Below, piece by piece: positions 1-60,932 of a stretch of 60,932 nucleotides of DNA (the stretch's first letter is position 1; each line of letters starts with the position of its first letter). The stretch spans positions 1 to 60,932 of the forward strand of contig CACGHX010000004.1 in NCBI GenBank assembly GCA_902573065.1, given 5' to 3'. Position numbers and translations under genes: made by a program. Source of the DNA: an uncultured Pelagibacteraceae bacterium (lineage in GTDB: Bacteria > Pseudomonadota > Alphaproteobacteria > Pelagibacterales > Pelagibacteraceae). Under the pieces are notes generated by a model. The model was not told the origin of the DNA. It searched no databases and saw only the letters and a list, made by a program, of their open reading frames with translations.

Positions 1-722
1 TTTTCAGATATGTAACCATAATCTATAAATAGTACTCCACCATTTTGTTTTCGTATTACACTACAAATATTATTAAGTTCTTTAAAACCGTATTCTGGAA
101 ACTCAATAAGTCCCTTTTTTTTAAAAAGTTGGTATTTTTTTAATTTATGAATGTCATTTTTTAATGCCTTTTTAAAAACAAAACTCACTTTATTTTTTAC
201 ATTTATAGCGTGCCTTTCAAAAACTTTGCCATTCACCTTCTTAAACTGTTTTATTGGAAGGGCATCCAAAAATTCATTTCCAAAAAAAATTACTGGACCT
301 TTTTTAATTTCATTAAAGTTTTCAATCCACAAAACCTTACTTGAGGAAATTCTTTTTTTTTGGAATTTCGTAAGTTTTTCGCTTTTTTCATATAAATAAA
401 TATTCACAGATTTTAAAATTTGTGGAAAATTTTTTAAAGTTTTTACTAAAATCTCACTAAAGTCACCATTTCCAGGGCCAAGTTCTACAATATTAATTTT
501 TTTTGGTTTATTCAAACTTTCCCAAAAGCTTATCAGCCAAATTACAATCATTTCGCAAAATATATTTGAAATATTTGGTGCAGTTACAAAATCACCTTTT
601 TTTCCAAACGGATTTTTTTTTTGGTAATAGCCAAAATTTTTATCATAAAGAACTTTTTCTAAAAACAAATCGAGAGGTAAAGATTTAGCCTTTCCAAAAA
701 TTTTATTTATTTTTATTTGCAT
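1..722 (-). CDS. MidA-like SAM-dependent methyltransferase (NDUFAF7 family), 3' end cut off
   Basis: About 240 codons are visible, reading from an ATG at 722-720 out of the left edge. The translation has the SAM-binding motif VELGPGNGDF and, near the edge, GGVLFIDYGY, both typical of the COG1565/MidA/NDUFAF7 family, which methylates arginine in a respiratory complex I subunit in mitochondria. The N-terminal FGYYQKKNPFGKKGDF followed by TAPNIS also fits the family. The start overlaps the end of lgt by 20 bp, so the two are probably one transcript; lgt followed by this gene is a familiar alphaproteobacterial pairing. The bacterial substrate is not established, so a complex I role is inferred from the mitochondrial homologue. 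The C-terminal part lies outside the window. Confidence 0.85.
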   Translation of the reverse strand, partial: MQIKINKIFGKAKSLPLDLFLEKVLYDKNFGYYQKKNPFGKKGDFVTAPNISNIFCEMIVIWLISFWESLNKPKKINIVELGPGNGDFSEILVKTLKNFPQILKSVNIYLYEKSEKLTKFQKKRISSSKVLWIENFNEIKKGPVIFFGNEFLDALPIKQFKKVNGKVFERHAINVKNKVSFVFKKALKNDIHKLKKYQLFKKKGLIEFPEYGFKELNNICSVIRKQNGGVLFIDYGYISE

Positions 723-1500
723 ATTTTATTCTTAAAAAAAGCGCCAAACCAAAGAAAATCATTATCACACTTAGTATGGTTCCAATTGTAAAATCCCCCA
801 AAATATATCCAATATGATTATCTGGCTCTCTAAATTTTTCACAGATGATTCTGAAGAAGCCATAAAGAACTAAAAAAGTGCATGAAATAAAACCGGCACT
901 ACTTCTCCACAAAAAAATTAATAAATTTAAAATTATAAATAGAACCACACCTTCTAGTAATGCCTCGTATATTTGAGATGGGTGTCTAGGGATAGAGTCA
1001 ATTTTTGGAAAGATAACTCCCCAAGGCTTTAGCGTGGGTATTCCATAAAGTTCTCCATTTATAAAATTTGATATTCTTCCAAAAAATAATCCAATTGGAG
1101 CAACTGTAGATACAGTATCAAAATAAATCATGAAATCTAAATTATTTTTCTTTGAAAAAATTAAAATACTAACTACAACACCTATTAGTCCACCATGAAA
1201 AGACATACCTCCTTTCCATACTTTTAATATTTCAAAAATATTGTCTAAATAAAAATTGGGGTTGTAGAACAGCACATAACCTAATCTACCACCCACTATT
1301 ATACCAACGATAATATAAGTTATAAGATCGTCATATTTAGACAAATAAATCATAGTGTTATTTTGTGAGACTTGTTTTGTTAGAATTTTCTTACCGTACA
1401 ACCAACCAATTAAAATTCCAAATATATATGCAAGTGAATACCAGCGAATTTGTATAAATCCAAAGTCAAAAAAAATTGGATCAAGATTATGAACTATCAT
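703..1500 (-). CDS. lgt: Prolipoprotein diacylglyceryl transferase Lgt
   Basis: This integral inner-membrane enzyme transfers diacylglycerol from phosphatidylglycerol to the lipobox cysteine of prolipoproteins. The 265-residue length is normal. Visible hallmarks are the HGG motif at residues 102-104 and the Lgt signature GRISNFINGE at 141-150, with several hydrophobic segments. The ATG at 1500 is preceded by a short divergent gap shared with ubiK. The 3' end overlaps the MidA-like gene by 20 bp. Likely client proteins in the window are BamD (lipobox LLSC) and the small lipoprotein at 60.4-60.7 kb (lipobox LTGC). Confidence 0.96.
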   Translation of the reverse strand: MIVHNLDPIFFDFGFIQIRWYSLAYIFGILIGWLYGKKILTKQVSQNNTMIYLSKYDDLITYIIVGIIVGGRLGYVLFYNPNFYLDNIFEILKVWKGGMSFHGGLIGVVVSILIFSKKNNLDFMIYFDTVSTVAPIGLFFGRISNFINGELYGIPTLKPWGVIFPKIDSIPRHPSQIYEALLEGVVLFIILNLLIFLWRSSAGFISCTFLVLYGFFRIICEKFREPDNHIGYILGDFTIGTILSVIMIFFGLALFLRIKYANKNK

Positions 1501-1556
1501 CTTTGGTTAATTTATCACAATTGAAATTAAATTACTTATAATTTAATATACAAAGA

Positions 1557-1787
1557 ATGAACAATTCTGAAAAAATTTTAAAAATGGTGTCAAAATTAAT
1601 TGAAACCGGAGTTCTTACTTCACAAGATTTAGCAAAAAGCATTATTACCTCTGCAAAATTTAATAAAGCAAAAATTGCAAATAAATTAGATCTTGTCACT
1701 AGAGAAGAATTTGATGTTTTAAAAAAAGTAATTGAAAAACAACAAAAAGAGATAATTAATTTAAAGAAAAAAAAATCACAAAGGTAA
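1557..1787 (+). CDS. ubiK: UbiK-type ubiquinone biosynthesis accessory factor (BMFP/YqiC family)
   Basis: A 76-residue protein with the BMFP layout: a short N-terminal helix region, then a C-terminal coiled coil rich in Lys and Glu. The conserved TREEFDVLKK-VIEKQQKEI segment around residues 48-66 is diagnostic. In enterobacteria UbiK binds UbiJ and aids aerobic ubiquinone synthesis; it also trimerises and binds membranes. Here it is a single gene, divergent from lgt. Its last 12 bases overlap convergently with the histidine kinase. The family is confident; a ubiquinone role in this organism is inferred. Confidence 0.85.
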   Translation: MNNSEKILKMVSKLIETGVLTSQDLAKSIITSAKFNKAKIANKLDLVTREEFDVLKKVIEKQQKEIINLKKKKSQR

Positions 1788-3098
1788 AGAAATCTTTACT
1801 AGTAAACCTCCTAATTTAGCTTTTGATAAAGAAATATTACCGCCATGGGATTTAATTATATCTTGTGAAATTGATAGGCCTAAACCAACCCCAGATTTAT
1901 TTAGTCCTCTACTTTTATCAATCCTATAAAATGGTTTAAATACATTTGAATATTCCTCTTTTGGTATGCCTGGTCCGTTATCTTCTATAGTTATAATTCC
2001 ACTATTAACTGATTTTTTAGTTTTTATTGATATTTTATCTCCATACGATAATCCATTTCCGATAATATTGATTATACATCTCCTAATAAGATTTTTTCTG
2101 CCTTCAATTTCAATATTGTGTTCACTTGAAAAATCGTATTTTTTTTCATCATAATTTTTAAGTATTTCTTTAATAAATACATTTAAATCTATTTTTGATG
2201 AACTTTCTTCAGCTTGTGATTTTGCATATTGCAAATAATCATTTAGCATTTTTTCCATTTCGTCAATATCACTGGACATCTTTTCTGCTAAATCTTTTTT
2301 TTCCATCATTGCAAGCTGAAGTTTTAACCGTGTAAGTGGAGTTCTTAAATCATGACTTATACCAGACAACATTTCTGATCTTTGCGCTAAATGCCTGTTA
2401 ATTCTTTTCATCATTCTATCAAATTCATATGTTGCTTTTCTAATTTCAAGTGCTCCAGAAGGTCTTAAATCCTCCACCAGTTCTCCTTTTCCAAATCTTT
2501 CTGCAGCTTTAGAAAGCTTTACTAATGGTCTCGTTTGATTTTTTAAAAAAATTATTGCAATTAATATTAAAAGTAATGATGGAACTATTAACCAGAGAAC
2601 AAAAACTCTTACAGAGGAAGGAGCAATTTTCGCTTTCGGAAAAAAGATCTGTATAATTTCATTATTGGTTTTAATTCTTAGATCAACTAAATCTATGTAA
2701 GTTACAGTGTCAAACCAATAATTATTTTGAAAAACACTTTTCATTTCTCTTCTTAAAGATCTATCCATTGGACTAAAACGTCTATCAGATCTGGTTTCAG
2801 GTAATTTTTCATCAGTTTTTATATTAATAACAAAATCAAAATTTTTTTTATACAAGTCCGTAAGATTTTTTATATTTTCTTTACTTTGATTTGATTTATA
2901 AACATCAAATAGAGTTTCAACCTCTCCAACGAGAGATCTTGTCATACCTTTGTTTGCTTTTATCCAAATACTATCAAAGAAAACTATACTAATAATCAGT
3001 TGCAACAGTATTACTGGTGCTGCAACTATAATTAGAGCTCTATAAAACAATCTTTTTGGTAAAATTTTTTTTAGTATATTATTTAACCCATAAAACAT
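1776..3098 (-). CDS. envZ: EnvZ-type sensor histidine kinase
   Basis: A 440-residue membrane kinase. Hydrophobic segments at about 21-41 and 164-185 flank a periplasmic sensor domain, followed by HAMP (about 187-240), the phospho-acceptor motif SGISHDLRTPLTR with His249, the N-box NIIGNG, the G1 box EDNGPGIP and GVGLGLSIS. This is the architecture of the OmpR-partner class. It is the last gene of an overlapping trio: its start overlaps the response regulator by 20 bp and its stop overlaps ubiK on the other strand. SAR11 genomes are known to carry very few two-component systems, one of them EnvZ/OmpR-like. The stimulus cannot be read from the sequence. Confidence 0.9.
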   Translation of the reverse strand: MFYGLNNILKKILPKRLFYRALIIVAAPVILLQLIISIVFFDSIWIKANKGMTRSLVGEVETLFDVYKSNQSKENIKNLTDLYKKNFDFVINIKTDEKLPETRSDRRFSPMDRSLRREMKSVFQNNYWFDTVTYIDLVDLRIKTNNEIIQIFFPKAKIAPSSVRVFVLWLIVPSLLLILIAIIFLKNQTRPLVKLSKAAERFGKGELVEDLRPSGALEIRKATYEFDRMMKRINRHLAQRSEMLSGISHDLRTPLTRLKLQLAMMEKKDLAEKMSSDIDEMEKMLNDYLQYAKSQAEESSSKIDLNVFIKEILKNYDEKKYDFSSEHNIEIEGRKNLIRRCIINIIGNGLSYGDKISIKTKKSVNSGIITIEDNGPGIPKEEYSNVFKPFYRIDKSRGLNKSGVGLGLSISQDIIKSHGGNISLSKAKLGGLLVKISLPL

Positions 3099-3756
3099 AG
3101 CCTGAACCTCGAATTGTTTGTAAAAATTTTGGATTTTTTGGGTCTAATTCAATTTTTTTTCTTAATCTTGTTATCATTACATCTATTGAACGCTCTTTTG
3201 ATATACTTGCAATTTTACCTATGTCAGTCCTAGAAAATATTTTTCCAGGTGATGATAACATTTTCATCAAAACTTTTTTCTCAGATGAGTTAATTTTTTT
3301 AAGCTTATCCTTTATTTTAATTGTCATTTTATTTAAATTTAATTCAGCTTCTCCAATTTTACTTGATAATAATTTATTTGGGTCAATATTCATTTTAATT
3401 ACGTTCTTCACTCTCAACAATAGTTCCTTAGGATCAAAAGGTTTACCTATATAATCATCTGCTCCGATTTCTAAACCATGAATTCTATTTTCAACCTCTC
3501 CTTTTGCTGTCAGTAATATAATCGGAATATTTTTTGAAGTTTTAAGTTCTTTAGTCAGATCATATCCGCTTTGTCCTGGCATCATTACATCAAGAATAAT
3601 TAAGTTAAAATTAAAAATATCAATTTTTATTTTAGCTTTATTTGCGTTCTCAGCTGTAGATACAATATAACCTTTATTAGATAGATATTCTTTAATTAGC
3701 GACCTTATTTTATCATCATCATCCACTACTAAAATATGGTATTTATTTTTTTCCAT
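3079..3756 (-). CDS. ompR: OmpR/PetR-type response regulator
   Basis: A 225-residue regulator with an N-terminal receiver domain and a C-terminal winged helix. The acidic pocket lies in VVDDDD near residues 10-15, and the phosphorylated Asp is in LIILDVMMPG (Asp56). The conserved Lys lies in GADDYIGKPF. The C-terminal RGSGYVLW is typical of OmpR-family DNA-binding domains. I prefer the ATG at 3756 over the TTG one codon upstream. It overlaps the MarR gene by 14 bp and the kinase by 20 bp, implying translational coupling. In other alphaproteobacteria a MarR gene next to such a regulator is called petP-petR, so PetR is an alternative name. Target genes are unknown. Confidence 0.9.
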   Translation of the reverse strand: MEKNKYHILVVDDDDKIRSLIKEYLSNKGYIVSTAENANKAKIKIDIFNFNLIILDVMMPGQSGYDLTKELKTSKNIPIILLTAKGEVENRIHGLEIGADDYIGKPFDPKELLLRVKNVIKMNIDPNKLLSSKIGEAELNLNKMTIKIKDKLKKINSSEKKVLMKMLSSPGKIFSRTDIGKIASISKERSIDVMITRLRKKIELDPKNPKFLQTIRGSGYVLWVK

Positions 3757-4186
3757 CAATGATTTTTTTTAAAACCTCTTTAAACTTTATTACAGAGTCT
3801 GAGTCTGATTTTCTTAAAGCATTAAAAATTCTTTTTTTTTGGCTTTCAAAAACTTCATTATAAAACTTTTTACCATTTTGATCTAAGTAAAGAAGTTTTC
3901 TTCTTGTGTCATTTTTATCTTTTAATTGCTTTATAATTTTAAGTTTTTTTAATTCTTTTAAAACTCTATTAAGACTCTGTTTTGTTATTTTTAGTTTTAA
4001 AAGTAACTCGTTAACACTTATACCTTCGTTTCTTTCCACTAAATGTAAAGCTCTGTGGTGGGCTGGCCCAAGAGAATTTTTTTTTAAAATCTCTACTGGA
4101 TCAGAAAACGTTTCTCTGTATGCATAAAGAAGTAATTGTATGCAATCTTTTATTTGTTCATCCTTTAAATATAGTAAATCTTTCAT
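3743..4186 (-). CDS. petP: MarR-family transcriptional regulator (PetP-like)
   Basis: A 147-residue protein with a MarR winged-helix core: recognition-helix region ISVNELLLKLKITKQSLNRV and the wing segment KDKNDTRRKLLYL. The conserved DxRxK-type wing (DTRRK) is present. It is the first gene of the MarR-OmpR-EnvZ trio and is divergent from ilvE across 78 bp. Linkage to an OmpR-type regulator fits PetP, known next to PetR in Rhodobacter, where the pair affects cytochrome bc1 expression. Function here is inferred from synteny. An imperfect inverted repeat in the divergent gap (4198-4226) could be its operator. Confidence 0.82.
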   Translation of the reverse strand: MKDLLYLKDEQIKDCIQLLLYAYRETFSDPVEILKKNSLGPAHHRALHLVERNEGISVNELLLKLKITKQSLNRVLKELKKLKIIKQLKDKNDTRRKLLYLDQNGKKFYNEVFESQKKRIFNALRKSDSDSVIKFKEVLKKIIDGKK

Positions 4187-4264
4187 ATTTTGGTCAGATA
4201 TGTTGACTTATTTTACCAACAAATATACTTTTTTGTTAGAAAAAAATTATTTAATTTATAACTA

Positions 4265-5152
4265 ATGGAAACAATTCCTTACGATAAAAGATCTGGTAAG
4301 ATTTGGTTCAATGGAGAACTAGTTGATTGGAGTAATGCCAAAGTTCATCTGCTCAATCATGGTTTACATTATGCTAGTTGCGTTTTTGAAGGCGAGAGGA
4401 TTTATGACGGAGAAATTTTCAAACTCCAGGAACATACACATAGACTATTTCACTCCGCCAAAAGAATGGGTATTAAAATGCCATACAGTGAAAAAGAAAT
4501 TAATAGCGCATCAAATGAAATAATAAGAGTACAAAAAATTAAAAATGGGTATGTGAGACCAGTAGTTTGGAGAGGTAGTGAGATGATGGCAATCTCTGCA
4601 CAGAAAAATAAAATCCATGTGGGAATTGCTGCATGGGAGTGGGGATCATATTTTGATCCAAAATTAAAATTAGAAGGAATTAAATTACAAACATCATCTT
4701 GGAGAAGACCACCCCCTAATTCAGTCCCATGGGATACAAAAGCAGCTGGGTTGTATATGATCTGCACATTGTCTAAACATGAAGCTGAAAGTAAGGGATT
4801 TGCTGATGCATTAATGTTAGATCATGAAGGTAACGTAGCAGAAGCGACTGGTGCTAATATTTTTTTTAAAGATAAGCAAGGAGCACTCCACACTCCGATA
4901 CCAGACTCTTTTTTAGATGGAATCACAAGACAATGTGTAATTGGAATTGCTAAATCTAAAGGAATTACAATAACAGAAAGAAAAATTAAACCAAACGAGA
5001 TGTCAAATTTTATTGGATGTTTTTTAACCGGTACAGCAGCAGAAATTACTCCTGTTTCACAAATTGATAATTATAAATTCACTGTTTGTGAACTTATAAA
5101 GGGATTATCTGAAAGTTATATTAATCTTGTAAGAAAAAAAGTTGCAGCCTAA
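4265..5152 (+). CDS. ilvE: Branched-chain amino acid aminotransferase
   Basis: This class IV fold PLP enzyme performs the last, reversible transamination in leucine, isoleucine and valine synthesis using glutamate. At 295 residues it has the family length. Motifs include HGLHYASCVFEG at residues 32-43, the PLP lysine Lys159 in DTKAAGLYM, and EATGANIFF at about 193-201. The ATG at 4265 gives the expected N-terminus (IWFNGELVDW). It is a single gene divergent from the MarR regulator, and its stop overlaps the pgsA stop by 4 bp on the opposite strand. Confidence 0.95.
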   Translation: METIPYDKRSGKIWFNGELVDWSNAKVHLLNHGLHYASCVFEGERIYDGEIFKLQEHTHRLFHSAKRMGIKMPYSEKEINSASNEIIRVQKIKNGYVRPVVWRGSEMMAISAQKNKIHVGIAAWEWGSYFDPKLKLEGIKLQTSSWRRPPPNSVPWDTKAAGLYMICTLSKHEAESKGFADALMLDHEGNVAEATGANIFFKDKQGALHTPIPDSFLDGITRQCVIGIAKSKGITITERKIKPNEMSNFIGCFLTGTAAEITPVSQIDNYKFTVCELIKGLSESYINLVRKKVAA

Positions 5153-5736
5153 CTACTCTTTTTATCGTCATCATTAATAGCAGTAATTATTCCTTTCCTC
5201 AAATAGTCATATCCAGTGTATAATGTTAAAAAAGCAGCAACCCACAGCAAAATAATTCCGATTGTTTGTGCGTTATAGTTTTGAAAATTAATTATTTTAT
5301 TACCGGTTTCACCCGTTAATAGTATGGCTATAGAAAACATTTGTATAAAAGTTTTAAACTTCGATAAACTTGAAACCGGTAAGTTCAACTCTTTTTTCTT
5401 TGCCAAAAATTCTCTAAGACCTGAAATTAGAATTTCTCGAGTCAAAATTATAATTGCTGCAATTACCTCAAGATTTTTTATAATTCCATTCATAACTAAT
5501 AAGACAAGAGCAGCAGCTACTAAAATCTTATCTGCAATCGGATCAAGCAGTTCACCCAATTTTGACTCTTCTTTATAAAGTCTTGCGATTAATCCATCTA
5601 GAAAATCAGTAAAACTTGCAACTGCAAAAAGAAAGAAAGGAACTAAATCACCAACGATACCTGGAATGTAAAAACTTAATACAAAAATTGGGACTATTAT
5701 TAATCTACCTATAGTTAATATGTTTGGTATTTTCAT
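5149..5736 (-). CDS. pgsA: CDP-diacylglycerol-glycerol-3-phosphate 3-phosphatidyltransferase
   Basis: This inner-membrane enzyme makes phosphatidylglycerol phosphate, the precursor of phosphatidylglycerol, which is the lipid donor used by Lgt. The CDP-alcohol phosphotransferase signature is present as DFLDGLIAR at about residues 43-51 followed by LGELLDPIADK at about 60-70, matching D-G-x2-A-R-x8-G-x3-D-x3-D. The 195-residue length and four or more hydrophobic segments fit. It lies two bases after uvrC and is the last gene of the uvrB-folM-folB-uvrC-pgsA run; uvrC-pgsA adjacency is common in proteobacteria. Confidence 0.95.
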   Translation of the reverse strand: MKIPNILTIGRLIIVPIFVLSFYIPGIVGDLVPFFLFAVASFTDFLDGLIARLYKEESKLGELLDPIADKILVAAALVLLVMNGIIKNLEVIAAIIILTREILISGLREFLAKKKELNLPVSSLSKFKTFIQMFSIAILLTGETGNKIINFQNYNAQTIGIILLWVAAFLTLYTGYDYLRKGIITAINDDDKKSS

Positions 5737-5738
5737 AA

Positions 5739-7574
5739 CTAATTGTCATGGAAAAAATCGTGAATTTTTTTTGCTACTTTTTCCTCAATTCCCTCCACTG
5801 ATTTTAAGTCTTCAAAACTTGCAGACTCTACGGACTTTGCAGAACCAAAGTGATGAAGTAAAGCTCTTTTTCTACTTCTACCTATTCCAGAAATCTGATC
5901 AAGTAAAGATTTACTTAAATTTTTTCTTCTTTTAGCTCTATGAGTGCTAATAGCAAACCTATGCGCTTCATCTCTTAGTCTTTGAAGAAAGAAAAGGGTA
6001 GGGTCATTTTTTTTAAATTTAAAGGTTTTGTTTTCATAAAAGAAAGTCTCCTCACCAGCGTTTCTATTTTTACCTTTAGCAATAGCTATTATTGGAATTT
6101 CATGAAGACCAAGGTCATTTAAGGTTTCTCTACTTACAGAATATTGACCTTTACCACCGTCTATTAGTATTAAGTCTGGTAAAGTCATATTTGTATTTTC
6201 ATCTTTAAGTGCTCTTACAAATCTCCTGTTCAAAACCTCTTTCATCATGCCATAATCATCACCTTTCACTGCATCTGATTTAATATTGAACTTTCTATAT
6301 CTTTTTTTGACAAATCCTTCTTTACCAAAAGTAATAAGTGCACCAACAGAATCCGATCCCTGTACATGGCTATTATCATAGACTTCAATAAGATTTACGT
6401 TGAAATTTAAATTAAATTTATCAGCTAGGTTGTCTATCAGTTTTGAATTACTCTCGGTTTCTAAAATTTTTTGTGTCAAAGCTTGTTTGGCGTTTTTCCT
6501 TGCCATTTCAGACACAATCTTCTCCTCTTTTGTAGAGGCCTTCTTAATTACTATTTCTTTCATTTCTCTATTAGAGAATGTTTTTTCTAATAAAACTTTC
6601 TCACTAATTTCAATATTTAAAAGAACAAGTTTCGGTACAGTTTTGTTTTCATAAAATTGACTTAAAAAAGAAGATAAAATTTTTTCTTCCTTTTCGTCAG
6701 GATCATGCTTAGGAAAATAAGCTTGATTACCCCAATTTTGTTTTGATCTAAAAAAGAAAACCTGAACACAAGTTTTGCCAGACTCTTTAAAAATAGATAT
6801 AACATCTGCTTCTTTAAGGTTAGTTTGATTTATTTTTTGGGAAGATTGAATTTGTGTTAAAGCTTTTATTCTGTCTCTAAGCACTGCAGCTTTTTCATAG
6901 TCCAGGTCCTCACTTGCTTTCTCCATTTCTGAGGATAAATTTTTTTGAATTCTTTGTGATTTACCAGAGATAAAATCAACCGCATCACCCACTAAATTTT
7001 TATAGTTTTTCTCTTCTATTTTACCCACACATGGAGCAGAACATCTTCTTATTTGGTACAAAATACATGCTCTATCTCTATTTTTAAAAACTGTATCGTC
7101 ACAAACCCTAAGTAAAAATATTTTCTGAAGAATTTTGATAGTCCAGTTTGCTGATCCTATAGACGCAAAAGGACCAAAATAATACCCGTCTCTATTTTTT
7201 TTTCCTCTTAACTTAGTTAATTGTGGCCAATTATCTTTTCGACCAATATATATGTAAGGGAATGACTTATCGTCTCTTAATAAAATATTAAATCTTGGCT
7301 TATGTTTTTTTATTAGATTTGCCTCTAATAAAAGAGCCTCACTCTCATTAGTTGTTGTTGTAGTTTCAAGTTTTCTTGTAAGCGAAAGCATTCTTTCTGT
7401 TCGGATTGGAAGGTGACTTTCTGAGACATAACTTTTTAACCGACTGGGAATATTTTTGGCTTTACCGACATAAAGAATTTCATTCTTATCACTTAACATT
7501 TTATAAACCCCAGGATTATTAGTGAGATTTACGATTTTTTTTCGAATTATTTCTTTACCTTTTTCAATACTCAT
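5739..7574 (-). CDS. uvrC: Excinuclease ABC subunit C
   Basis: This nucleotide excision repair nuclease makes the 3' and 5' incisions after UvrB loads on damage. At 611 residues it is full length. It has an N-terminal GIY-YIG nuclease domain ([21 protein letters not shown] region, about 20-40), a Cys-rich insertion ([15 protein letters not shown]), a UVR motif ([14 protein letters not shown], UvrB-binding), a C-terminal RNase H-like domain ([20 protein letters not shown]) and helix-hairpin-helix motifs ([30 protein letters not shown]). Its start overlaps the folB stop by 11 bp. It shares a transcription unit with uvrB, which many bacteria do not arrange this way. Confidence 0.97.
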
Positions 7575-7968
7575 TTGATCTAGTCTTTTCTAACTCTATC
7601 CCTACAGAAGTAGTATTCTTTATCACATCTAATTTTTCAATTCTTAAAAGAATTTTTTTTATTCTTAAATTTTCAAAAAGTTTTAAGAATATTTTTTCAG
7701 CTAAAGTTTCAAGAAGTGGATAATGTTTTCTCGATGTAATCCTCATAATAGTTTTAATTACCTGTTCATAGTTTACAATACTTTTTAGATCTTTATCATT
7801 TGGAATTAAATTTTGATCAATATTGATAACTAGATTAAATCTTACTCTTTGCTTTTTCTTTTTTTCAAAATTATGAATTCCTACAAGCATCTTTAAAACC
7901 AGATCCTTTATTAGAATTTTTCTTTTATAACTATAAGATCTTTTTTGTTTAAATTTAATTATTTTCAT
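7564..7968 (-). CDS. folB: Dihydroneopterin aldolase FolB
   Basis: A 134-residue protein of the FolB/T-fold class, which converts dihydroneopterin to 6-hydroxymethyldihydropterin in folate synthesis. Family signs are [18 protein letters not shown] near residues 18-35, the conserved NYEQV segment, and LLETLAEKI containing the Glu of the pterin site. An N-terminal basic stretch of about 17 residues extends past the usual FolB start. The ATG at 7968 overlaps the stop of the upstream reductase gene by 4 bp, so the two are translationally coupled. The 3' end overlaps uvrC. Confidence 0.88.
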
Positions 7969-8720
7969 TCTTTTGAGTTAATTATATCGGGTGTTTTCCA
8001 CGCTAAACTTTGCCCGCTATCTACACTAACTATTTGACCTGTAATACTATTGTTTCCAATAAAATATTTAACCGATGCACAAATATTGTCTAAATCAACT
8101 TGCTTTTGAAGAATTGTAGATCTCCATTGAGCTTTAAAATGTTTCTCAGACTGTCTCTTATTTTTTAAAGTTGGACCTGGCGAAATTCCATTTACTCTAA
8201 TATTAGGAGCAAGTTTCATGGCAGTAGTAGTTGTAAGTGTTGCAAGTGCAGCTTTACTTAAAGTATATGAAAAAAAGAAAGGAGTGAGTTTTTTAACTCT
8301 TTGATCAATAATATTTATAATGTTTGCCTCTTTATTTTTTACGTATCTTTTAAAGTCTTTAATTAAAAACGCGGGTGCTTTTAAATTTATATCTAAATGT
8401 TTTGAAAAGCTTTTATCACTAAAATTTTCTAAATCATCTTTTTCAAACAAAGATGCATTGTTAATTAAACAATCTAAACCCTTCATTTTTTTATAAGCAA
8501 ACGGGACTATTTTCTTAGTCTGATTAATATTACTAAGGTCAGCCTTAATCAAAAAAACTTTAGCGCCTATTTCTTCTAGCTCCATCTTTAATTGTAATGC
8601 GGATTTTCTCGATTTATTAAAATGAATTACAATATCAACATCATATCCAGCTAAACTCTTAGCTATAGCTGAACCAATTCTAGTAGCGCCACCAGTTATA
8701 ATTATTTTTTTGGCTTCCAT
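7965..8720 (-). CDS. folM: SDR-family pteridine reductase-like protein (FolM-like)
   Basis: A 251-residue short-chain dehydrogenase. The nucleotide site is TGGATRIG (residues 9-16), whose Arg after the glycine motif is the form seen in pteridine reductases (PTR1/FolM). NNAS is at 87-90 and the catalytic YTLSK at 152-156. Where ordinary SDRs have Ser, this one has Asp139 (NIIDQR), again as in PTR1/FolM. Coupling to folB by a 4-bp overlap supports a pterin or folate substrate, such as reduction of dihydromonapterin or dihydrofolate. The exact substrate is inference. It overlaps uvrB by 19 bp. Confidence 0.75.
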
Positions 8721-10873
8721 TTTTTTATAGATTTTCTTGGCTTAGTGCCTGGCATTCCCATCTTAGATCTACCTTGAGGATAAACCTTTTTGTTTAAATT
8801 ATACTGTGAAATTTTTGGATTCAAGTTAATCTCAAGTTCATTTGTCTCCAATTTTCTTATTTCATCTCTAATTTTTGCTGCTTCTTCAAACTCTAAATTT
8901 GATGCAGACTCTTTCATTTTTTTATTTAGTGCTTTTAGATGTTTTTTTAAGTTTCCACCAACATTTGAACCTTCACTAATTTTTACATAATCTTTTTCGT
9001 AAACAGATTCTAAAATATCGGTAATCTCCTTCTTAACCGACTCTGCGCTTATATTATTTTTTTTATTATATTCTACCTGTCTACCTCTTCTCCTATCTGT
9101 CTCTTTTATAGCTTTATCGATACTTTTTGTTACTTTGTCAGCATAAAGAATTACTTTGCCATCTACATTTCTAGCAGCTCTACCTATAGTTTGAATTAGT
9201 GAGGTTTCTGATCTTAAAAAACCTTCTTTGTCAGCGTCCAAAATTGCAACTAAAGCACATTCTGGTATATCTAACCCTTCTCTTAATAGATTTATGCCAA
9301 CTAAAATATCAAAAACACCCATTCGTAAATCCCTGATGATTTCAATTCTCTCAAGTGTGTCTATGTCTGAGTGCATATATCTTACTTTCAAACCGTTTTC
9401 GTGAAGATACTCTGTTAAATCTTCTGCCATTTTTTTTGTAAGGGTTGTTACTAGAATTCTATATCCTTTATCAATAACTTTTTTAGACTCATGGAACAAG
9501 TCATCTACCTGAGTTTTCGCAGGACGTATTTCAACAGGTGGATCAATTAAACCTGTTGGTCTTATAACTTGATCTATATATTTATTTTGAGTTTGTTTTA
9601 GTTCCCAAGGACCAGGGGTTGCAGATACAAAAACTGTTTGCGTTCTCATAGCATCCCACTCTTCAAACTTTAATGGTCTATTATCCATACATGAAGGTAA
9701 TCTGAAACCATACTCTGCAAGTGTTTTTTTTCTCGTGTGATCACCTTTGTACATACCATTTAATTGAGGCACGGTTACGTGGCTTTCGTCTACAAATATA
9801 ATAGTATTGTCAGGAAAATATTCGAAAAGAGTAGGTGGGGGCTCCCCTTTATTTCTTCCAGAAAGAAATCTTGAATAATTTTCAATACCCGCACAGGTTC
9901 CAGTTGCTTCAATCATTTCAAGATCAAATTTTGTTCTCTCCCTCAACCTTTGAGCTTCTAGAAGTTTATTATTTGCCTTATGGTCCTCTAGTGTCACTTC
10001 CAATTCTTTTTTAATTTCTTTGATAGCCTGATCAATAGTTGGTTTTGGAGTTATGTAGTGGCTGTTAGCATATAATTTTATTACCGCAAAATCATTTGTT
10101 TTGTCTCCTGTTAAAGGATCAAATTCTTCTATTTTTTCAAGTTTATTTCCGTTTAAACTCAATCTCCAAGCTCTGTCCTCTAAATGTGATGGGAATATCT
10201 CTAAATTTTCTCCTCTAACTCTAAAAGTACCTCTAAAAAAATTTTGGTCATTTCTCTTATATTGTAAATTAACAAATGTTTTAATAATTTCGTCTCTCTC
10301 ATATTCATAATTCTTTTTTAATGCCAATGTCATCTTGCTATATGCCTCAACCGAACCAAGTCCATAAATACAAGAAACACTAGCAACAATAATTACATCA
10401 TCACGTTCAAGCAAAGATCTTGTTGCTGAATGCCTCATCCTATCTATTTGTTCATTTATAGAAGCTTCTTTTTCAATATAAGTATCTGATCTTGGAACAT
10501 ATGCTTCTGGGGTATAATAATCATAATAGGAGACAAAATACTCAACAGCATTGTCTGGAAAAAAACTTTTCATTTCGCCGTATAATTGTGCAGCTAAAGT
10601 TTTATTTGGTGCTAAAACTAAGGCTGGTCGATTTGCAGATTCTATTACTTTTGCCATAGTAAAGGTTTTTCCAGATCCAGTGACACCAAGCAGAACCTGT
10701 TCGCTCTGTTTATCTTTTAAATTTTTAAGTATCTTTTTAATCGCCTCAGGTTGATCCCCGGCAGGTTGAAAATTACTTTTTATTTTAAACCTTATTCCAC
10801 CCTCAAGTTTTTTCCTCACAGGAGAGTTATTAGCCTCTAAATTATCTATTTTTTCTTGGTATGTATTTTGCAT
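8702..10873 (-). CDS. uvrB: Excinuclease ABC subunit B
   Basis: This helicase-like damage-verification subunit of nucleotide excision repair forms UvrA2B and then UvrBC complexes. It has 723 residues, slightly longer than average because of a roughly 25-residue N-terminal extension and a basic C-terminal tail. Motifs include Walker [10 protein letters not shown], the Tyr-rich beta-hairpin around [14 protein letters not shown], the DESHV box, helicase motifs [13 protein letters not shown] and TIGRAARN, and a C-terminal UVR motif ([14 protein letters not shown]). It is the first gene of the minus-strand run and is divergent from the aminotransferase gene across 35 bp, where its promoter should lie. 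Confidence 0.97.
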
Positions 10874-10908
10874 TTTGTGTTAATAATAACAAAATATTAT
10901 AAATTTCA

Positions 10909-12096
10909 ATGAGCATAGTTTCCAATAATTTAAAGCGAATTAAACCCTCACCAACCATAGCGGTTACCTCAAAAGCAAGGGAAATGAGGGCAGCTGGTAA
11001 AGATGTAATAGGTTTAGGAGCAGGTGAGCCTGATTTTGACACTCCAGATAACATCAAAGATGCTGCTATCGAAGCAATTAAAAGAGGAGAAACGAAGTAT
11101 ACAGCTGTGGATGGTACACCTAAACTTAAAAAGGCGATCCAAGGGAAATTTACAAGAGAAAACAATTTGTCATACGAACTAGATCAAATTTCGGTTGGTA
11201 CGGGAGGAAAACAAGTTTTATATAACGTTTTTATGGCAACCCTCAATCCAGGAGACGAAGTCATTATCCCAGCACCTTATTGGGTATCTTATCCTGATAT
11301 GGTTTTATTAGCTGGCGGCAAACCCAAAATAGTAAAGTGCTCAGAAAAAAATGAATTCAAAATAACTCCAGATGAATTAAAAAAAGCTATTGGAAAAAAT
11401 ACTAAATGGTTAATTATAAATTCACCGTCAAATCCAACTGGATCTTGTTACACAAAGAATGAGATAGAAGAATTATCAAAAATATTAATAAAAAATAAAA
11501 ATGTTTATATACTTAGTGACGATATCTATGAGCATATTACATATGATGATTTTAAATTTTTCACTATTGCCCAAATTAAAGCTTTAAAAGATAGAACATT
11601 AACGATGAATGGTGTAAGTAAATCGTACTCTATGACTGGATGGAGAATAGGGTATGGAGCTGGTCCGAAAGACATAATTAAAGCTGTAGCAAAAATTCAA
11701 TCTCAATCTACAACAAATCCATCATCGATTAGTCAGGCAGCAGCAGTAGAAGCTTTGAATGGAACTCAAGATTTTATAAAAACAAGATCCGACTCCTTTA
11801 AGGAGAGAAGGGATTACGTTGTTGATACTTTAAATAGTATTAATGGTTTAAGTTGTTTGAAACCAAGCGGAGCTTTTTATGTTTTCCCAAATTGCAAAAA
11901 GTTATTAGGTAAAAAGACAAAATTAAAAACAGATAAAGAATTTGTAGAAAAATTACTTGAAAAAGCGGAAGTAGCTGTAGTCCAGGGATCTGCATTTGGT
12001 TTAGATGGATATTTCAGAATTTCTTATGCTACATCCATGGAAAATCTTAAAAAAGCTTTAGATAGAATAAAATCGTTTTGTGAAAGTTTAAACTAA
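10909..12096 (+). CDS. aspC: Aspartate/aromatic-type aminotransferase (PLP, class I)
   Basis: A 395-residue fold type I PLP aminotransferase, subgroup I-gamma. Visible motifs are NPTG at residues 175-178, Asp205 (LSDDIYEHI) that binds the PLP nitrogen, the Schiff-base lysine Lys238 in NGVSKSYSMTGWRIGY, and a C-terminal FRISYATS with the substrate-carboxylate Arg. Alphaproteobacterial members interconvert aspartate/oxaloacetate and glutamate/2-oxoglutarate, and some also accept prephenate or aromatic substrates, so specificity is not certain. It is monocistronic by position; its stop overlaps the convergent SDR gene by 9 bp. Confidence 0.9.
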   Translation: MSIVSNNLKRIKPSPTIAVTSKAREMRAAGKDVIGLGAGEPDFDTPDNIKDAAIEAIKRGETKYTAVDGTPKLKKAIQGKFTRENNLSYELDQISVGTGGKQVLYNVFMATLNPGDEVIIPAPYWVSYPDMVLLAGGKPKIVKCSEKNEFKITPDELKKAIGKNTKWLIINSPSNPTGSCYTKNEIEELSKILIKNKNVYILSDDIYEHITYDDFKFFTIAQIKALKDRTLTMNGVSKSYSMTGWRIGYGAGPKDIIKAVAKIQSQSTTNPSSISQAAAVEALNGTQDFIKTRSDSFKERRDYVVDTLNSINGLSCLKPSGAFYVFPNCKKLLGKKTKLKTDKEFVEKLLEKAEVAVVQGSAFGLDGYFRISYATSMENLKKALDRIKSFCESLN

Positions 12097-13110
12097 TCCA
12101 AGTCTTACGACTGATTTAGCATTCTCAATCATACAATCTTTAGCAGGTTTAAATTTAAAACCTAATAATTCCTCTGCATAAGCAGTATCGGTTTGCATTA
12201 AAATTCCAAGATCGGGTATCATCATTTTAGCACTTGAGTCTATATAGCTTATTAATTTTACCATGAAATTTGGAAGTTCTTTTTTGGGAAGTTTTTTTGC
12301 ATACTCGGGCATTGCTTCAGCCATTATTTGAGATAACTCAACTAGTTTTTTTACTTCTTTCCCAACAATTAATCTCCTTCCGCCGATTTTATTATTTCCA
12401 ATACAAGCAACATGTGCCTTTGCTATGTCTTTAACATCAGAAACTAAAATTGCAAATTTAGGCGCACCTGGAAATTTACCTGCCATAAATTGTCTAACAT
12501 ATTCTATTGATGTACCTCCTTTCTTATCTAAAGCATCTCCAAAAACTCCACCAGGACAAATACAAGTTAATTTATTTCTTAATCCTTTGCTCTCCATAAA
12601 CTTCCAAGCTGATTTTTCTGCTTTTGTTTTTGACAAGAAATAGTCATTCACACCTTCTACCCAATTTTCATCAGTCCAATCATTTTCTCCAAATGTGTAG
12701 GGATTGCTTCTGTTAGGCTTTCTAAACATTGCAACGATTGATGAAGTTTTAATTATTTGTTCCACACCTGCATTTACTCCAGCTTTTAAAACTCTTAAAG
12801 TTCCATCAACAGCAGGAGGTAATAAACTTTCTCTATTTCTTGAAACTTTCATAGGAAAAGGTGAGGCAATGTGAAATATATATTTACATCCCTTTGCTGC
12901 TTCATCCCATCCATCATCTTTAACAAGATCTAATTCAACAAATGATAATTTATCAATCGAAGCATATTTACTTATAGTTTCTTTAGTTTGTTCAATTAAA
13001 CTTTTATTTCTTACTGTTCCTAAAACTTCATAGCCAGAATTTAATAATTCTATAGCAGTGTGTTTTGCTATCCATCCACTTATGCCTGTAAGTAATATTT
13101 TTCCACTCAT
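12088..13110 (-). CDS. Extended SDR, NAD-dependent epimerase/dihydroflavonol-4-reductase-like
   Basis: A 340-residue extended short-chain dehydrogenase. The N-terminal cofactor motif is TGISGWIA (residues 8-15, TGxxGxxA/G type), and the catalytic pair is Tyr157-x3-Lys161 (YFLSK). The HIASPFP segment after the fourth strand and a conserved VDGTLRVLKA stretch resemble dihydroflavonol reductase/cinnamoyl-CoA reductase-like proteins, widespread in bacteria with unknown substrates. Its start overlaps the trxB stop by 4 bp, so it is probably cotranscribed with thioredoxin reductase. Whether that link is functional is unknown. Substrate not assigned. Confidence 0.78.
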   Translation of the reverse strand: MSGKILLTGISGWIAKHTAIELLNSGYEVLGTVRNKSLIEQTKETISKYASIDKLSFVELDLVKDDGWDEAAKGCKYIFHIASPFPMKVSRNRESLLPPAVDGTLRVLKAGVNAGVEQIIKTSSIVAMFRKPNRSNPYTFGENDWTDENWVEGVNDYFLSKTKAEKSAWKFMESKGLRNKLTCICPGGVFGDALDKKGGTSIEYVRQFMAGKFPGAPKFAILVSDVKDIAKAHVACIGNNKIGGRRLIVGKEVKKLVELSQIMAEAMPEYAKKLPKKELPNFMVKLISYIDSSAKMMIPDLGILMQTDTAYAEELLGFKFKPAKDCMIENAKSVVRLGLV

Positions 13111-14042
13111 TTTGAAGACAAATGTTTTTCAGCCTCAAGTGCAGCCATACAACCCATTCCAGCCGCAGTAACTGCCTGCCTGAATATTTTATCTTTAACA
13201 TCGCCAGCTGCAAAAACTCCTGGCACATTAGTTATTGTAGAGTCGGGATTGGTTACAATATATCCCTCCTTATCCATATTTAATTGACCCTTGAAAAGCG
13301 AAGTAGCTGGATCATGGCCTATTGCTATAAAAAGTCCATCAACTTTCAATTCGGTAGTTTTATTAGTTTTTACATTTTTAATTTTAATAGCTTTGACTGA
13401 TTTTGGATTAGTATCTCCGATAACATCCTCAACAACGCTATCCCAGATAATTTCAATTTTTTTATTTGCTTTTAATTTTGCTTGGAGCATTTTTTCTGCC
13501 CTTAATTCATTTCTTCTATGGATTAATTTAACTTTTGATGCAAACTTCGTTAAAAACATAGCTTCTTCTACTGCAGCATTTCCACCTCCAACAACAGCAA
13601 CTTCTTTTTCTTTAAAAAAGAAACCGTCACATGTTGCGCAGGCTGAAACACCAAATCCTCTAAATTCTTGTTCTGATTTTAAATTTAGCCATCTTGCCTG
13701 AGCACCTGTAGAAATAATAAAGCTGTCAGCTGTATAAATTTCTCCACTATCCCCAATAGCCTCAAAAGGTTTTTTAGATAGGTCAACTTTTTTTATATGA
13801 TCTTGTATCATTTCAGTACCAACAGCTTTTGCTTGACCTTTCATTTCTTCCATTAACCATGGTCCTTGAATTACTTTTGAATATCCTGGGAAGTTCTCTA
13901 CATCAGTTGTAGTAGTTAGTTGACCGCCTGGTTCTGAACCAAAAACAAGAATTGGTTTTAGCATTGCTCTTGCAGCGTATATTGCAGCTGTGTATCCAGC
14001 GGGCCCTGATCCAAGAATTAATACTTTAGAGTGTTTTGCCAT
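13107..14042 (-). CDS. trxB: Thioredoxin reductase (NADPH)
   Basis: A 311-residue low-molecular-weight thioredoxin reductase. It passes electrons from NADPH through FAD and the active-site disulfide to thioredoxin. Visible are the FAD-binding GSGPAGYTAAIYAAR at residues 11-25, the redox motif Cys135-Ala-Thr-Cys138, the NADPH motif VVGGGNAAVEEA, and the C-terminal FAD motif GVFAAGDVKD. The ATG at 14042 follows a short gap after guaC on the same strand, and the stop overlaps the downstream SDR gene. Confidence 0.96.
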   Translation of the reverse strand: MAKHSKVLILGSGPAGYTAAIYAARAMLKPILVFGSEPGGQLTTTTDVENFPGYSKVIQGPWLMEEMKGQAKAVGTEMIQDHIKKVDLSKKPFEAIGDSGEIYTADSFIISTGAQARWLNLKSEQEFRGFGVSACATCDGFFFKEKEVAVVGGGNAAVEEAMFLTKFASKVKLIHRRNELRAEKMLQAKLKANKKIEIIWDSVVEDVIGDTNPKSVKAIKIKNVKTNKTTELKVDGLFIAIGHDPATSLFKGQLNMDKEGYIVTNPDSTITNVPGVFAAGDVKDKIFRQAVTAAGMGCMAALEAEKHLSSK

Positions 14043-14089
14043 GTTAAGGTTTATATAGGTATTTTTGAGAGAATTTAAAGTTGTAAAAT

Positions 14090-15121
14090 TTACTCAAATG
14101 TATCGTTATATTGTTGATTTACTCTTACAAATGTTGTGCACTTGCTTAATTGTTTCAAAGAGGGTGCACCAACATACGTGCAACTGCTTCTCAATCCACC
14201 TAAAATATTTAAAATTGTATCATTAATTTTTCCTCTATATTTTAATTGAACTTTTTTACCCTCGCTGCTTCTGTAATCAGCATGACCACCATAATGTTTA
14301 TTTAAAGCTGTCTCAGAACTTGAACCATAAAACTCAACAACTTTTGATCCATTTTTTTTTATTATTTTTCCTCCGCCTTCATCATGACCTGCAAACATTC
14401 CACCAAGCATTACAAAATCTGCACCTCCACCAAATGCTTTTGCTACATCGCCCGGACATGTACATCCCCCGTCAGCTACTATGTGCGCACCTAAACCATG
14501 AGCCGCATCAGCACATTCAATAACAGCACTTAACTGAGGATAACCAACACCTGTTTGAATACGAGTTGTACACACACTTCCAGGTCCAATTCCAACTTTT
14601 ACAATGTCTGCACCAGCAAGTATTAATTCCTGTGTCATATCTGCTGTAACAACATTTCCAGCGATAATAGTTTTTGTTGGATATTTTTTTCGAACGGAAC
14701 TTACAAACTTACTAAAGTGATCAGAATAACCATTAGCAATATCAATACAAATAAACTCAAAAAAGCTATTTTCTTTTAATATATCATTTAGTCTCTTGTA
14801 ATCATCATCACTTGTTCCAGTGCTTAAAATAACCTGAGGAAATATTTTTTTAATTGATTTGAATTTTTTGATTATTTTGGAATCGTGCTGTTTAGTTAAG
14901 CAAGTCATAATTTGATGAGGAGCCAAATTTTCAGCCATAACAAGTTCACCTACACCATCCATGTTGGCAGCCATTAAAGGGATGCCGGACCATTCGTGAT
15001 TGCTATATTTAAATTTGTAAGTACGCTCTAACTTTACGTCTTTTCGACTGTGTAAAGTGCTTCTTTTAGGCCGAAATAGAACATCGGCATAATCCAGTTT
15101 GATATCTTCTTCAATACGCAT
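14090..15121 (-). CDS. guaC: GMP reductase
   Basis: This enzyme converts GMP to IMP and ammonia using NADPH, linking guanine salvage to the adenine branch. The sequence follows enterobacterial GuaC closely from its second methionine ([20 protein letters not shown]), so I prefer the ATG at 15121; an ATG 15 bases upstream would add five residues. The catalytic Cys is in [11 protein letters not shown], and the phosphate-binding GGMFAGH and the GSSSETA-NKHYGG flap are GuaC-type rather than IMP dehydrogenase-type. There is no CBS domain, and the length (343 residues) is right. It lies upstream of trxB on the same strand. Confidence 0.92.
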
Positions 15122-15219
15122 ATATCCATCAAACATGTATAAAGGTTTGTTAATTAAATAAAAAGTTAATCTATTTTTATATGTGGATAAATAAAACCCA
15201 GAAATATATAAGATAACTA

Positions 15220-16170
15220 ATGCTCAAATCGAAAGCTCTTCTTCTAACACAAGGTATGCATGGAATGATAAGCCAGGTCGAGGGTTTGTCTAAGGCTCTA
15301 GGTTTAAAGTTTAAGCACGAAACAATCAAACTTAAAAAAATTTGGAATATTATTCCTCCAAAATTTACTCCAATAACAGAGGGAATTTTAGAAAACAGGT
15401 TTATTTGTGACTCCAAGGTAATAATTTCGTGTGGGCGTAAAAGTGTAATACCTTCGATTATGCTAAAAAAAAGATTTAAAAAAGATATTTTTACAATTCA
15501 TATCCAGGATCCAAAAGTGAAACTTGATAACTTTGATTGTATTATTTGTCCAGAACATGACAATTTAGAAGGAGATAATGTCATAAGAACTAAAGGTGCT
15601 ATTCATTATCTTACTAACGATGAAATTGAAAAAAATGTTAATTATCTAAATCCGAAAGCAGATGGTAAAAAAATTATTACCCTAATTCTTGGAGGGCCAA
15701 ATAAATATTATAGTTTTTCGGAAAAACAAATGACCGAGACATTTGCAAAAATTAAAAATTTATTTGTTTATTCCAAATATAAATTAATTGTTATTCCTTC
15801 TTATCGAACTCCAGAAAATATAGTTAAACTTGCCTTTAATTATTTTAACGATAATCATTTGGTCATTAAAGAAAGAGACAAAAAAGCGTATTTATCATCT
15901 CTTGGTTTGGCAGATATAATAATAGTTACTTGTGATTCAACTTCTATGATTTCAGAGGCTGCAATTACTGGTAAACCAGTATACGTTGCTCAGATGAGAA
16001 ATAAAAGAAGCATACATAGATTTGAAAAATTTTATAAACTCTTTAAAGAATTAGGTATAATAAGGGATTTAGATAACAAAATTGAAAACTGGACTTACAC
16101 AGGTTTGGATGAAGTAAATAAAGCTGCAACTTTAGTTAAAGAGAAAATGAGAACACATGGAATTATTTAA
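15220..16170 (+). CDS. Mitochondrial fission ELM1-like protein (DUF1022 family)
   Basis: A 316-residue soluble protein of the ELM1/DUF1022 family, known in alphaproteobacteria and in plants, where ELM1 recruits the mitochondrial fission dynamin DRP3A. Family-like segments are [18 protein letters not shown] at the N-terminus, IHIQDPKVK near residue 92, ILGGPNKYY near 146 and [12 protein letters not shown] near 240. The two-domain layout and the C-terminal [11 protein letters not shown] resemble GT-B glycosyltransferase folds, so a sugar-nucleotide enzyme is possible. The next gene starts 14 bp before its stop, so they are coupled. The bacterial function is unknown. Confidence 0.8.
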
Positions 16171-16822
16171 TTCACTCAAAAGTAGATTAGAAACCTACGA
16201 TAAACCTTTTACACATTGGGCTATTAAAAGACCTTTAACAGATTTAGCAATTAAAGAAATTTGTAATGCAGAAATTGCAAATCCAGTTTCCGAAGGAATT
16301 AATTATGATGGAACAAGAGCTATTGATGGTGGTGAAGGTAAATTCAGAGAGGGTATTAAATCAGGTGGAAAAGCAAAAAAATATAGATGTTTTGTAACTA
16401 AAGAAAATTCTAAAAATTTTCCTGAACTCACGAGTTTTATAAAAGAGCTATGTTCAAAAACTGTTTATCAATACATTGGTCAATTAATTAAAAAGGATCT
16501 TTCTAATTCTTATGTGAGGTTAGAGGTAATTTGTGATAGACAAGGCTTTTGGCTTAAACCACATTGTGATATTAAGGAAAAACTTTTGTCGTCCTTGATA
16601 TTTGTTAATCCATTCAATGAGTCTCAAAATCTGGGCACTGATTTTTATGATGAAAAACTTAATAAAATAAAAACAGTTCCATATAAAGACAATTATGGAT
16701 ATTTTTTTTCTAGTGGCCCAAATACCTGGCATGGAATGGAAAAAAAAGAGATAAAAAAAGAAAGACGTTGTATACAAATTAACTATGTTTCCTTTCAAAC
16801 AGACTGGAAAGTAGAAGTTTAA
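16157..16822 (+). CDS. Putative 2-oxoglutarate/Fe(II)-dependent oxygenase
   Basis: A 221-residue protein with the double-stranded beta-helix iron triad in order: His136-x-Asp138 (KPHCDIKEK) and distal His192 (NTWHGMEK), with Arg203 or Arg204 (KERRCIQINY) positioned to bind the 2-oxoglutarate carboxylate. This is the HxD...H...R pattern of prolyl-4-hydroxylase-like dioxygenases. The substrate is unknown; some relatives lie near nucleotide-sugar or surface polysaccharide genes. It overlaps the ELM1-like gene by 14 bp, so the two products may act in one pathway. The iron site is seen directly; the reaction is inference. Confidence 0.72.
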   Translation: MELFNSLKSRLETYDKPFTHWAIKRPLTDLAIKEICNAEIANPVSEGINYDGTRAIDGGEGKFREGIKSGGKAKKYRCFVTKENSKNFPELTSFIKELCSKTVYQYIGQLIKKDLSNSYVRLEVICDRQGFWLKPHCDIKEKLLSSLIFVNPFNESQNLGTDFYDEKLNKIKTVPYKDNYGYFFSSGPNTWHGMEKKEIKKERRCIQINYVSFQTDWKVEV

Positions 16823-16839
16823 TAGTATATATTTTTATT

Positions 16840-17031
16840 ATGGCTACATACGAATGTTCAAAATGTGGGATGTCAGTTAATGCTACATGCGGTAAGTGTG
16901 CGACCCCATTGGTAAACGATAATTTAAAACTTGATGATGGTAAAAAAGTTCAAATATCAAAATGTCCTAATGATCATGGAAAAATAAAATCTCCATTGTG
17001 TTGTGGTCAGGATATGAGTTGTAGAGTTTAG
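16840..17031 (+). CDS. Small Cys-rich putative zinc-ribbon protein
   Basis: A 63-residue protein with eight cysteines (6, 9, 17, 20, 42, 54, 55, 61). The N-terminal CxxC...CxxC pattern (YECSKCG then CGKC) fits a zinc ribbon or rubredoxin-like metal site; the C-terminal CCGQDMSC may form a second site. It starts 17 bases after the oxygenase gene, and its stop overlaps convergently with carB by 4 bp. A role as a metal-binding or redox partner of the preceding oxygenase is possible but unproven. I do not recognise a named family with certainty. Confidence 0.65.
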
Positions 17032-20000
17032 TTATCCTGCAAAGCTCTGACTTTAATTGGGTATTTTTTTAATGCTTCAATAGATTCCAAACACGCATTT
17101 GCGGCTGCGATTGTAGTAAAATAAGGAACCTTATTAACTAAACTTGTTCTTCTCAAACTAAATGAATCAGCAATAGAGTCTTTCCCCTCAGTTGTGTTTA
17201 TAACCAAAGAAATATTTTTTTGGTTTAATTTTTCAACTATATGAGGTGACCCTTGGCTAACCTTATTTACTTTTTTACATCTTACTCCATTTGCAACTAA
17301 ATATCTTGCAGTCCCAGAGGTAGCGAATAAAGAGAAACCAAATTTTACTAATTTTTTAGCATTATTTAATATTTTATCTTTATCTTTGTCTTTAACCGAA
17401 ATAAATGCATTTCCTTTAAGCGGAATACTATTATTGCTAGCTATTTGGCTTTTGGCAAAAGACAAGCCAAAATTATTGTCGAAGCCCATGGCTTCACCTG
17501 TTGATTTCATTTCAGGACCTAATAAAACATCAACTTCAGGAAATTTATTGAAAGGAAATACAGCCTCTTTAATCGCAAAAGTATTTTTATTTTTCTTCTT
17601 AAGATTGAACTTAGATAATTTTTCCCCCGCCATTACTCTTGAGGCAATCTTCGCTACCGAGAGACCAGTTGCTTTTGACACAAATGGTACTGTTCTGCTT
17701 GCTCTTGGATTAACCTCAAGAACATAAATTTCATTTGCTTTAATAGCAAACTGAATATTTATTAAACCAATTACTTTTAAAGCTTTTGCCAGCTGTTCAG
17801 TTTGAATTTCAATTTTTTTTATATTTTCTTTGCTTAAAGTATACGGAGGCAAAGAGCACGCTGAGTCGCCCGAATGTATTCCTGCTTCTTCAATATGTTC
17901 CATAATTCCAGCTACAAATACTGATTTACCATCACAAATAGCATCAACGTCAACCTCAGTTGCATCATTTAGAAACCTATCAATCAAAATAGGATTTGAT
18001 CCTGAAACTTTTACAGCTTCATCAATATATTTTTTAAGATCAGACTGAGAATAGATTATTTCCATTCCTCTCCCACCAAGGACATAGGATGGTCTAATTA
18101 CAATTGGAAAACCAATTTTATTTGCTATTTTAAATGATTCTTTTTTATTTCTGGCAATCCCACTTTCTGCTTGTTTAAGATTTTCTTTTTGAAGTATTTT
18201 CTTGAATCTCTCCCTATCTTCTGCAAGATCAATCGAGTCAAATTGAGTACCTAAAATTGGAATTTTATTTTCATTTAAGGTTTTAGCTAACTTAATTGGC
18301 GTCTGTCCACCAAATTGAGGAATTACACCAAGTACTTTCCCTTTTTCCATTTCTTTATAGATTATATTTAAAACATGTTCTTCAATTAAAGGTTCAAAAT
18401 ATAATCTATCACTTGTATCATAATCAGTAGAAACAGTTTCTGGATTACAATTTATCATTATTGTTTCATATTTTTTTTTCTTTAATGCAAAGCTTGCCTG
18501 GCAACAACAATAATCAAACTCTATACCTTGACCAATTCTATTTGGCCCACCACCCAAAATTATAATCTTGTCTTTTTTTGTTGGATTTGATTCACAGTCG
18601 GCAAAATTGCCTGATAATTTTTGATATGTTGAATACATATAAGGCGTATCTGATTTAAATTCTGCAGCACACGTGTCAATTTTTTTAAATACTGGAAAAA
18701 TTTTAAGTTTTCTTCTCTTCTTTTCAATCGATTTAACTGAACTTTTAGTTAATTCTGCAATTTTACTATCAGAAAATCCAATTGATTTTATAAAAGAAAA
18801 TTCCTTAAAAGTTTTAGGAATTCCATTCTTTTTTAATTTTTTTTCTTCATGAATTATTTCAGATATCTGATCGAGAAACCAAGGATCTATATTTGTTAAT
18901 TTGTAAATACTCTTAATATTAATATTTCTTCTTATTGCTTCTGCAACTACAATAAGTTTGTCAGGCAAATTTTGTCTCAATTTTTTTCTTAACTCTCTTT
19001 TTGTTACATTATTTAATGAGTCCAAGCCTTTATACCCAATTTCTAAAGATACTAAGCCTTTCTGCAAAGATTCTTTGAAATTTCTGCCAATCGCCATTGC
19101 CTCGCCTACAGATTTCATTGATGTTCCAAGTTTAATTTTGGCAGACTTAAATTTCTCAAAAGTAAATCTTGGAATTTTAGTTACCACATAATCAATTGTC
19201 GGTTCAAAAGATGCAGGAGTTGATCCGGTAATTTCATTTTTTAGTTCGTCAAGGGTATAGCCGATCGCAAGTTTAGCAGCGACTTTTGCAATCGGAAATC
19301 CTGTAGCTTTTGATGCTAACGCTGAAGATCTCGAAACTCTTGGGTTCATTTCAATTATAACCATTCTTCCGTCCTTAGGATTGATTGCAAACTGAACATT
19401 AGACCCACCAGTCTCTACTCCAATTTTCCTCAAACATTCAATTGAGGCATTCCTCATTACTTGAAATTCTTTATCGGTTAATGTTAATGCTGGTGCAACT
19501 GTGACCGAATCTCCTGTGTGAGTTCCCATCGGATCAACATTTTCAATTGAACAAATTATTATACAGTTATCTTTCTTATCCCTTACAACCTCCATCTCAA
19601 ATTCTTTCCACCCCTCTAATGACTCTTCGACAAGCACTTGATTTTGAGGCGACTCTGTTATTCCAGATTTAATTAAATTAAAAAATTCTTTTTTAGTTTT
19701 TGCTATTCCACCACCTGACCCACCTAAAGTGAATGAAGGTCTAATAATTGCGGGTAATCCAATTTTTTGAAAAACTTTTTTGGAGTTTTTAAATGAGTTA
19801 AGAATTTCAGACTTAGGTAAATCAAGTTTTATCTCTTTCATTGCTTTTCTAAAAAGTGCTCTATCTTCTGCCCTTGATATTGCCGAAGCTTTTGCTCCAA
19901 TCAACTCTACTTTATTCTTCTTTAGTATTCCTTTTTTTTCCATTGAGATTGCAGTATTTAATGCTGTCTGCCCACCCATGGTTGGAAGAATTGCACAAGG

Positions 20001-20246
20001 TTTTTCTTTTTTAATAATTTTTTCGACAATCTCAGGTGTAATTGGCTCTATATAAGTTTTATCAGCAACCTCTGGATCAGTCATAATTGTTGCAGGATTT
20101 GAATTAATTAAAATCACTTTATAACCTTCGTCTTTAAGTGCTTTACATGCCTGGGTTCCCGAATAATCAAACTCGCAGGCTTGCCCAATCACAATTGGCC
20201 CAGCACCAATTACTAAAATTTTTTTAATATCTTTTCTTTTTCCCAT
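17028..20246 (-). CDS. carB: Carbamoyl phosphate synthase large subunit
   Basis: A 1072-residue protein built from two homologous ATP-grasp halves plus a C-terminal MGS-like regulatory domain. It makes carbamoyl phosphate from bicarbonate, ammonia from CarA, and 2 ATP for pyrimidine and arginine synthesis. Visible are [20 protein letters not shown] at the N-terminus, its second-half counterpart [20 protein letters not shown] near residue 560, the repeated RPS-F/YVLGG(R/S)G loops in both halves, and [18 protein letters not shown] and its partner [18 protein letters not shown]. The length matches the family. The start overlaps the carA stop by 23 bp. Confidence 0.98.
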
Positions 20247-21426
20247 TTTTATTTGATTTTATGTTGTTCAAAAATTTTTCGAATAAATATTTACTATCTT
20301 GTGGTCCAGGATTAGCTTCTGGATGATACTGAACTGAAAATAATTTTTTATTTTTTACCTCTATACCTTCAATAGACCCATCAAAAAGAGATTTGTGAGT
20401 GACTTTTACATTTTTAGGAATAGATTTACTATCAACTTCAAAACCATGATTTTGACTAGTTATCTCAACTTTATTGGTTGTTAAATCTTTTACTGGATGG
20501 TTTGCTCCTCTGTGTCCTAGTGACATTTTTTTAGTTTTTGCCCCAAGAGCTAATGACAAAATTTGATGACCTAGACAGATACCAAAAATAGGTATTTTCT
20601 TTTCAATTAATTTTTTTACAATCGGTATTGCATAACTTCCTGTTGCCGCAGGATCTCCTGGACCGTTTGATAAAAAAACACCATGTGGTTTAAGTTTTAA
20701 AATCTCATCTGCTGGAAAATTTGCTGGAACAACTGTCACACCACAATTAATATCTGAAAAACATCTTAATTGATTTTTTTTCATTCCATAATCAATTGCG
20801 ATAATTTGATATTTATTTTTATTATTTTTAACGTAACCATTTTTTTTATTCCAAGATTTAAAAGATTTCCATTTATAAATTTTTTTACAAGTAACTTTCT
20901 TAGCTAAGTCTAAGCCTAATAATCCATTCCACGATCTTGCATTTTTTAAAAGTTTTTTAAAATTATGATTTCCTTTTCTTAAAAACTGTATTGCTCCTTT
21001 GGGAGCACCTTTGTCTCTAATGTAATTTGTTATAACTCTAGTATCTAAACCTACTATTCCGATTATTTTTCTTTTTTTAAGCCATTTATCTAGTTTTTTA
21101 ATCGATCTATAATTGGATGGCTCTGTAACATTAGAATTAAGGATAACCCCTTTTGCCCAGACTTTATCAGCCTCGTTATCTTCAAGATTTGTTCCAACAT
21201 TACCAATGTGGGGAAATGTGAAATTTATAATCTGATCAGAATAAGAGGGGTCTGTTATTATTTCTTGGTAACCAGTAATGGATGTATTGAAACAAACTTC
21301 CCCAACGGCATTTCCTTCATAACCAATGCCTGTCCCAAAAAATTTGGTGCCATCTTCAAAAATTAAAATACCTGTCGAAAAATTGTGAGATTTGTTTTTT
21401 CTGTTTTTGACCTGTCTCAAATACAA
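20224..21426 (-). CDS. carA: Carbamoyl phosphate synthase small (glutaminase) subunit; non-ATG start
   Basis: This subunit hydrolyses glutamine and channels ammonia to CarB. The class I amidotransferase nucleophile is Cys284 in [10 protein letters not shown], with His and Glu in [19 protein letters not shown] and [16 protein letters not shown] are CarA signatures. No in-frame ATG exists near the expected N-terminus (GILIFEDGT). The farthest usable start is TTG at 21426-21424, with another TTG at 21420-21418, so the start is uncertain. An ATG-led four-codon frame ends exactly over the second TTG. No clear Shine-Dalgarno sequence was seen. Coupled to carB by a 23-bp overlap. Confidence 0.93.
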
Positions 21427-21436
21427 CTCATGAGTT
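21425..21436. promoter_or_regulatory. Perfect 12-bp palindrome at the carA start
   Basis: AACTCATGAGTT reads the same on both strands and spans the candidate TTG start of carA and an ATG two codons upstream in another frame. A perfect palindrome of this size may be chance in one window, but its place at the pyrimidine gene start makes a dimeric regulator site possible. No known operator was recognised. Confidence 0.25.
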
Positions 21437-21551
21437 AAAGTGAATCCTTTTAATTAAGGTTTTGGGCTTTATATGAAAAAGGCTCACAGTCGTCAACCCC
21501 ATTCTTTTTTCTTTTGAAGAAAAAATGTTATTAAAGTAAGTTTAGAATTAT

Positions 21552-22007
21552 ATGTCCCTTCATAGCAAAATTGAGACTAAGCTAAGTGAAGCTTTAAAAG
21601 CACAAGATAAAAAAACATATTCTACTTTGAGGCTGATTATAGCGGCAATTAAGGACTTAATGATTGCCAAAAAAATTAAGGACAAAAGCACTTTGCCTGA
21701 CAACGATCTGGTTGCACTTTTGAAAAAAATGGTAAAACAAAGGAATGATTCTTGTGAAGCATATAAAAAAGCTGGAAGAAAAGAACTTTTGGAGAATGAA
21801 ATGTCCGAGATAGAAATCATAAATGAATTTTTACCTAAACAGCTAAGCGAGGAAGAAATGAATAAAATTTGTGTTGAAAAAATTAAACAAGTTGGTGCAA
21901 GCACAATTAAAGATATGGGTAAGGTTATAGGATCTCTTAAAAAAGACTACTCCGATGTAATGGATTTTTCAAAAGCTAGCCAAATAATAAAAGAAAATTT
22001 AAAATGA
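21552..22007 (+). CDS. yqeY: GatB/YqeY domain protein
   Basis: A 151-residue all-helical protein matching stand-alone YqeY: MSLHSKIETKLSEALKAQDK at the N-terminus, TLRLIIAAIKD near residue 25, and EFLPKQLSEEEM near 94. The family resembles the tRNA-binding tail of the GatB amidotransferase subunit; the precise role of the free protein is not known. It sits directly before dnaG and rpoD and overlaps dnaG by 4 bp, the arrangement seen in many bacteria where yqeY or rpsU heads the macromolecular synthesis operon. Confidence 0.88.
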   Translation: MSLHSKIETKLSEALKAQDKKTYSTLRLIIAAIKDLMIAKKIKDKSTLPDNDLVALLKKMVKQRNDSCEAYKKAGRKELLENEMSEIEIINEFLPKQLSEEEMNKICVEKIKQVGASTIKDMGKVIGSLKKDYSDVMDFSKASQIIKENLK

Positions 22008-23779
22008 GCATGAAATATCCAAAAAATTATTTAGAAGAAATTAAATTAAGACTTAAAGTTTCACATATTGTTGGAAAAACTGTTAAATTAAAAAGAAGAG
22101 GAAAAGAATTTATAGGACTTTCTCCTTTCACCACAGAAAAAACTCCATCTTTTACGGTTAGTGACGAAAAAGGTTTTTATCACTGCTTTAGCTCAGGAGA
22201 ACATGGAAATATATTTGATTTTTTGATGAAAACACAATCTTTAAAATTTGGCGAAGCAGTTAGACAATTAGCCTCACAAGCAGGAATGCAACCTTATAGA
22301 TTTTCGAATTTTGATGCTGAAAAAGAAAAAAGATATCAGAGTTATAAAAACATATTTAAAGATTATTCTGAATATTTTCATAAAAAATTATTGGAAAATA
22401 ATTCATTACCAAAAGAATATTTAAAAAAAAGAGGTATAAATAAAGATGCTATTATTGAATTTCAAATTGGTTATGTTCCTTTCAATTCTGATTTTTATTT
22501 AGAATTATCAAAAAAGTATTCAGAAAAAGAAATATTCGATACAGGTTTATTTTATAAAAACGAAAAATATAAAAAAAATATAAATAGGTTCTACTCAAGA
22601 ATTATATTTCCCATACGGAATATCACAGGGGACATCATAGCATTTGGAGGAAGGATAATTGAAGATAAAAAAATTGCGAAATACATAAATTCCCCTGAAA
22701 CAGAATTTTATAAAAAAGGTAAGCATGTATATAACTTAGACAAAGCAAGATCTGCAAGCAACAAAACACATGAAGTAGTAATTGTAGAAGGTTATATGGA
22801 TGTAATAAGTATTTATTCAGCTGGTATAAAAAACGTAGTCTCAAATTCTGGAATTGCTTTAACAGAAAGCCAAATAAATTTGATTTGGAAGTTTTTTTCC
22901 AATCCAATAATATGTTTGGATGGCGATGTAAGTGGACAAAAAGCAGCTTTACGTATTGCAGAAAGCCTTTTGCCTCACATCAAAGAGAATAATCAAATAG
23001 GATTTGTAACTCTATCAAAAGGTATGGATCCCGACGATTACATTAAAGAAAAAGGAAAGGATAGTTTTCAAGAGCTTTTGTCAAAAAAATTGTCTATTGA
23101 GGAATTTATTTGGAAAATTTATTTAAACAACCTTGATAGATCAGATCCATTTGCCTCCTCTAAATTTGAAAAAAAGTTTAGAAATTTGTGCAATTCAATT
23201 AAAGATCAAACTCTAAAAAAATATATTTTAGAAAATTATTTAGAAAAAATAAGAAATTTAACTCCTCTACAAAAAAATAATATAAGAAATAATAAAAGTA
23301 AAAGTTATAGAATACTTAATGAAACTAAAAGAATTTCTGTTGCAAAGGAGCATCTTAGTAAAGAAGAAATAAAAGAATACTCAATACTATATATAATGTT
23401 CAATTATCCAGGAATAATTTCCCCAAGAATCGAAATTTTTAGAGATATTCAATTTTCATCAGAAAGTTTGAATCAATTAAAATCAGAACTAATTCAATTA
23501 ATTTTTGAAGAAAAATTTAATGATGCAAACAAATCAGAAATAATGAAAAAATATTTGAATTTAGTAAATGACATAAATCAAAATGTTGTAATCAAAAATA
23601 TTTTTTTGAAAAAGGATCAAGAGAAACAAATTGAACTACTAAACGAAATACTTAAGGAACTAAATGATATTAAATTCTCAAAAAAAATTGAAAATCTTGA
23701 GAACAAGTTAATAGAGAAATTTGATGAAAAATCTTACTCTGATTTAATAAAGCTTAAAAGTCAGATAAATAAAGAGTAA
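22004..23779 (+). CDS. dnaG: DNA primase; zinc-finger ligands largely replaced
   Basis: This enzyme makes RNA primers for replication. The 591-residue protein has an N-terminal CHC2-like domain (1-100), a Toprim catalytic core (VVIVEGYMDV; CLDGDVSGQKAA) and a C-terminal helicase-binding region with little visible conservation. Compared with the E. coli zinc ligands Cys40, His43, Cys61 and Cys64, the aligned residues are Ser40, Thr43, Cys61 and Ser64, so the zinc site should not form in the usual way, although the surrounding EKTPSFTV and YHCFSSGEHG are kept. Start choice: ATG at 22004, with an alternative ATG two codons later. It overlaps yqeY by 4 bp. Confidence 0.95.
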   Translation: MSMKYPKNYLEEIKLRLKVSHIVGKTVKLKRRGKEFIGLSPFTTEKTPSFTVSDEKGFYHCFSSGEHGNIFDFLMKTQSLKFGEAVRQLASQAGMQPYRFSNFDAEKEKRYQSYKNIFKDYSEYFHKKLLENNSLPKEYLKKRGINKDAIIEFQIGYVPFNSDFYLELSKKYSEKEIFDTGLFYKNEKYKKNINRFYSRIIFPIRNITGDIIAFGGRIIEDKKIAKYINSPETEFYKKGKHVYNLDKARSASNKTHEVVIVEGYMDVISIYSAGIKNVVSNSGIALTESQINLIWKFFSNPIICLDGDVSGQKAALRIAESLLPHIKENNQIGFVTLSKGMDPDDYIKEKGKDSFQELLSKKLSIEEFIWKIYLNNLDRSDPFASSKFEKKFRNLCNSIKDQTLKKYILENYLEKIRNLTPLQKNNIRNNKSKSYRILNETKRISVAKEHLSKEEIKEYSILYIMFNYPGIISPRIEIFRDIQFSSESLNQLKSELIQLIFEEKFNDANKSEIMKKYLNLVNDINQNVVIKNIFLKKDQEKQIELLNEILKELNDIKFSKKIENLENKLIEKFDEKSYSDLIKLKSQINKE

Positions 23780-23838
23780 ATTTAGTGTAGATTTTTAGCA
23801 ATTTGTCACTATATATATAAAACATTTATCTTAAGCAT

Positions 23839-25722
23839 ATGAAAACCAAACTAATAACAAAATCCTTTGAACGACTTTTAGAAAAAGGTCTTCATAGAGG
23901 TTTTATTACTTACGAGGAACTTGGGAAGTCTTTAGGAAAAAGGAATAGCTCTAACGAAAATTTAGAAAAAGCTTTAATAATTTTATTTGATAAAAAAGTA
24001 ACTTTAGTTTCAAAAAAATCTGAGTTCCAATCTCAAAAGAAAAAAGAAGTAAATCAGACAGACGCAGATAAAACTACCGATAAAAGTGATGATCCGATTA
24101 GAATGTACCTAAGGGAGATGGGTGGAGTTGAATTACTCTCACGTGATGGTGAAATTGCAATAGCAAAAAGAATTGAGGCTGGTAAAAATGTAATGATCAA
24201 TGCTCTTACACAAAGTCCATTAATCTCAAAAAAGATTTTTGAATGGAAAGACCTACTAGAAAAAAATGAGTTATTAGTAAGAGATATTATAGATATAGAT
24301 TCTACTTATGAAGATTTTGAAAATGATAACTCTGCTGATTCAGATTTAAAAAAAGCATCTAAACAGAAAAATAAGGATGATAAAATTAAAGAAAAAAAAG
24401 ATGATACTAAAGAAAAAGGTGAAGAAAAAACTGAAGAATTTACTGAGCAAGATGAATTCAACGTTTCCCTTGCTGCAATGGAAGAAGAAATCAAACCTAA
24501 AGTTATTTCTCTAATACAAAATCTTTCAAAAAATTATTCAAAACTTAAAAAATATCAAATTGAAAAACTTGACTGTATTTTGAATGCAAAAGAGTTATCA
24601 GTTTCAAAAAATAAAAATTTGAAGAAAATACAAGGCATTCTTGTTGAAGACTTTAAAAACTTACAATTAAGCCCCTCTGTTGTTGAAGAATTAGTCCAGG
24701 CTCATTATAAAGAAAACAAAAAAATATTATCTTTAGAAGGTGTGCTACTTAGACTTGCAACAGATAATAAAATTTCTAGAGAAGAATTTATAAAATATTA
24801 CGTTGGTAATGAAATAAACTCTAAATTTGAATCATTTTTAAAAGAAAATAAAACATGGAAAAATTTCTTTAAAAAACACAAAAAAGAATTCAATGAGATA
24901 AGAGAAAGATTAATTGAATTTAGTAAAAAAATTGAACTCCCGGTTGGCGAATTCAAATCATTAGTTAAAAGAATACAAAAAGGGGAGAGGGAGTCTAGAG
25001 TTGCTAAGAAAGAAATGGTTGAGGCTAATTTAAGATTGGTAATTTCAATTGCAAAAAAATACACAAATAGGGGATTGCAATTTTTAGATCTTATTCAGGA
25101 AGGAAACATTGGATTGATGAAAGCAGTTGATAAATTTGAGTATAGAAGAGGCTATAAGTTCTCCACTTATGCTACTTGGTGGATTAGACAAGCAATTACA
25201 AGATCAATAGCGGATCAAGCAAGAACTATAAGAATTCCTGTGCACATGATCGAAACAATTAATAAAATTGTGAGAACTCAAAGACAGATTTTAAGTGAAT
25301 TTGGAAGAGAGGCAACCCCAGAAGAATTAGCCAAGAAGTTAGCAATGCCACTGGAAAAAGTGAGAAAAGTTTTAAAAATTTCAAAAGAACCAGTATCATT
25401 AGAAACACCTGTTGGAGATGAAGAAGATAGCAGTCTAGGTGATTTCATTGAGGACAAGAACGCTCTTCAACCTCTTGATACTGCAATTAGATCAAACTTG
25501 AGTGAGTCAACTACTAAAATCCTTGCATCACTCACACCAAGGGAGGAAAGAGTTTTGAGAATGAGATTTGGTATTGGAATGAACACAGATCATACTTTGG
25601 AAGAAGTTGGTCTCCAATTTAATGTTACAAGAGAAAGAATCAGACAAATAGAGGCAAAAGCTTTGAGGAAATTGAAACACCCAAGTAGATCGAAACAGTT
25701 GAAAAGTTTTTTAGAAAAGTAA
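23839..25722 (+). CDS. rpoD: RNA polymerase primary sigma factor sigma-70
   Basis: A 627-residue housekeeping sigma factor. Region 1.2 is visible as [20 protein letters not shown] (near residue 85). A charged non-conserved stretch occupies about 155-210 (rich in Lys, Asp, Glu). The core regions 2.1-2.4 include [34 protein letters not shown] and [10 protein letters not shown], and region 4.2 has [17 protein letters not shown]. It lies 59 bp after dnaG in the classic yqeY-dnaG-rpoD order. TTGTCA at 23803-23808 upstream could be part of a promoter, but no convincing -10 box was settled on. Confidence 0.97.
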
Positions 25723-25747
25723 TTTCATAGCTTCAAATTTTTATTTT

Positions 25748-26785
25748 ATGGTTCAAATTGTTAATTTTAAAATAAACGAAAGCTTTAAAAAAAAATTTTT
25801 ATCATTTATTTCATCAAATTTATTTCAAAAAAATAAAAAAAATTTTAAATCTGATTATTGGGAATATAATACTGAAATAATTAAATATACTATTAGAGAT
25901 AATATATTGTCTATTAGGGGAAATTCAGGTTTTTATTATGAAGAAAAAAATTTTATTAAAAAAATTAAAAAAAAATTAAAAAATTTTTTGAACATTTTTA
26001 ACTTAAGTCAGGTCAGATATAATTCTTATGCCAAAGCTTTTGAAAAAGCTATATCTTTAAAAAAAAGCTTAAAGCATCAAGTTAAATTTAAAAAGTCAAA
26101 TTTTATAGCAAATAATATTAAAGAAATAAAAAAAATCTACCCTTTTATCAAATTTGAGATTAATGAACATGTAATCAGAAGCTATTATAATATTAACCTA
26201 TTAAACAGCTATTTTGAGATAAAAGATAAAGATTTTATTTTAGAGATAGGACCAGGTGGTTGTAATTTGGTTTCACTTTTGAAACATCATTTTAGTAATA
26301 AATGTTTCGTATTAGTCGATTTACCTGAAACATTAATTTTATCAATATCTACAATAAACGAGCTATTTCCTCAGTCAAAAATATTGTTTCCAAATGAATG
26401 TGACAAGAAAATTAATAAACAGTTTTTAGAAAAATATGATTTTATTTTTTTAACGCCCGCTCAAATAAATTTATTAGAAGATAATTTAATAGATCTTAGC
26501 ATTAATACTAATTCATTCGGTGAAATGCAAATAGATCAAATTAACAAATATTTAAAATTCATCCAAAGAGTTTCTAAAAACGGTTCTTTTTTTTTTAATA
26601 CCAATAGAATTGAAAAATATGCAATAGCTAATAAAAATGAAAATAATAAAGTTGAAACGCCTCCAACGAGATATATTGATTATCAGTTTTTTGATAATGA
26701 TATTAAATTTTATGAAATTTGTGATTTTAAAATTGAAGTTCAAAGAAATCCTGTTTTCACAAGGTTAGAAAAAGTTGTTAAATAG
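25748..26785 (+). CDS. Putative sugar O-methyltransferase
   Basis: A 345-residue class I SAM-dependent methyltransferase of the type annotated putative sugar O-methyltransferase. The SAM motif is LEIGPGG at residues 165-171, followed by VDLPE at 190-194, a combination typical of that group. The N-terminal 150 residues are very rich in Lys, Asn and Phe. It lies 25 bp after rpoD and 12 bp before another methyltransferase-like gene, and neither belongs to the usual rpoD neighbourhood. The nucleotide composition is even more A-rich than flanking genes, which suggests an accessory insertion. The target may be an O-antigen or other surface sugar; that is inference. Confidence 0.65.
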   Translation: MVQIVNFKINESFKKKFLSFISSNLFQKNKKNFKSDYWEYNTEIIKYTIRDNILSIRGNSGFYYEEKNFIKKIKKKLKNFLNIFNLSQVRYNSYAKAFEKAISLKKSLKHQVKFKKSNFIANNIKEIKKIYPFIKFEINEHVIRSYYNINLLNSYFEIKDKDFILEIGPGGCNLVSLLKHHFSNKCFVLVDLPETLILSISTINELFPQSKILFPNECDKKINKQFLEKYDFIFLTPAQINLLEDNLIDLSINTNSFGEMQIDQINKYLKFIQRVSKNGSFFFNTNRIEKYAIANKNENNKVETPPTRYIDYQFFDNDIKFYEICDFKIEVQRNPVFTRLEKVVK

Positions 26786-26797
26786 TTTTCAATATAT

Positions 26798-27469
26798 ATG
26801 AATTACTTAGAATTTTATAAATGGTTTGATAAATTGTCTCCAAAATTACAAATTAGGAAGGAAGCTTTTTACAAAATCTTTAAGTATTTAGATAGCATGC
26901 CTGATCCAATTATTATTGTAGAAACTGGCTGCTTAAGGATTAAAGATAATTACCTAGATGGCCAAAGTACACTTTTGTTTGATAAATATACACAATTTAG
27001 AGACAAAAATTCAAAAGTCTTTACTATGGATATAGATCCAAAAGCTACAAAAGTTTGCTCTGAAAATGTTAGTAAAAATGTTTTAATTCATACTGGAGAC
27101 AGTGTTGAACATTTGAAAAAATTAACAAAAGAATTTATTTTAAATAAAATTAACGTTTCATTATTTTATCTTGATAGTTTTGATTGTAATTGGAAAGATT
27201 TAAAACAATCTTCTGAACACCATTTAAAAGAATTTCAGAGTATTCAAAAAATTCTAAAAAAAGACACTTTACTTGTCGTCGATGATTCACCAATAGTAGG
27301 ATACTTCCAGCAAACTGGATTAAAAAATAATTTTAATCTTATTAATCCTGGTCTTGTTCCTGCCCCAACTATTTCAGGGAAAGGGGGTCTCGTTCATCAA
27401 CATGCAATACGAGCAGGTGCAAAAATGTTATTTTCAAACTACCAAACTGGATGGATCGGATTTAATTAA
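26798..27469 (+). CDS. Class I SAM-dependent methyltransferase-like protein
   Basis: A 223-residue Rossmann-fold protein. IIIVETGCLR (about residues 38-47) fits SAM motif I, FTMDID (75-80) the acidic end of strand 2, and LFYLDSFD (about 118-125) the motif III region; a later LLVVDDSP resembles the metal-binding acidic pair of cephalosporin-hydroxylase/class I methyltransferases. The length is short, and no extra domain is visible. It follows the sugar O-methyltransferase gene by 12 bp and ends 80 bp before a tRNA gene. The substrate is unknown; with its neighbour it may modify surface glycans. Confidence 0.58.
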   Translation: MNYLEFYKWFDKLSPKLQIRKEAFYKIFKYLDSMPDPIIIVETGCLRIKDNYLDGQSTLLFDKYTQFRDKNSKVFTMDIDPKATKVCSENVSKNVLIHTGDSVEHLKKLTKEFILNKINVSLFYLDSFDCNWKDLKQSSEHHLKEFQSIQKILKKDTLLVVDDSPIVGYFQQTGLKNNFNLINPGLVPAPTISGKGGLVHQHAIRAGAKMLFSNYQTGWIGFN

Positions 27470-27549
27470 ATTATGTTTTAATGCTTTTAAAACAAATAAT
27501 TTACAATGTTGCCTGGCTCTAAAAAGTAATGTAAACACTTAATTGTTAG

Positions 27550-27626
27550 GGGCCTGTAGCTCAGCTGGTTAGAGCAGTACACTCATAATGTATTGGTCCC
27601 AGGTTCGAATCCTGGCGGGCCCACCA
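27550..27626 (+). tRNA. tRNA with CAT anticodon (elongator Met or Ile2)
   Basis: A 77-nt cloverleaf including encoded CCA. The acceptor GGGCCTG pairs with CGGGCCC (one G-T pair), the D stem is GCTC/GAGC, the anticodon stem GTACA/TGTAT surrounds the loop CTCATAA with anticodon CAT, and the T arm is CCAGG-TTCGAAT-CCTGG. The discriminator is A73. CAT can be elongator methionine or, if the C is converted to lysidine by TilS, isoleucine AUA. The C4-G69 and U12-A23 pairs are compatible with Ile2. It is not the initiator type, because position 1 pairs and the loop lacks the initiator pattern. Confidence 0.93.
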
Positions 27627-27627
27627 A

Positions 27628-27681
27628 CTAATCTGAAATTGTTCCAATAAGCCACAAAGATATTAAAATATACCAAATCAT
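27628..27681 (-). CDS. Possible 17-residue hydrophobic peptide after mlaC
   Basis: An ATG lies 3 bases after the mlaC stop and opens a 17-codon frame, MIWYILISLWLIGTISD, ending in TAG next to the tRNA 3' end. The product would be a single short membrane helix. Placement right after mlaC could allow translational coupling, but no Shine-Dalgarno sequence and no recognised family support it. In A+T-rich DNA such short frames occur by chance, so it is reported only as a possibility. Confidence 0.2.
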   Translation of the reverse strand: MIWYILISLWLIGTISD

Positions 27682-27684
27682 ACT

Positions 27685-28287
27685 TTATTTATTTGAGAAT
27701 TCTTCCAATGTTTTAAAAAGAGCATTTATGTCATTGTTATTACTACTTAATATAGATGCAAATTCCTCTTTTTGTGTTCTTGCCAAACTTAGACCTTCGA
27801 TTATTAAATCTCTTATTAAAGGTTTTTCAGGGTCTTTTGTGTAAACTCTCCAATCGATTTTTACCTCAGGTCTTTTGTCTGTTTTCAGCAACATACTTTT
27901 TACTATAGTATATTTTTCATTTACCCTCTCAGCTGACAGAACACTTATTTTCGGATCTGAATAATCTGTTAGCCTTGAAGTAAAACTTTTCAAAAAGTAT
28001 TTTTCAAACACAGCTTCATATCTCTGTTTTTGATCTGGAGTTATTTCTTTCCTTTTTTTTCCCAAAGTATAATAACCAATACCTTTTACATCTACAGTTT
28101 TTAGTGCAATTATTGATAGTTTTTCGGCTTTTATTTCTTTTGTGTCTTGGCTATTTAATATCAATTTGGCTTCATTAATTATTTCTGAGATAAATTTTTC
28201 AGGATCTGAACTATAAGCTGCAACCAATGAATTTGTAGAAAAAAAAATAAAAGAAATAATAAGAAAAGATGAAAATATCCTTTTCAT
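27685..28287 (-). CDS. mlaC: MlaC/Ttg2D-family periplasmic phospholipid-binding protein
   Basis: About 200 residues from the ATG at 28287, which gives a clean signal peptide (MKRIFSSFLIISFIFFSTNS, cleavage near Ala-Ala). A longer reading from 28332 would hide the signal peptide, so it is rejected. The mature part has family-like segments KGIGYYTLGKKRKEITPDQ and KIDWRVYTKDPEKPLIRDLIIEG ('Tol_Tol_Ttg2' domain). MlaC carries phospholipids across the periplasm between the MlaA-porin complex and MlaFEDB. The gene follows mlaA by 10 bases, so they are one unit; mlaFEDB is not in the window. Confidence 0.88.
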   Translation of the reverse strand: MKRIFSSFLIISFIFFSTNSLVAAYSSDPEKFISEIINEAKLILNSQDTKEIKAEKLSIIALKTVDVKGIGYYTLGKKRKEITPDQKQRYEAVFEKYFLKSFTSRLTDYSDPKISVLSAERVNEKYTIVKSMLLKTDKRPEVKIDWRVYTKDPEKPLIRDLIIEGLSLARTQKEEFASILSSNNNDINALFKTLEEFSNK

Positions 28288-28297
28288 GATCCTAAAT

Positions 28298-29083
28298 TTA
28301 TTGATTGTCGATTTCTTCCCAATCGCTATCATCTTGTTTTTTGTTAGAAATTGGAGTATTAGAAATTTTTTGAGCTCTATTTTGTAAATACAAACTCTTC
28401 ACAGAAGCATAAAAGTCTATTGAATTATTTTGTAAACTATCAATGGACTCAATATTTTTTGATCTAAAATCTACTGCATCCGTTCCTTTATAAATATAAT
28501 AATTATGTTCCTGCAAATTATCATTACCTACAATCATATCTGTTTCAGTGTTGTGTGTGACTTGATAGACTGGATCTATAAAGACATTACCAACCATCCC
28601 TACAGCATCCCTGGCAGTAGTTGGCCCTAAAATTGGTAAAACAAAGTAGCACCCTGTATCTGCACCCCAAACTCCTAAGGTCTGACCAAAATCTTCTCTA
28701 CTTCTTTTAGTTAAACCCATTTTTGTAGCTGGATCAAATACTCCCAAAATACCAACTGTAGTATTAACCGCAAATCTACCCGCGGTATTTGCTGCTCCTT
28801 TCAAGTCTCCTTGTAAAACATTATTTGAAAAGCTTAACAATGATCTTAAATTTTCAATAAAGTTGCTCGAACCTTTTCTGATTGGAACAGGTAAAGCCCT
28901 ATAGCCTTTTGCCACTGGTTTAAATACAGCTCTATCTAATGCCATATTAAATTTTAGTGTTCCTCTACTAAATTTTTCAAAACATTCATTGGCAGTGTAT
29001 TTTTCTTCTGCCATTGAGCTCGTAAAGCAAAGCGATAGAATTGTTATTGCGTAGATTAAAGTTTTTAAGGGTTTTTGAGCCAT
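28298..29083 (-). CDS. mlaA: MlaA (VacJ) outer-membrane lipid asymmetry protein
   Basis: A 261-residue VacJ-family protein, the outer-membrane component that removes surface-exposed phospholipids. Family motifs are FNMALDRAVFKPVAKGYRALP (about 45-65), NNVLQGD, GRFAVNTTVGILGVFDPA and the DFGQTLGVWG stretch, then YFVLPILGPTTARDAVG. The N-terminus is a hydrophobic export signal, but its Cys (ILSLC) lacks a good lipobox and an Ala-Glu cleavage site follows (SSMA-EE), so it may be a non-lipidated MlaA. It is the first gene of a two-gene unit with mlaC and is divergent from the amidase gene. Confidence 0.92.
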   Translation of the reverse strand: MAQKPLKTLIYAITILSLCFTSSMAEEKYTANECFEKFSRGTLKFNMALDRAVFKPVAKGYRALPVPIRKGSSNFIENLRSLLSFSNNVLQGDLKGAANTAGRFAVNTTVGILGVFDPATKMGLTKRSREDFGQTLGVWGADTGCYFVLPILGPTTARDAVGMVGNVFIDPVYQVTHNTETDMIVGNDNLQEHNYYIYKGTDAVDFRSKNIESIDSLQNNSIDFYASVKSLYLQNRAQKISNTPISNKKQDDSDWEEIDNQ

Positions 29084-29106
29084 TTTTTATGTTATATATC
29101 TTTTTT

Positions 29107-29805
29107 ATGGAAATTACCAAATTCTATTCTAAAAACTTTGATAAAAAAAAGCGAACCGGTAAAAATATAACATCAATTATACTCCATTATACAGGAATGC
29201 AATCAGAGCGAGAATCTATTAAAAGGTTAACTAAACGAAGCTCAAAAGTAAGCTGTCATTATTTAATAAATAGGCGTGGCAAAATATTTAGACTGGTAAA
29301 AGATGAAGATATAGCTTGGCATGCTGGAAAATCGATGTGGGGAAAATACAAAAATTTAAACAAAAATTCTATCGGTATTGAACTAGTTAATAGAGGTCAC
29401 AAATTTGGTTACCAAACTTTCCCCAAAATACAGATAAAAAAATTAGTCAAGCTTTGTAAATTTTTAATGAAAAAATATAATATTAACAAAAAATTAGTAT
29501 TAGGTCATTCAGACATTGCTCCACTAAGAAAAATAGACCCAGGCGAGAAATTTCCTTGGAATTATTTGTCATCAAAAGGAATTGGCATTTATCCAAAAAA
29601 AATATTTAAAAAAAAAGGAAATAATTTAATCTCAAAAAATGAGTTATTTTTTAATAATTTACATAAAATTGGCTACAGGTATTTAGATGCAAAATTAAAG
29701 AAAAAAATAATAAAAAACTTTCAAAGAAGATATCGCCAAAAGAAAATAAATGGTATTTTAGACCAAGAAACCCTGAAAATAAGTGAATTTTTAACAAAAA
29801 ATTGA
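29107..29805 (+). CDS. N-acetylmuramoyl-L-alanine amidase (Amidase_2/AmpD-AmiD type)
   Basis: A 232-residue peptidoglycan amidase starting at ATG 29107; upstream in-frame starts would run into the divergent mlaA start. The zinc ligands fit AmpD/AmiD: His27 in LHYTG, His134 in LGHSDIAP and Asp144 in RKIDPG, with Glu92 (GIELVN) as a catalytic candidate. The C-terminal 70 residues are basic and resemble a peptidoglycan-binding domain (NFQRRYRQ-KINGILDQET), as in AmiD. No signal peptide is visible at this start, so a cytoplasmic AmpD-like recycling role is possible, although the extra C-terminal domain points to AmiD. Its stop lies 8 bp before the rnpB promoter. Confidence 0.85.
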   Translation: MEITKFYSKNFDKKKRTGKNITSIILHYTGMQSERESIKRLTKRSSKVSCHYLINRRGKIFRLVKDEDIAWHAGKSMWGKYKNLNKNSIGIELVNRGHKFGYQTFPKIQIKKLVKLCKFLMKKYNINKKLVLGHSDIAPLRKIDPGEKFPWNYLSSKGIGIYPKKIFKKKGNNLISKNELFFNNLHKIGYRYLDAKLKKKIIKNFQRRYRQKKINGILDQETLKISEFLTKN

Positions 29806-29812
29806 AAATATC

Positions 29813-29840
29813 TTGATTTTATTTTCTTAGGCATTATACC
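29813..29840 (+). promoter_or_regulatory. Probable sigma-70 promoter of rnpB
   Basis: TTGATT (29813-29818) and TATACC (29835-29840) are separated by 16 bp and end 7 bp before the predicted 5' end of RNase P RNA at 29848, which is the expected distance to a transcription start. Confidence 0.6.
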
Positions 29841-29847
29841 AACACTT

Positions 29848-30203
29848 GCTAGGCAATTGGATTGTCGCCACTTTCATTGTAGAAATTGGAGGAAAGTCCG
29901 GGCTCCGTAAAGACGCGATGCCAGTTAACGGCTGGCGAGGGTGACCTTAGGGATAGTGCCACAGAGAATAGACCGCCTAATCAAGGTAAGGGTGAAACGG
30001 TGTGGTAAGAGCACACCGGTTTTTTGGTAACAAAAAACGCACGGCAAACCCCATCGGGAGCAAGACTATAAAGAGATGACACTGCGTAAGCTAAAAACAG
30101 TCTTTAGTTAGTCATCAGGGTTAGTCGCTTGAGTTTAAGTGTGAACTTAAACCTAGATAAATGACATCTTAAATGACAGAACCCGGCTTAAAGATTGCCT
30201 AGC
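29848..30203 (+). ncRNA. rnpB: RNase P RNA, bacterial class A
   Basis: About 356 nt. The ends pair: GCTAGGCAAT (29848-29857) with ATTGCCTAGC (30194-30203). Conserved landmarks appear in order: GGAGGAAAGTCCGGGCTCC (P4/CR-I region), GGTAAGGGTGAAACGGTG with the CR-II-like AGAGCACACCGG, then GGCAAACCCCATCGGGAGCAA, and near the end ACAGAACCCGGCTTA (CR-V). The ribozyme removes 5' leaders from pre-tRNA with the RnpA protein. It sits directly upstream of the dcw cluster. This is the only ncRNA in the one stretch without protein genes (29,806-30,358). Confidence 0.96.
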
Positions 30204-30276
30204 AAATCATCTAAAATGTTCATGTTTTGTATTCACAGTGAAGGTTGAGTTTCAAAACCTATTAATAAATAAGGTA

Positions 30277-30305
30277 TTGACTAAAGTTTATTATACCCAT
30301 ACTAT
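30277..30305 (+). promoter_or_regulatory. Probable sigma-70 promoter of the dcw cluster
   Basis: TTGACT (30277-30282) and TACTAT (30300-30305) are separated by 17 bp, a good sigma-70 match placed 54 bp before the mraZ ATG. The -10 box lies among the CCCAT repeats, so a protein bound there would block RNA polymerase. Confidence 0.62.
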
Positions 30306-30320
30306 CCCATGAATTCCCAT
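30296..30320 (-). promoter_or_regulatory. MraZ operator: three TGGG repeats at 10-bp spacing
   Basis: CCCAT occurs at 30296-30300, 30306-30310 and 30316-30320, each separated by exactly 5 bp. On the minus strand this is three TGGGA/T repeats with 5-bp spacers, the layout known for the MraZ box in E. coli. The repeats overlap the -10 element and the likely transcription start upstream of mraZ, so autorepression of the cluster by MraZ is expected. Confidence 0.78.
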
Positions 30321-30358
30321 ATAAAGGGAATTAGGAGATTTTGAAAGAAAGATGAAAT

Positions 30359-30823
30359 ATGTTTTTGTCAAGTTACGAGAACAAATTAGACAAAAAGGGA
30401 AGGGTGTCAGTGCCATCAAGTTTTAGAGCATATCTAAATTCTATGGGCTATAACGGATTTATTACATATCCCTCCTTTAATCATTCAGCATTAGATGGAT
30501 GTGCGCAAGATAGAATTGAAAAATTATCAGAAAGCATCGACTCTCTCGGTCCATTCGAAGACAAAAGAGATTATTTTGCCACTTCTGTTTTGTCAGAGAG
30601 TGTCAATCTGAATTTTGATAGTGAGGGAAGAGTATCTGTACCTGAAAAATTATTACAGCATGCAAAAATTAAATCCAATATAGTTTTCGTTGGACTGGGC
30701 AAAGTCTTTCAAATGTGGGATCCAAAATTATTTACAAATTTTAAATCAATAGCTAGAAAAAAATCTTATTTAAATAGATCTGCGCTTAAGTGGGATAATA
30801 AATTTAAAAAGGAGGGTGTATGA
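30359..30823 (+). CDS. mraZ: Transcriptional regulator MraZ
   Basis: A 154-residue AbrB-like DNA-binding protein with two SpoVT/AbrB half-domains, each with the DxxxR motif: DKKGRVSVP near residues 11-19 and DSEGRVSVP near 87-95. MraZ forms rings and represses the dcw cluster from repeats at its own promoter, which are visible 38-63 bp upstream of this start. The ATG at 30359 gives the canonical N-terminus (FLSSYENKLD). Its stop overlaps the ftsZ start as ATGA, so ftsZ takes the second place normally held by rsmH. Confidence 0.95.
   Translation: MFLSSYENKLDKKGRVSVPSSFRAYLNSMGYNGFITYPSFNHSALDGCAQDRIEKLSESIDSLGPFEDKRDYFATSVLSESVNLNFDSEGRVSVPEKLLQHAKIKSNIVFVGLGKVFQMWDPKLFTNFKSIARKKSYLNRSALKWDNKFKKEGV
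30811..30816 (+). promoter_or_regulatory. Strong Shine-Dalgarno sequence of ftsZ
   Basis: GGAGGG ends 3 bases before the ftsZ ATG at 30820, inside the last codons of mraZ. It is a near-perfect anti-16S match, whereas most neighbouring cluster genes show little or no such sequence; it may set high FtsZ output from a shared mRNA. Confidence 0.6.
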
Positions 30824-32298
30824 CAATAAATATCGGTGGTGGAGAATTAAAAGAACTTAAACCAAGAATTTTAGTAATGGGTGTTGGCGGCGCTGGTGGA
30901 AATGCAATTAACGCAATGATTGAAGACGGAATGCAAGGTGTAGAGTTTGTGGCGGTAAATACAGATGCACAAGATCTTAAAAATAATAAAGCTGATGCAA
31001 AAATTCAAATCGGAATGAATTTAACAAAAGGACTTGGTGCAGGTGCTAAGCACGACATTGGTCAAGCAGCTGCTGACGAATCTCTCAATGAGATAGTAAC
31101 ATATTTACAAGGTGCTAACATGGTTTTTATAACTGCTGGTATGGGCGGGGGAACTGGAACTGGTGCATCGCACGTAATCGCAAGAGCAGCAAAAGAATTG
31201 AATATTCTTACTGTTGGAGTAATAACCCTTCCTTTTTCATATGAGGGACCAAAAAGGATGAGAAGAGCTCATGATGGTTGGGCTCATTTAAAAAAACATC
31301 TTGATGCATCTATAGTTGTTCCTAATCAAAATCTTTTTAAAATTGCGAATGAAGCAACCACATTTGAAAATTCTTTTTTACTTTCGAATAATGTACTTAA
31401 ACAAGGTGTAAGAAGCATTACTGACTTAATGGTTCGACCAGGTTTAATTAACTTAGATTTTGCAGATGTCGAAACAGTTATGAGTTCAATGGGTAAAGCA
31501 ATGATGGGTACTGGAGAAGCTGAGGGAGAAAATAGAGCTTTAGCAGCAACCGAGTCAGCTTTGAACAACCCTTTAATTGATGATTATTCGCTAAAAGGTG
31601 CTAAGGGGCTATTAGTAAATATTACTGGTGGTGATGACATTAAATTATTCGAGGTGGATCAAGCAGTAAATAAGATCAGATCGGAAGTCGATCCCGAAGC
31701 TGAATTAATATTTGGAGCCATTAAGGATGAAAGTTTAAGTGGAAAAATGAGAGTTTCGATTGTTGCAACAGCTTTAGATGGAGAAGCTCCTGAAACAAAG
31801 TCTGTAGTTAATATGGTACATAGAATAAATAACAGAAACCATGGTTACTCCGAAAGTAATTTTTCTACAAGCAGTAATATCGTTCAATCTTCACCTAGTT
31901 TAGATTCTATTCAAGGCGCAACAGCTTTAAAATTAGATGATGAAATAAAAACAGAACAAGAAACTTTAAATGAGAATAAACAGGAAATAAATACTCAGAC
32001 AAATTTGGATTCCGGAATATCTCTTGATAGCGCCTCTTATTTTGAAAATAACTTTAATCAAGAACAAACTCATAAAGATGAAGTTCAAGAGGAAGTAATA
32101 ATTGATGATATTTCAATTTATGAAGAAAAACCTATTGAAAACACAGAGATGAATTCTATTAAAGAAGAAGGTTTTCCCCAGTTATTTTCCGATGAAGCAA
32201 AAAATCAAACTCCATCGGAAGATAACAATAGAGAAGACATGAAAAACGAGGAAGAGGAATTCGAAATACCTGCGTTTTTACGTAAACAAAAATTTTAA
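30820..32298 (+). CDS. ftsZ: Cell division GTPase FtsZ
   Basis: This tubulin-like protein assembles the Z ring. The GTP-binding G-box is GGGTGTG at residues 109-115, with VGGAGGNA at 22-29 and NTDAQ at 47-51. The globular part ends near residue 320, followed by a long acidic linker (about 320-475). The C-terminal peptide EFEIPAFLRKQKF is the site that binds FtsA and other partners, and it is intact. The 492-residue length is within the alphaproteobacterial range. It lies between mraZ and rsmH instead of after ftsA, and overlaps mraZ by 4 bp. Confidence 0.98.
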   Translation: MTINIGGGELKELKPRILVMGVGGAGGNAINAMIEDGMQGVEFVAVNTDAQDLKNNKADAKIQIGMNLTKGLGAGAKHDIGQAAADESLNEIVTYLQGANMVFITAGMGGGTGTGASHVIARAAKELNILTVGVITLPFSYEGPKRMRRAHDGWAHLKKHLDASIVVPNQNLFKIANEATTFENSFLLSNNVLKQGVRSITDLMVRPGLINLDFADVETVMSSMGKAMMGTGEAEGENRALAATESALNNPLIDDYSLKGAKGLLVNITGGDDIKLFEVDQAVNKIRSEVDPEAELIFGAIKDESLSGKMRVSIVATALDGEAPETKSVVNMVHRINNRNHGYSESNFSTSSNIVQSSPSLDSIQGATALKLDDEIKTEQETLNENKQEINTQTNLDSGISLDSASYFENNFNQEQTHKDEVQEEVIIDDISIYEEKPIENTEMNSIKEEGFPQLFSDEAKNQTPSEDNNREDMKNEEEEFEIPAFLRKQKF

Positions 32299-32311
32299 AT
32301 TTCAAGGCAGG

Positions 32312-33322
32312 ATGAAAAATCTTTCATCTCCCCAAGACATATCACATTATCCTGTAATGCTGGATGAGGTTTTAAAAATATGTAATCCTATAAACGGTGG
32401 CGATTTTATAGATTGTACATTTGGATATGGAGGATTTAGTAATGCCATATTGTCATTTCCAAAAACAAAAGTCATTGCACTCGACAGAGATATTCAAACA
32501 AAGAAATATGCAGAAAAAATTAAAAAAAAATATAAAGATCGTTTTTCTTTTTATAATAAAAAATTTAGTGAATTATCAAAAAATATTACTACAAAAAAAT
32601 TTGATTTCATAATTTTTGATCTTGGAGTATCAAACATGCAAATTCTTAATTTAGATAGAGGTTTTTCTTTTAATTCTAAAACAAGTATTGATATGAGAAT
32701 GGGTTTAAATTTGATTTCAGCAAATGAAGTTATAAATACTTATAGCCAACAAACTTTAAATGACATAATTAGACTTTTTGGGGAGGAAAAAGAAAGTTTT
32801 AAAATATCAAAAAATATAATAAATGAGAGAAAAAAATCACCAATATCATCAAGTTTTGATTTTGCTAGAATTATAAAAAAAAGTAAAAAAAAAGATTTTA
32901 ATAAAAAAATAAATATTTCAACAAAGACTTTTCAAGCATTAAGAATCTTCGTTAATAAAGAGTTTTCTGAATTAATAAATGGTCTTATCGAAGCTACTAA
33001 ATTGATAAAGTCAGGCGGAAAAATAATTGTAATTAGCTTCCATTCTTTAGAGGATAAAATTGTAAAGTTTTTTTTTACAAATTATTCAAAAAACAAATCT
33101 AAAGTATCAAGGTATTTACCTGATTTATCAAAAGGGAGCACCCTGTTTGAAAATTATAAAAATAAAATAGTTACACCAAGTTCAGAAGAAATTATAAAAA
33201 ATAATGCATCTAGATCGGCTAAGTTAAGGTACATAACAAGATCTAAAAATGATTTCTTTTATCCCGATGATTTAAAAAAAAAGTTTATAAAATATTTGGA
33301 GCTTGAGAACCGTTATGTTTAA
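32312..33322 (+). CDS. rsmH: 16S rRNA (cytosine-1402-N4)-methyltransferase RsmH (MraW)
   Basis: A 336-residue SAM-dependent methyltransferase acting on 16S rRNA C1402. Typical segments are HYPVMLDEVL near residue 12, DCTFGYGGFSNAIL (SAM motif, about 34-47), FDLGVSNMQI and the GFSF-KTSIDMRM stretch, and ISFHSLEDKIVK near the C-terminus. It follows ftsZ by 13 bp and its end overlaps ftsL by 8 bp. The central helical insertion is very Lys-rich, as in other genes of the cluster. Confidence 0.96.
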   Translation: MKNLSSPQDISHYPVMLDEVLKICNPINGGDFIDCTFGYGGFSNAILSFPKTKVIALDRDIQTKKYAEKIKKKYKDRFSFYNKKFSELSKNITTKKFDFIIFDLGVSNMQILNLDRGFSFNSKTSIDMRMGLNLISANEVINTYSQQTLNDIIRLFGEEKESFKISKNIINERKKSPISSSFDFARIIKKSKKKDFNKKINISTKTFQALRIFVNKEFSELINGLIEATKLIKSGGKIIVISFHSLEDKIVKFFFTNYSKNKSKVSRYLPDLSKGSTLFENYKNKIVTPSSEEIIKNNASRSAKLRYITRSKNDFFYPDDLKKKFIKYLELENRYV

Positions 33323-33632
33323 TAAACGATTAATTATATCTTTATCAATTTTTTTTATTTTTATGATCTACACTTCTTCTGTAAAGCACAAAACAAGAAA
33401 TTTAGAAAAAAAAATAAATAATTTAAATAGTGAAATTGGCGTTTTAAAAAAACAGTTTAAAGATGCTAAAACCGATTATGTGTTTCTTTCAAGTCCGGAA
33501 CAACTTAAAAAATATTTAATTACTTTAAATATTAATGATTTTTCCATTTACGATGCTTCAAGAATATTTTTCTCAACAGATCAATTTACAATTTACGACG
33601 ATAAACAAACTAGCTTGCTAAATATTAAGTAG
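33315..33632 (+). CDS. ftsL: Cell division protein FtsL
   Basis: A 105-residue bitopic membrane protein: a short cytoplasmic tail, one hydrophobic segment (about 5-20), then a periplasmic coiled coil (RNLEKKINNLNSEIGVLKKQ). That is the FtsL layout, and the slot between rsmH and ftsI is the classic ftsL position. FtsL joins FtsQ and FtsB and activates FtsW-FtsI. I use the ATG at 33315, which overlaps the rsmH stop by 8 bp, rather than a TTG upstream. Sequence identity within this family is always low, so position and topology carry the call. Confidence 0.85.
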   Translation: MFNKRLIISLSIFFIFMIYTSSVKHKTRNLEKKINNLNSEIGVLKKQFKDAKTDYVFLSSPEQLKKYLITLNINDFSIYDASRIFFSTDQFTIYDDKQTSLLNIK

Positions 33633-33634
33633 AA

Positions 33635-35356
33635 ATGAAAAAAATACCAAAAAATCAGAACCAAAGGAGTTTTTATTTTAATGAATATAATCAAAATATA
33701 TTTAATGAGAAAAAAAATAATAATTTAAATATAAATCAAGATAGAGTGTATGTACTTTTTTTTATATTTTTTTGTTTAATATTTATATTTGCTATAAAAA
33801 TCTTTTTTGTTTCTCTTAAAACTTACGACTCAGAAAATTATTTGAAAAGTTATAATAATTTTAAACCACTAAGAAATGATATTGTAGATAGAAATGGAGA
33901 TTATATTGCCAGAAATATTCCAGTTTATCATGTAGCAATAAAACCAAAGTTAATTAAGGATAAAAAAAAATTTATTATTAAACTCAAGTTACTCGATACA
34001 ACACTTGATTATAAAAAAATAGAAAATAAATTAAAAAAAAACAGTTATTTTTATTTGAAAAAAAATCTCACATTAGATGAAAAAAATAAATTTTGGTCAT
34101 TAGGTGAAAAAGGTTTAATTTTTGAGATTACACAAACAAGAATTTATCCCCATAAAAATTTATTTAGCCATGTCCTAGGTCAAATTGATATTGATAATAA
34201 TGGAATTTCTGGAATAGAAAAATTTTATGATACCGACCTTAAAAAAAATGATAATCAATCAATTCACTTATCTCTAGATACAAATTTACAATATTTGATA
34301 AGAGAGGAACTGCTTAAGTCTCTTTCAACTTTTCAATCAAAGGGAGCAGCAAGTCTTTTGATGGACGTCAATACTGGTGAAATATTATCTTTAATTTCTT
34401 TACCTGATTATAATCTTAACTTAAGACAAGATTTAAAAGACAAAAATTTTACAAATAAAATAACAAAAGGTGTTTTTGAACTAGGTTCTATTTTTAAAAC
34501 ATTTACTTTAGCTTTAGCCATTGAGAATGATTTATATTCTCCAAGCACAATTATTAAAAATATACCTGATAAAATTCAATGTTCAAAATTTACAATCAAT
34601 GAGCATGATGAAATGCCAAGCGATCTGACTTTAAAAGAAATTTTAGTTAGATCTTCTAATATTGGAACTATCAAAGTTGCTAGGAGTTTAGGTGAAGACA
34701 AACTTAAAAATTTTTTGGAAGATTTAAATTTATTAAATAAAATTAATTTAGAATTAAATGAAATTGGATCCCCATTAAAATTTTTATGGAATAAATGTAA
34801 GTTAGAAACAGTATCGTATGGTCACGGAATAACAACTACTCCTTTGCAGGCGGCATCAGCTTACGCATCAATAACTAATGGTGGCATAGTTGTTAATCCA
34901 ACACTTATAAAAAATAAAACTATGAATTCTAAAACAAAAAGGATTGTAAGTTTAAAAACTAGCAAAAATATAAATAATATGTTGCGAGAGGTCGTAGTTA
35001 GTGCAGATGGAACTGCGTCATTAGCTGAAGTTAATGGTTATTATGTTGGAGGAAAAACTGGAACAGCAAATAAGAATATTAATGGTGAATACACCTCGAA
35101 AAAATTAACATCTTTTATTTCTGTTTTTCCAACAAACGATCCTAAATATTTATTATTAACATTAATAGACGAACCTAAACCAGCACCTGAGCTTGTTTAC
35201 AATTATAGAGGAAAAAAAATTTCAGGAATACACAGAAATGAGTCCGGTTGGAATTCTGCTTATGTTGCTGGCAAAATTATAGAGAAAATTGGTCCTATTT
35301 TAGCCATAAATAAAAACGATTTTTATGACAACTATGTTGTTAAAAAATCTGATTGA
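33635..35356 (+). CDS. ftsI: Septal peptidoglycan transpeptidase FtsI (PBP3)
   Basis: A class B penicillin-binding protein of 573 residues that cross-links septal peptidoglycan with FtsW. One transmembrane helix lies at about 38-60, then the dimerisation domain starting LRNDIVDRNGDYIA. The transpeptidase motifs are Ser285-x-x-Lys288 (SIFK), Ser340-Ser-Asn342 and KTGT at 474-477. Start at ATG 33635, two bases after ftsL. The 3' end overlaps the murE-murF fusion by 32 bp. Confidence 0.97.
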   Translation: MKKIPKNQNQRSFYFNEYNQNIFNEKKNNNLNINQDRVYVLFFIFFCLIFIFAIKIFFVSLKTYDSENYLKSYNNFKPLRNDIVDRNGDYIARNIPVYHVAIKPKLIKDKKKFIIKLKLLDTTLDYKKIENKLKKNSYFYLKKNLTLDEKNKFWSLGEKGLIFEITQTRIYPHKNLFSHVLGQIDIDNNGISGIEKFYDTDLKKNDNQSIHLSLDTNLQYLIREELLKSLSTFQSKGAASLLMDVNTGEILSLISLPDYNLNLRQDLKDKNFTNKITKGVFELGSIFKTFTLALAIENDLYSPSTIIKNIPDKIQCSKFTINEHDEMPSDLTLKEILVRSSNIGTIKVARSLGEDKLKNFLEDLNLLNKINLELNEIGSPLKFLWNKCKLETVSYGHGITTTPLQAASAYASITNGGIVVNPTLIKNKTMNSKTKRIVSLKTSKNINNMLREVVVSADGTASLAEVNGYYVGGKTGTANKNINGEYTSKKLTSFISVFPTNDPKYLLLTLIDEPKPAPELVYNYRGKKISGIHRNESGWNSAYVAGKIIEKIGPILAINKNDFYDNYVVKKSD

Positions 35357-38174
35357 TAACTTAAATTCTAAAATTAGTAATTTAAAGATTAGAAAGATAT
35401 CATCAGATAGCAGAAAAATTCAAAAGGGCGATTTATTTGTTTCTATTAAAGGAAACAAATTAGATGGTAATAAATTTATTGATCATGCAATTTTAAAAGG
35501 AGCAAAAGTTGTAGTTTATTCAGGTTTAATAAAGAAAAAGTATAAAAATATCACTTACATCAAAACAAAAAATACTAGAGAGAAACTCGCAGAAATTTCA
35601 TCAAAATACTTCAAAAAAAAACCAAAAAATATTATTGCTGTTACAGGCACAAATGGCAAAACATCAGTATCAGATTTTTTTCACCAAATTTTTACACTGA
35701 ATAATAAACCTGTGGGACTTCTTGGAACCTTGGGGTTTAAAAAAAATAATAATTTAAAAAAAAGACAATTAACTACTTTAGATTCATTAAATCTTCATAA
35801 AGATTTAGAAGAAATGAAAAAATCAAAAATAGACAACGTTATTATTGAGGCATCAAGCCATGGCCTTATTCAAAATAGATTAGATTTTTTAAATATTAAA
35901 TCAGGCATTTTTACAAATTTAAGCCATGATCACTTAGATTATCATAAAAATATGAAAAATTATTTTTCAGCGAAGTTAATTTTATTTAAAAAATTACTTA
36001 AAAAAAAATCGACAATTATTACAGACTCAGAAATTAAGGAATATCAGGTTTTTAAGCGATTACAAAAAAAGAAAAACTTAAACTTGCAAAGTATAGGCAA
36101 TTTTGGAAATACTTTTAAAATTTTAAATCATAGAATTTTTAATAATTATCAATTTATTAAAATCTTACATAATAAAAAAAAATATAATTTAAAAATAAAT
36201 TTAATTGGATCAATTCAAATAAAAAACTTACTCATGGCTATTTTAGCTTGCAAAATTTGTGGTTTAAGTATCCAAAATATATTTAGAGTTATAAATGAAA
36301 TTAAAAGTGTAAATGGAAGGTTGGAATTTATTAGATCTTTACCAAATCAATCAAAGATTTTTTTAGATTATGCTCATACACCTGAAGCATTAAAAAATGC
36401 AATAATTTCTCTTGAGGAACATTTTAATAAAAAAATAACCGTCATTTTTGGTTGTGGTGGTGAGAGAGACAAGTCAAAAAGAAAAAAAATGGGAGAGATA
36501 GTAAATAAATTATGTGAAAAAATCATAGTTACTGATGACAACCCAAGAAATGAAAACCCATCTAAAATTAGAAAACAAATTCTTAAAGTAATAGATGAGG
36601 GTAAAGCAAGAGAAGTACCTGATAGAAAAAAAGCAATCACTTTTGCATTAAAAAATTCTAGTCCATATGAAATTATTTTAGTAGCCGGAAAAGGTCATGA
36701 AAATTACCAAAACTTAGGAAAAAAAGAAATTTTTTTTAGTGATAAAATAACAATTAAGAAAGTTAATTTAGGAAAAATAAGCAACAAAAAAAATCAATTA
36801 AAATATAACGATAATATATTAAATAAAATATTGAAAAATAAAAAAGAAAATCTTTTTTCTGGCGTTTCAATAAATTCAAAAACAATTAAAAAAAATAATT
36901 TATTTATTGCAATTAAAGGCAAAAATAAAGATGGGCATAATTTTTTAAATCAGGCAATGGGTAAAGGTGCAAATTATTGTGTTGTTTCAAAAAATGTCAA
37001 AAAAAAATTTAAACCGATTAAAGTAAAAAATACTTTCAATTTTCTAAAAACTTTCTCCATAAAGAAACGGGAGTTATCCTCAGCAAAATTTGTAGCTATT
37101 ACAGGAAGTGCTGGCAAAACATCATTAAAAACCATGTTAGGAAATTTATTAAAATTATACTCAAAAACTTACTTTTCACCGCAATCATACAATAACCACT
37201 ATGGGGTTCCGTTAAGTTTATCTAATATTGAACCTGAGCATAACTTTGGAGTATTTGAAGTTGGAATGAATAAATTTAATGAAATTCATAAACTCTCTTC
37301 AATTTTAAAACCAGACATAGGTATTATTACAAATATTTCTGAAGCACATTTAGAAAACTTTAGACACATTTCTGACATAGCTAAAGCAAAAGGTGAAATT
37401 ATTCATAATATTAAAAAAAATGGGCTAATAATTCTTAATCGTGATGATAAATTTTTTAATTTTCACTGTAAAATAGCCAATAAAAAAAATATTCTAATTA
37501 AATCCTTTGGATATTCCAAAAATGCTGATTTTAAATTTTTAAATACTAAGAAAATCAAAAATAATTTATTTCTTAATGCATCTTTAGAAGGAGAGAAAAT
37601 ATCTTTACCTATTAATAATTCTAATAAAAATTTTATTATGAATATACTTTGCTGTTTAGCAGTGCTAAGTTATTTAAATTTAAATACTAACAATATTCAA
37701 AAGTTTTTTAAAAATCAAAAACCTTTAAAAGGGAGAGGAAAAATTAAAAAAGTAAAAAGGTTTGGTAAAACTTTTTATTTAATTGATGAAAGTTATAATG
37801 CAAATCCTTTGTCAGTTAAAACAGCTTTAGAAAATTTTTCAAATATAAGAAAAAATGGGAAGAAAAAGTATTTCTTTTTTGGTGACATGATGGAATTAGG
37901 AAGTAAATCACATATTTACCACAAAAAAGTTACAAATTTTATTAATAAAAGTGATATTGATAAAACTTATGTTTATGGAAAAAGGGCGTCTAAAGCATAT
38001 AAATTTATCAAGAAAAATAAAAGAGGTGAACTTATTAATAATTTTGAGAAATTCGATAAAGTTATATCGAAAATTTTGAAAAACGGAGATTATTTAATGA
38101 TAAAAGGATCAAACGCAACAAAACTTTACACAGTTTCTGACAATTATTTAAAAGGTACACAAAATGCTTTATAG
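35325..38174 (+). CDS. murE-murF: MurE-MurF fusion: two Mur ligases in one polypeptide
   Basis: One uninterrupted 949-residue frame holds two complete Mur ligases. The MurE half (1 to about 483) has the P-loop TGTNGKTS (107-114), DYAHTP (349-354) and DNPR (405-408), the motif for meso-diaminopimelate. The MurF half (about 495-949) has its own P-loop TGSAGKTS (593-600), [12 protein letters not shown], and [17 protein letters not shown]. The bifunctional protein would add meso-DAP and then D-Ala-D-Ala to the UDP-MurNAc peptide, a single track from dipeptide to pentapeptide. The start is at 35325 (or an ATG three codons on); it overlaps ftsI by 32 bp and mraY by 11 bp. Confidence 0.96.
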
Positions 38175-39249
38175 TTTTCTTACATCCCTTGTTGACACAT
38201 TTTCTTTTTTGAATGTTTTCAAATATATTACTTTTAGAATTGGTCTATCAGTAGTTACATCTTTAATAATAATCTTTTTAATTGGTAATCCACTTATAAA
38301 TTATTTTGCAAAAAAACAAATTACTGGCCCCATAAGACAAGATGGACCAATCGATCATATTATTAAAAAAAGTGGGACTCCAACAATGGGAGGGTTAATG
38401 ATACTAATTGGAATTATAGTCAGTACCATTTTGTGGGCAGATTTAAAAAATATTTATATTTGGATTGTTTTATTTGTTTGTACATCTTTAGGTTTATTAG
38501 GTTTTTTAGATGATTATTTAAAAATTAAATTAAAAAATTCTTCAGGTATAAATGCCAAATTAAAATTTTTTGGACAATTTATAATAGCTTTAATAGCAAT
38601 ATTGACTTTAGTTTATTTTGCCGATCATAAGACTATATCAAATTTATATTTTCCTTTTTTCAAAAACCTAATTTTAAATATGGGTTTATTTTTTATTCCA
38701 TTTGGAATTTTTGTTATTATTGGCTCTTCAAATGCAGTAAATTTAACAGATGGTTTAGACGGTTTAGCAACCGTTCCAGTTATGTTAGTGGCACTATCAT
38801 TTTCACTTATATGCTATCTAGTGGGTAACACTATTTTTTCAGATTACCTTCAGATCCAATACGTTCCAAATGTTGGTGAACTATCAGTTTTTTGTGGATC
38901 GATAGTGGGGTCTTGTCTTGGTTTTCTTTGGTATAACGCACCGCCAGCCAAAATTTTTATGGGAGATACAGGTTCATTATCTCTAGGTGGATCAATAGCC
39001 TCCGTAGCAATAATTGTAAAACACGAAATAGTTCTTGCTATAGTCGGAGGTCTTTTTGTTTTAGAGACAGCATCAGTAATAATTCAAGTAGTTTCTTTCA
39101 AGCTAACCGGAAAAAGAGTTTTTAAAATGGCACCTATTCACCATCATTTTGAAAAAAAAGGTTGGGCAGAGTCCACAGTAGTAATTAGATTTTGGATAAT
39201 ATCAATTATCCTTGCTCTAATTGGACTTGCAACTTTAAAATTAAGATAA
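38164..39249 (+). CDS. mraY: Phospho-N-acetylmuramoyl-pentapeptide-transferase
   Basis: This polytopic inner-membrane enzyme transfers phospho-MurNAc-pentapeptide to undecaprenyl phosphate, making lipid I. At 361 residues it is full length. The conserved loops are [16 protein letters not shown] with the aspartate pair, [24 protein letters not shown] and the C-terminal MAPIHHHFE. It overlaps the murE-murF fusion by 11 bp and precedes murD by 1 bp. Confidence 0.98.
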
Positions 39250-39250
39250 A

Positions 39251-40564
39251 ATGATATTTAAGCATATTCTGAAAAATAAAAGTTTTTTAGTTTATGGACT
39301 AGGCTTAACCGGTCGATCTGTATTAAAATTTTTAAAAAAAACAAAAGCCAAAAGTATTTATCTTTGGGATGATAATATTAGTTTAAGAAAAAAATTTAAT
39401 TTAAGAGAAAACAACAATTCGATAAAAAGAAAATTTTCAGAGGTAGACTATATAGTACTAAGCCCCGGTATTAGTCTTAGAAAAAGCAATAAAAAAGAAC
39501 AACTAAATAAAAATCAAAGAAAAATAATTACCGATATAGATCTTTTTTTTCTAACTAATAAAATTTTCAAATCTGTGGTTGTAACAGGTACAAACGGAAA
39601 ATCTACAACATGCAGTATTATTAAAAAGGTTTTATCTGATTCAGGATATAACACTGTAGCAGTAGGTAATATAGGCAAACCAATTTTAAATTATAATATT
39701 GGAAAAAAAAAAAATGTTGTAATAGTCATTGAGATGTCTTCTTTTCAATTGGAATATTCAAAATTCGTAAAACCAAATCATGCAATTCTTACTAACATAA
39801 CTAGAGATCACCTAGATTGGCATGGAACTATGAAAAATTATATTAATTCAAAATTTAAAATCTTTTTGCTTCAAAATAAAAAAGATTATGCCTATTTACC
39901 TCAAAACAACAACATAATTAAAATTTTCAAAAAAAATAATATGGAAGCTAACATTATTTTAAATAAAGGAAGGATACAAAAATATATTAAAGAAAATATT
40001 TCAAATACTCATTTAATGTCAAAAAGCAATCTTGAAAACATATCTTTTGTTTATGATTTAAAAAATAATTTTAAAATAAGCAATAAAAGTTTTTTCACCT
40101 CTTTAAATAAATTCAAAGGTTTACCTCATCGACAAGAAATATTTCTTAAAAAAAATAATATTTATTTTATTAATGACTCGAAAGCCACAACATTTACGGC
40201 AACCGAAGAGTGTTTAATAAATTATAAAAATATATTTTGGATTGTGGGAGGCCTCAAAAAAGTTGGTGATCGATTTAATTTAAGTAAAATTAAAAAAAAT
40301 ATATATAAAGCTTTTATTATTGGAAAAAATAGATCTTTTTTTAAAAATAAAATAAATAAAAAAATAGATTACGTAGAAACAGAAAATATTCATAAAGCAG
40401 TTAAAAATATATTCAGTGAACTTAAAAATTTTTATAAAAATAAAGATAAAATATTTGTTATATTAAGCCCTGCATGCGCATCTTATGATCAATTTAAAAA
40501 TTTTGAGGAGAGGGGAGAACTATTTAAAAAACTAATTAAGTATAATGCAAAAAGATATCTCTGA
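39251..40564 (+). CDS. murD: UDP-N-acetylmuramoylalanine-D-glutamate ligase
   Basis: A 437-residue cytoplasmic Mur ligase adding D-glutamate to UDP-MurNAc-L-Ala. The N-terminal UDP-binding segment is VYGLGLTGRSVLKFL, the P-loop is VTGTNGKSTT near residue 114, and the central ITRDHLDWHGTMKNYINSK and FINDSKATTFTAT stretches are MurD-type. LSPACASYDQFKNFEERGELFK near the C-terminus is also diagnostic. It starts 1 bp after mraY and overlaps ftsW by 20 bp. Confidence 0.97.
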   Translation: MIFKHILKNKSFLVYGLGLTGRSVLKFLKKTKAKSIYLWDDNISLRKKFNLRENNNSIKRKFSEVDYIVLSPGISLRKSNKKEQLNKNQRKIITDIDLFFLTNKIFKSVVVTGTNGKSTTCSIIKKVLSDSGYNTVAVGNIGKPILNYNIGKKKNVVIVIEMSSFQLEYSKFVKPNHAILTNITRDHLDWHGTMKNYINSKFKIFLLQNKKDYAYLPQNNNIIKIFKKNNMEANIILNKGRIQKYIKENISNTHLMSKSNLENISFVYDLKNNFKISNKSFFTSLNKFKGLPHRQEIFLKKNNIYFINDSKATTFTATEECLINYKNIFWIVGGLKKVGDRFNLSKIKKNIYKAFIIGKNRSFFKNKINKKIDYVETENIHKAVKNIFSELKNFYKNKDKIFVILSPACASYDQFKNFEERGELFKKLIKYNAKRYL

Positions 40565-41684
40565 AAATATTAAGTCAAAATACTTTAAGTTTAATAAGTA
40601 TTGGAGAAATATTGACAAACAAATACTATTTGGTTTCTCTTTATTATTTATTCTAGGTGTTTTTTTTTCATTCTCATCTACATCAATTTTAGCAGATGAG
40701 AGATTAGATCGAGAATATTATTCATTTTTCCAAAAACATTTACTTTACGCTACTCTGTCTTTTTGTTTGATGATTTTTATTTCTTTTTTAAATAAGGATT
40801 TTTTAAATAAAACTTTTGTACCTTGCTTTCTGATTTTTTTTATTTTGTTATCTGTAGTTCCATTTATTGGAATAGAGGTAAAAGGAGCTAAAAGATGGTT
40901 AAATTTATATTTTTTTAATTTTCAACCAGTTGAATTTATAAAGCCATTTTTCATTTTAATAATTGCGCAAATTATAAGCTCAAATAATTTTAAAAGCCTA
41001 AACTTTACTCACTTTATTTCATTTATAATTTTATCCTTCATAATATTTCTCCTTGTAGTCCAACCAGACATAGGTCAATCAGTTTTATTAATAGTAACTT
41101 GGATTTCAGTAATTTTTGTTTCGGGTATGAATATTTATTTTATATTTGCCCTAAGCGTTATAGTTATTTCAGGCTTTTTTAGTTTAATTTTTTTCTCTCC
41201 TGAAAAATTTAATTATATTCTAAGTCGAATTTCGTCTTTTATAGATCCTTCAAAAGGTGATGGTTTTCAATCACAAAAAGCAATTGATGCGATAAGACTA
41301 GGAGGGGTAAAAGGACAAGGGATGGGTGAAGGTATTTTAAAAGAGTCTGTACCAGAAGCACATACTGATTATATTATTGCTGTAATCAGTGAAGAATTTG
41401 GATCAATAGTTTCGATACTAATAATATGTATTTTTCTTTTTATTGCTTTACGGCTCACTAAAATAATTATTGATTCTAAAAATAACTTTTTAAAATTATC
41501 TTTAAGCGGCTTGGTTTCCTTAATTATTTTTCAAACTTTTATACACGTAGGGGTCAACGCAAACTTATTACCAACTACAGGTATGACATTACCATTTTTA
41601 AGTTACGGGGGCTCTTCGTTAATATCAAGCGGCATAACAGCAGGAATAATTTTAAATTATACGAGCTTGGAGATTGAGAATTAA
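40545..41684 (+). CDS. ftsW: SEDS-family septal glycosyltransferase FtsW
   Basis: A 379-residue polytopic membrane protein that polymerises septal glycan strands from lipid II, paired with FtsI. Typical segments are GVEVKGAKRW-type (GIEVKGAKRWLNL near residue 110), LVVQPDIGQSVLL near 173, GQGMGEGILKESVPEAHTDYIIAVISEEFG (the long conserved periplasmic loop), and LPTTGMTLPFLSYGGSSL. About ten hydrophobic segments are visible. It overlaps murD by 20 bp; murG starts on the next base. Confidence 0.96.
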   Translation: MQKDISENIKSKYFKFNKYWRNIDKQILFGFSLLFILGVFFSFSSTSILADERLDREYYSFFQKHLLYATLSFCLMIFISFLNKDFLNKTFVPCFLIFFILLSVVPFIGIEVKGAKRWLNLYFFNFQPVEFIKPFFILIIAQIISSNNFKSLNFTHFISFIILSFIIFLLVVQPDIGQSVLLIVTWISVIFVSGMNIYFIFALSVIVISGFFSLIFFSPEKFNYILSRISSFIDPSKGDGFQSQKAIDAIRLGGVKGQGMGEGILKESVPEAHTDYIIAVISEEFGSIVSILIICIFLFIALRLTKIIIDSKNNFLKLSLSGLVSLIIFQTFIHVGVNANLLPTTGMTLPFLSYGGSSLISSGITAGIILNYTSLEIEN

Positions 41685-42776
41685 ATGGATAAAAAAAATT
41701 GCATTGTTATTGCTGCGGGCGGAACTGGTGGACACGTATTCCCGTCTATTTGTTTAGCTAATTATTTAATGAAAGATTATGATATAGAAATTTTTACAGA
41801 TGAAAGAGGTACAAAATATTTAAATACTCATAAAAATATCAAAATAAAAAAAATTACTTCAAGCAGAGTTTTTAATAAAAATATTATTTATTTTATAATA
41901 GGAATAGTTAAAGTTTTTTTATCAATTATTTTCTCAATAATACTTTTAATAAAACGCAAACCAAAATTGATTATTGGTATGGGAGGTTATTCATCTTTCC
42001 CAGTATGTCTGTCAGGATTTTTTTTAAAAATCCCAGTATTCATTTATGAGAACAATTTAATTATTGGAAGAGCAAATAAAATTCTTTTACCTTTTTCAAA
42101 AAAAATATTGGTTTCCACAAATAGTATTCAAGGTATTGATAACAAATATAAGAATAAAATAAGTCATATTGGGTTTTTATTAAGAGATAATATTTTAGGT
42201 GTAAAAACAACAAACTTTGAAATCACTAAGAATAATCTATCAATTTTAGTAATAGGCGGAAGCCAATCTGCAAAAGTTTTTGGTGAACAAATCCCAGTAG
42301 TTATTGAAGAATGTAATAAGAAAGGAATAAAATTTAATATATATCAACAATGTTTAGAATATCAAAAAAAAGATATTCAAAATATTTATGGCAAACTTAA
42401 AATTAAATTTGAATTATTTACTTTCTGTGATGATTTATTAAAGTATTATGAAAAAAGTGATATTGCAATTACAAGATGTGGAGCATCTTCTATGGCTGAA
42501 CTTGTAAATCTAAGAATCCCCTTCGTAGCTGTACCTCTCCCATCATCAATTGATAATCATCAACTCAAAAATGCAAAATATTTTAACGAAAAAAATTATT
42601 GTTTTTTACTAGAGCAAAAATTTCTTTTATCTAAATTATTGAATATATTACAAGATTTACATCAAGACAGAAATAAGCTGTATTCATTTAAGCAGAAAAT
42701 GAGCAAGCATTCTGATAAAGAATCTCTTATGAAAGCCAAACAAATTATTAAGGATTATTTTAATGGAAAAATCTAA
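41685..42776 (+). CDS. murG: UDP-GlcNAc:lipid I N-acetylglucosaminyltransferase MurG
   Basis: A peripheral inner-membrane GT-B enzyme that makes lipid II. The first G-loop is AAGGTGGHVFPSI near residue 11, with GMGGYSSFP and YENNLIIGRANK downstream. The C-terminal donor-site region has TRCGASSMAEL and PLPSSIDNHQLKNAKYF. The 363-residue length is right. It starts directly after ftsW and overlaps murC by 14 bp. Confidence 0.97.
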   Translation: MDKKNCIVIAAGGTGGHVFPSICLANYLMKDYDIEIFTDERGTKYLNTHKNIKIKKITSSRVFNKNIIYFIIGIVKVFLSIIFSIILLIKRKPKLIIGMGGYSSFPVCLSGFFLKIPVFIYENNLIIGRANKILLPFSKKILVSTNSIQGIDNKYKNKISHIGFLLRDNILGVKTTNFEITKNNLSILVIGGSQSAKVFGEQIPVVIEECNKKGIKFNIYQQCLEYQKKDIQNIYGKLKIKFELFTFCDDLLKYYEKSDIAITRCGASSMAELVNLRIPFVAVPLPSSIDNHQLKNAKYFNEKNYCFLLEQKFLLSKLLNILQDLHQDRNKLYSFKQKMSKHSDKESLMKAKQIIKDYFNGKI

Positions 42777-44154
42777 AATTAGTTTTAGTGAAAGAATTCA
42801 TTTTATTGGTATTGGTGGTATTGGAATGAGCGGGTTAGCTGAAGTAATGAAAGATATGGGATTTAATGTTCAAGGGAGTGATATTGCTAACAACAAAAAT
42901 ATTGAAAGATGCAGAAAAAATGGAATTAAAATTTTTTTGAAACACAACAAAAGAAATATTAGAAATTCCTCGATTATAGTTAAATCTTCAGCCATTGGAA
43001 ATAATAATCCAGAAATAATTTTTGCAAAAAATAATAAATTAAAAATTTTAAAAAGAGCAGAAATGCTTGCGCATGTCGTTTCACTAAAAAAAAATATTGT
43101 AATAACAGGTTCACATGGAAAAACCACTACAACATCTCTTATTTCAAGAATTTTATACGATGCCAAATTAGATCCAACAATAATAAACGGAGGTGTAATA
43201 AATTCTATAAAAAGTTCAGCTAGACTTGGAAAGGGTGATTGGGCAGTTTTAGAAGCGGACGAATCTGATGGAAGTTTTTTAAATTTTCCAGTCAATTATT
43301 CTGTTGTAACTAATATTGATAAGGAACATCTTGATTATTATAAAAATTTCGAAAATCTAAAAAAGTCTTTTTTAACCTTTTTAAATAAAACACCAGCAAT
43401 TGGTAAATCTTTTCTATGTATTGATGACAAAGAGATAAAAAAAATAATACCTAGAATAAAAAATAAAAATTTTTTTACTTACGGTTTTTCAAAAAAATCC
43501 AATTTTAGAATTTTTAATACAGTTTATAAAAAAAACTATTCTATTTTCGATATCAAGATCTCGATACCAGGAATAAGAAAAACTGTATTAAAAAAAATTA
43601 AATTAAACCTTATTGGGGCTTATAATATTCTTAACTCTGCTAGTGCAATAGCTATTTGTTTACATATTGGTATAGATATCAAAGTTATTAGAAATGCACT
43701 TAAAAAATTTAGTGGTATACAAAGAAGATTGACAAAAGTTTTTTCAAATAAACAGAGAGAATTTTTTGATGATTATGCACATCACCCAACTGAAATCAAA
43801 TCTGTTTTAAAAAGCATGAAGAAAATTAGTGCCGAAAGAAAAATAATTTCTGTTTTTCAGCCACATAGATATTCAAGATTGAAATTGTTAAAAAATGAAT
43901 TTGCATCCTCTTTTCAAGACTCAAATGTAGTTATTTTATGCCCTGTTTTTTCAGCAGGAGAAAAAATTGATAAAAATTATGATACATTTAAGTTTGCTGA
44001 TCTAATATCAAAAAAGTCAAATGTTCAGGTAATTACTGTTGAAAATCAAAAAGATCTTAAAAACTTTTTTAAAAAAAATTTAATTAGTAATGAACTAGTG
44101 TTATGTATGGGTGCCGGGTCTATATCAAAATGGATAAGGGAAATGAAACTTTAA
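42763..44154 (+). CDS. murC: UDP-N-acetylmuramate-L-alanine ligase
   Basis: A 463-residue Mur ligase that adds L-Ala to UDP-MurNAc. Visible are the N-terminal GIGGIGMSGLAEVM, the P-loop TGSHGKTTT near residue 115, EADESDGSFLNFP, NIDKEHLDYY, DDYAHHPTEIKSVLKS, and VFQPHRYSRLK. It overlaps murG by 14 bp and is followed immediately by murB on the next base. Confidence 0.97.
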   Translation: MEKSKISFSERIHFIGIGGIGMSGLAEVMKDMGFNVQGSDIANNKNIERCRKNGIKIFLKHNKRNIRNSSIIVKSSAIGNNNPEIIFAKNNKLKILKRAEMLAHVVSLKKNIVITGSHGKTTTTSLISRILYDAKLDPTIINGGVINSIKSSARLGKGDWAVLEADESDGSFLNFPVNYSVVTNIDKEHLDYYKNFENLKKSFLTFLNKTPAIGKSFLCIDDKEIKKIIPRIKNKNFFTYGFSKKSNFRIFNTVYKKNYSIFDIKISIPGIRKTVLKKIKLNLIGAYNILNSASAIAICLHIGIDIKVIRNALKKFSGIQRRLTKVFSNKQREFFDDYAHHPTEIKSVLKSMKKISAERKIISVFQPHRYSRLKLLKNEFASSFQDSNVVILCPVFSAGEKIDKNYDTFKFADLISKKSNVQVITVENQKDLKNFFKKNLISNELVLCMGAGSISKWIREMKL

Positions 44155-45027
44155 ATGTCAAATTTATTTTCAAGAGATATAAATTTAAAAAATTACAGCT
44201 GGTTTAATCTTGGTGGTCCAGCCAAAAACTTTTTTAAGCCAAAAAACAATACCGACCTTATAAATTTTTTTAATAAAAAAAACGATATTAATAAAAATAT
44301 TCATATTTTAGGAGCAGGATCAAATACTCTTTTTAGAGACGGTGGTTATAATGGTACAATAATCAAATTGGGAAAAGAATTTAGTAATATCGAAATACTA
44401 AATGATGGAAATTTACTTGTCGGTGCAGCATGCCTAGACAAAAAAATTGCAAATTTTGCTCTTGAAAACTCTTTTAAAGATTTTGAATTTTTATCCTGTA
44501 TACCGGGCAGTATCGGAGGTGCAATTGCTATGAATTGTGGGTGCTATGGTTATGAAATTTCTAAACTAGTTATTTCTGTTAATACAGTGACACTGGATGG
44601 AAAACTAAAATCTTTCAATAAAGATCAAATTAAATTTTTTTATAGGGGAAGTGACTTTGGAGAACCAGTTGTTATTACGAGTGTTAAACTAAAGGTTAGC
44701 AAGGGTATAAAAAAAGAAATACAAGAGAAACAGGACAAATTTTTATTACAAAAAAAGAAAAGTCAGCCTAGTCAAATAAAAACCTGTGGTAGTACATTCA
44801 AAAATCCTGGAAATAAAAAAGCTTGGGAGTTAATCAAAGATTCGGGATGTATTAATTTAAGAGTCGGTGGAGCTAAATTGTCAAATCAACATTGTAATTT
44901 TTTTGTTAATGACGGAAATGCAACATCAAAAGATATTGAATTGTTGATTGAAAGCGTAAAAAATAAAGTTTATTTGAAAACAGGTATAAAACTTGATTTA
45001 GAGATAAAGATTGTGGGAAAAAACTAA
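44155..45027 (+). CDS. murB: UDP-N-acetylenolpyruvoylglucosamine reductase
   Basis: A 290-residue FAD-dependent reductase completing UDP-MurNAc synthesis. FAD-binding sequences include NLGGPAKNFFKPK, ILGAGSNTLFRDGGYNG and GSIGGAIAMNCGCYG; the catalytic region has YRGSDFG and CGSTFKNP with its Ser, and the end has GGAKLSNQHCNFFVN. It is shorter than type I MurB and fits type II. It starts right after murC and ends 2 bp before ddl. Confidence 0.96.
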   Translation: MSNLFSRDINLKNYSWFNLGGPAKNFFKPKNNTDLINFFNKKNDINKNIHILGAGSNTLFRDGGYNGTIIKLGKEFSNIEILNDGNLLVGAACLDKKIANFALENSFKDFEFLSCIPGSIGGAIAMNCGCYGYEISKLVISVNTVTLDGKLKSFNKDQIKFFYRGSDFGEPVVITSVKLKVSKGIKKEIQEKQDKFLLQKKKSQPSQIKTCGSTFKNPGNKKAWELIKDSGCINLRVGGAKLSNQHCNFFVNDGNATSKDIELLIESVKNKVYLKTGIKLDLEIKIVGKN

Positions 45028-45029
45028 CA

Positions 45030-45962
45030 TTGCTTAAAAAAAAAAAAATTTTAGTTGTATTAGGTGGAATATCAAAAGAAAGGGCTATTAGTATAGACAC
45101 AGGTCTGTCTTGTATTAAAGCATTGAAAAAATTAAAATATAAAATTATTAAATTTGATCCTAAATTTTCTCCAATCACTGATATTAAAAAAAATAAAGCA
45201 GACATAATTTTTAATGCACTACATGGAAAAGGTGGCGAGGATGGAACAATTCAAAGTTTTTTTGAATACATAGGATTACCTTACACTCACTCAGGTCCTG
45301 TTTCATCTATGCTTGCTATGAATAAATATTTTTCTAAAAAAATATTTATCAAGAATAAAATCATTACACCTAAATATTTTTATTTAAATAAAATAAATTT
45401 TTCAAATGTAGACCTTAAAAAAGAAATAAAAAAAAACAAACTTAAATTTCCAATAGTATTAAAACCAAACCAGGAAGGTTCTAGTATTGGCGTAAATATC
45501 TGTAAAAATTATAACCTTTTAAATAGTTCATTTAGAAAACTTAGAAAAAAATACGATGATTTAATTTTTGAAAGTTATATACCTGGAAAGGAGATACAAG
45601 TTGCAAATATTGGTAATAATGCTATTGGCGCTATAGAACTTCAACCTAAAAGAAAATTTTATGATTATGATGCAAAATACAAAAAATCATCTAAAACAGA
45701 ACATATTATGCCCGCTGATATTTCAAAAAAAAAATATAGGGAGGTTCTAAAAATATCTGAGAAAGCCTATAAAATTTTAAAATGCAAAGGTATTGCTAGA
45801 TGTGATTTTAGATTTTACAAAGACAAATTTTATTTACTGGAGGTAAATACACAACCTGGCATGACTAGTTTATCTTTAGTTCCAGAAATAGCAGCTTATA
45901 AGAATATTTCTTTTACTAAACTAGTTAAATGGATGGTAAATAACGCAAGTCTAAATAGATGA
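45030..45962 (+). CDS. ddl: D-alanine-D-alanine ligase; TTG start
   Basis: A 310-residue ATP-grasp ligase making D-Ala-D-Ala for MurF. Segments include VLGGISKERAISIDTG at the N-terminus, NALHGKGGEDGTIQSFFEYIGLPYTHSG, VLKPNQEGSSIGV, and EVNTQPGMTSLSLVPEIA. No ATG is available before the conserved N-terminus; TTG at 45030 is two bases past the murB stop and is followed by a run of 13 A, so the start depends on this homopolymer being read correctly. The stop overlaps ftsQ as ATGA. Confidence 0.94.
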   Translation: MLKKKKILVVLGGISKERAISIDTGLSCIKALKKLKYKIIKFDPKFSPITDIKKNKADIIFNALHGKGGEDGTIQSFFEYIGLPYTHSGPVSSMLAMNKYFSKKIFIKNKIITPKYFYLNKINFSNVDLKKEIKKNKLKFPIVLKPNQEGSSIGVNICKNYNLLNSSFRKLRKKYDDLIFESYIPGKEIQVANIGNNAIGAIELQPKRKFYDYDAKYKKSSKTEHIMPADISKKKYREVLKISEKAYKILKCKGIARCDFRFYKDKFYLLEVNTQPGMTSLSLVPEIAAYKNISFTKLVKWMVNNASLNR

Positions 45963-46633
45963 AAAAAAAGAATATTTTTTTTTGGTTTTTTCTTTTTATA
46001 TTATTAACTACCTTTTATTTTGATTTTAATAAAACTAGATTAGCAGAAACTTTTAAAATTAAAAAAATAGAGATTCAAGGAGTAGAAAATGCAGATATAA
46101 ATTTATTAAATCTAAGATTGGAAAAATTTAAATATAATAATTTTTTTTTAATAAATCGACGTCAAATAGCTTCCTCTATAATTGATATTGATTTCATCAA
46201 CAAAGTTTTAATAAAAAAAATATATCCTGATAAAGTTCAGATAAAAATAAAGGAACATAAAATTATAGGTATTATTACAAACAATAACAATAAATATATT
46301 TTAAGCGAAGAGGGAATAATTATAAAAAAATACGATAAAAAATTTGAAAATTTACCAGTAATTTACGGTAAAGAAGTTCAAATTTTTTTTCCTCAATTTT
46401 ATGAAATTCTTAAAGAAACAAATTTTGATTTAAATAAAATCGAATTTCTAAAATATTTTGATACAAACCGGTGGGATATATTTCTCAAAAGTGGTAGACT
46501 AATAAAACTTCCAGGCAACGAATATGAAACTAAGCAATCTATATCCAAATTTATGTCAATTAGTAAAGACGAAAAATTTGATAAATTTAAAATATTTGAT
46601 TTTAGAGTAAAGAATCAATTAATAATAAAGTAA
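45959..46633 (+). CDS. ftsQ: Cell division protein FtsQ
   Basis: A 224-residue bitopic protein: a basic N-terminus, one transmembrane segment at about 6-22, then a POTRA domain (FKIKKIEIQGVENADINLLN) and the FtsQ beta domain with YPDKVQIKIKEHKIIGII and NKYILSEEGIIIK. It is somewhat short. FtsQ links FtsA/FtsZ to FtsL-FtsB and the FtsWI synthase. It overlaps ddl by 4 bp and is followed by ftsA after 6 bp, the classic ddl-ftsQ-ftsA order. Confidence 0.9.
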   Translation: MKKKNIFFWFFLFILLTTFYFDFNKTRLAETFKIKKIEIQGVENADINLLNLRLEKFKYNNFFLINRRQIASSIIDIDFINKVLIKKIYPDKVQIKIKEHKIIGIITNNNNKYILSEEGIIIKKYDKKFENLPVIYGKEVQIFFPQFYEILKETNFDLNKIEFLKYFDTNRWDIFLKSGRLIKLPGNEYETKQSISKFMSISKDEKFDKFKIFDFRVKNQLIIK

Positions 46634-46639
46634 AAAACT

Positions 46640-47524
46640 ATGGATGAAAAATTAATTATAGAATTAGACAATGACAAAATTAAGTATGCAGTTTTTAAAA
46701 CGAATGAAGAACTAGATTATAAATTATTAACAAATAAAATTTCAAAAAATGCAGGAATTAAAAAAGGAAAAATTCTTGATTTTGAATATTCATCAAAAAT
46801 TATAAGTAACGACCTTCATGAAATTGAAAAAAATGTTAATAAAATTTTTAAAAGTATATCGGTTGTTTTGAATCAAAAAGATGTATTTTGTACAAACCTA
46901 TGTGGTTTTAAAAAATTAAATGGTTCAAAAGTTGAGAAAAGGGATTTAGATTACATTTTAAATGAAGCAAAAAATTCTATTTCTAAAAACCAGAAAAATA
47001 ATTCTATAATACATATTTTGAATTCTAATTTTATTTTAGATAAAACAAAACAAGATAAAGCACCATTAAACATATTTGGGGACCATTTAAGTCTACACAT
47101 GACTTTCGTTTCTATACCAGACAATAATTTAAAAAATATAAAAGAGATTTTTAATAATAGTGATTTAAAAATTGATAGAATAATAAGCAAACCTTTTGCT
47201 GAAAATATTAATTTCCTAAATGTAAATAAAAAATTAAAAAATTTTATAACAATAAATATTGGAAATGAGCTTTCAACTATATCTTTATGTCAAAATTCAT
47301 CTCTAGTTTTCTTTAAAACTTTCCCTTTTGGGTCTAATTCAATTTATAGTGATATAAATCAACTTTGCTCTTTATCAAAAGATGAAGCAAAGACAATTAT
47401 TGAAAATTTAGAAAATAGTAAATCAATATATATAGATAGGAAATTTTTCGTTAATTCAGATTATAAAAAAATAAGTTTAAAACATTTTAAAGAAATAATT
47501 GATGTTAGATTTAAATTATTATGA
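46640..47524 (+). CDS. ftsA: FtsA, N-terminal part (about 294 residues); frame ends early
   Basis: Position after ddl-ftsQ and before lpxC identifies this as FtsA, the actin-like membrane tether of FtsZ, although the sequence is very divergent. Where FtsA normally has the phosphate loop DIGTSK, this reads IIELDNDKIKYAVFK; the second phosphate region FITININ-type (FITINIGNELSTISL) lacks the usual acidic Asp and Gly-Gly. The frame stops at TGA 47522-47524 after EIIDVRFKLL, just where the last quarter of the actin fold should follow. That missing part is present in the +1 frame (next entry). A sequencing indel, real frameshift or recoding are all possible. Confidence 0.72.
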   Translation: MDEKLIIELDNDKIKYAVFKTNEELDYKLLTNKISKNAGIKKGKILDFEYSSKIISNDLHEIEKNVNKIFKSISVVLNQKDVFCTNLCGFKKLNGSKVEKRDLDYILNEAKNSISKNQKNNSIIHILNSNFILDKTKQDKAPLNIFGDHLSLHMTFVSIPDNNLKNIKEIFNNSDLKIDRIISKPFAENINFLNVNKKLKNFITINIGNELSTISLCQNSSLVFFKTFPFGSNSIYSDINQLCSLSKDEAKTIIENLENSKSIYIDRKFFVNSDYKKISLKHFKEIIDVRFKLL

Positions 47525-47774
47525 GAAAAAAATTGGAAAAATAAATATTTTTTTTGAAGATGTTGATATTTATAAAAATTTGGGTGAAATATTTAAAAGT
47601 TACATAGATCTTAATGATAGAAAAATTCTTGTTGAGAATTTCACCGACAATGACCTCGGGACACTTTATGGAGCAGCTGAATTAATATTTAAAGGCTGGC
47701 CCAATGAGGCTTTACCTTTCTCTATTAAAAAAAAGTCAATAATATCAGGTTTTTTTGATCGTTTTTTTAACTAA
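47502..47774 (+). CDS. ftsA: FtsA, C-terminal part in the +1 frame
   Basis: About 90 residues in the +1 frame relative to the preceding ftsA part, overlapping it by 23 bp. YGAAELIFKGW near residue 55 matches the end of the actin fold, and the last residues SIISGFFDRFFN look like the amphipathic helix with which FtsA binds the membrane. The ATG at 47502 lies in the overlap, but no Shine-Dalgarno sequence is seen, so separate translation is not favoured. Joined with the N-terminal part it gives about 378 residues, close to a short FtsA. No ftsZ follows; lpxC begins 65 bp later. Confidence 0.62.
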   Translation: MLDLNYYEKKIGKINIFFEDVDIYKNLGEIFKSYIDLNDRKILVENFTDNDLGTLYGAAELIFKGWPNEALPFSIKKKSIISGFFDRFFN

Positions 47775-47839
47775 ATCGTAGTCTTTTGTAACATTAGTTG
47801 TTTTCAACAGTTTTTTAAATTTCTGTATAAACTTAAGTC

Positions 47840-48772
47840 ATGTGGGATAAATATCAAAAAACACTTAACAGTGAAACGAGCTTTTCAGGAATTGGATTAC
47901 ATTCTGGTATAAAAGTTGACGTTACATTAATTCCAGGCAATTCAAATTCAGGAATAGTTTTTAAGAGAACAGATTTAGAAAAAGACAATGAAATTGTCGC
48001 TAATTTTAAAAATGTCTCTTCAGCAAAATTGTGTACTAAAATTGAGAATAATCATGGCATAAGTGTTTCAACTATAGAGCATTTACTTGCAGCGTTTTAT
48101 GTGTGTGGAATTGATAATATTATTGTTAATTTAAATGGACCTGAAGTTCCTATTATGGATGGTTCAGCAAAAGAATTTGTAAAGATTATAAATGAGATAG
48201 GGTTAAAAACACTTGAAGGCAAAAGGAAGTTTGTAAGAGTCAAAAAAAGTGTTGAGTTGAAAAAAGAAGATGGGAGATCAATAAGTGTAAAACCGTCAAG
48301 CCAAACTTTTGATGTAAAGTTTACATTAAATTACAAAAAAAACCCTTTAATTAAAACACAAGTAAATAAAATAAATTTTGCAGAAAAAAATTTAGAAGAT
48401 ATCGTAGATGCAAGGACTTTCTGCTTATATGAAGATATAGAGATGATAAAATCAATGGGACTTGCAAAAGGAGGAAGTTTAGATAACGCTATAGTTGTTA
48501 AAGGCAATCAAGTTTTAAATAAGGGTGGACTTAGATCTAAAACAGAATTTGTAAATCATAAAATACTCGATCTAGTCGGGGATTTCATGCTTTCAGGGAC
48601 TAGATTAATCGGTTCAGTAGAATGTTTTCATGGTGGCCACGCTTTGACTATTGAATTCTTAAAAAAGATTTTTTCTAATAAAAACAACTATGAAGTTGTA
48701 GAAAGTCATTCTTTATTCTCTAATGTAAGAAAAATCATTCCTCTTAATAAGAGATTTGCTATAAACGCTTAA
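47840..48772 (+). CDS. lpxC: UDP-3-O-acyl-N-acetylglucosamine deacetylase LpxC
   Basis: This zinc enzyme performs the first committed step of lipid A synthesis. The 310-residue length is right. The zinc ligands are visible as His in STIEHLLAAFY near residue 77 and the HKILDLVGD motif (His and Asp) near 234-240; SGIGLHSG near the N-terminus and ARTFCLYEDIEM are LpxC-type, and FHGGHALTIEF contains the catalytic-site His. It shows that the organism makes LPS. Normally ftsZ lies between ftsA and this gene; here only 65 bp do. Confidence 0.97.
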   Translation: MWDKYQKTLNSETSFSGIGLHSGIKVDVTLIPGNSNSGIVFKRTDLEKDNEIVANFKNVSSAKLCTKIENNHGISVSTIEHLLAAFYVCGIDNIIVNLNGPEVPIMDGSAKEFVKIINEIGLKTLEGKRKFVRVKKSVELKKEDGRSISVKPSSQTFDVKFTLNYKKNPLIKTQVNKINFAEKNLEDIVDARTFCLYEDIEMIKSMGLAKGGSLDNAIVVKGNQVLNKGGLRSKTEFVNHKILDLVGDFMLSGTRLIGSVECFHGGHALTIEFLKKIFSNKNNYEVVESHSLFSNVRKIIPLNKRFAINA

Positions 48773-48820
48773 TTCTAAGACCATTTTACGCCAAGTGTTT
48801 TTTTTGTTATTAATACCTTA

Positions 48821-53371
<4,551 letters not shown>

Positions 53372-53372
<1 letters not shown>

Positions 53373-55399
53373 TACTTAATTAATTTTTTTTTTAATCTTG
53401 CCCAACCTGGGCTTCTATATTCACTGTTATCTTCAATGAGATTATCCTGATTGAAATCAAAGTCATCAGCTATTTCTTTTACTGGTTCTTCATTTTTTTC
53501 AATACCATTTTCTGGGAGTTCATTTACAAATCGCGATGCCAAACTATCCATCCAATCACCATGCCATAATCTTTTCATTGCAAAAGAAATGTAAGCTTTT
53601 TTTTGTGCTCTAGTAATACCTACGTATGCCAATCTTCTTTCTTCCTCTAAAGCAAGATCTCCTTTTTCTTCTAAAGATTTTTGATGTGGGAAAAGACCTT
53701 CTTCCCATCCAGGTAAAAAAACAGTTTCAAATTCCAAACCTTTTGCAGCATGCATAGTCATAATATTTACTTTTTCATCGCCCCATTCTTGATCGATTGA
53801 TGTTGCCAGAGCAACATGCTCTAAGAAACCCTGCAAATTATCATAATCATGCATTGCTCTTAAAAGTTCTTTTAAATTTTCAATTTTATTTTCATTTTCT
53901 AAATCCTTTTTATTTTTTAACATTGCTGAATATCCAGATTCATCTAATATAGTTTTTAAAAGATCATAATGCTTTTTGGTTTTTAAGTCTGATCTCCACT
54001 TAGAAATTAATTCAAGCAAATGATTAATCACAACTCTCACTTTTGGTTTAAATTCATTTAGTTGTAAAAGTTTACGCGCGGAGTCTTCTAAACAAGATTT
54101 ATTTTTTGATGAATAGTTGTGTAATTGTTTAATTGTAGCATCACCCAAACCTCTTTTAGGAGTATTTATAATTCTTTCAAATGCTAGATCGTCAAATTTT
54201 TGATTTATAATTCTTAAATAACATATTGCATCTTTAACTTCGGCTCTTTCATAAAATTTTATTCCTCCAATAATTCGGTAATTAATTCCTGTTTTTAAAA
54301 ATCTTTCTTCAAACTCTCTTGTCTGATATATCGCTCTAACTAAGATTGCTATATTGTTAAGTGAAGATTTTTTTTTGATATTTTCCTCTATCAAATCACT
54401 TATACCTTCAGCTTCTTCTTTACCATCCCTATAACAATTTAATTTAACAGCATCCCCTTTTTCACCATCAGACCAAAGTTTTTTTCCCAATCGATCTTTA
54501 TTGTGTGATATCAAAAAAGATGCCACATCCAATATATTTTTAGTAGATCTATAATTTTGTTCTAGGCGAAAAATTTTACAATCGGGATAAACTTTGTCGA
54601 AACCTAAAAAATTTTTAATTTCAGCCCCTCTCCAACTATAAATAGATTGGTCATCATCCCCAACACAACATATATTTTTATTTTTATTTATAATTAGATT
54701 TAGCCATTTATTTTGAATAAAGTTTGTATCTTGATACTCATCTACTAGAATATATTTAAAGTTATTAGAATAAATATTTTTTATATCTTCGTTATTTTCA
54801 AAAATTTTTACACAATAAAGAATTAAATCACCAAAATCGCATGCATTTAGATCTTTAATTTTATTCTGATAAATTTTATAAACTTTGTGAATTTGTCCTT
54901 CAAATAGGTTTTTTTTTGTTAATTTAACTTCATCAGGCAATAAACCCTTATTTTTCCATTGGTCAATTAAGGACATTATAAATTGAGGTGAGATTTTTTT
55001 TGCGTCAATATTCTCACCTTTACAAATATTTTTAATAAGTTTTTTTTGATCGTCAGTATCCAATATTGTAAAATTACTTTTCAAACCAATTGCTTCCGCA
55101 TGTCTTCTAAGAAATTTTACACTTATCGAATGGAAAGTACCTAACCAAGCGAGTGAGTTTGTTTTACCACCTATTATTTTGATAACTCTCTCGCGCATCT
55201 CTTTAGCTGCTTTATTTGTAAAAGTGACGCAAAGTATTTGATTTGGCCAAGCTTTTTTTTGCTCAAGAATATATGCCAATCGAGAAGTTAATACTTTTGT
55301 CTTACCTGATCCAGCGCCAGCGACAACTAGACTGGGACCCTCTGTATTTAATACAGCAGATTTTTGTTCACGATTCAGCTTTTGTAAAAAATCTTTCAT
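53372..55399 (-). CDS. uvrD: ATP-dependent DNA helicase UvrD/PcrA type
   Basis: A superfamily 1 helicase of 675 residues from the ATG at 55399 (MKDFLQKLNREQKSAVL). A longer reading from 55462 would add an unconserved extension and run into the divergent gene, so it is rejected. Motifs are Walker A GAGSGKT (near 28), CVTFTNKAAKEM, VDEYQDTN (Walker B), GDDDQSIYSWRGAE, LEQNYRS, MTMHAAKGLEFETVFLPG and VGITRAQ. It acts in excision and mismatch repair, consistent with uvrB and uvrC in the same window. The C-terminus ends with a basic tail. Confidence 0.95.
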
Positions 55400-55446
55400 T
55401 GTAAAATTCTTTATTTTTGGCTCTATACTGCTTATAAAACAACGTG

Positions 55447-56910
55447 ATGCAAAATTCAGCAACTAAAATTATAAAATTTATATTTAATAAAAAGAATGTT
55501 GAAAAGTTATACAAAAACCTAAGTAAACAAACAGTTGTACCTTTAATTTTATTATCTGTTTTATTTATATTTTCGTACTATTTTTTAAAACCTTATTTCT
55601 ATAAGTATAATTCAAACATAAAAGTTATTGAAAAAAAAATTAAAGAAGAATTTAAATTAGATATAAAAATAAATGGCAAAATAACATATAATTTTTTACC
55701 ATCACCAAGAATTAAAATTAAAAAATCAGAAATAAATTTTAATAATAAAAAAAATCCTGTTTTATTTGATGAAATAAAAATATTGATTCCAGTTTTAAAT
55801 AATAAAAAACTAAAAGATATAAATTTTAAAAAATTTTATGTAGAAAATAGCACTATTGAAATACACTCAAATGACTTTAAAGATTACTTTACGTACTTAA
55901 CAAAAATTAAAAATAAAGACATTGTTTTTAAAAATTCCTCTCTATTTTTCCTAGATGATCAAAAAAATAAAGTTTTGTTTAAAGATTTTTATTTTAGAGA
56001 CAAGTTTAGAAATAATACTCATAACATAGACCTAGAAAGTTTTTTTTCAGAAAACAAAATAAGAATTAAATTTAGAAATGATATCGACGGAAAAAAAAAT
56101 TTAGATATTGAGTTTCCACAAATTGATTCAAATATTAAAGTCTCATTTAATCCTACTAGCAGTTTAGAAAGTGTAAAAGGAAAGTCAAAAATAAAACTAT
56201 TTGATAATATTATCATTATTAATTTTGAGGGTAAAAATAAATTTAAAATTTACGACTCATTTTTGAGAAGTAAATTTTTAAATTCAAAGATAGAAGGCAA
56301 TATTTCATTAATTGAAACCCTAATGTTCAACCTTAATTTGCAAATAAACCAAATAAACTTTAGAAAATTAATTTTTCATTATTTTCCGGAAGGAAAAGAA
56401 AATAATATTTTCAATTCAGGTTTGAGTAAAAAAATTAACGGCAAATTAAATATTTCAATCAAAAATACAGATTCATTCATCGGCCGAATAAACGATCTAA
56501 AAATGAAATTAATTTTTGAAAACGGTGATATTAGGGTACAAAATGGATCTGCAATTTTACCACACAATAGTAAAATTAATTTCAATTTTTTGTTTACAGA
56601 AAACCTTACTAATCCATTTATAGATTTTAATATAAATTTTGACTCTCAAAATACAAACAAAATTCTCAGAAGGTTTAATATTTATGAAAAATTTAATAAA
56701 GAAACATCACTATCTTTTCAAGGAAAAATAGATGTAGAAAAAAAGAGAATAAGATTTAGAAATGTAATATTAAATAATAGAGAAAAACTAGATAGAAAAG
56801 ATGTTTTAAATATAGAAAAAAAATTTAACAAATTTGTTTTAAACGAAGGAATTATCGGTATTATTGATTTTTTTAAGTTAAAGAAATTTACAAAAGAAAT
56901 TTTAAATTAG
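55447..56910 (+). CDS. AsmA-family protein
   Basis: A 487-residue protein with one N-terminal transmembrane helix at about 30-48, then a large periplasmic region rich in beta strands. KEEFKLDIKINGKITYNFLPSPRIKIKKSEI just after the membrane segment fits the start of AsmA/TamB-like lipid-transfer proteins, and LNGKLNISIKN-type repeats occur near residue 335. Members are thought to bridge the periplasm and move lipids to the outer membrane. It starts at ATG 55447, with GTG one codon upstream. It is divergent from uvrD and ends 13 bp before the convergent fumC. Confidence 0.68.
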   Translation: MQNSATKIIKFIFNKKNVEKLYKNLSKQTVVPLILLSVLFIFSYYFLKPYFYKYNSNIKVIEKKIKEEFKLDIKINGKITYNFLPSPRIKIKKSEINFNNKKNPVLFDEIKILIPVLNNKKLKDINFKKFYVENSTIEIHSNDFKDYFTYLTKIKNKDIVFKNSSLFFLDDQKNKVLFKDFYFRDKFRNNTHNIDLESFFSENKIRIKFRNDIDGKKNLDIEFPQIDSNIKVSFNPTSSLESVKGKSKIKLFDNIIIINFEGKNKFKIYDSFLRSKFLNSKIEGNISLIETLMFNLNLQINQINFRKLIFHYFPEGKENNIFNSGLSKKINGKLNISIKNTDSFIGRINDLKMKLIFENGDIRVQNGSAILPHNSKINFNFLFTENLTNPFIDFNINFDSQNTNKILRRFNIYEKFNKETSLSFQGKIDVEKKRIRFRNVILNNREKLDRKDVLNIEKKFNKFVLNEGIIGIIDFFKLKKFTKEILN

Positions 56911-56923
56911 TGTCATTAAAATA

Positions 56924-58312
56924 TTATCTTGGTCTTGTCATTTTTTTAGGATCAACAATTTTTATGAATTCTTTTTCACTAATCAATCCTGTTTTTAAAG
57001 CTTCCTCTTTTAAGGTTGTACCATTTGCGTGGGCTTTTTTTGCTACTTTAGCCGCATTATCATAGCCAATCTTTGGAGATAAAGCAGTAACTAGCATTAA
57101 TGAATTATTGAGTAAAAACTTTATTCGTTTTTTATCTGCCTTAAGACCTTTTATACAATATTTTGCAAAGCCGCTGGCCGAATCCGACATTATATTTATT
57201 GATTGTAAAATATTATGAATAATTAATGGCTTAAAAACATTAAGTTCGAAATGTCCGTGTGATCCAGCCATAGTTATACCATTATGATTTCCAATCACTT
57301 TTACACATACCATTGTGACTGCTTCACACTGAGTTGGATTTATTTTGCCTGGCATAATTGATGATCCAGGCTCATTTTCTGGAAGTATCAATTCTCCATA
57401 GCCAGCTCTTGGACCAGAACCTAAAAATCTTATATCATTTGCTATTTTCATTAGACAAACAGCTGCAGTATTCATTGTTCCAGAAAAGTTTACTATTGCG
57501 TCGTGTGCAGCTAAAGCAGCAAATTTATTTTTTGCAGGTTTAAATGGAAGTTTAGTTATTTTTTTTATCTCCATAACTATTTTTTTATCAAAATTTCTTT
57601 TTGTATTTAAACCTGTTCCTACTGCCGTTCCTCCCTGAGCTAAGTAATATATTTCATCTAAAGATTTTTCTATTCTCTCAATACATTTTTTTAATTGTGA
57701 ATGATAACCAGAAAATTCTTGTCCTAACGTTAAAGGTGTAGCATCTTGCAGATGTGTTCTTCCTAACTTTACTATTTTATTAAATTGAGTAACTTTTTTA
57801 CTTAATTCTTTTTCAAGAAGCTTCAAAGCTGGTAATAATTTCTTTTTAGTTTTTAAAGCAATTGCTATATGCATCGCCGTGGGGAAAACATCATTTGTTG
57901 ATTGGGATTTATTAACATGGTCATTAGGATGAACAGGTTTTTTAGTTCCCATTTTCCCACCCATCATTTGAATTGCTCTATTAGATATTACTTCATTAAC
58001 ATTCATATTTGTTTGGGTACCCGACCCAGTTTGCCAAACCTTTAAAGGGAAATGTTCGTTAAGCTTGCCTTTGATTACTTCATCGGCAGCCTTAATAATG
58101 TATTTACTTATTTTTTTGTCTAAATCTCTATTCCTAGCATTAACAATAGCAGCTGATTTTTTAACAATTCCTATTGATTGAATTAAAATCGGTCTAACAA
58201 GAAAATCACCAATATCAAAGTACTTATTAGATCTTTGTGTCGAAGCACCCCAATACTTATCACCAGGAACTTTGATTTTACCTATAGAATCAAATTCAGT
58301 TCTATATTTCAT
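56924..58312 (-). CDS. fumC: Class II fumarate hydratase
   Basis: This TCA-cycle enzyme interconverts fumarate and malate and is an iron-independent homotetramer. The 462-residue length is right. The N-terminus has [18 protein letters not shown], the substrate-binding [32 protein letters not shown] and [10 protein letters not shown] follow, and the signature [15 protein letters not shown] lies near residue 316. It is divergent from the pyrophosphohydrolase gene across 66 bp. Confidence 0.98.
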
Positions 58313-58378
58313 TCGTGTACCAAATTATATTAAACATTGATAATTGTAAACTAGTTAACATTTAACTGTGGAGATTTT

Positions 58379-58750
58379 ATGACAAATTTTAATAGTGTTA
58401 AAAAATTCATGGAAGTTTTTGGTCAGGAGGTAAAGACTAAAGCTGAATTTCCTTCAGAAAAAATAATTAAACTTCGATTAAATCTAATTCAAGAAGAATT
58501 AGATGAATTTGATCAGGCATTAAAAAACAAGAACTTAAAAGAGGTGGCTGATGCCTTAACTGATATTTTGTATGTAACCTACGGAGCGGGACATGCATTT
58601 GGGATTGATCTTGATAAATGTTTTGAAGAAGTACAAAGATCCAATATGAGTAAACTTGGAGAAGATGGAAAACCAATTTATAATGAAAAAGGGAAAGTAA
58701 TGAAAGGACCTAAATATTTTCAGCCAGATTTAAATAAATTTATTAAATAA
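58379..58750 (+). CDS. MazG/PRA-PH-like nucleotide pyrophosphohydrolase
   Basis: A 123-residue all-alpha NTP pyrophosphatase-like protein. The metal-binding EExxE-type pattern is visible as QEELDEFDQAL near residue 40, and the downstream VADALTDILYVTYGAGHAFGID (ExxD-like helix, near 57-78) fits the PRA-PH/MazG superfamily. The C-terminal KVMKGPKYFQPDL matches small house-cleaning members. It likely removes non-canonical or excess (d)NTPs. The ATG at 58379 has a Shine-Dalgarno GGAG 6 bases upstream. It is followed after 2 bp by an unrelated FkbM gene. Confidence 0.75.
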   Translation: MTNFNSVKKFMEVFGQEVKTKAEFPSEKIIKLRLNLIQEELDEFDQALKNKNLKEVADALTDILYVTYGAGHAFGIDLDKCFEEVQRSNMSKLGEDGKPIYNEKGKVMKGPKYFQPDLNKFIK

Positions 58751-58752
58751 AA

Positions 58753-59427
58753 ATGTTAAAATATTTTTCTAATATTTATAATCTTTATTGGAAACACAAA
58801 TCTTTTTTACCAAAAAAACAATATTCATGTTTTGGCGAAGACTTATTTGTTAAAGATTTTTTTCAAAATGATAATGAGGGTTATTACGTTGATGTGGGTT
58901 CATACCACCCTTTCTTTTGGAATAACACATATTTGCTTTACAAAAAAAATTGGAATGGAATAAATATAGACGCAAATCCTTTGTCTACGGATCTTTTTAA
59001 TATTGCAAGGAAAGATGATTATAATTTTAATCTTGCTGTAACAAATAAAAAAAAAAATAAAATTAAACTTTTTTATAGGAGAAATATGAATGTTCTTAAT
59101 ACAACCGACGAAAGTTTTGCCAAAAGAAATTTTCCCAATGGATACAAAAGTAGAGAAATTGAATGTTTGTCACTCAATAATATTTTAGAAAAAACTAAGT
59201 TCAAAAATAAAATTATCGATTTCTTAAATGTGGATGTAGAAAATACAGAGAAAGATGTTTTAGAGTCTCTTAATTTTGATGTTTATAAACCTAGGTTAAT
59301 ATGCGTTGAAATCCATTCAGAAAATGAGGAAAGTTTTAAAAATAATCTAACTTTTAAATTTCTTGATAACAAAGGCTATAAAATTGTTTGGAAAAAAGAA
59401 TATAGTTATATTTTTTCTTTAAATTAA
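58753..59427 (+). CDS. FkbM-family SAM-dependent methyltransferase
   Basis: A 224-residue FkbM-type methyltransferase. Family landmarks are CFGEDLFVKDFF near residue 25, YYVDVGSYHPFFWNNT (SAM motif region, 44-59), NWNGINIDANP (75-85), and IDFLNVDVENTEKDVLESL near 156, where the LNVDVEN segment is characteristic. Such proteins O-methylate sugars in polysaccharides or secondary metabolites. It has no glycan genes beside it and overlaps the convergent deacetylase by 4 bp. The substrate is unknown. Confidence 0.82.
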   Translation: MLKYFSNIYNLYWKHKSFLPKKQYSCFGEDLFVKDFFQNDNEGYYVDVGSYHPFFWNNTYLLYKKNWNGINIDANPLSTDLFNIARKDDYNFNLAVTNKKKNKIKLFYRRNMNVLNTTDESFAKRNFPNGYKSREIECLSLNNILEKTKFKNKIIDFLNVDVENTEKDVLESLNFDVYKPRLICVEIHSENEESFKNNLTFKFLDNKGYKIVWKKEYSYIFSLN

Positions 59428-60317
59428 AAGAAGTATGAGCAGTTCTTATGCAACATTGCATGAAGTTCTATTAACTTATTGAAATTCCTATTGTATCCAC
59501 CGCCTAGAACACCACAAAGTGGTATTTTTCTTGAGTAAAAATTTTCAATCACAGTCTTATCCCTCAAATTTATGCCTTCATCTGTTAATTTTAGTTTTCC
59601 TAATTTATCATCAAAATGAACATCGACACCTGCGATGTAAAAAATAAAATCAAAATTTAACTGGTTTAACTTCGATAGATTATCTTTAAGTACTTTTAAA
59701 TATTCTTTATCTTCCAGTCCATCACTAAGCTCAATATCTAAATCACTCTTTGATTTTTTCGCTGGGTAATTTGTTTTACAATGCATACTAAAAGTAAATA
59801 TATCTCTATCATTCTTAAAAATATCCGAATTTCCATTTCCTTGATGAACATCAAGATCAAGAATAAGAATCTTTTTAATATTTTTTTTATATTTTAGATA
59901 ATTTGCAGCTACAGCAACATCATTAAAAACGCAATATCCTGCACCGTTATTAAAAGATGCGTGATGACTACCTCCCGCAGTATTACACGCAAGTTTATGA
60001 TTTAAAGCGAGTTTACTTGCTAAAACAGTTCCACCTGTCGCAAGAAATGATCTTTTAATAACACTATCATTAATGGGAAACCCAATTTTAGTTTCAGATT
60101 TTTTATCTAAAGTCTTATTTTTAATGTGGTTGATGTAGCTCAGAGAGTGGGATTTACTTAAAGTTTCAATCGAACATTCTTTTGGAATATAAAATTTTTT
60201 AATAATATTATTTTTTAAAAGATAATTAGCCAAAGAAGAAAATTTTTTAATAGGAAAAACACTGTTTTCATTAATCTTAGCAACATATTCGGGATGATTG
60301 ACTACTGGTAATTCCAT
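59424..60317 (-). CDS. Histone deacetylase superfamily protein, class IV-like
   Basis: A 297-residue arginase/deacetylase-fold hydrolase. The catalytic His pair is His118-His119 (AGGSHHA), zinc ligands are Asp156 and His158 (DLDVHQGNG), with a third Asp in the IAGVDVHFDDKLG stretch, and the transition-state Tyr is in GGGYNRN. The HPEYVAKI start and the FPIKKFSSLANYLL segment resemble class IV (HDAC11-like) proteins rather than acetoin utilisation AcuC. Substrates in bacteria include acetylated small molecules or proteins. Directly upstream, 8 nt before its ATG, is a 16-nt motif shared with the next gene. Confidence 0.85.
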   Translation of the reverse strand: MELPVVNHPEYVAKINENSVFPIKKFSSLANYLLKNNIIKKFYIPKECSIETLSKSHSLSYINHIKNKTLDKKSETKIGFPINDSVIKRSFLATGGTVLASKLALNHKLACNTAGGSHHASFNNGAGYCVFNDVAVAANYLKYKKNIKKILILDLDVHQGNGNSDIFKNDRDIFTFSMHCKTNYPAKKSKSDLDIELSDGLEDKEYLKVLKDNLSKLNQLNFDFIFYIAGVDVHFDDKLGKLKLTDEGINLRDKTVIENFYSRKIPLCGVLGGGYNRNFNKLIELHAMLHKNCSYFF

Positions 60318-60325
60318 TTTATAAA

Positions 60326-60341
60326 GGGCGTTATATTGCCA
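60326..60341 (-). promoter_or_regulatory. Start-proximal motif, copy 1 (upstream of the deacetylase)
   Basis: On the minus strand this reads TGGCAATATAACGCCC and ends 8 nt before the deacetylase ATG. It matches copy 2 at 15 of 16 positions with the same spacing. It contains a TATAAC -10-like element, suggesting an extended -10 promoter with a very short leader, and a small GGC/GCC inverted repeat. Confidence 0.5.
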
Positions 60342-60361
60342 AGCAATTTATAATTAACAAA

Positions 60362-60676
60362 TTAACAACCTTTCTTCTCTTTTAGCTTGTTTAAATGTAA
60401 AGATCGCTCTTTAGCAGCAATTACTGCTTCCTCAACATTTTTCATTGTCACGCCTGCACCAGGAAGAAAAAATAATATTGCTCCAATATTATGTGGTGAA
60501 CTCATTTTTTTTGCTTCTTGAGCTTCATTTGCATATTTATTAGCTATTTCAATTTCTTTACTAAGTTCTTCACAAGTTAGTTTGTTATCATTTGGACCTA
60601 TAACATTTACAACTGTTGGAGTTGCGCAACCTGTTAATATAATTAAAAATAAAAGTGTTATAATTGTTTTTTGCAT
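60362..60676 (-). CDS. Small predicted lipoprotein
   Basis: A 104-residue protein with a signal peptide and a good lipobox, LTGC, near residues 14-17 (MQKTIITLLFLIILTGC). The mature part has a conserved-looking Cys34, a predicted helix (CEELSKEIEIANKYANEAQEAKK), a hydrophobic GAILFFLPGAG segment and a Lys-rich tail with a final Cys. Two central features, the GPND-KLTCEEL start and the helix-GAILFFLPG turn, resemble small envelope lipoproteins of unknown function. I do not recognise a named family. Its start carries the same 16-nt motif as the deacetylase gene. Confidence 0.72.
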   Translation of the reverse strand: MQKTIITLLFLIILTGCATPTVVNVIGPNDNKLTCEELSKEIEIANKYANEAQEAKKMSSPHNIGAILFFLPGAGVTMKNVEEAVIAAKERSLHLNKLKEKKGC

Positions 60677-60684
60677 ATTTAAAG

Positions 60685-60700
60685 GGGCGTTCTATTGCCA
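60685..60700 (-). promoter_or_regulatory. Start-proximal motif, copy 2 (upstream of the lipoprotein)
   Basis: On the minus strand this reads TGGCAATAGAACGCCC and ends exactly 8 nt before the lipoprotein ATG, as in copy 1. It sits between GGGGC and GCCCC arms (60684-60688 and 60704-60708) that could pair, which copy 1 lacks. Confidence 0.5.
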
Positions 60701-60810
60701 GATGCCCCGAACTTATTAACATTATTTGCAAACAATTTGAATTGAAAACGCAGAAATCTGGGGAAAATTACGAGCCAATTACGAGTAACTTTGTGCTATG
60801 GTAACGCACT

Positions 60811-60932
60811 ATGAATCTTTTTTTTGTTACTTTGGTTTCAGTTATTTTAGCAACCGGAGTTTTCAACACTGAACCTAAAGATAGTGAAGTAAATAAAAAA
60901 ACAGAGATAATAGTAAAAGACACTTTAAAAAA
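60811..60932 (+). CDS. Start of a putative secreted or membrane protein, cut by the window edge
   Basis: An ATG at 60811 opens a frame running to the right edge (40 codons visible). It begins MNLFFVTLVSVILATGVFN, which looks like a signal peptide or membrane anchor, followed by a charged stretch (TEPKDSEVNKKTEI). No family can be assigned from so short a piece. It is divergent from the lipoprotein gene across 134 bp that contain two direct copies of AATTACGAG (60766-60774 and 60777-60785) at 11-bp spacing. Confidence 0.5.
   Translation, partial: MNLFFVTLVSVILATGVFNTEPKDSEVNKKTEIIVKDTLK

Follow-up and report, generated by a model that had tools for sequence, protein, structure and literature searches.

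A 41-bp deletion at the split ftsA frame of an uncultured Pelagibacteraceae assembly and the loss of nucleotide motifs from the FtsA of its SAR11 genus

We analyzed a stretch of 60,932 nucleotides from an uncultured Pelagibacteraceae genome (hereafter the window), in which the gene occupying the place of the cell-division gene ftsA is divided between two overlapping reading frames. Comparison with the relatives reveals that the gene lacks 41 bp, and that the split, which follows from this loss, is probably a lesion private to this one assembly; in all likelihood it does not reflect the biology of the organism. With such a private deletion behind the broken division gene, neither recoding nor a two-part FtsA should be built on the split. 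The second result is the loss of the nucleotide motifs from FtsA, a protein that elsewhere serves as the membrane tether of FtsZ. The alignments bear this loss out as a genuine trend across the order Pelagibacterales, most pronounced in the genus to which the window belongs.

The split reading frame and the deletion at its junction

The 5′ part of ftsA (46640..47524, + strand) is an open reading frame of 294 codons that ends in a TGA at 47522-47524 and covers subdomains IA, 1C (SHS2) and IIA, the frameshift cutting off the C-terminal end. The 3′ part (47499..47774, + strand) lies in the +1 frame, which opens immediately upstream of TTG 47499, has either this TTG or ATG 47502 as a possible start and stops at 47772-47774; it comprises the C-terminal part of the actin-like fold along with the putative amphipathic tail GFFDRFFN. 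The overlap of the two frames, counted from ATG 47502, amounts to 23 bp. As a reference for comparison we used the closest genome, AG-426-L15 (G009; 93% identical), whose ftsA is one frame of 393 codons. The 5′ part is 93% identical to this gene (E = 1e-169) and the 3′ part is 90% identical to its residues 304-391 (E = 1.5e-51); since both align inside the same continuous frame, the second frame of the window is not a chance ORF. The SHS2_FTSA profile (PF02491) recognizes the 5′ part with 34.8 bits (cut-off 25.4), and the 3′ part by itself has no Pfam match. Thus, the original prediction of an ftsA split over two overlapping frames, with a TGA at 47522 and a 23-bp overlap, had the coordinates right, and both parts are homologous to one ftsA.

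Seventeen genomes of the genus have ftsA as a single frame, uninterrupted by stops and about 390-407 codons long, and in an 18th it runs into the end of a contig. Most of these relatives are uncultured Pelagibacteraceae known from single amplified genomes with AG- names; the gene is also intact in JAGFWA01 and PBAM01, which are titled as ordinary MAGs. The contig PBAM01000039.1 (L137) is titled Acidimicrobiaceae and carries ftsA together with the neighbourhood typical of this SAR11 genus; it is probably mislabelled or contaminated. Protein searches of the window's own assembly, which is 73.7% complete, found no second ftsA, the gene being present as a single copy; a stronger match to the Pfam domain PF14450 on another contig of this genome (C8) showed no match to ftsA in these searches.

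DNA alignments with the reference and four more relatives show that the window's ftsA is without 41 bp of the reference gene between 47506 and 47507. In both the pairwise and the multiple alignments an AGA microhomology marks the junction (47507..47509, + strand); because the junction falls inside this 3-bp direct repeat, there are four equivalent alignments and its position is ambiguous by 3 bp. The deletion is the only out-of-frame indel relative to the reference in about 8.5 kb around ftsA, and it is not a homopolymer slip. Some 14 codons, about 290-303 of the reference protein, are lost with it, corresponding to the second half of a helix spanning residues 280-299 in the predicted model and the loop that follows it; this helix is conserved and belongs to subdomain IIB. 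The missing segment lies between two AGA trinucleotides, and its absence both takes out these codons and shifts the frame by +1. As read, the gene would encode an FtsA of 294 residues that lacks the C-terminal quarter, the putative membrane-targeting tail included, leaving the separate frame of 91 codons as a remnant. An assembly indel, the closest of the four options originally offered for the split, therefore needs amending in kind: the change is not the gain or loss of one base but a deletion of 41 bp with a 3-bp microhomology.

Two of the other options would make the split functional. The 23-bp overlap and the conservation in sequence of both frames could speak for programmed +1 frameshifting at TTA-TGA-G, with a full-length FtsA made from the two frames. 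However, this site and the overlap exist because of the 41-bp deletion, through which alone the TTA-TGA-G context comes into frame; no relative has the overlap, the 17 congeners having one frame where a recoding site would call for a conserved overlap and slippery sequence. Moreover, the shifted product would still be short of about 14 residues of the helix 280-299 and its loop, and with that much of a conserved helix missing recoding could not restore FtsA; we consider it extremely improbable. The same holds, to the same degree, for two separately translated and interacting FtsA halves with a restart at ATG 47502. This ATG indeed shares the reading frame of the 3′ part and precedes the first stop by 20 bp, but the same out-of-frame ATG occurs by chance in the reference gene, within the codons ATT-AAT-GTT; none of the sister genomes is split at this place, and the missing helix would sit right at the join between the halves.

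Constraint on ftsA and the origin of the deletion

The fourth option, a frameshift in a gene under weak constraint, is at odds with the substitution pattern. Between the window and the reference, the two parts of ftsA have dN/dS values of 0.079 (5′) and 0.163 (3′), both inside the range of 0.01-0.19 seen for most neighbouring genes (three outliers with omega of 0.8 or more were ignored and attributed to in-frame stops in upstream extensions that the aligner dropped). When the changes are assigned to branches, the 5′ part has 6 nonsynonymous and 10 synonymous changes on the window branch versus 7 and 11 on that of the reference, and the 3′ part has none of either kind versus 2 and 2; there is thus no excess of amino-acid changes in the window. 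Pairs of intact ftsA genes give values of 0.05-0.15, similar to murC, ddl and lpxC. These comparisons show that ftsA is under purifying selection, with neither decay nor acceleration on the window branch. With no sign of relaxed constraint, the deletion is either extremely recent or absent from the organism.

Of about 52 genes in the window that were compared with the reference genome, ftsA alone is frame-split. A genome-wide comparison, which covered about 705 kb of this genome and about 868 kb of the reference, recovered 3 frame-split genes among the 558 tested in the former versus 4 of 569 in the latter, i.e., a similar background of about 0.5-0.7%; all four in the reference are split by one base. 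Frame splits elsewhere in the window's genome affect a PLP-dependent decarboxylase-type gene (contig C21, 3885-5100; a 2-bp deletion) and a 3-dehydroquinate-synthase-type gene (contig C6, 33907-35020; one additional base in an A run).

Across the genus, the ftsA frame is broken in 3 of the 20 genomes where the gene can be judged, namely that of the window (G000), G013 and G019. Such a count could be taken to mean that ftsA is decaying genus-wide, the split in the window being one of several independent losses. However, murC (G011, G013 and G030), ddl (G013, G019 and G023) and a 489-aa AT-rich gene (G013, G018 and G021) are each broken in three congeners, which is as often as ftsA, so that breakage is not a property of ftsA. 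In G013 (L131, AG-916-O22), the breaks are eight one-base insertions, mostly in A runs, which are spread over about 6 kb from murC to bamD and disrupt several neighbouring genes, the genes outside this stretch being intact; this looks like a sequencing or amplification error pattern confined to a local patch of a single-cell assembly. As the breaks are not specific to ftsA, and as intact pairs display purifying selection at the level of the essential neighbours, we rejected decay of ftsA in the genus, which we regard as very unlikely. In another locus (L143, AG-435-M21), frame breaks are limited to the adjacent ddl, ftsQ and ftsA.

We also considered the base composition of the locus. The ftsQ-ftsA stretch, with 20-22% G+C, is among the most AT-rich of the window. 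No frame breaks were found in lpxC, which is intact in all 24 genus genomes where it was found, or in ligA across the genus, both of which are G+C-richer. Another AT-rich gene is often broken, yet murC, with 26% G+C, is broken equally often; a link between low G+C and frame breaks is accordingly only suggestive, and low G+C was set aside as the cause. Likewise set aside was a coverage hole that would produce an excess of contig breaks at ftsQ-ftsA: the stretch from ddl to lpxC is interrupted in 6 of 24 genomes, but the ligA control, which is G+C-richer and of similar length, is interrupted in 4 of about 22.

On balance, we favor with some confidence an origin of the 41-bp deletion during whole-genome amplification or assembly and not in the cell. 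We infer from its relatives that the window's assembly is itself a single amplified genome. In a study of E. coli, 85% of the chimeras formed in multiple displacement amplification (MDA; n = 475) were inverted; direct-orientation joins of segments less than 10 kb apart made up 11 of the 475, and 90.9% of such joins had matching bases of 2 bp or more (PMC1855051). Further, with WGA-X, a thermostable variant of the procedure, deletions at the level of reads were found to be slightly more frequent than with standard MDA (PMC5519541). A direct 41-bp deletion with a 3-bp match fits what MDA can produce, though it is not the commonest type, and it differs from the one-base indels of the sister genomes.

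The microhomology at the junction also fits replication slippage, and a slipped-strand or end-joining loss between the AGA repeats could have inactivated ftsA very recently in the sampled cell or strain. Such a cell would be one that was failing to divide or one able to divide without full FtsA. The flanks are clean, with no further out-of-frame indel over the same 8.5 kb or so, and a recent event would not be expected to leave an excess of substitutions. Nevertheless, the genus keeps ftsA under purifying selection, neither a second ftsA nor SepF turned up in this 73.7% complete assembly, and it is unlikely a priori that a sampled living cell would carry a null allele of a division gene. Hence, we deem a genuine deletion a possible but considerably less likely source of the lesion than an artefact of amplification or assembly, with very little probability left for anything besides these two.

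Nucleotide motifs of FtsA across the Pelagibacterales

The loss of the nucleotide motifs, which had been predicted from the window alone, was confirmed genus-wide by alignment; it is of old standing in the genus and has no connection with the split. Alignment with close relatives, proposed as a check on the original prediction, yielded one continuous frame in 17 congeners and nucleotide motifs that are lost across the genus. Defining the motifs as [DE]IG-x-x-K for phosphate-1, D-I-G-G-G for phosphate-2 and GG or GxG for the adenosine motif, we found none of the three in the genus. Phosphate-1, EIGTAK in E. coli, reads for example ELDNDK or EIAEDK; phosphate-2, VDIGGGT in E. coli, reads INIGNEL(S) or INFDKEV(S); and the adenosine motif, LTGGAA in E. 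coli, reads IFFEDI or LFFEDK. An invariant glutamate, E8, aligns with E14 of E. coli, which is important for FtsA function (PMC10213515), and the residue aligned with D210 of E. coli is mostly N.

The erosion extends beyond the genus. The GGG of phosphate-2 is lost in all examined genera of Pelagibacterales (G031-G049), with further stepwise loss in some: three sister genera (G034, G035 and G036) keep DIG or DLG in phosphate-1 and have GRGS, GEGS or GGGS in the adenosine motif, and Pelagibacter has DIRADK and GYG in these positions. Scores against the FtsA equivalog model TIGR01174 (cut-off 175.85 bits) fall in step with the loss of motifs, from 241, 214 and 178 bits in the three sister genera through 173 in Pelagibacter to 122 in the intact reference; the 5′ part from the window, at 118 bits, likewise lies below the cut-off, and PF14450 gives 23.8 bits versus a cut-off of 31.8. 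A literature search, with most subscription journals outside its coverage, returned no paper on motif loss in SAR11 FtsA.

Losing the motifs need not mean that the protein no longer binds nucleotide. In the intact relatives, FtsA would most likely act as the membrane tether of FtsZ and, given the three lost motifs, it would probably do so without an ATP cycle. That one SAR11 genus has strongly conserved an FtsA minus all three motifs as a pseudo-actin tether of FtsZ working without an ATP cycle, the end of a stepwise erosion in the order, is a proposal for which we see evenly balanced chances. If true, a working FtsA free of a nucleotide pocket would separate tethering from ATP-dependent polymerization. 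The in vivo function of E. coli FtsA depends on residues surrounding the pocket (PMC10213515), and a natural nucleotide-free FtsA would test the generality of this requirement. The sister genera with more intact motifs provide a ready-made comparison set.

The division locus, the FtsA fold and comparison with known systems

The gene order murC-murB-ddl-ftsQ-ftsA-lpxC is shared by the window and its relatives, which puts ftsA in its usual place after ftsQ in the division and cell-wall cluster. Directly upstream is ftsQ (45959..46633, + strand), intact relative to the reference, and directly downstream is an intact lpxC (47840..48772, + strand), both read as ORFs. The core of ftsZ (30859..31803, + strand; TIGR00065, 378 bits) lies in the same cluster about 15 kb upstream of ftsA. 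The translation of 30808-32298 ends in the canonical FtsA-binding tail EEFEIPAFLRKQKF, and the tail EIPAFLRKQ is kept in FtsZ of both the window and the relatives. A displaced ftsZ had been read as a hint of altered divisome control; a distance of about 15-16 kb is, however, the usual arrangement in those relatives from the genus and the order that have both genes on one contig. A search of 46 genomes from the order for SepF, a potential replacement tether, gave no match.

Two further observations concern this part of the window. MurE and MurF appear to be encoded by one fused ORF of 949 codons (35325-38174), and searches with it match open frames of 949-954 codons in several congeners, which suggests that the fusion is common in the genus. 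In addition, about 700 bp (26792-27493) have no alignment to the matching contig of the reference genome and lie between two long collinear blocks.

An AlphaFold model of the intact FtsA of the reference genome (mean pLDDT 75.8) has as its best PDB matches only FtsA structures, with Z scores of 25-28.5, followed by PilM at 21.6. The match to 7q6g (Z 28.5, rmsd 4.9 over 348 residues) indicates that the protein has the FtsA fold from end to end, subdomain 1C included, and the SHS2 domain (PF02491) was matched in 13 of 13 relatives. The sequence of the C-terminal tail, KKKSIISxFFERFF, is conserved, and the model makes it a helix at low pLDDT; in the window the tail is out of frame. As the fold, the SHS2 domain and the gene position are those of FtsA, while the equivalog score is below the cut-off and the motifs are missing, we call the product a divergent FtsA-type protein; it is the FtsA counterpart of this lineage, and we do not claim for it the biochemistry of FtsA.

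Compared with FtsA of E. coli, Xenorhabdus and Vibrio (7q6d, 7q6g and 7q6f), the protein of this genus has in common the actin-like fold with a 1C (SHS2) subdomain, the place of its gene after ftsQ, a putative C-terminal amphipathic tail and an FtsZ with the canonical tail EIPAFLRKQ. It differs in a sequence identity of only 13-16% and in being without the three nucleotide motifs, the copy in the window additionally having the 41-bp deletion. The FtsA proteins of Pelagibacter and the sister SAR11 genera (G034-G036 and G043) share the locus layout and a partly eroded phosphate-2; unlike this genus, G034-G036 have kept the DIG of phosphate-1 and the GxG of the adenosine motif, and pass the TIGR01174 cut-off. 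The actin-like fold of PilM from type IV pili (2ych and 5eou) is related and likewise contains a 1C-type domain (Z about 20-21), but PilM is set apart from SAR11 FtsA by its lower structural score, its different gene neighbourhood and its lack of a link to FtsZ.
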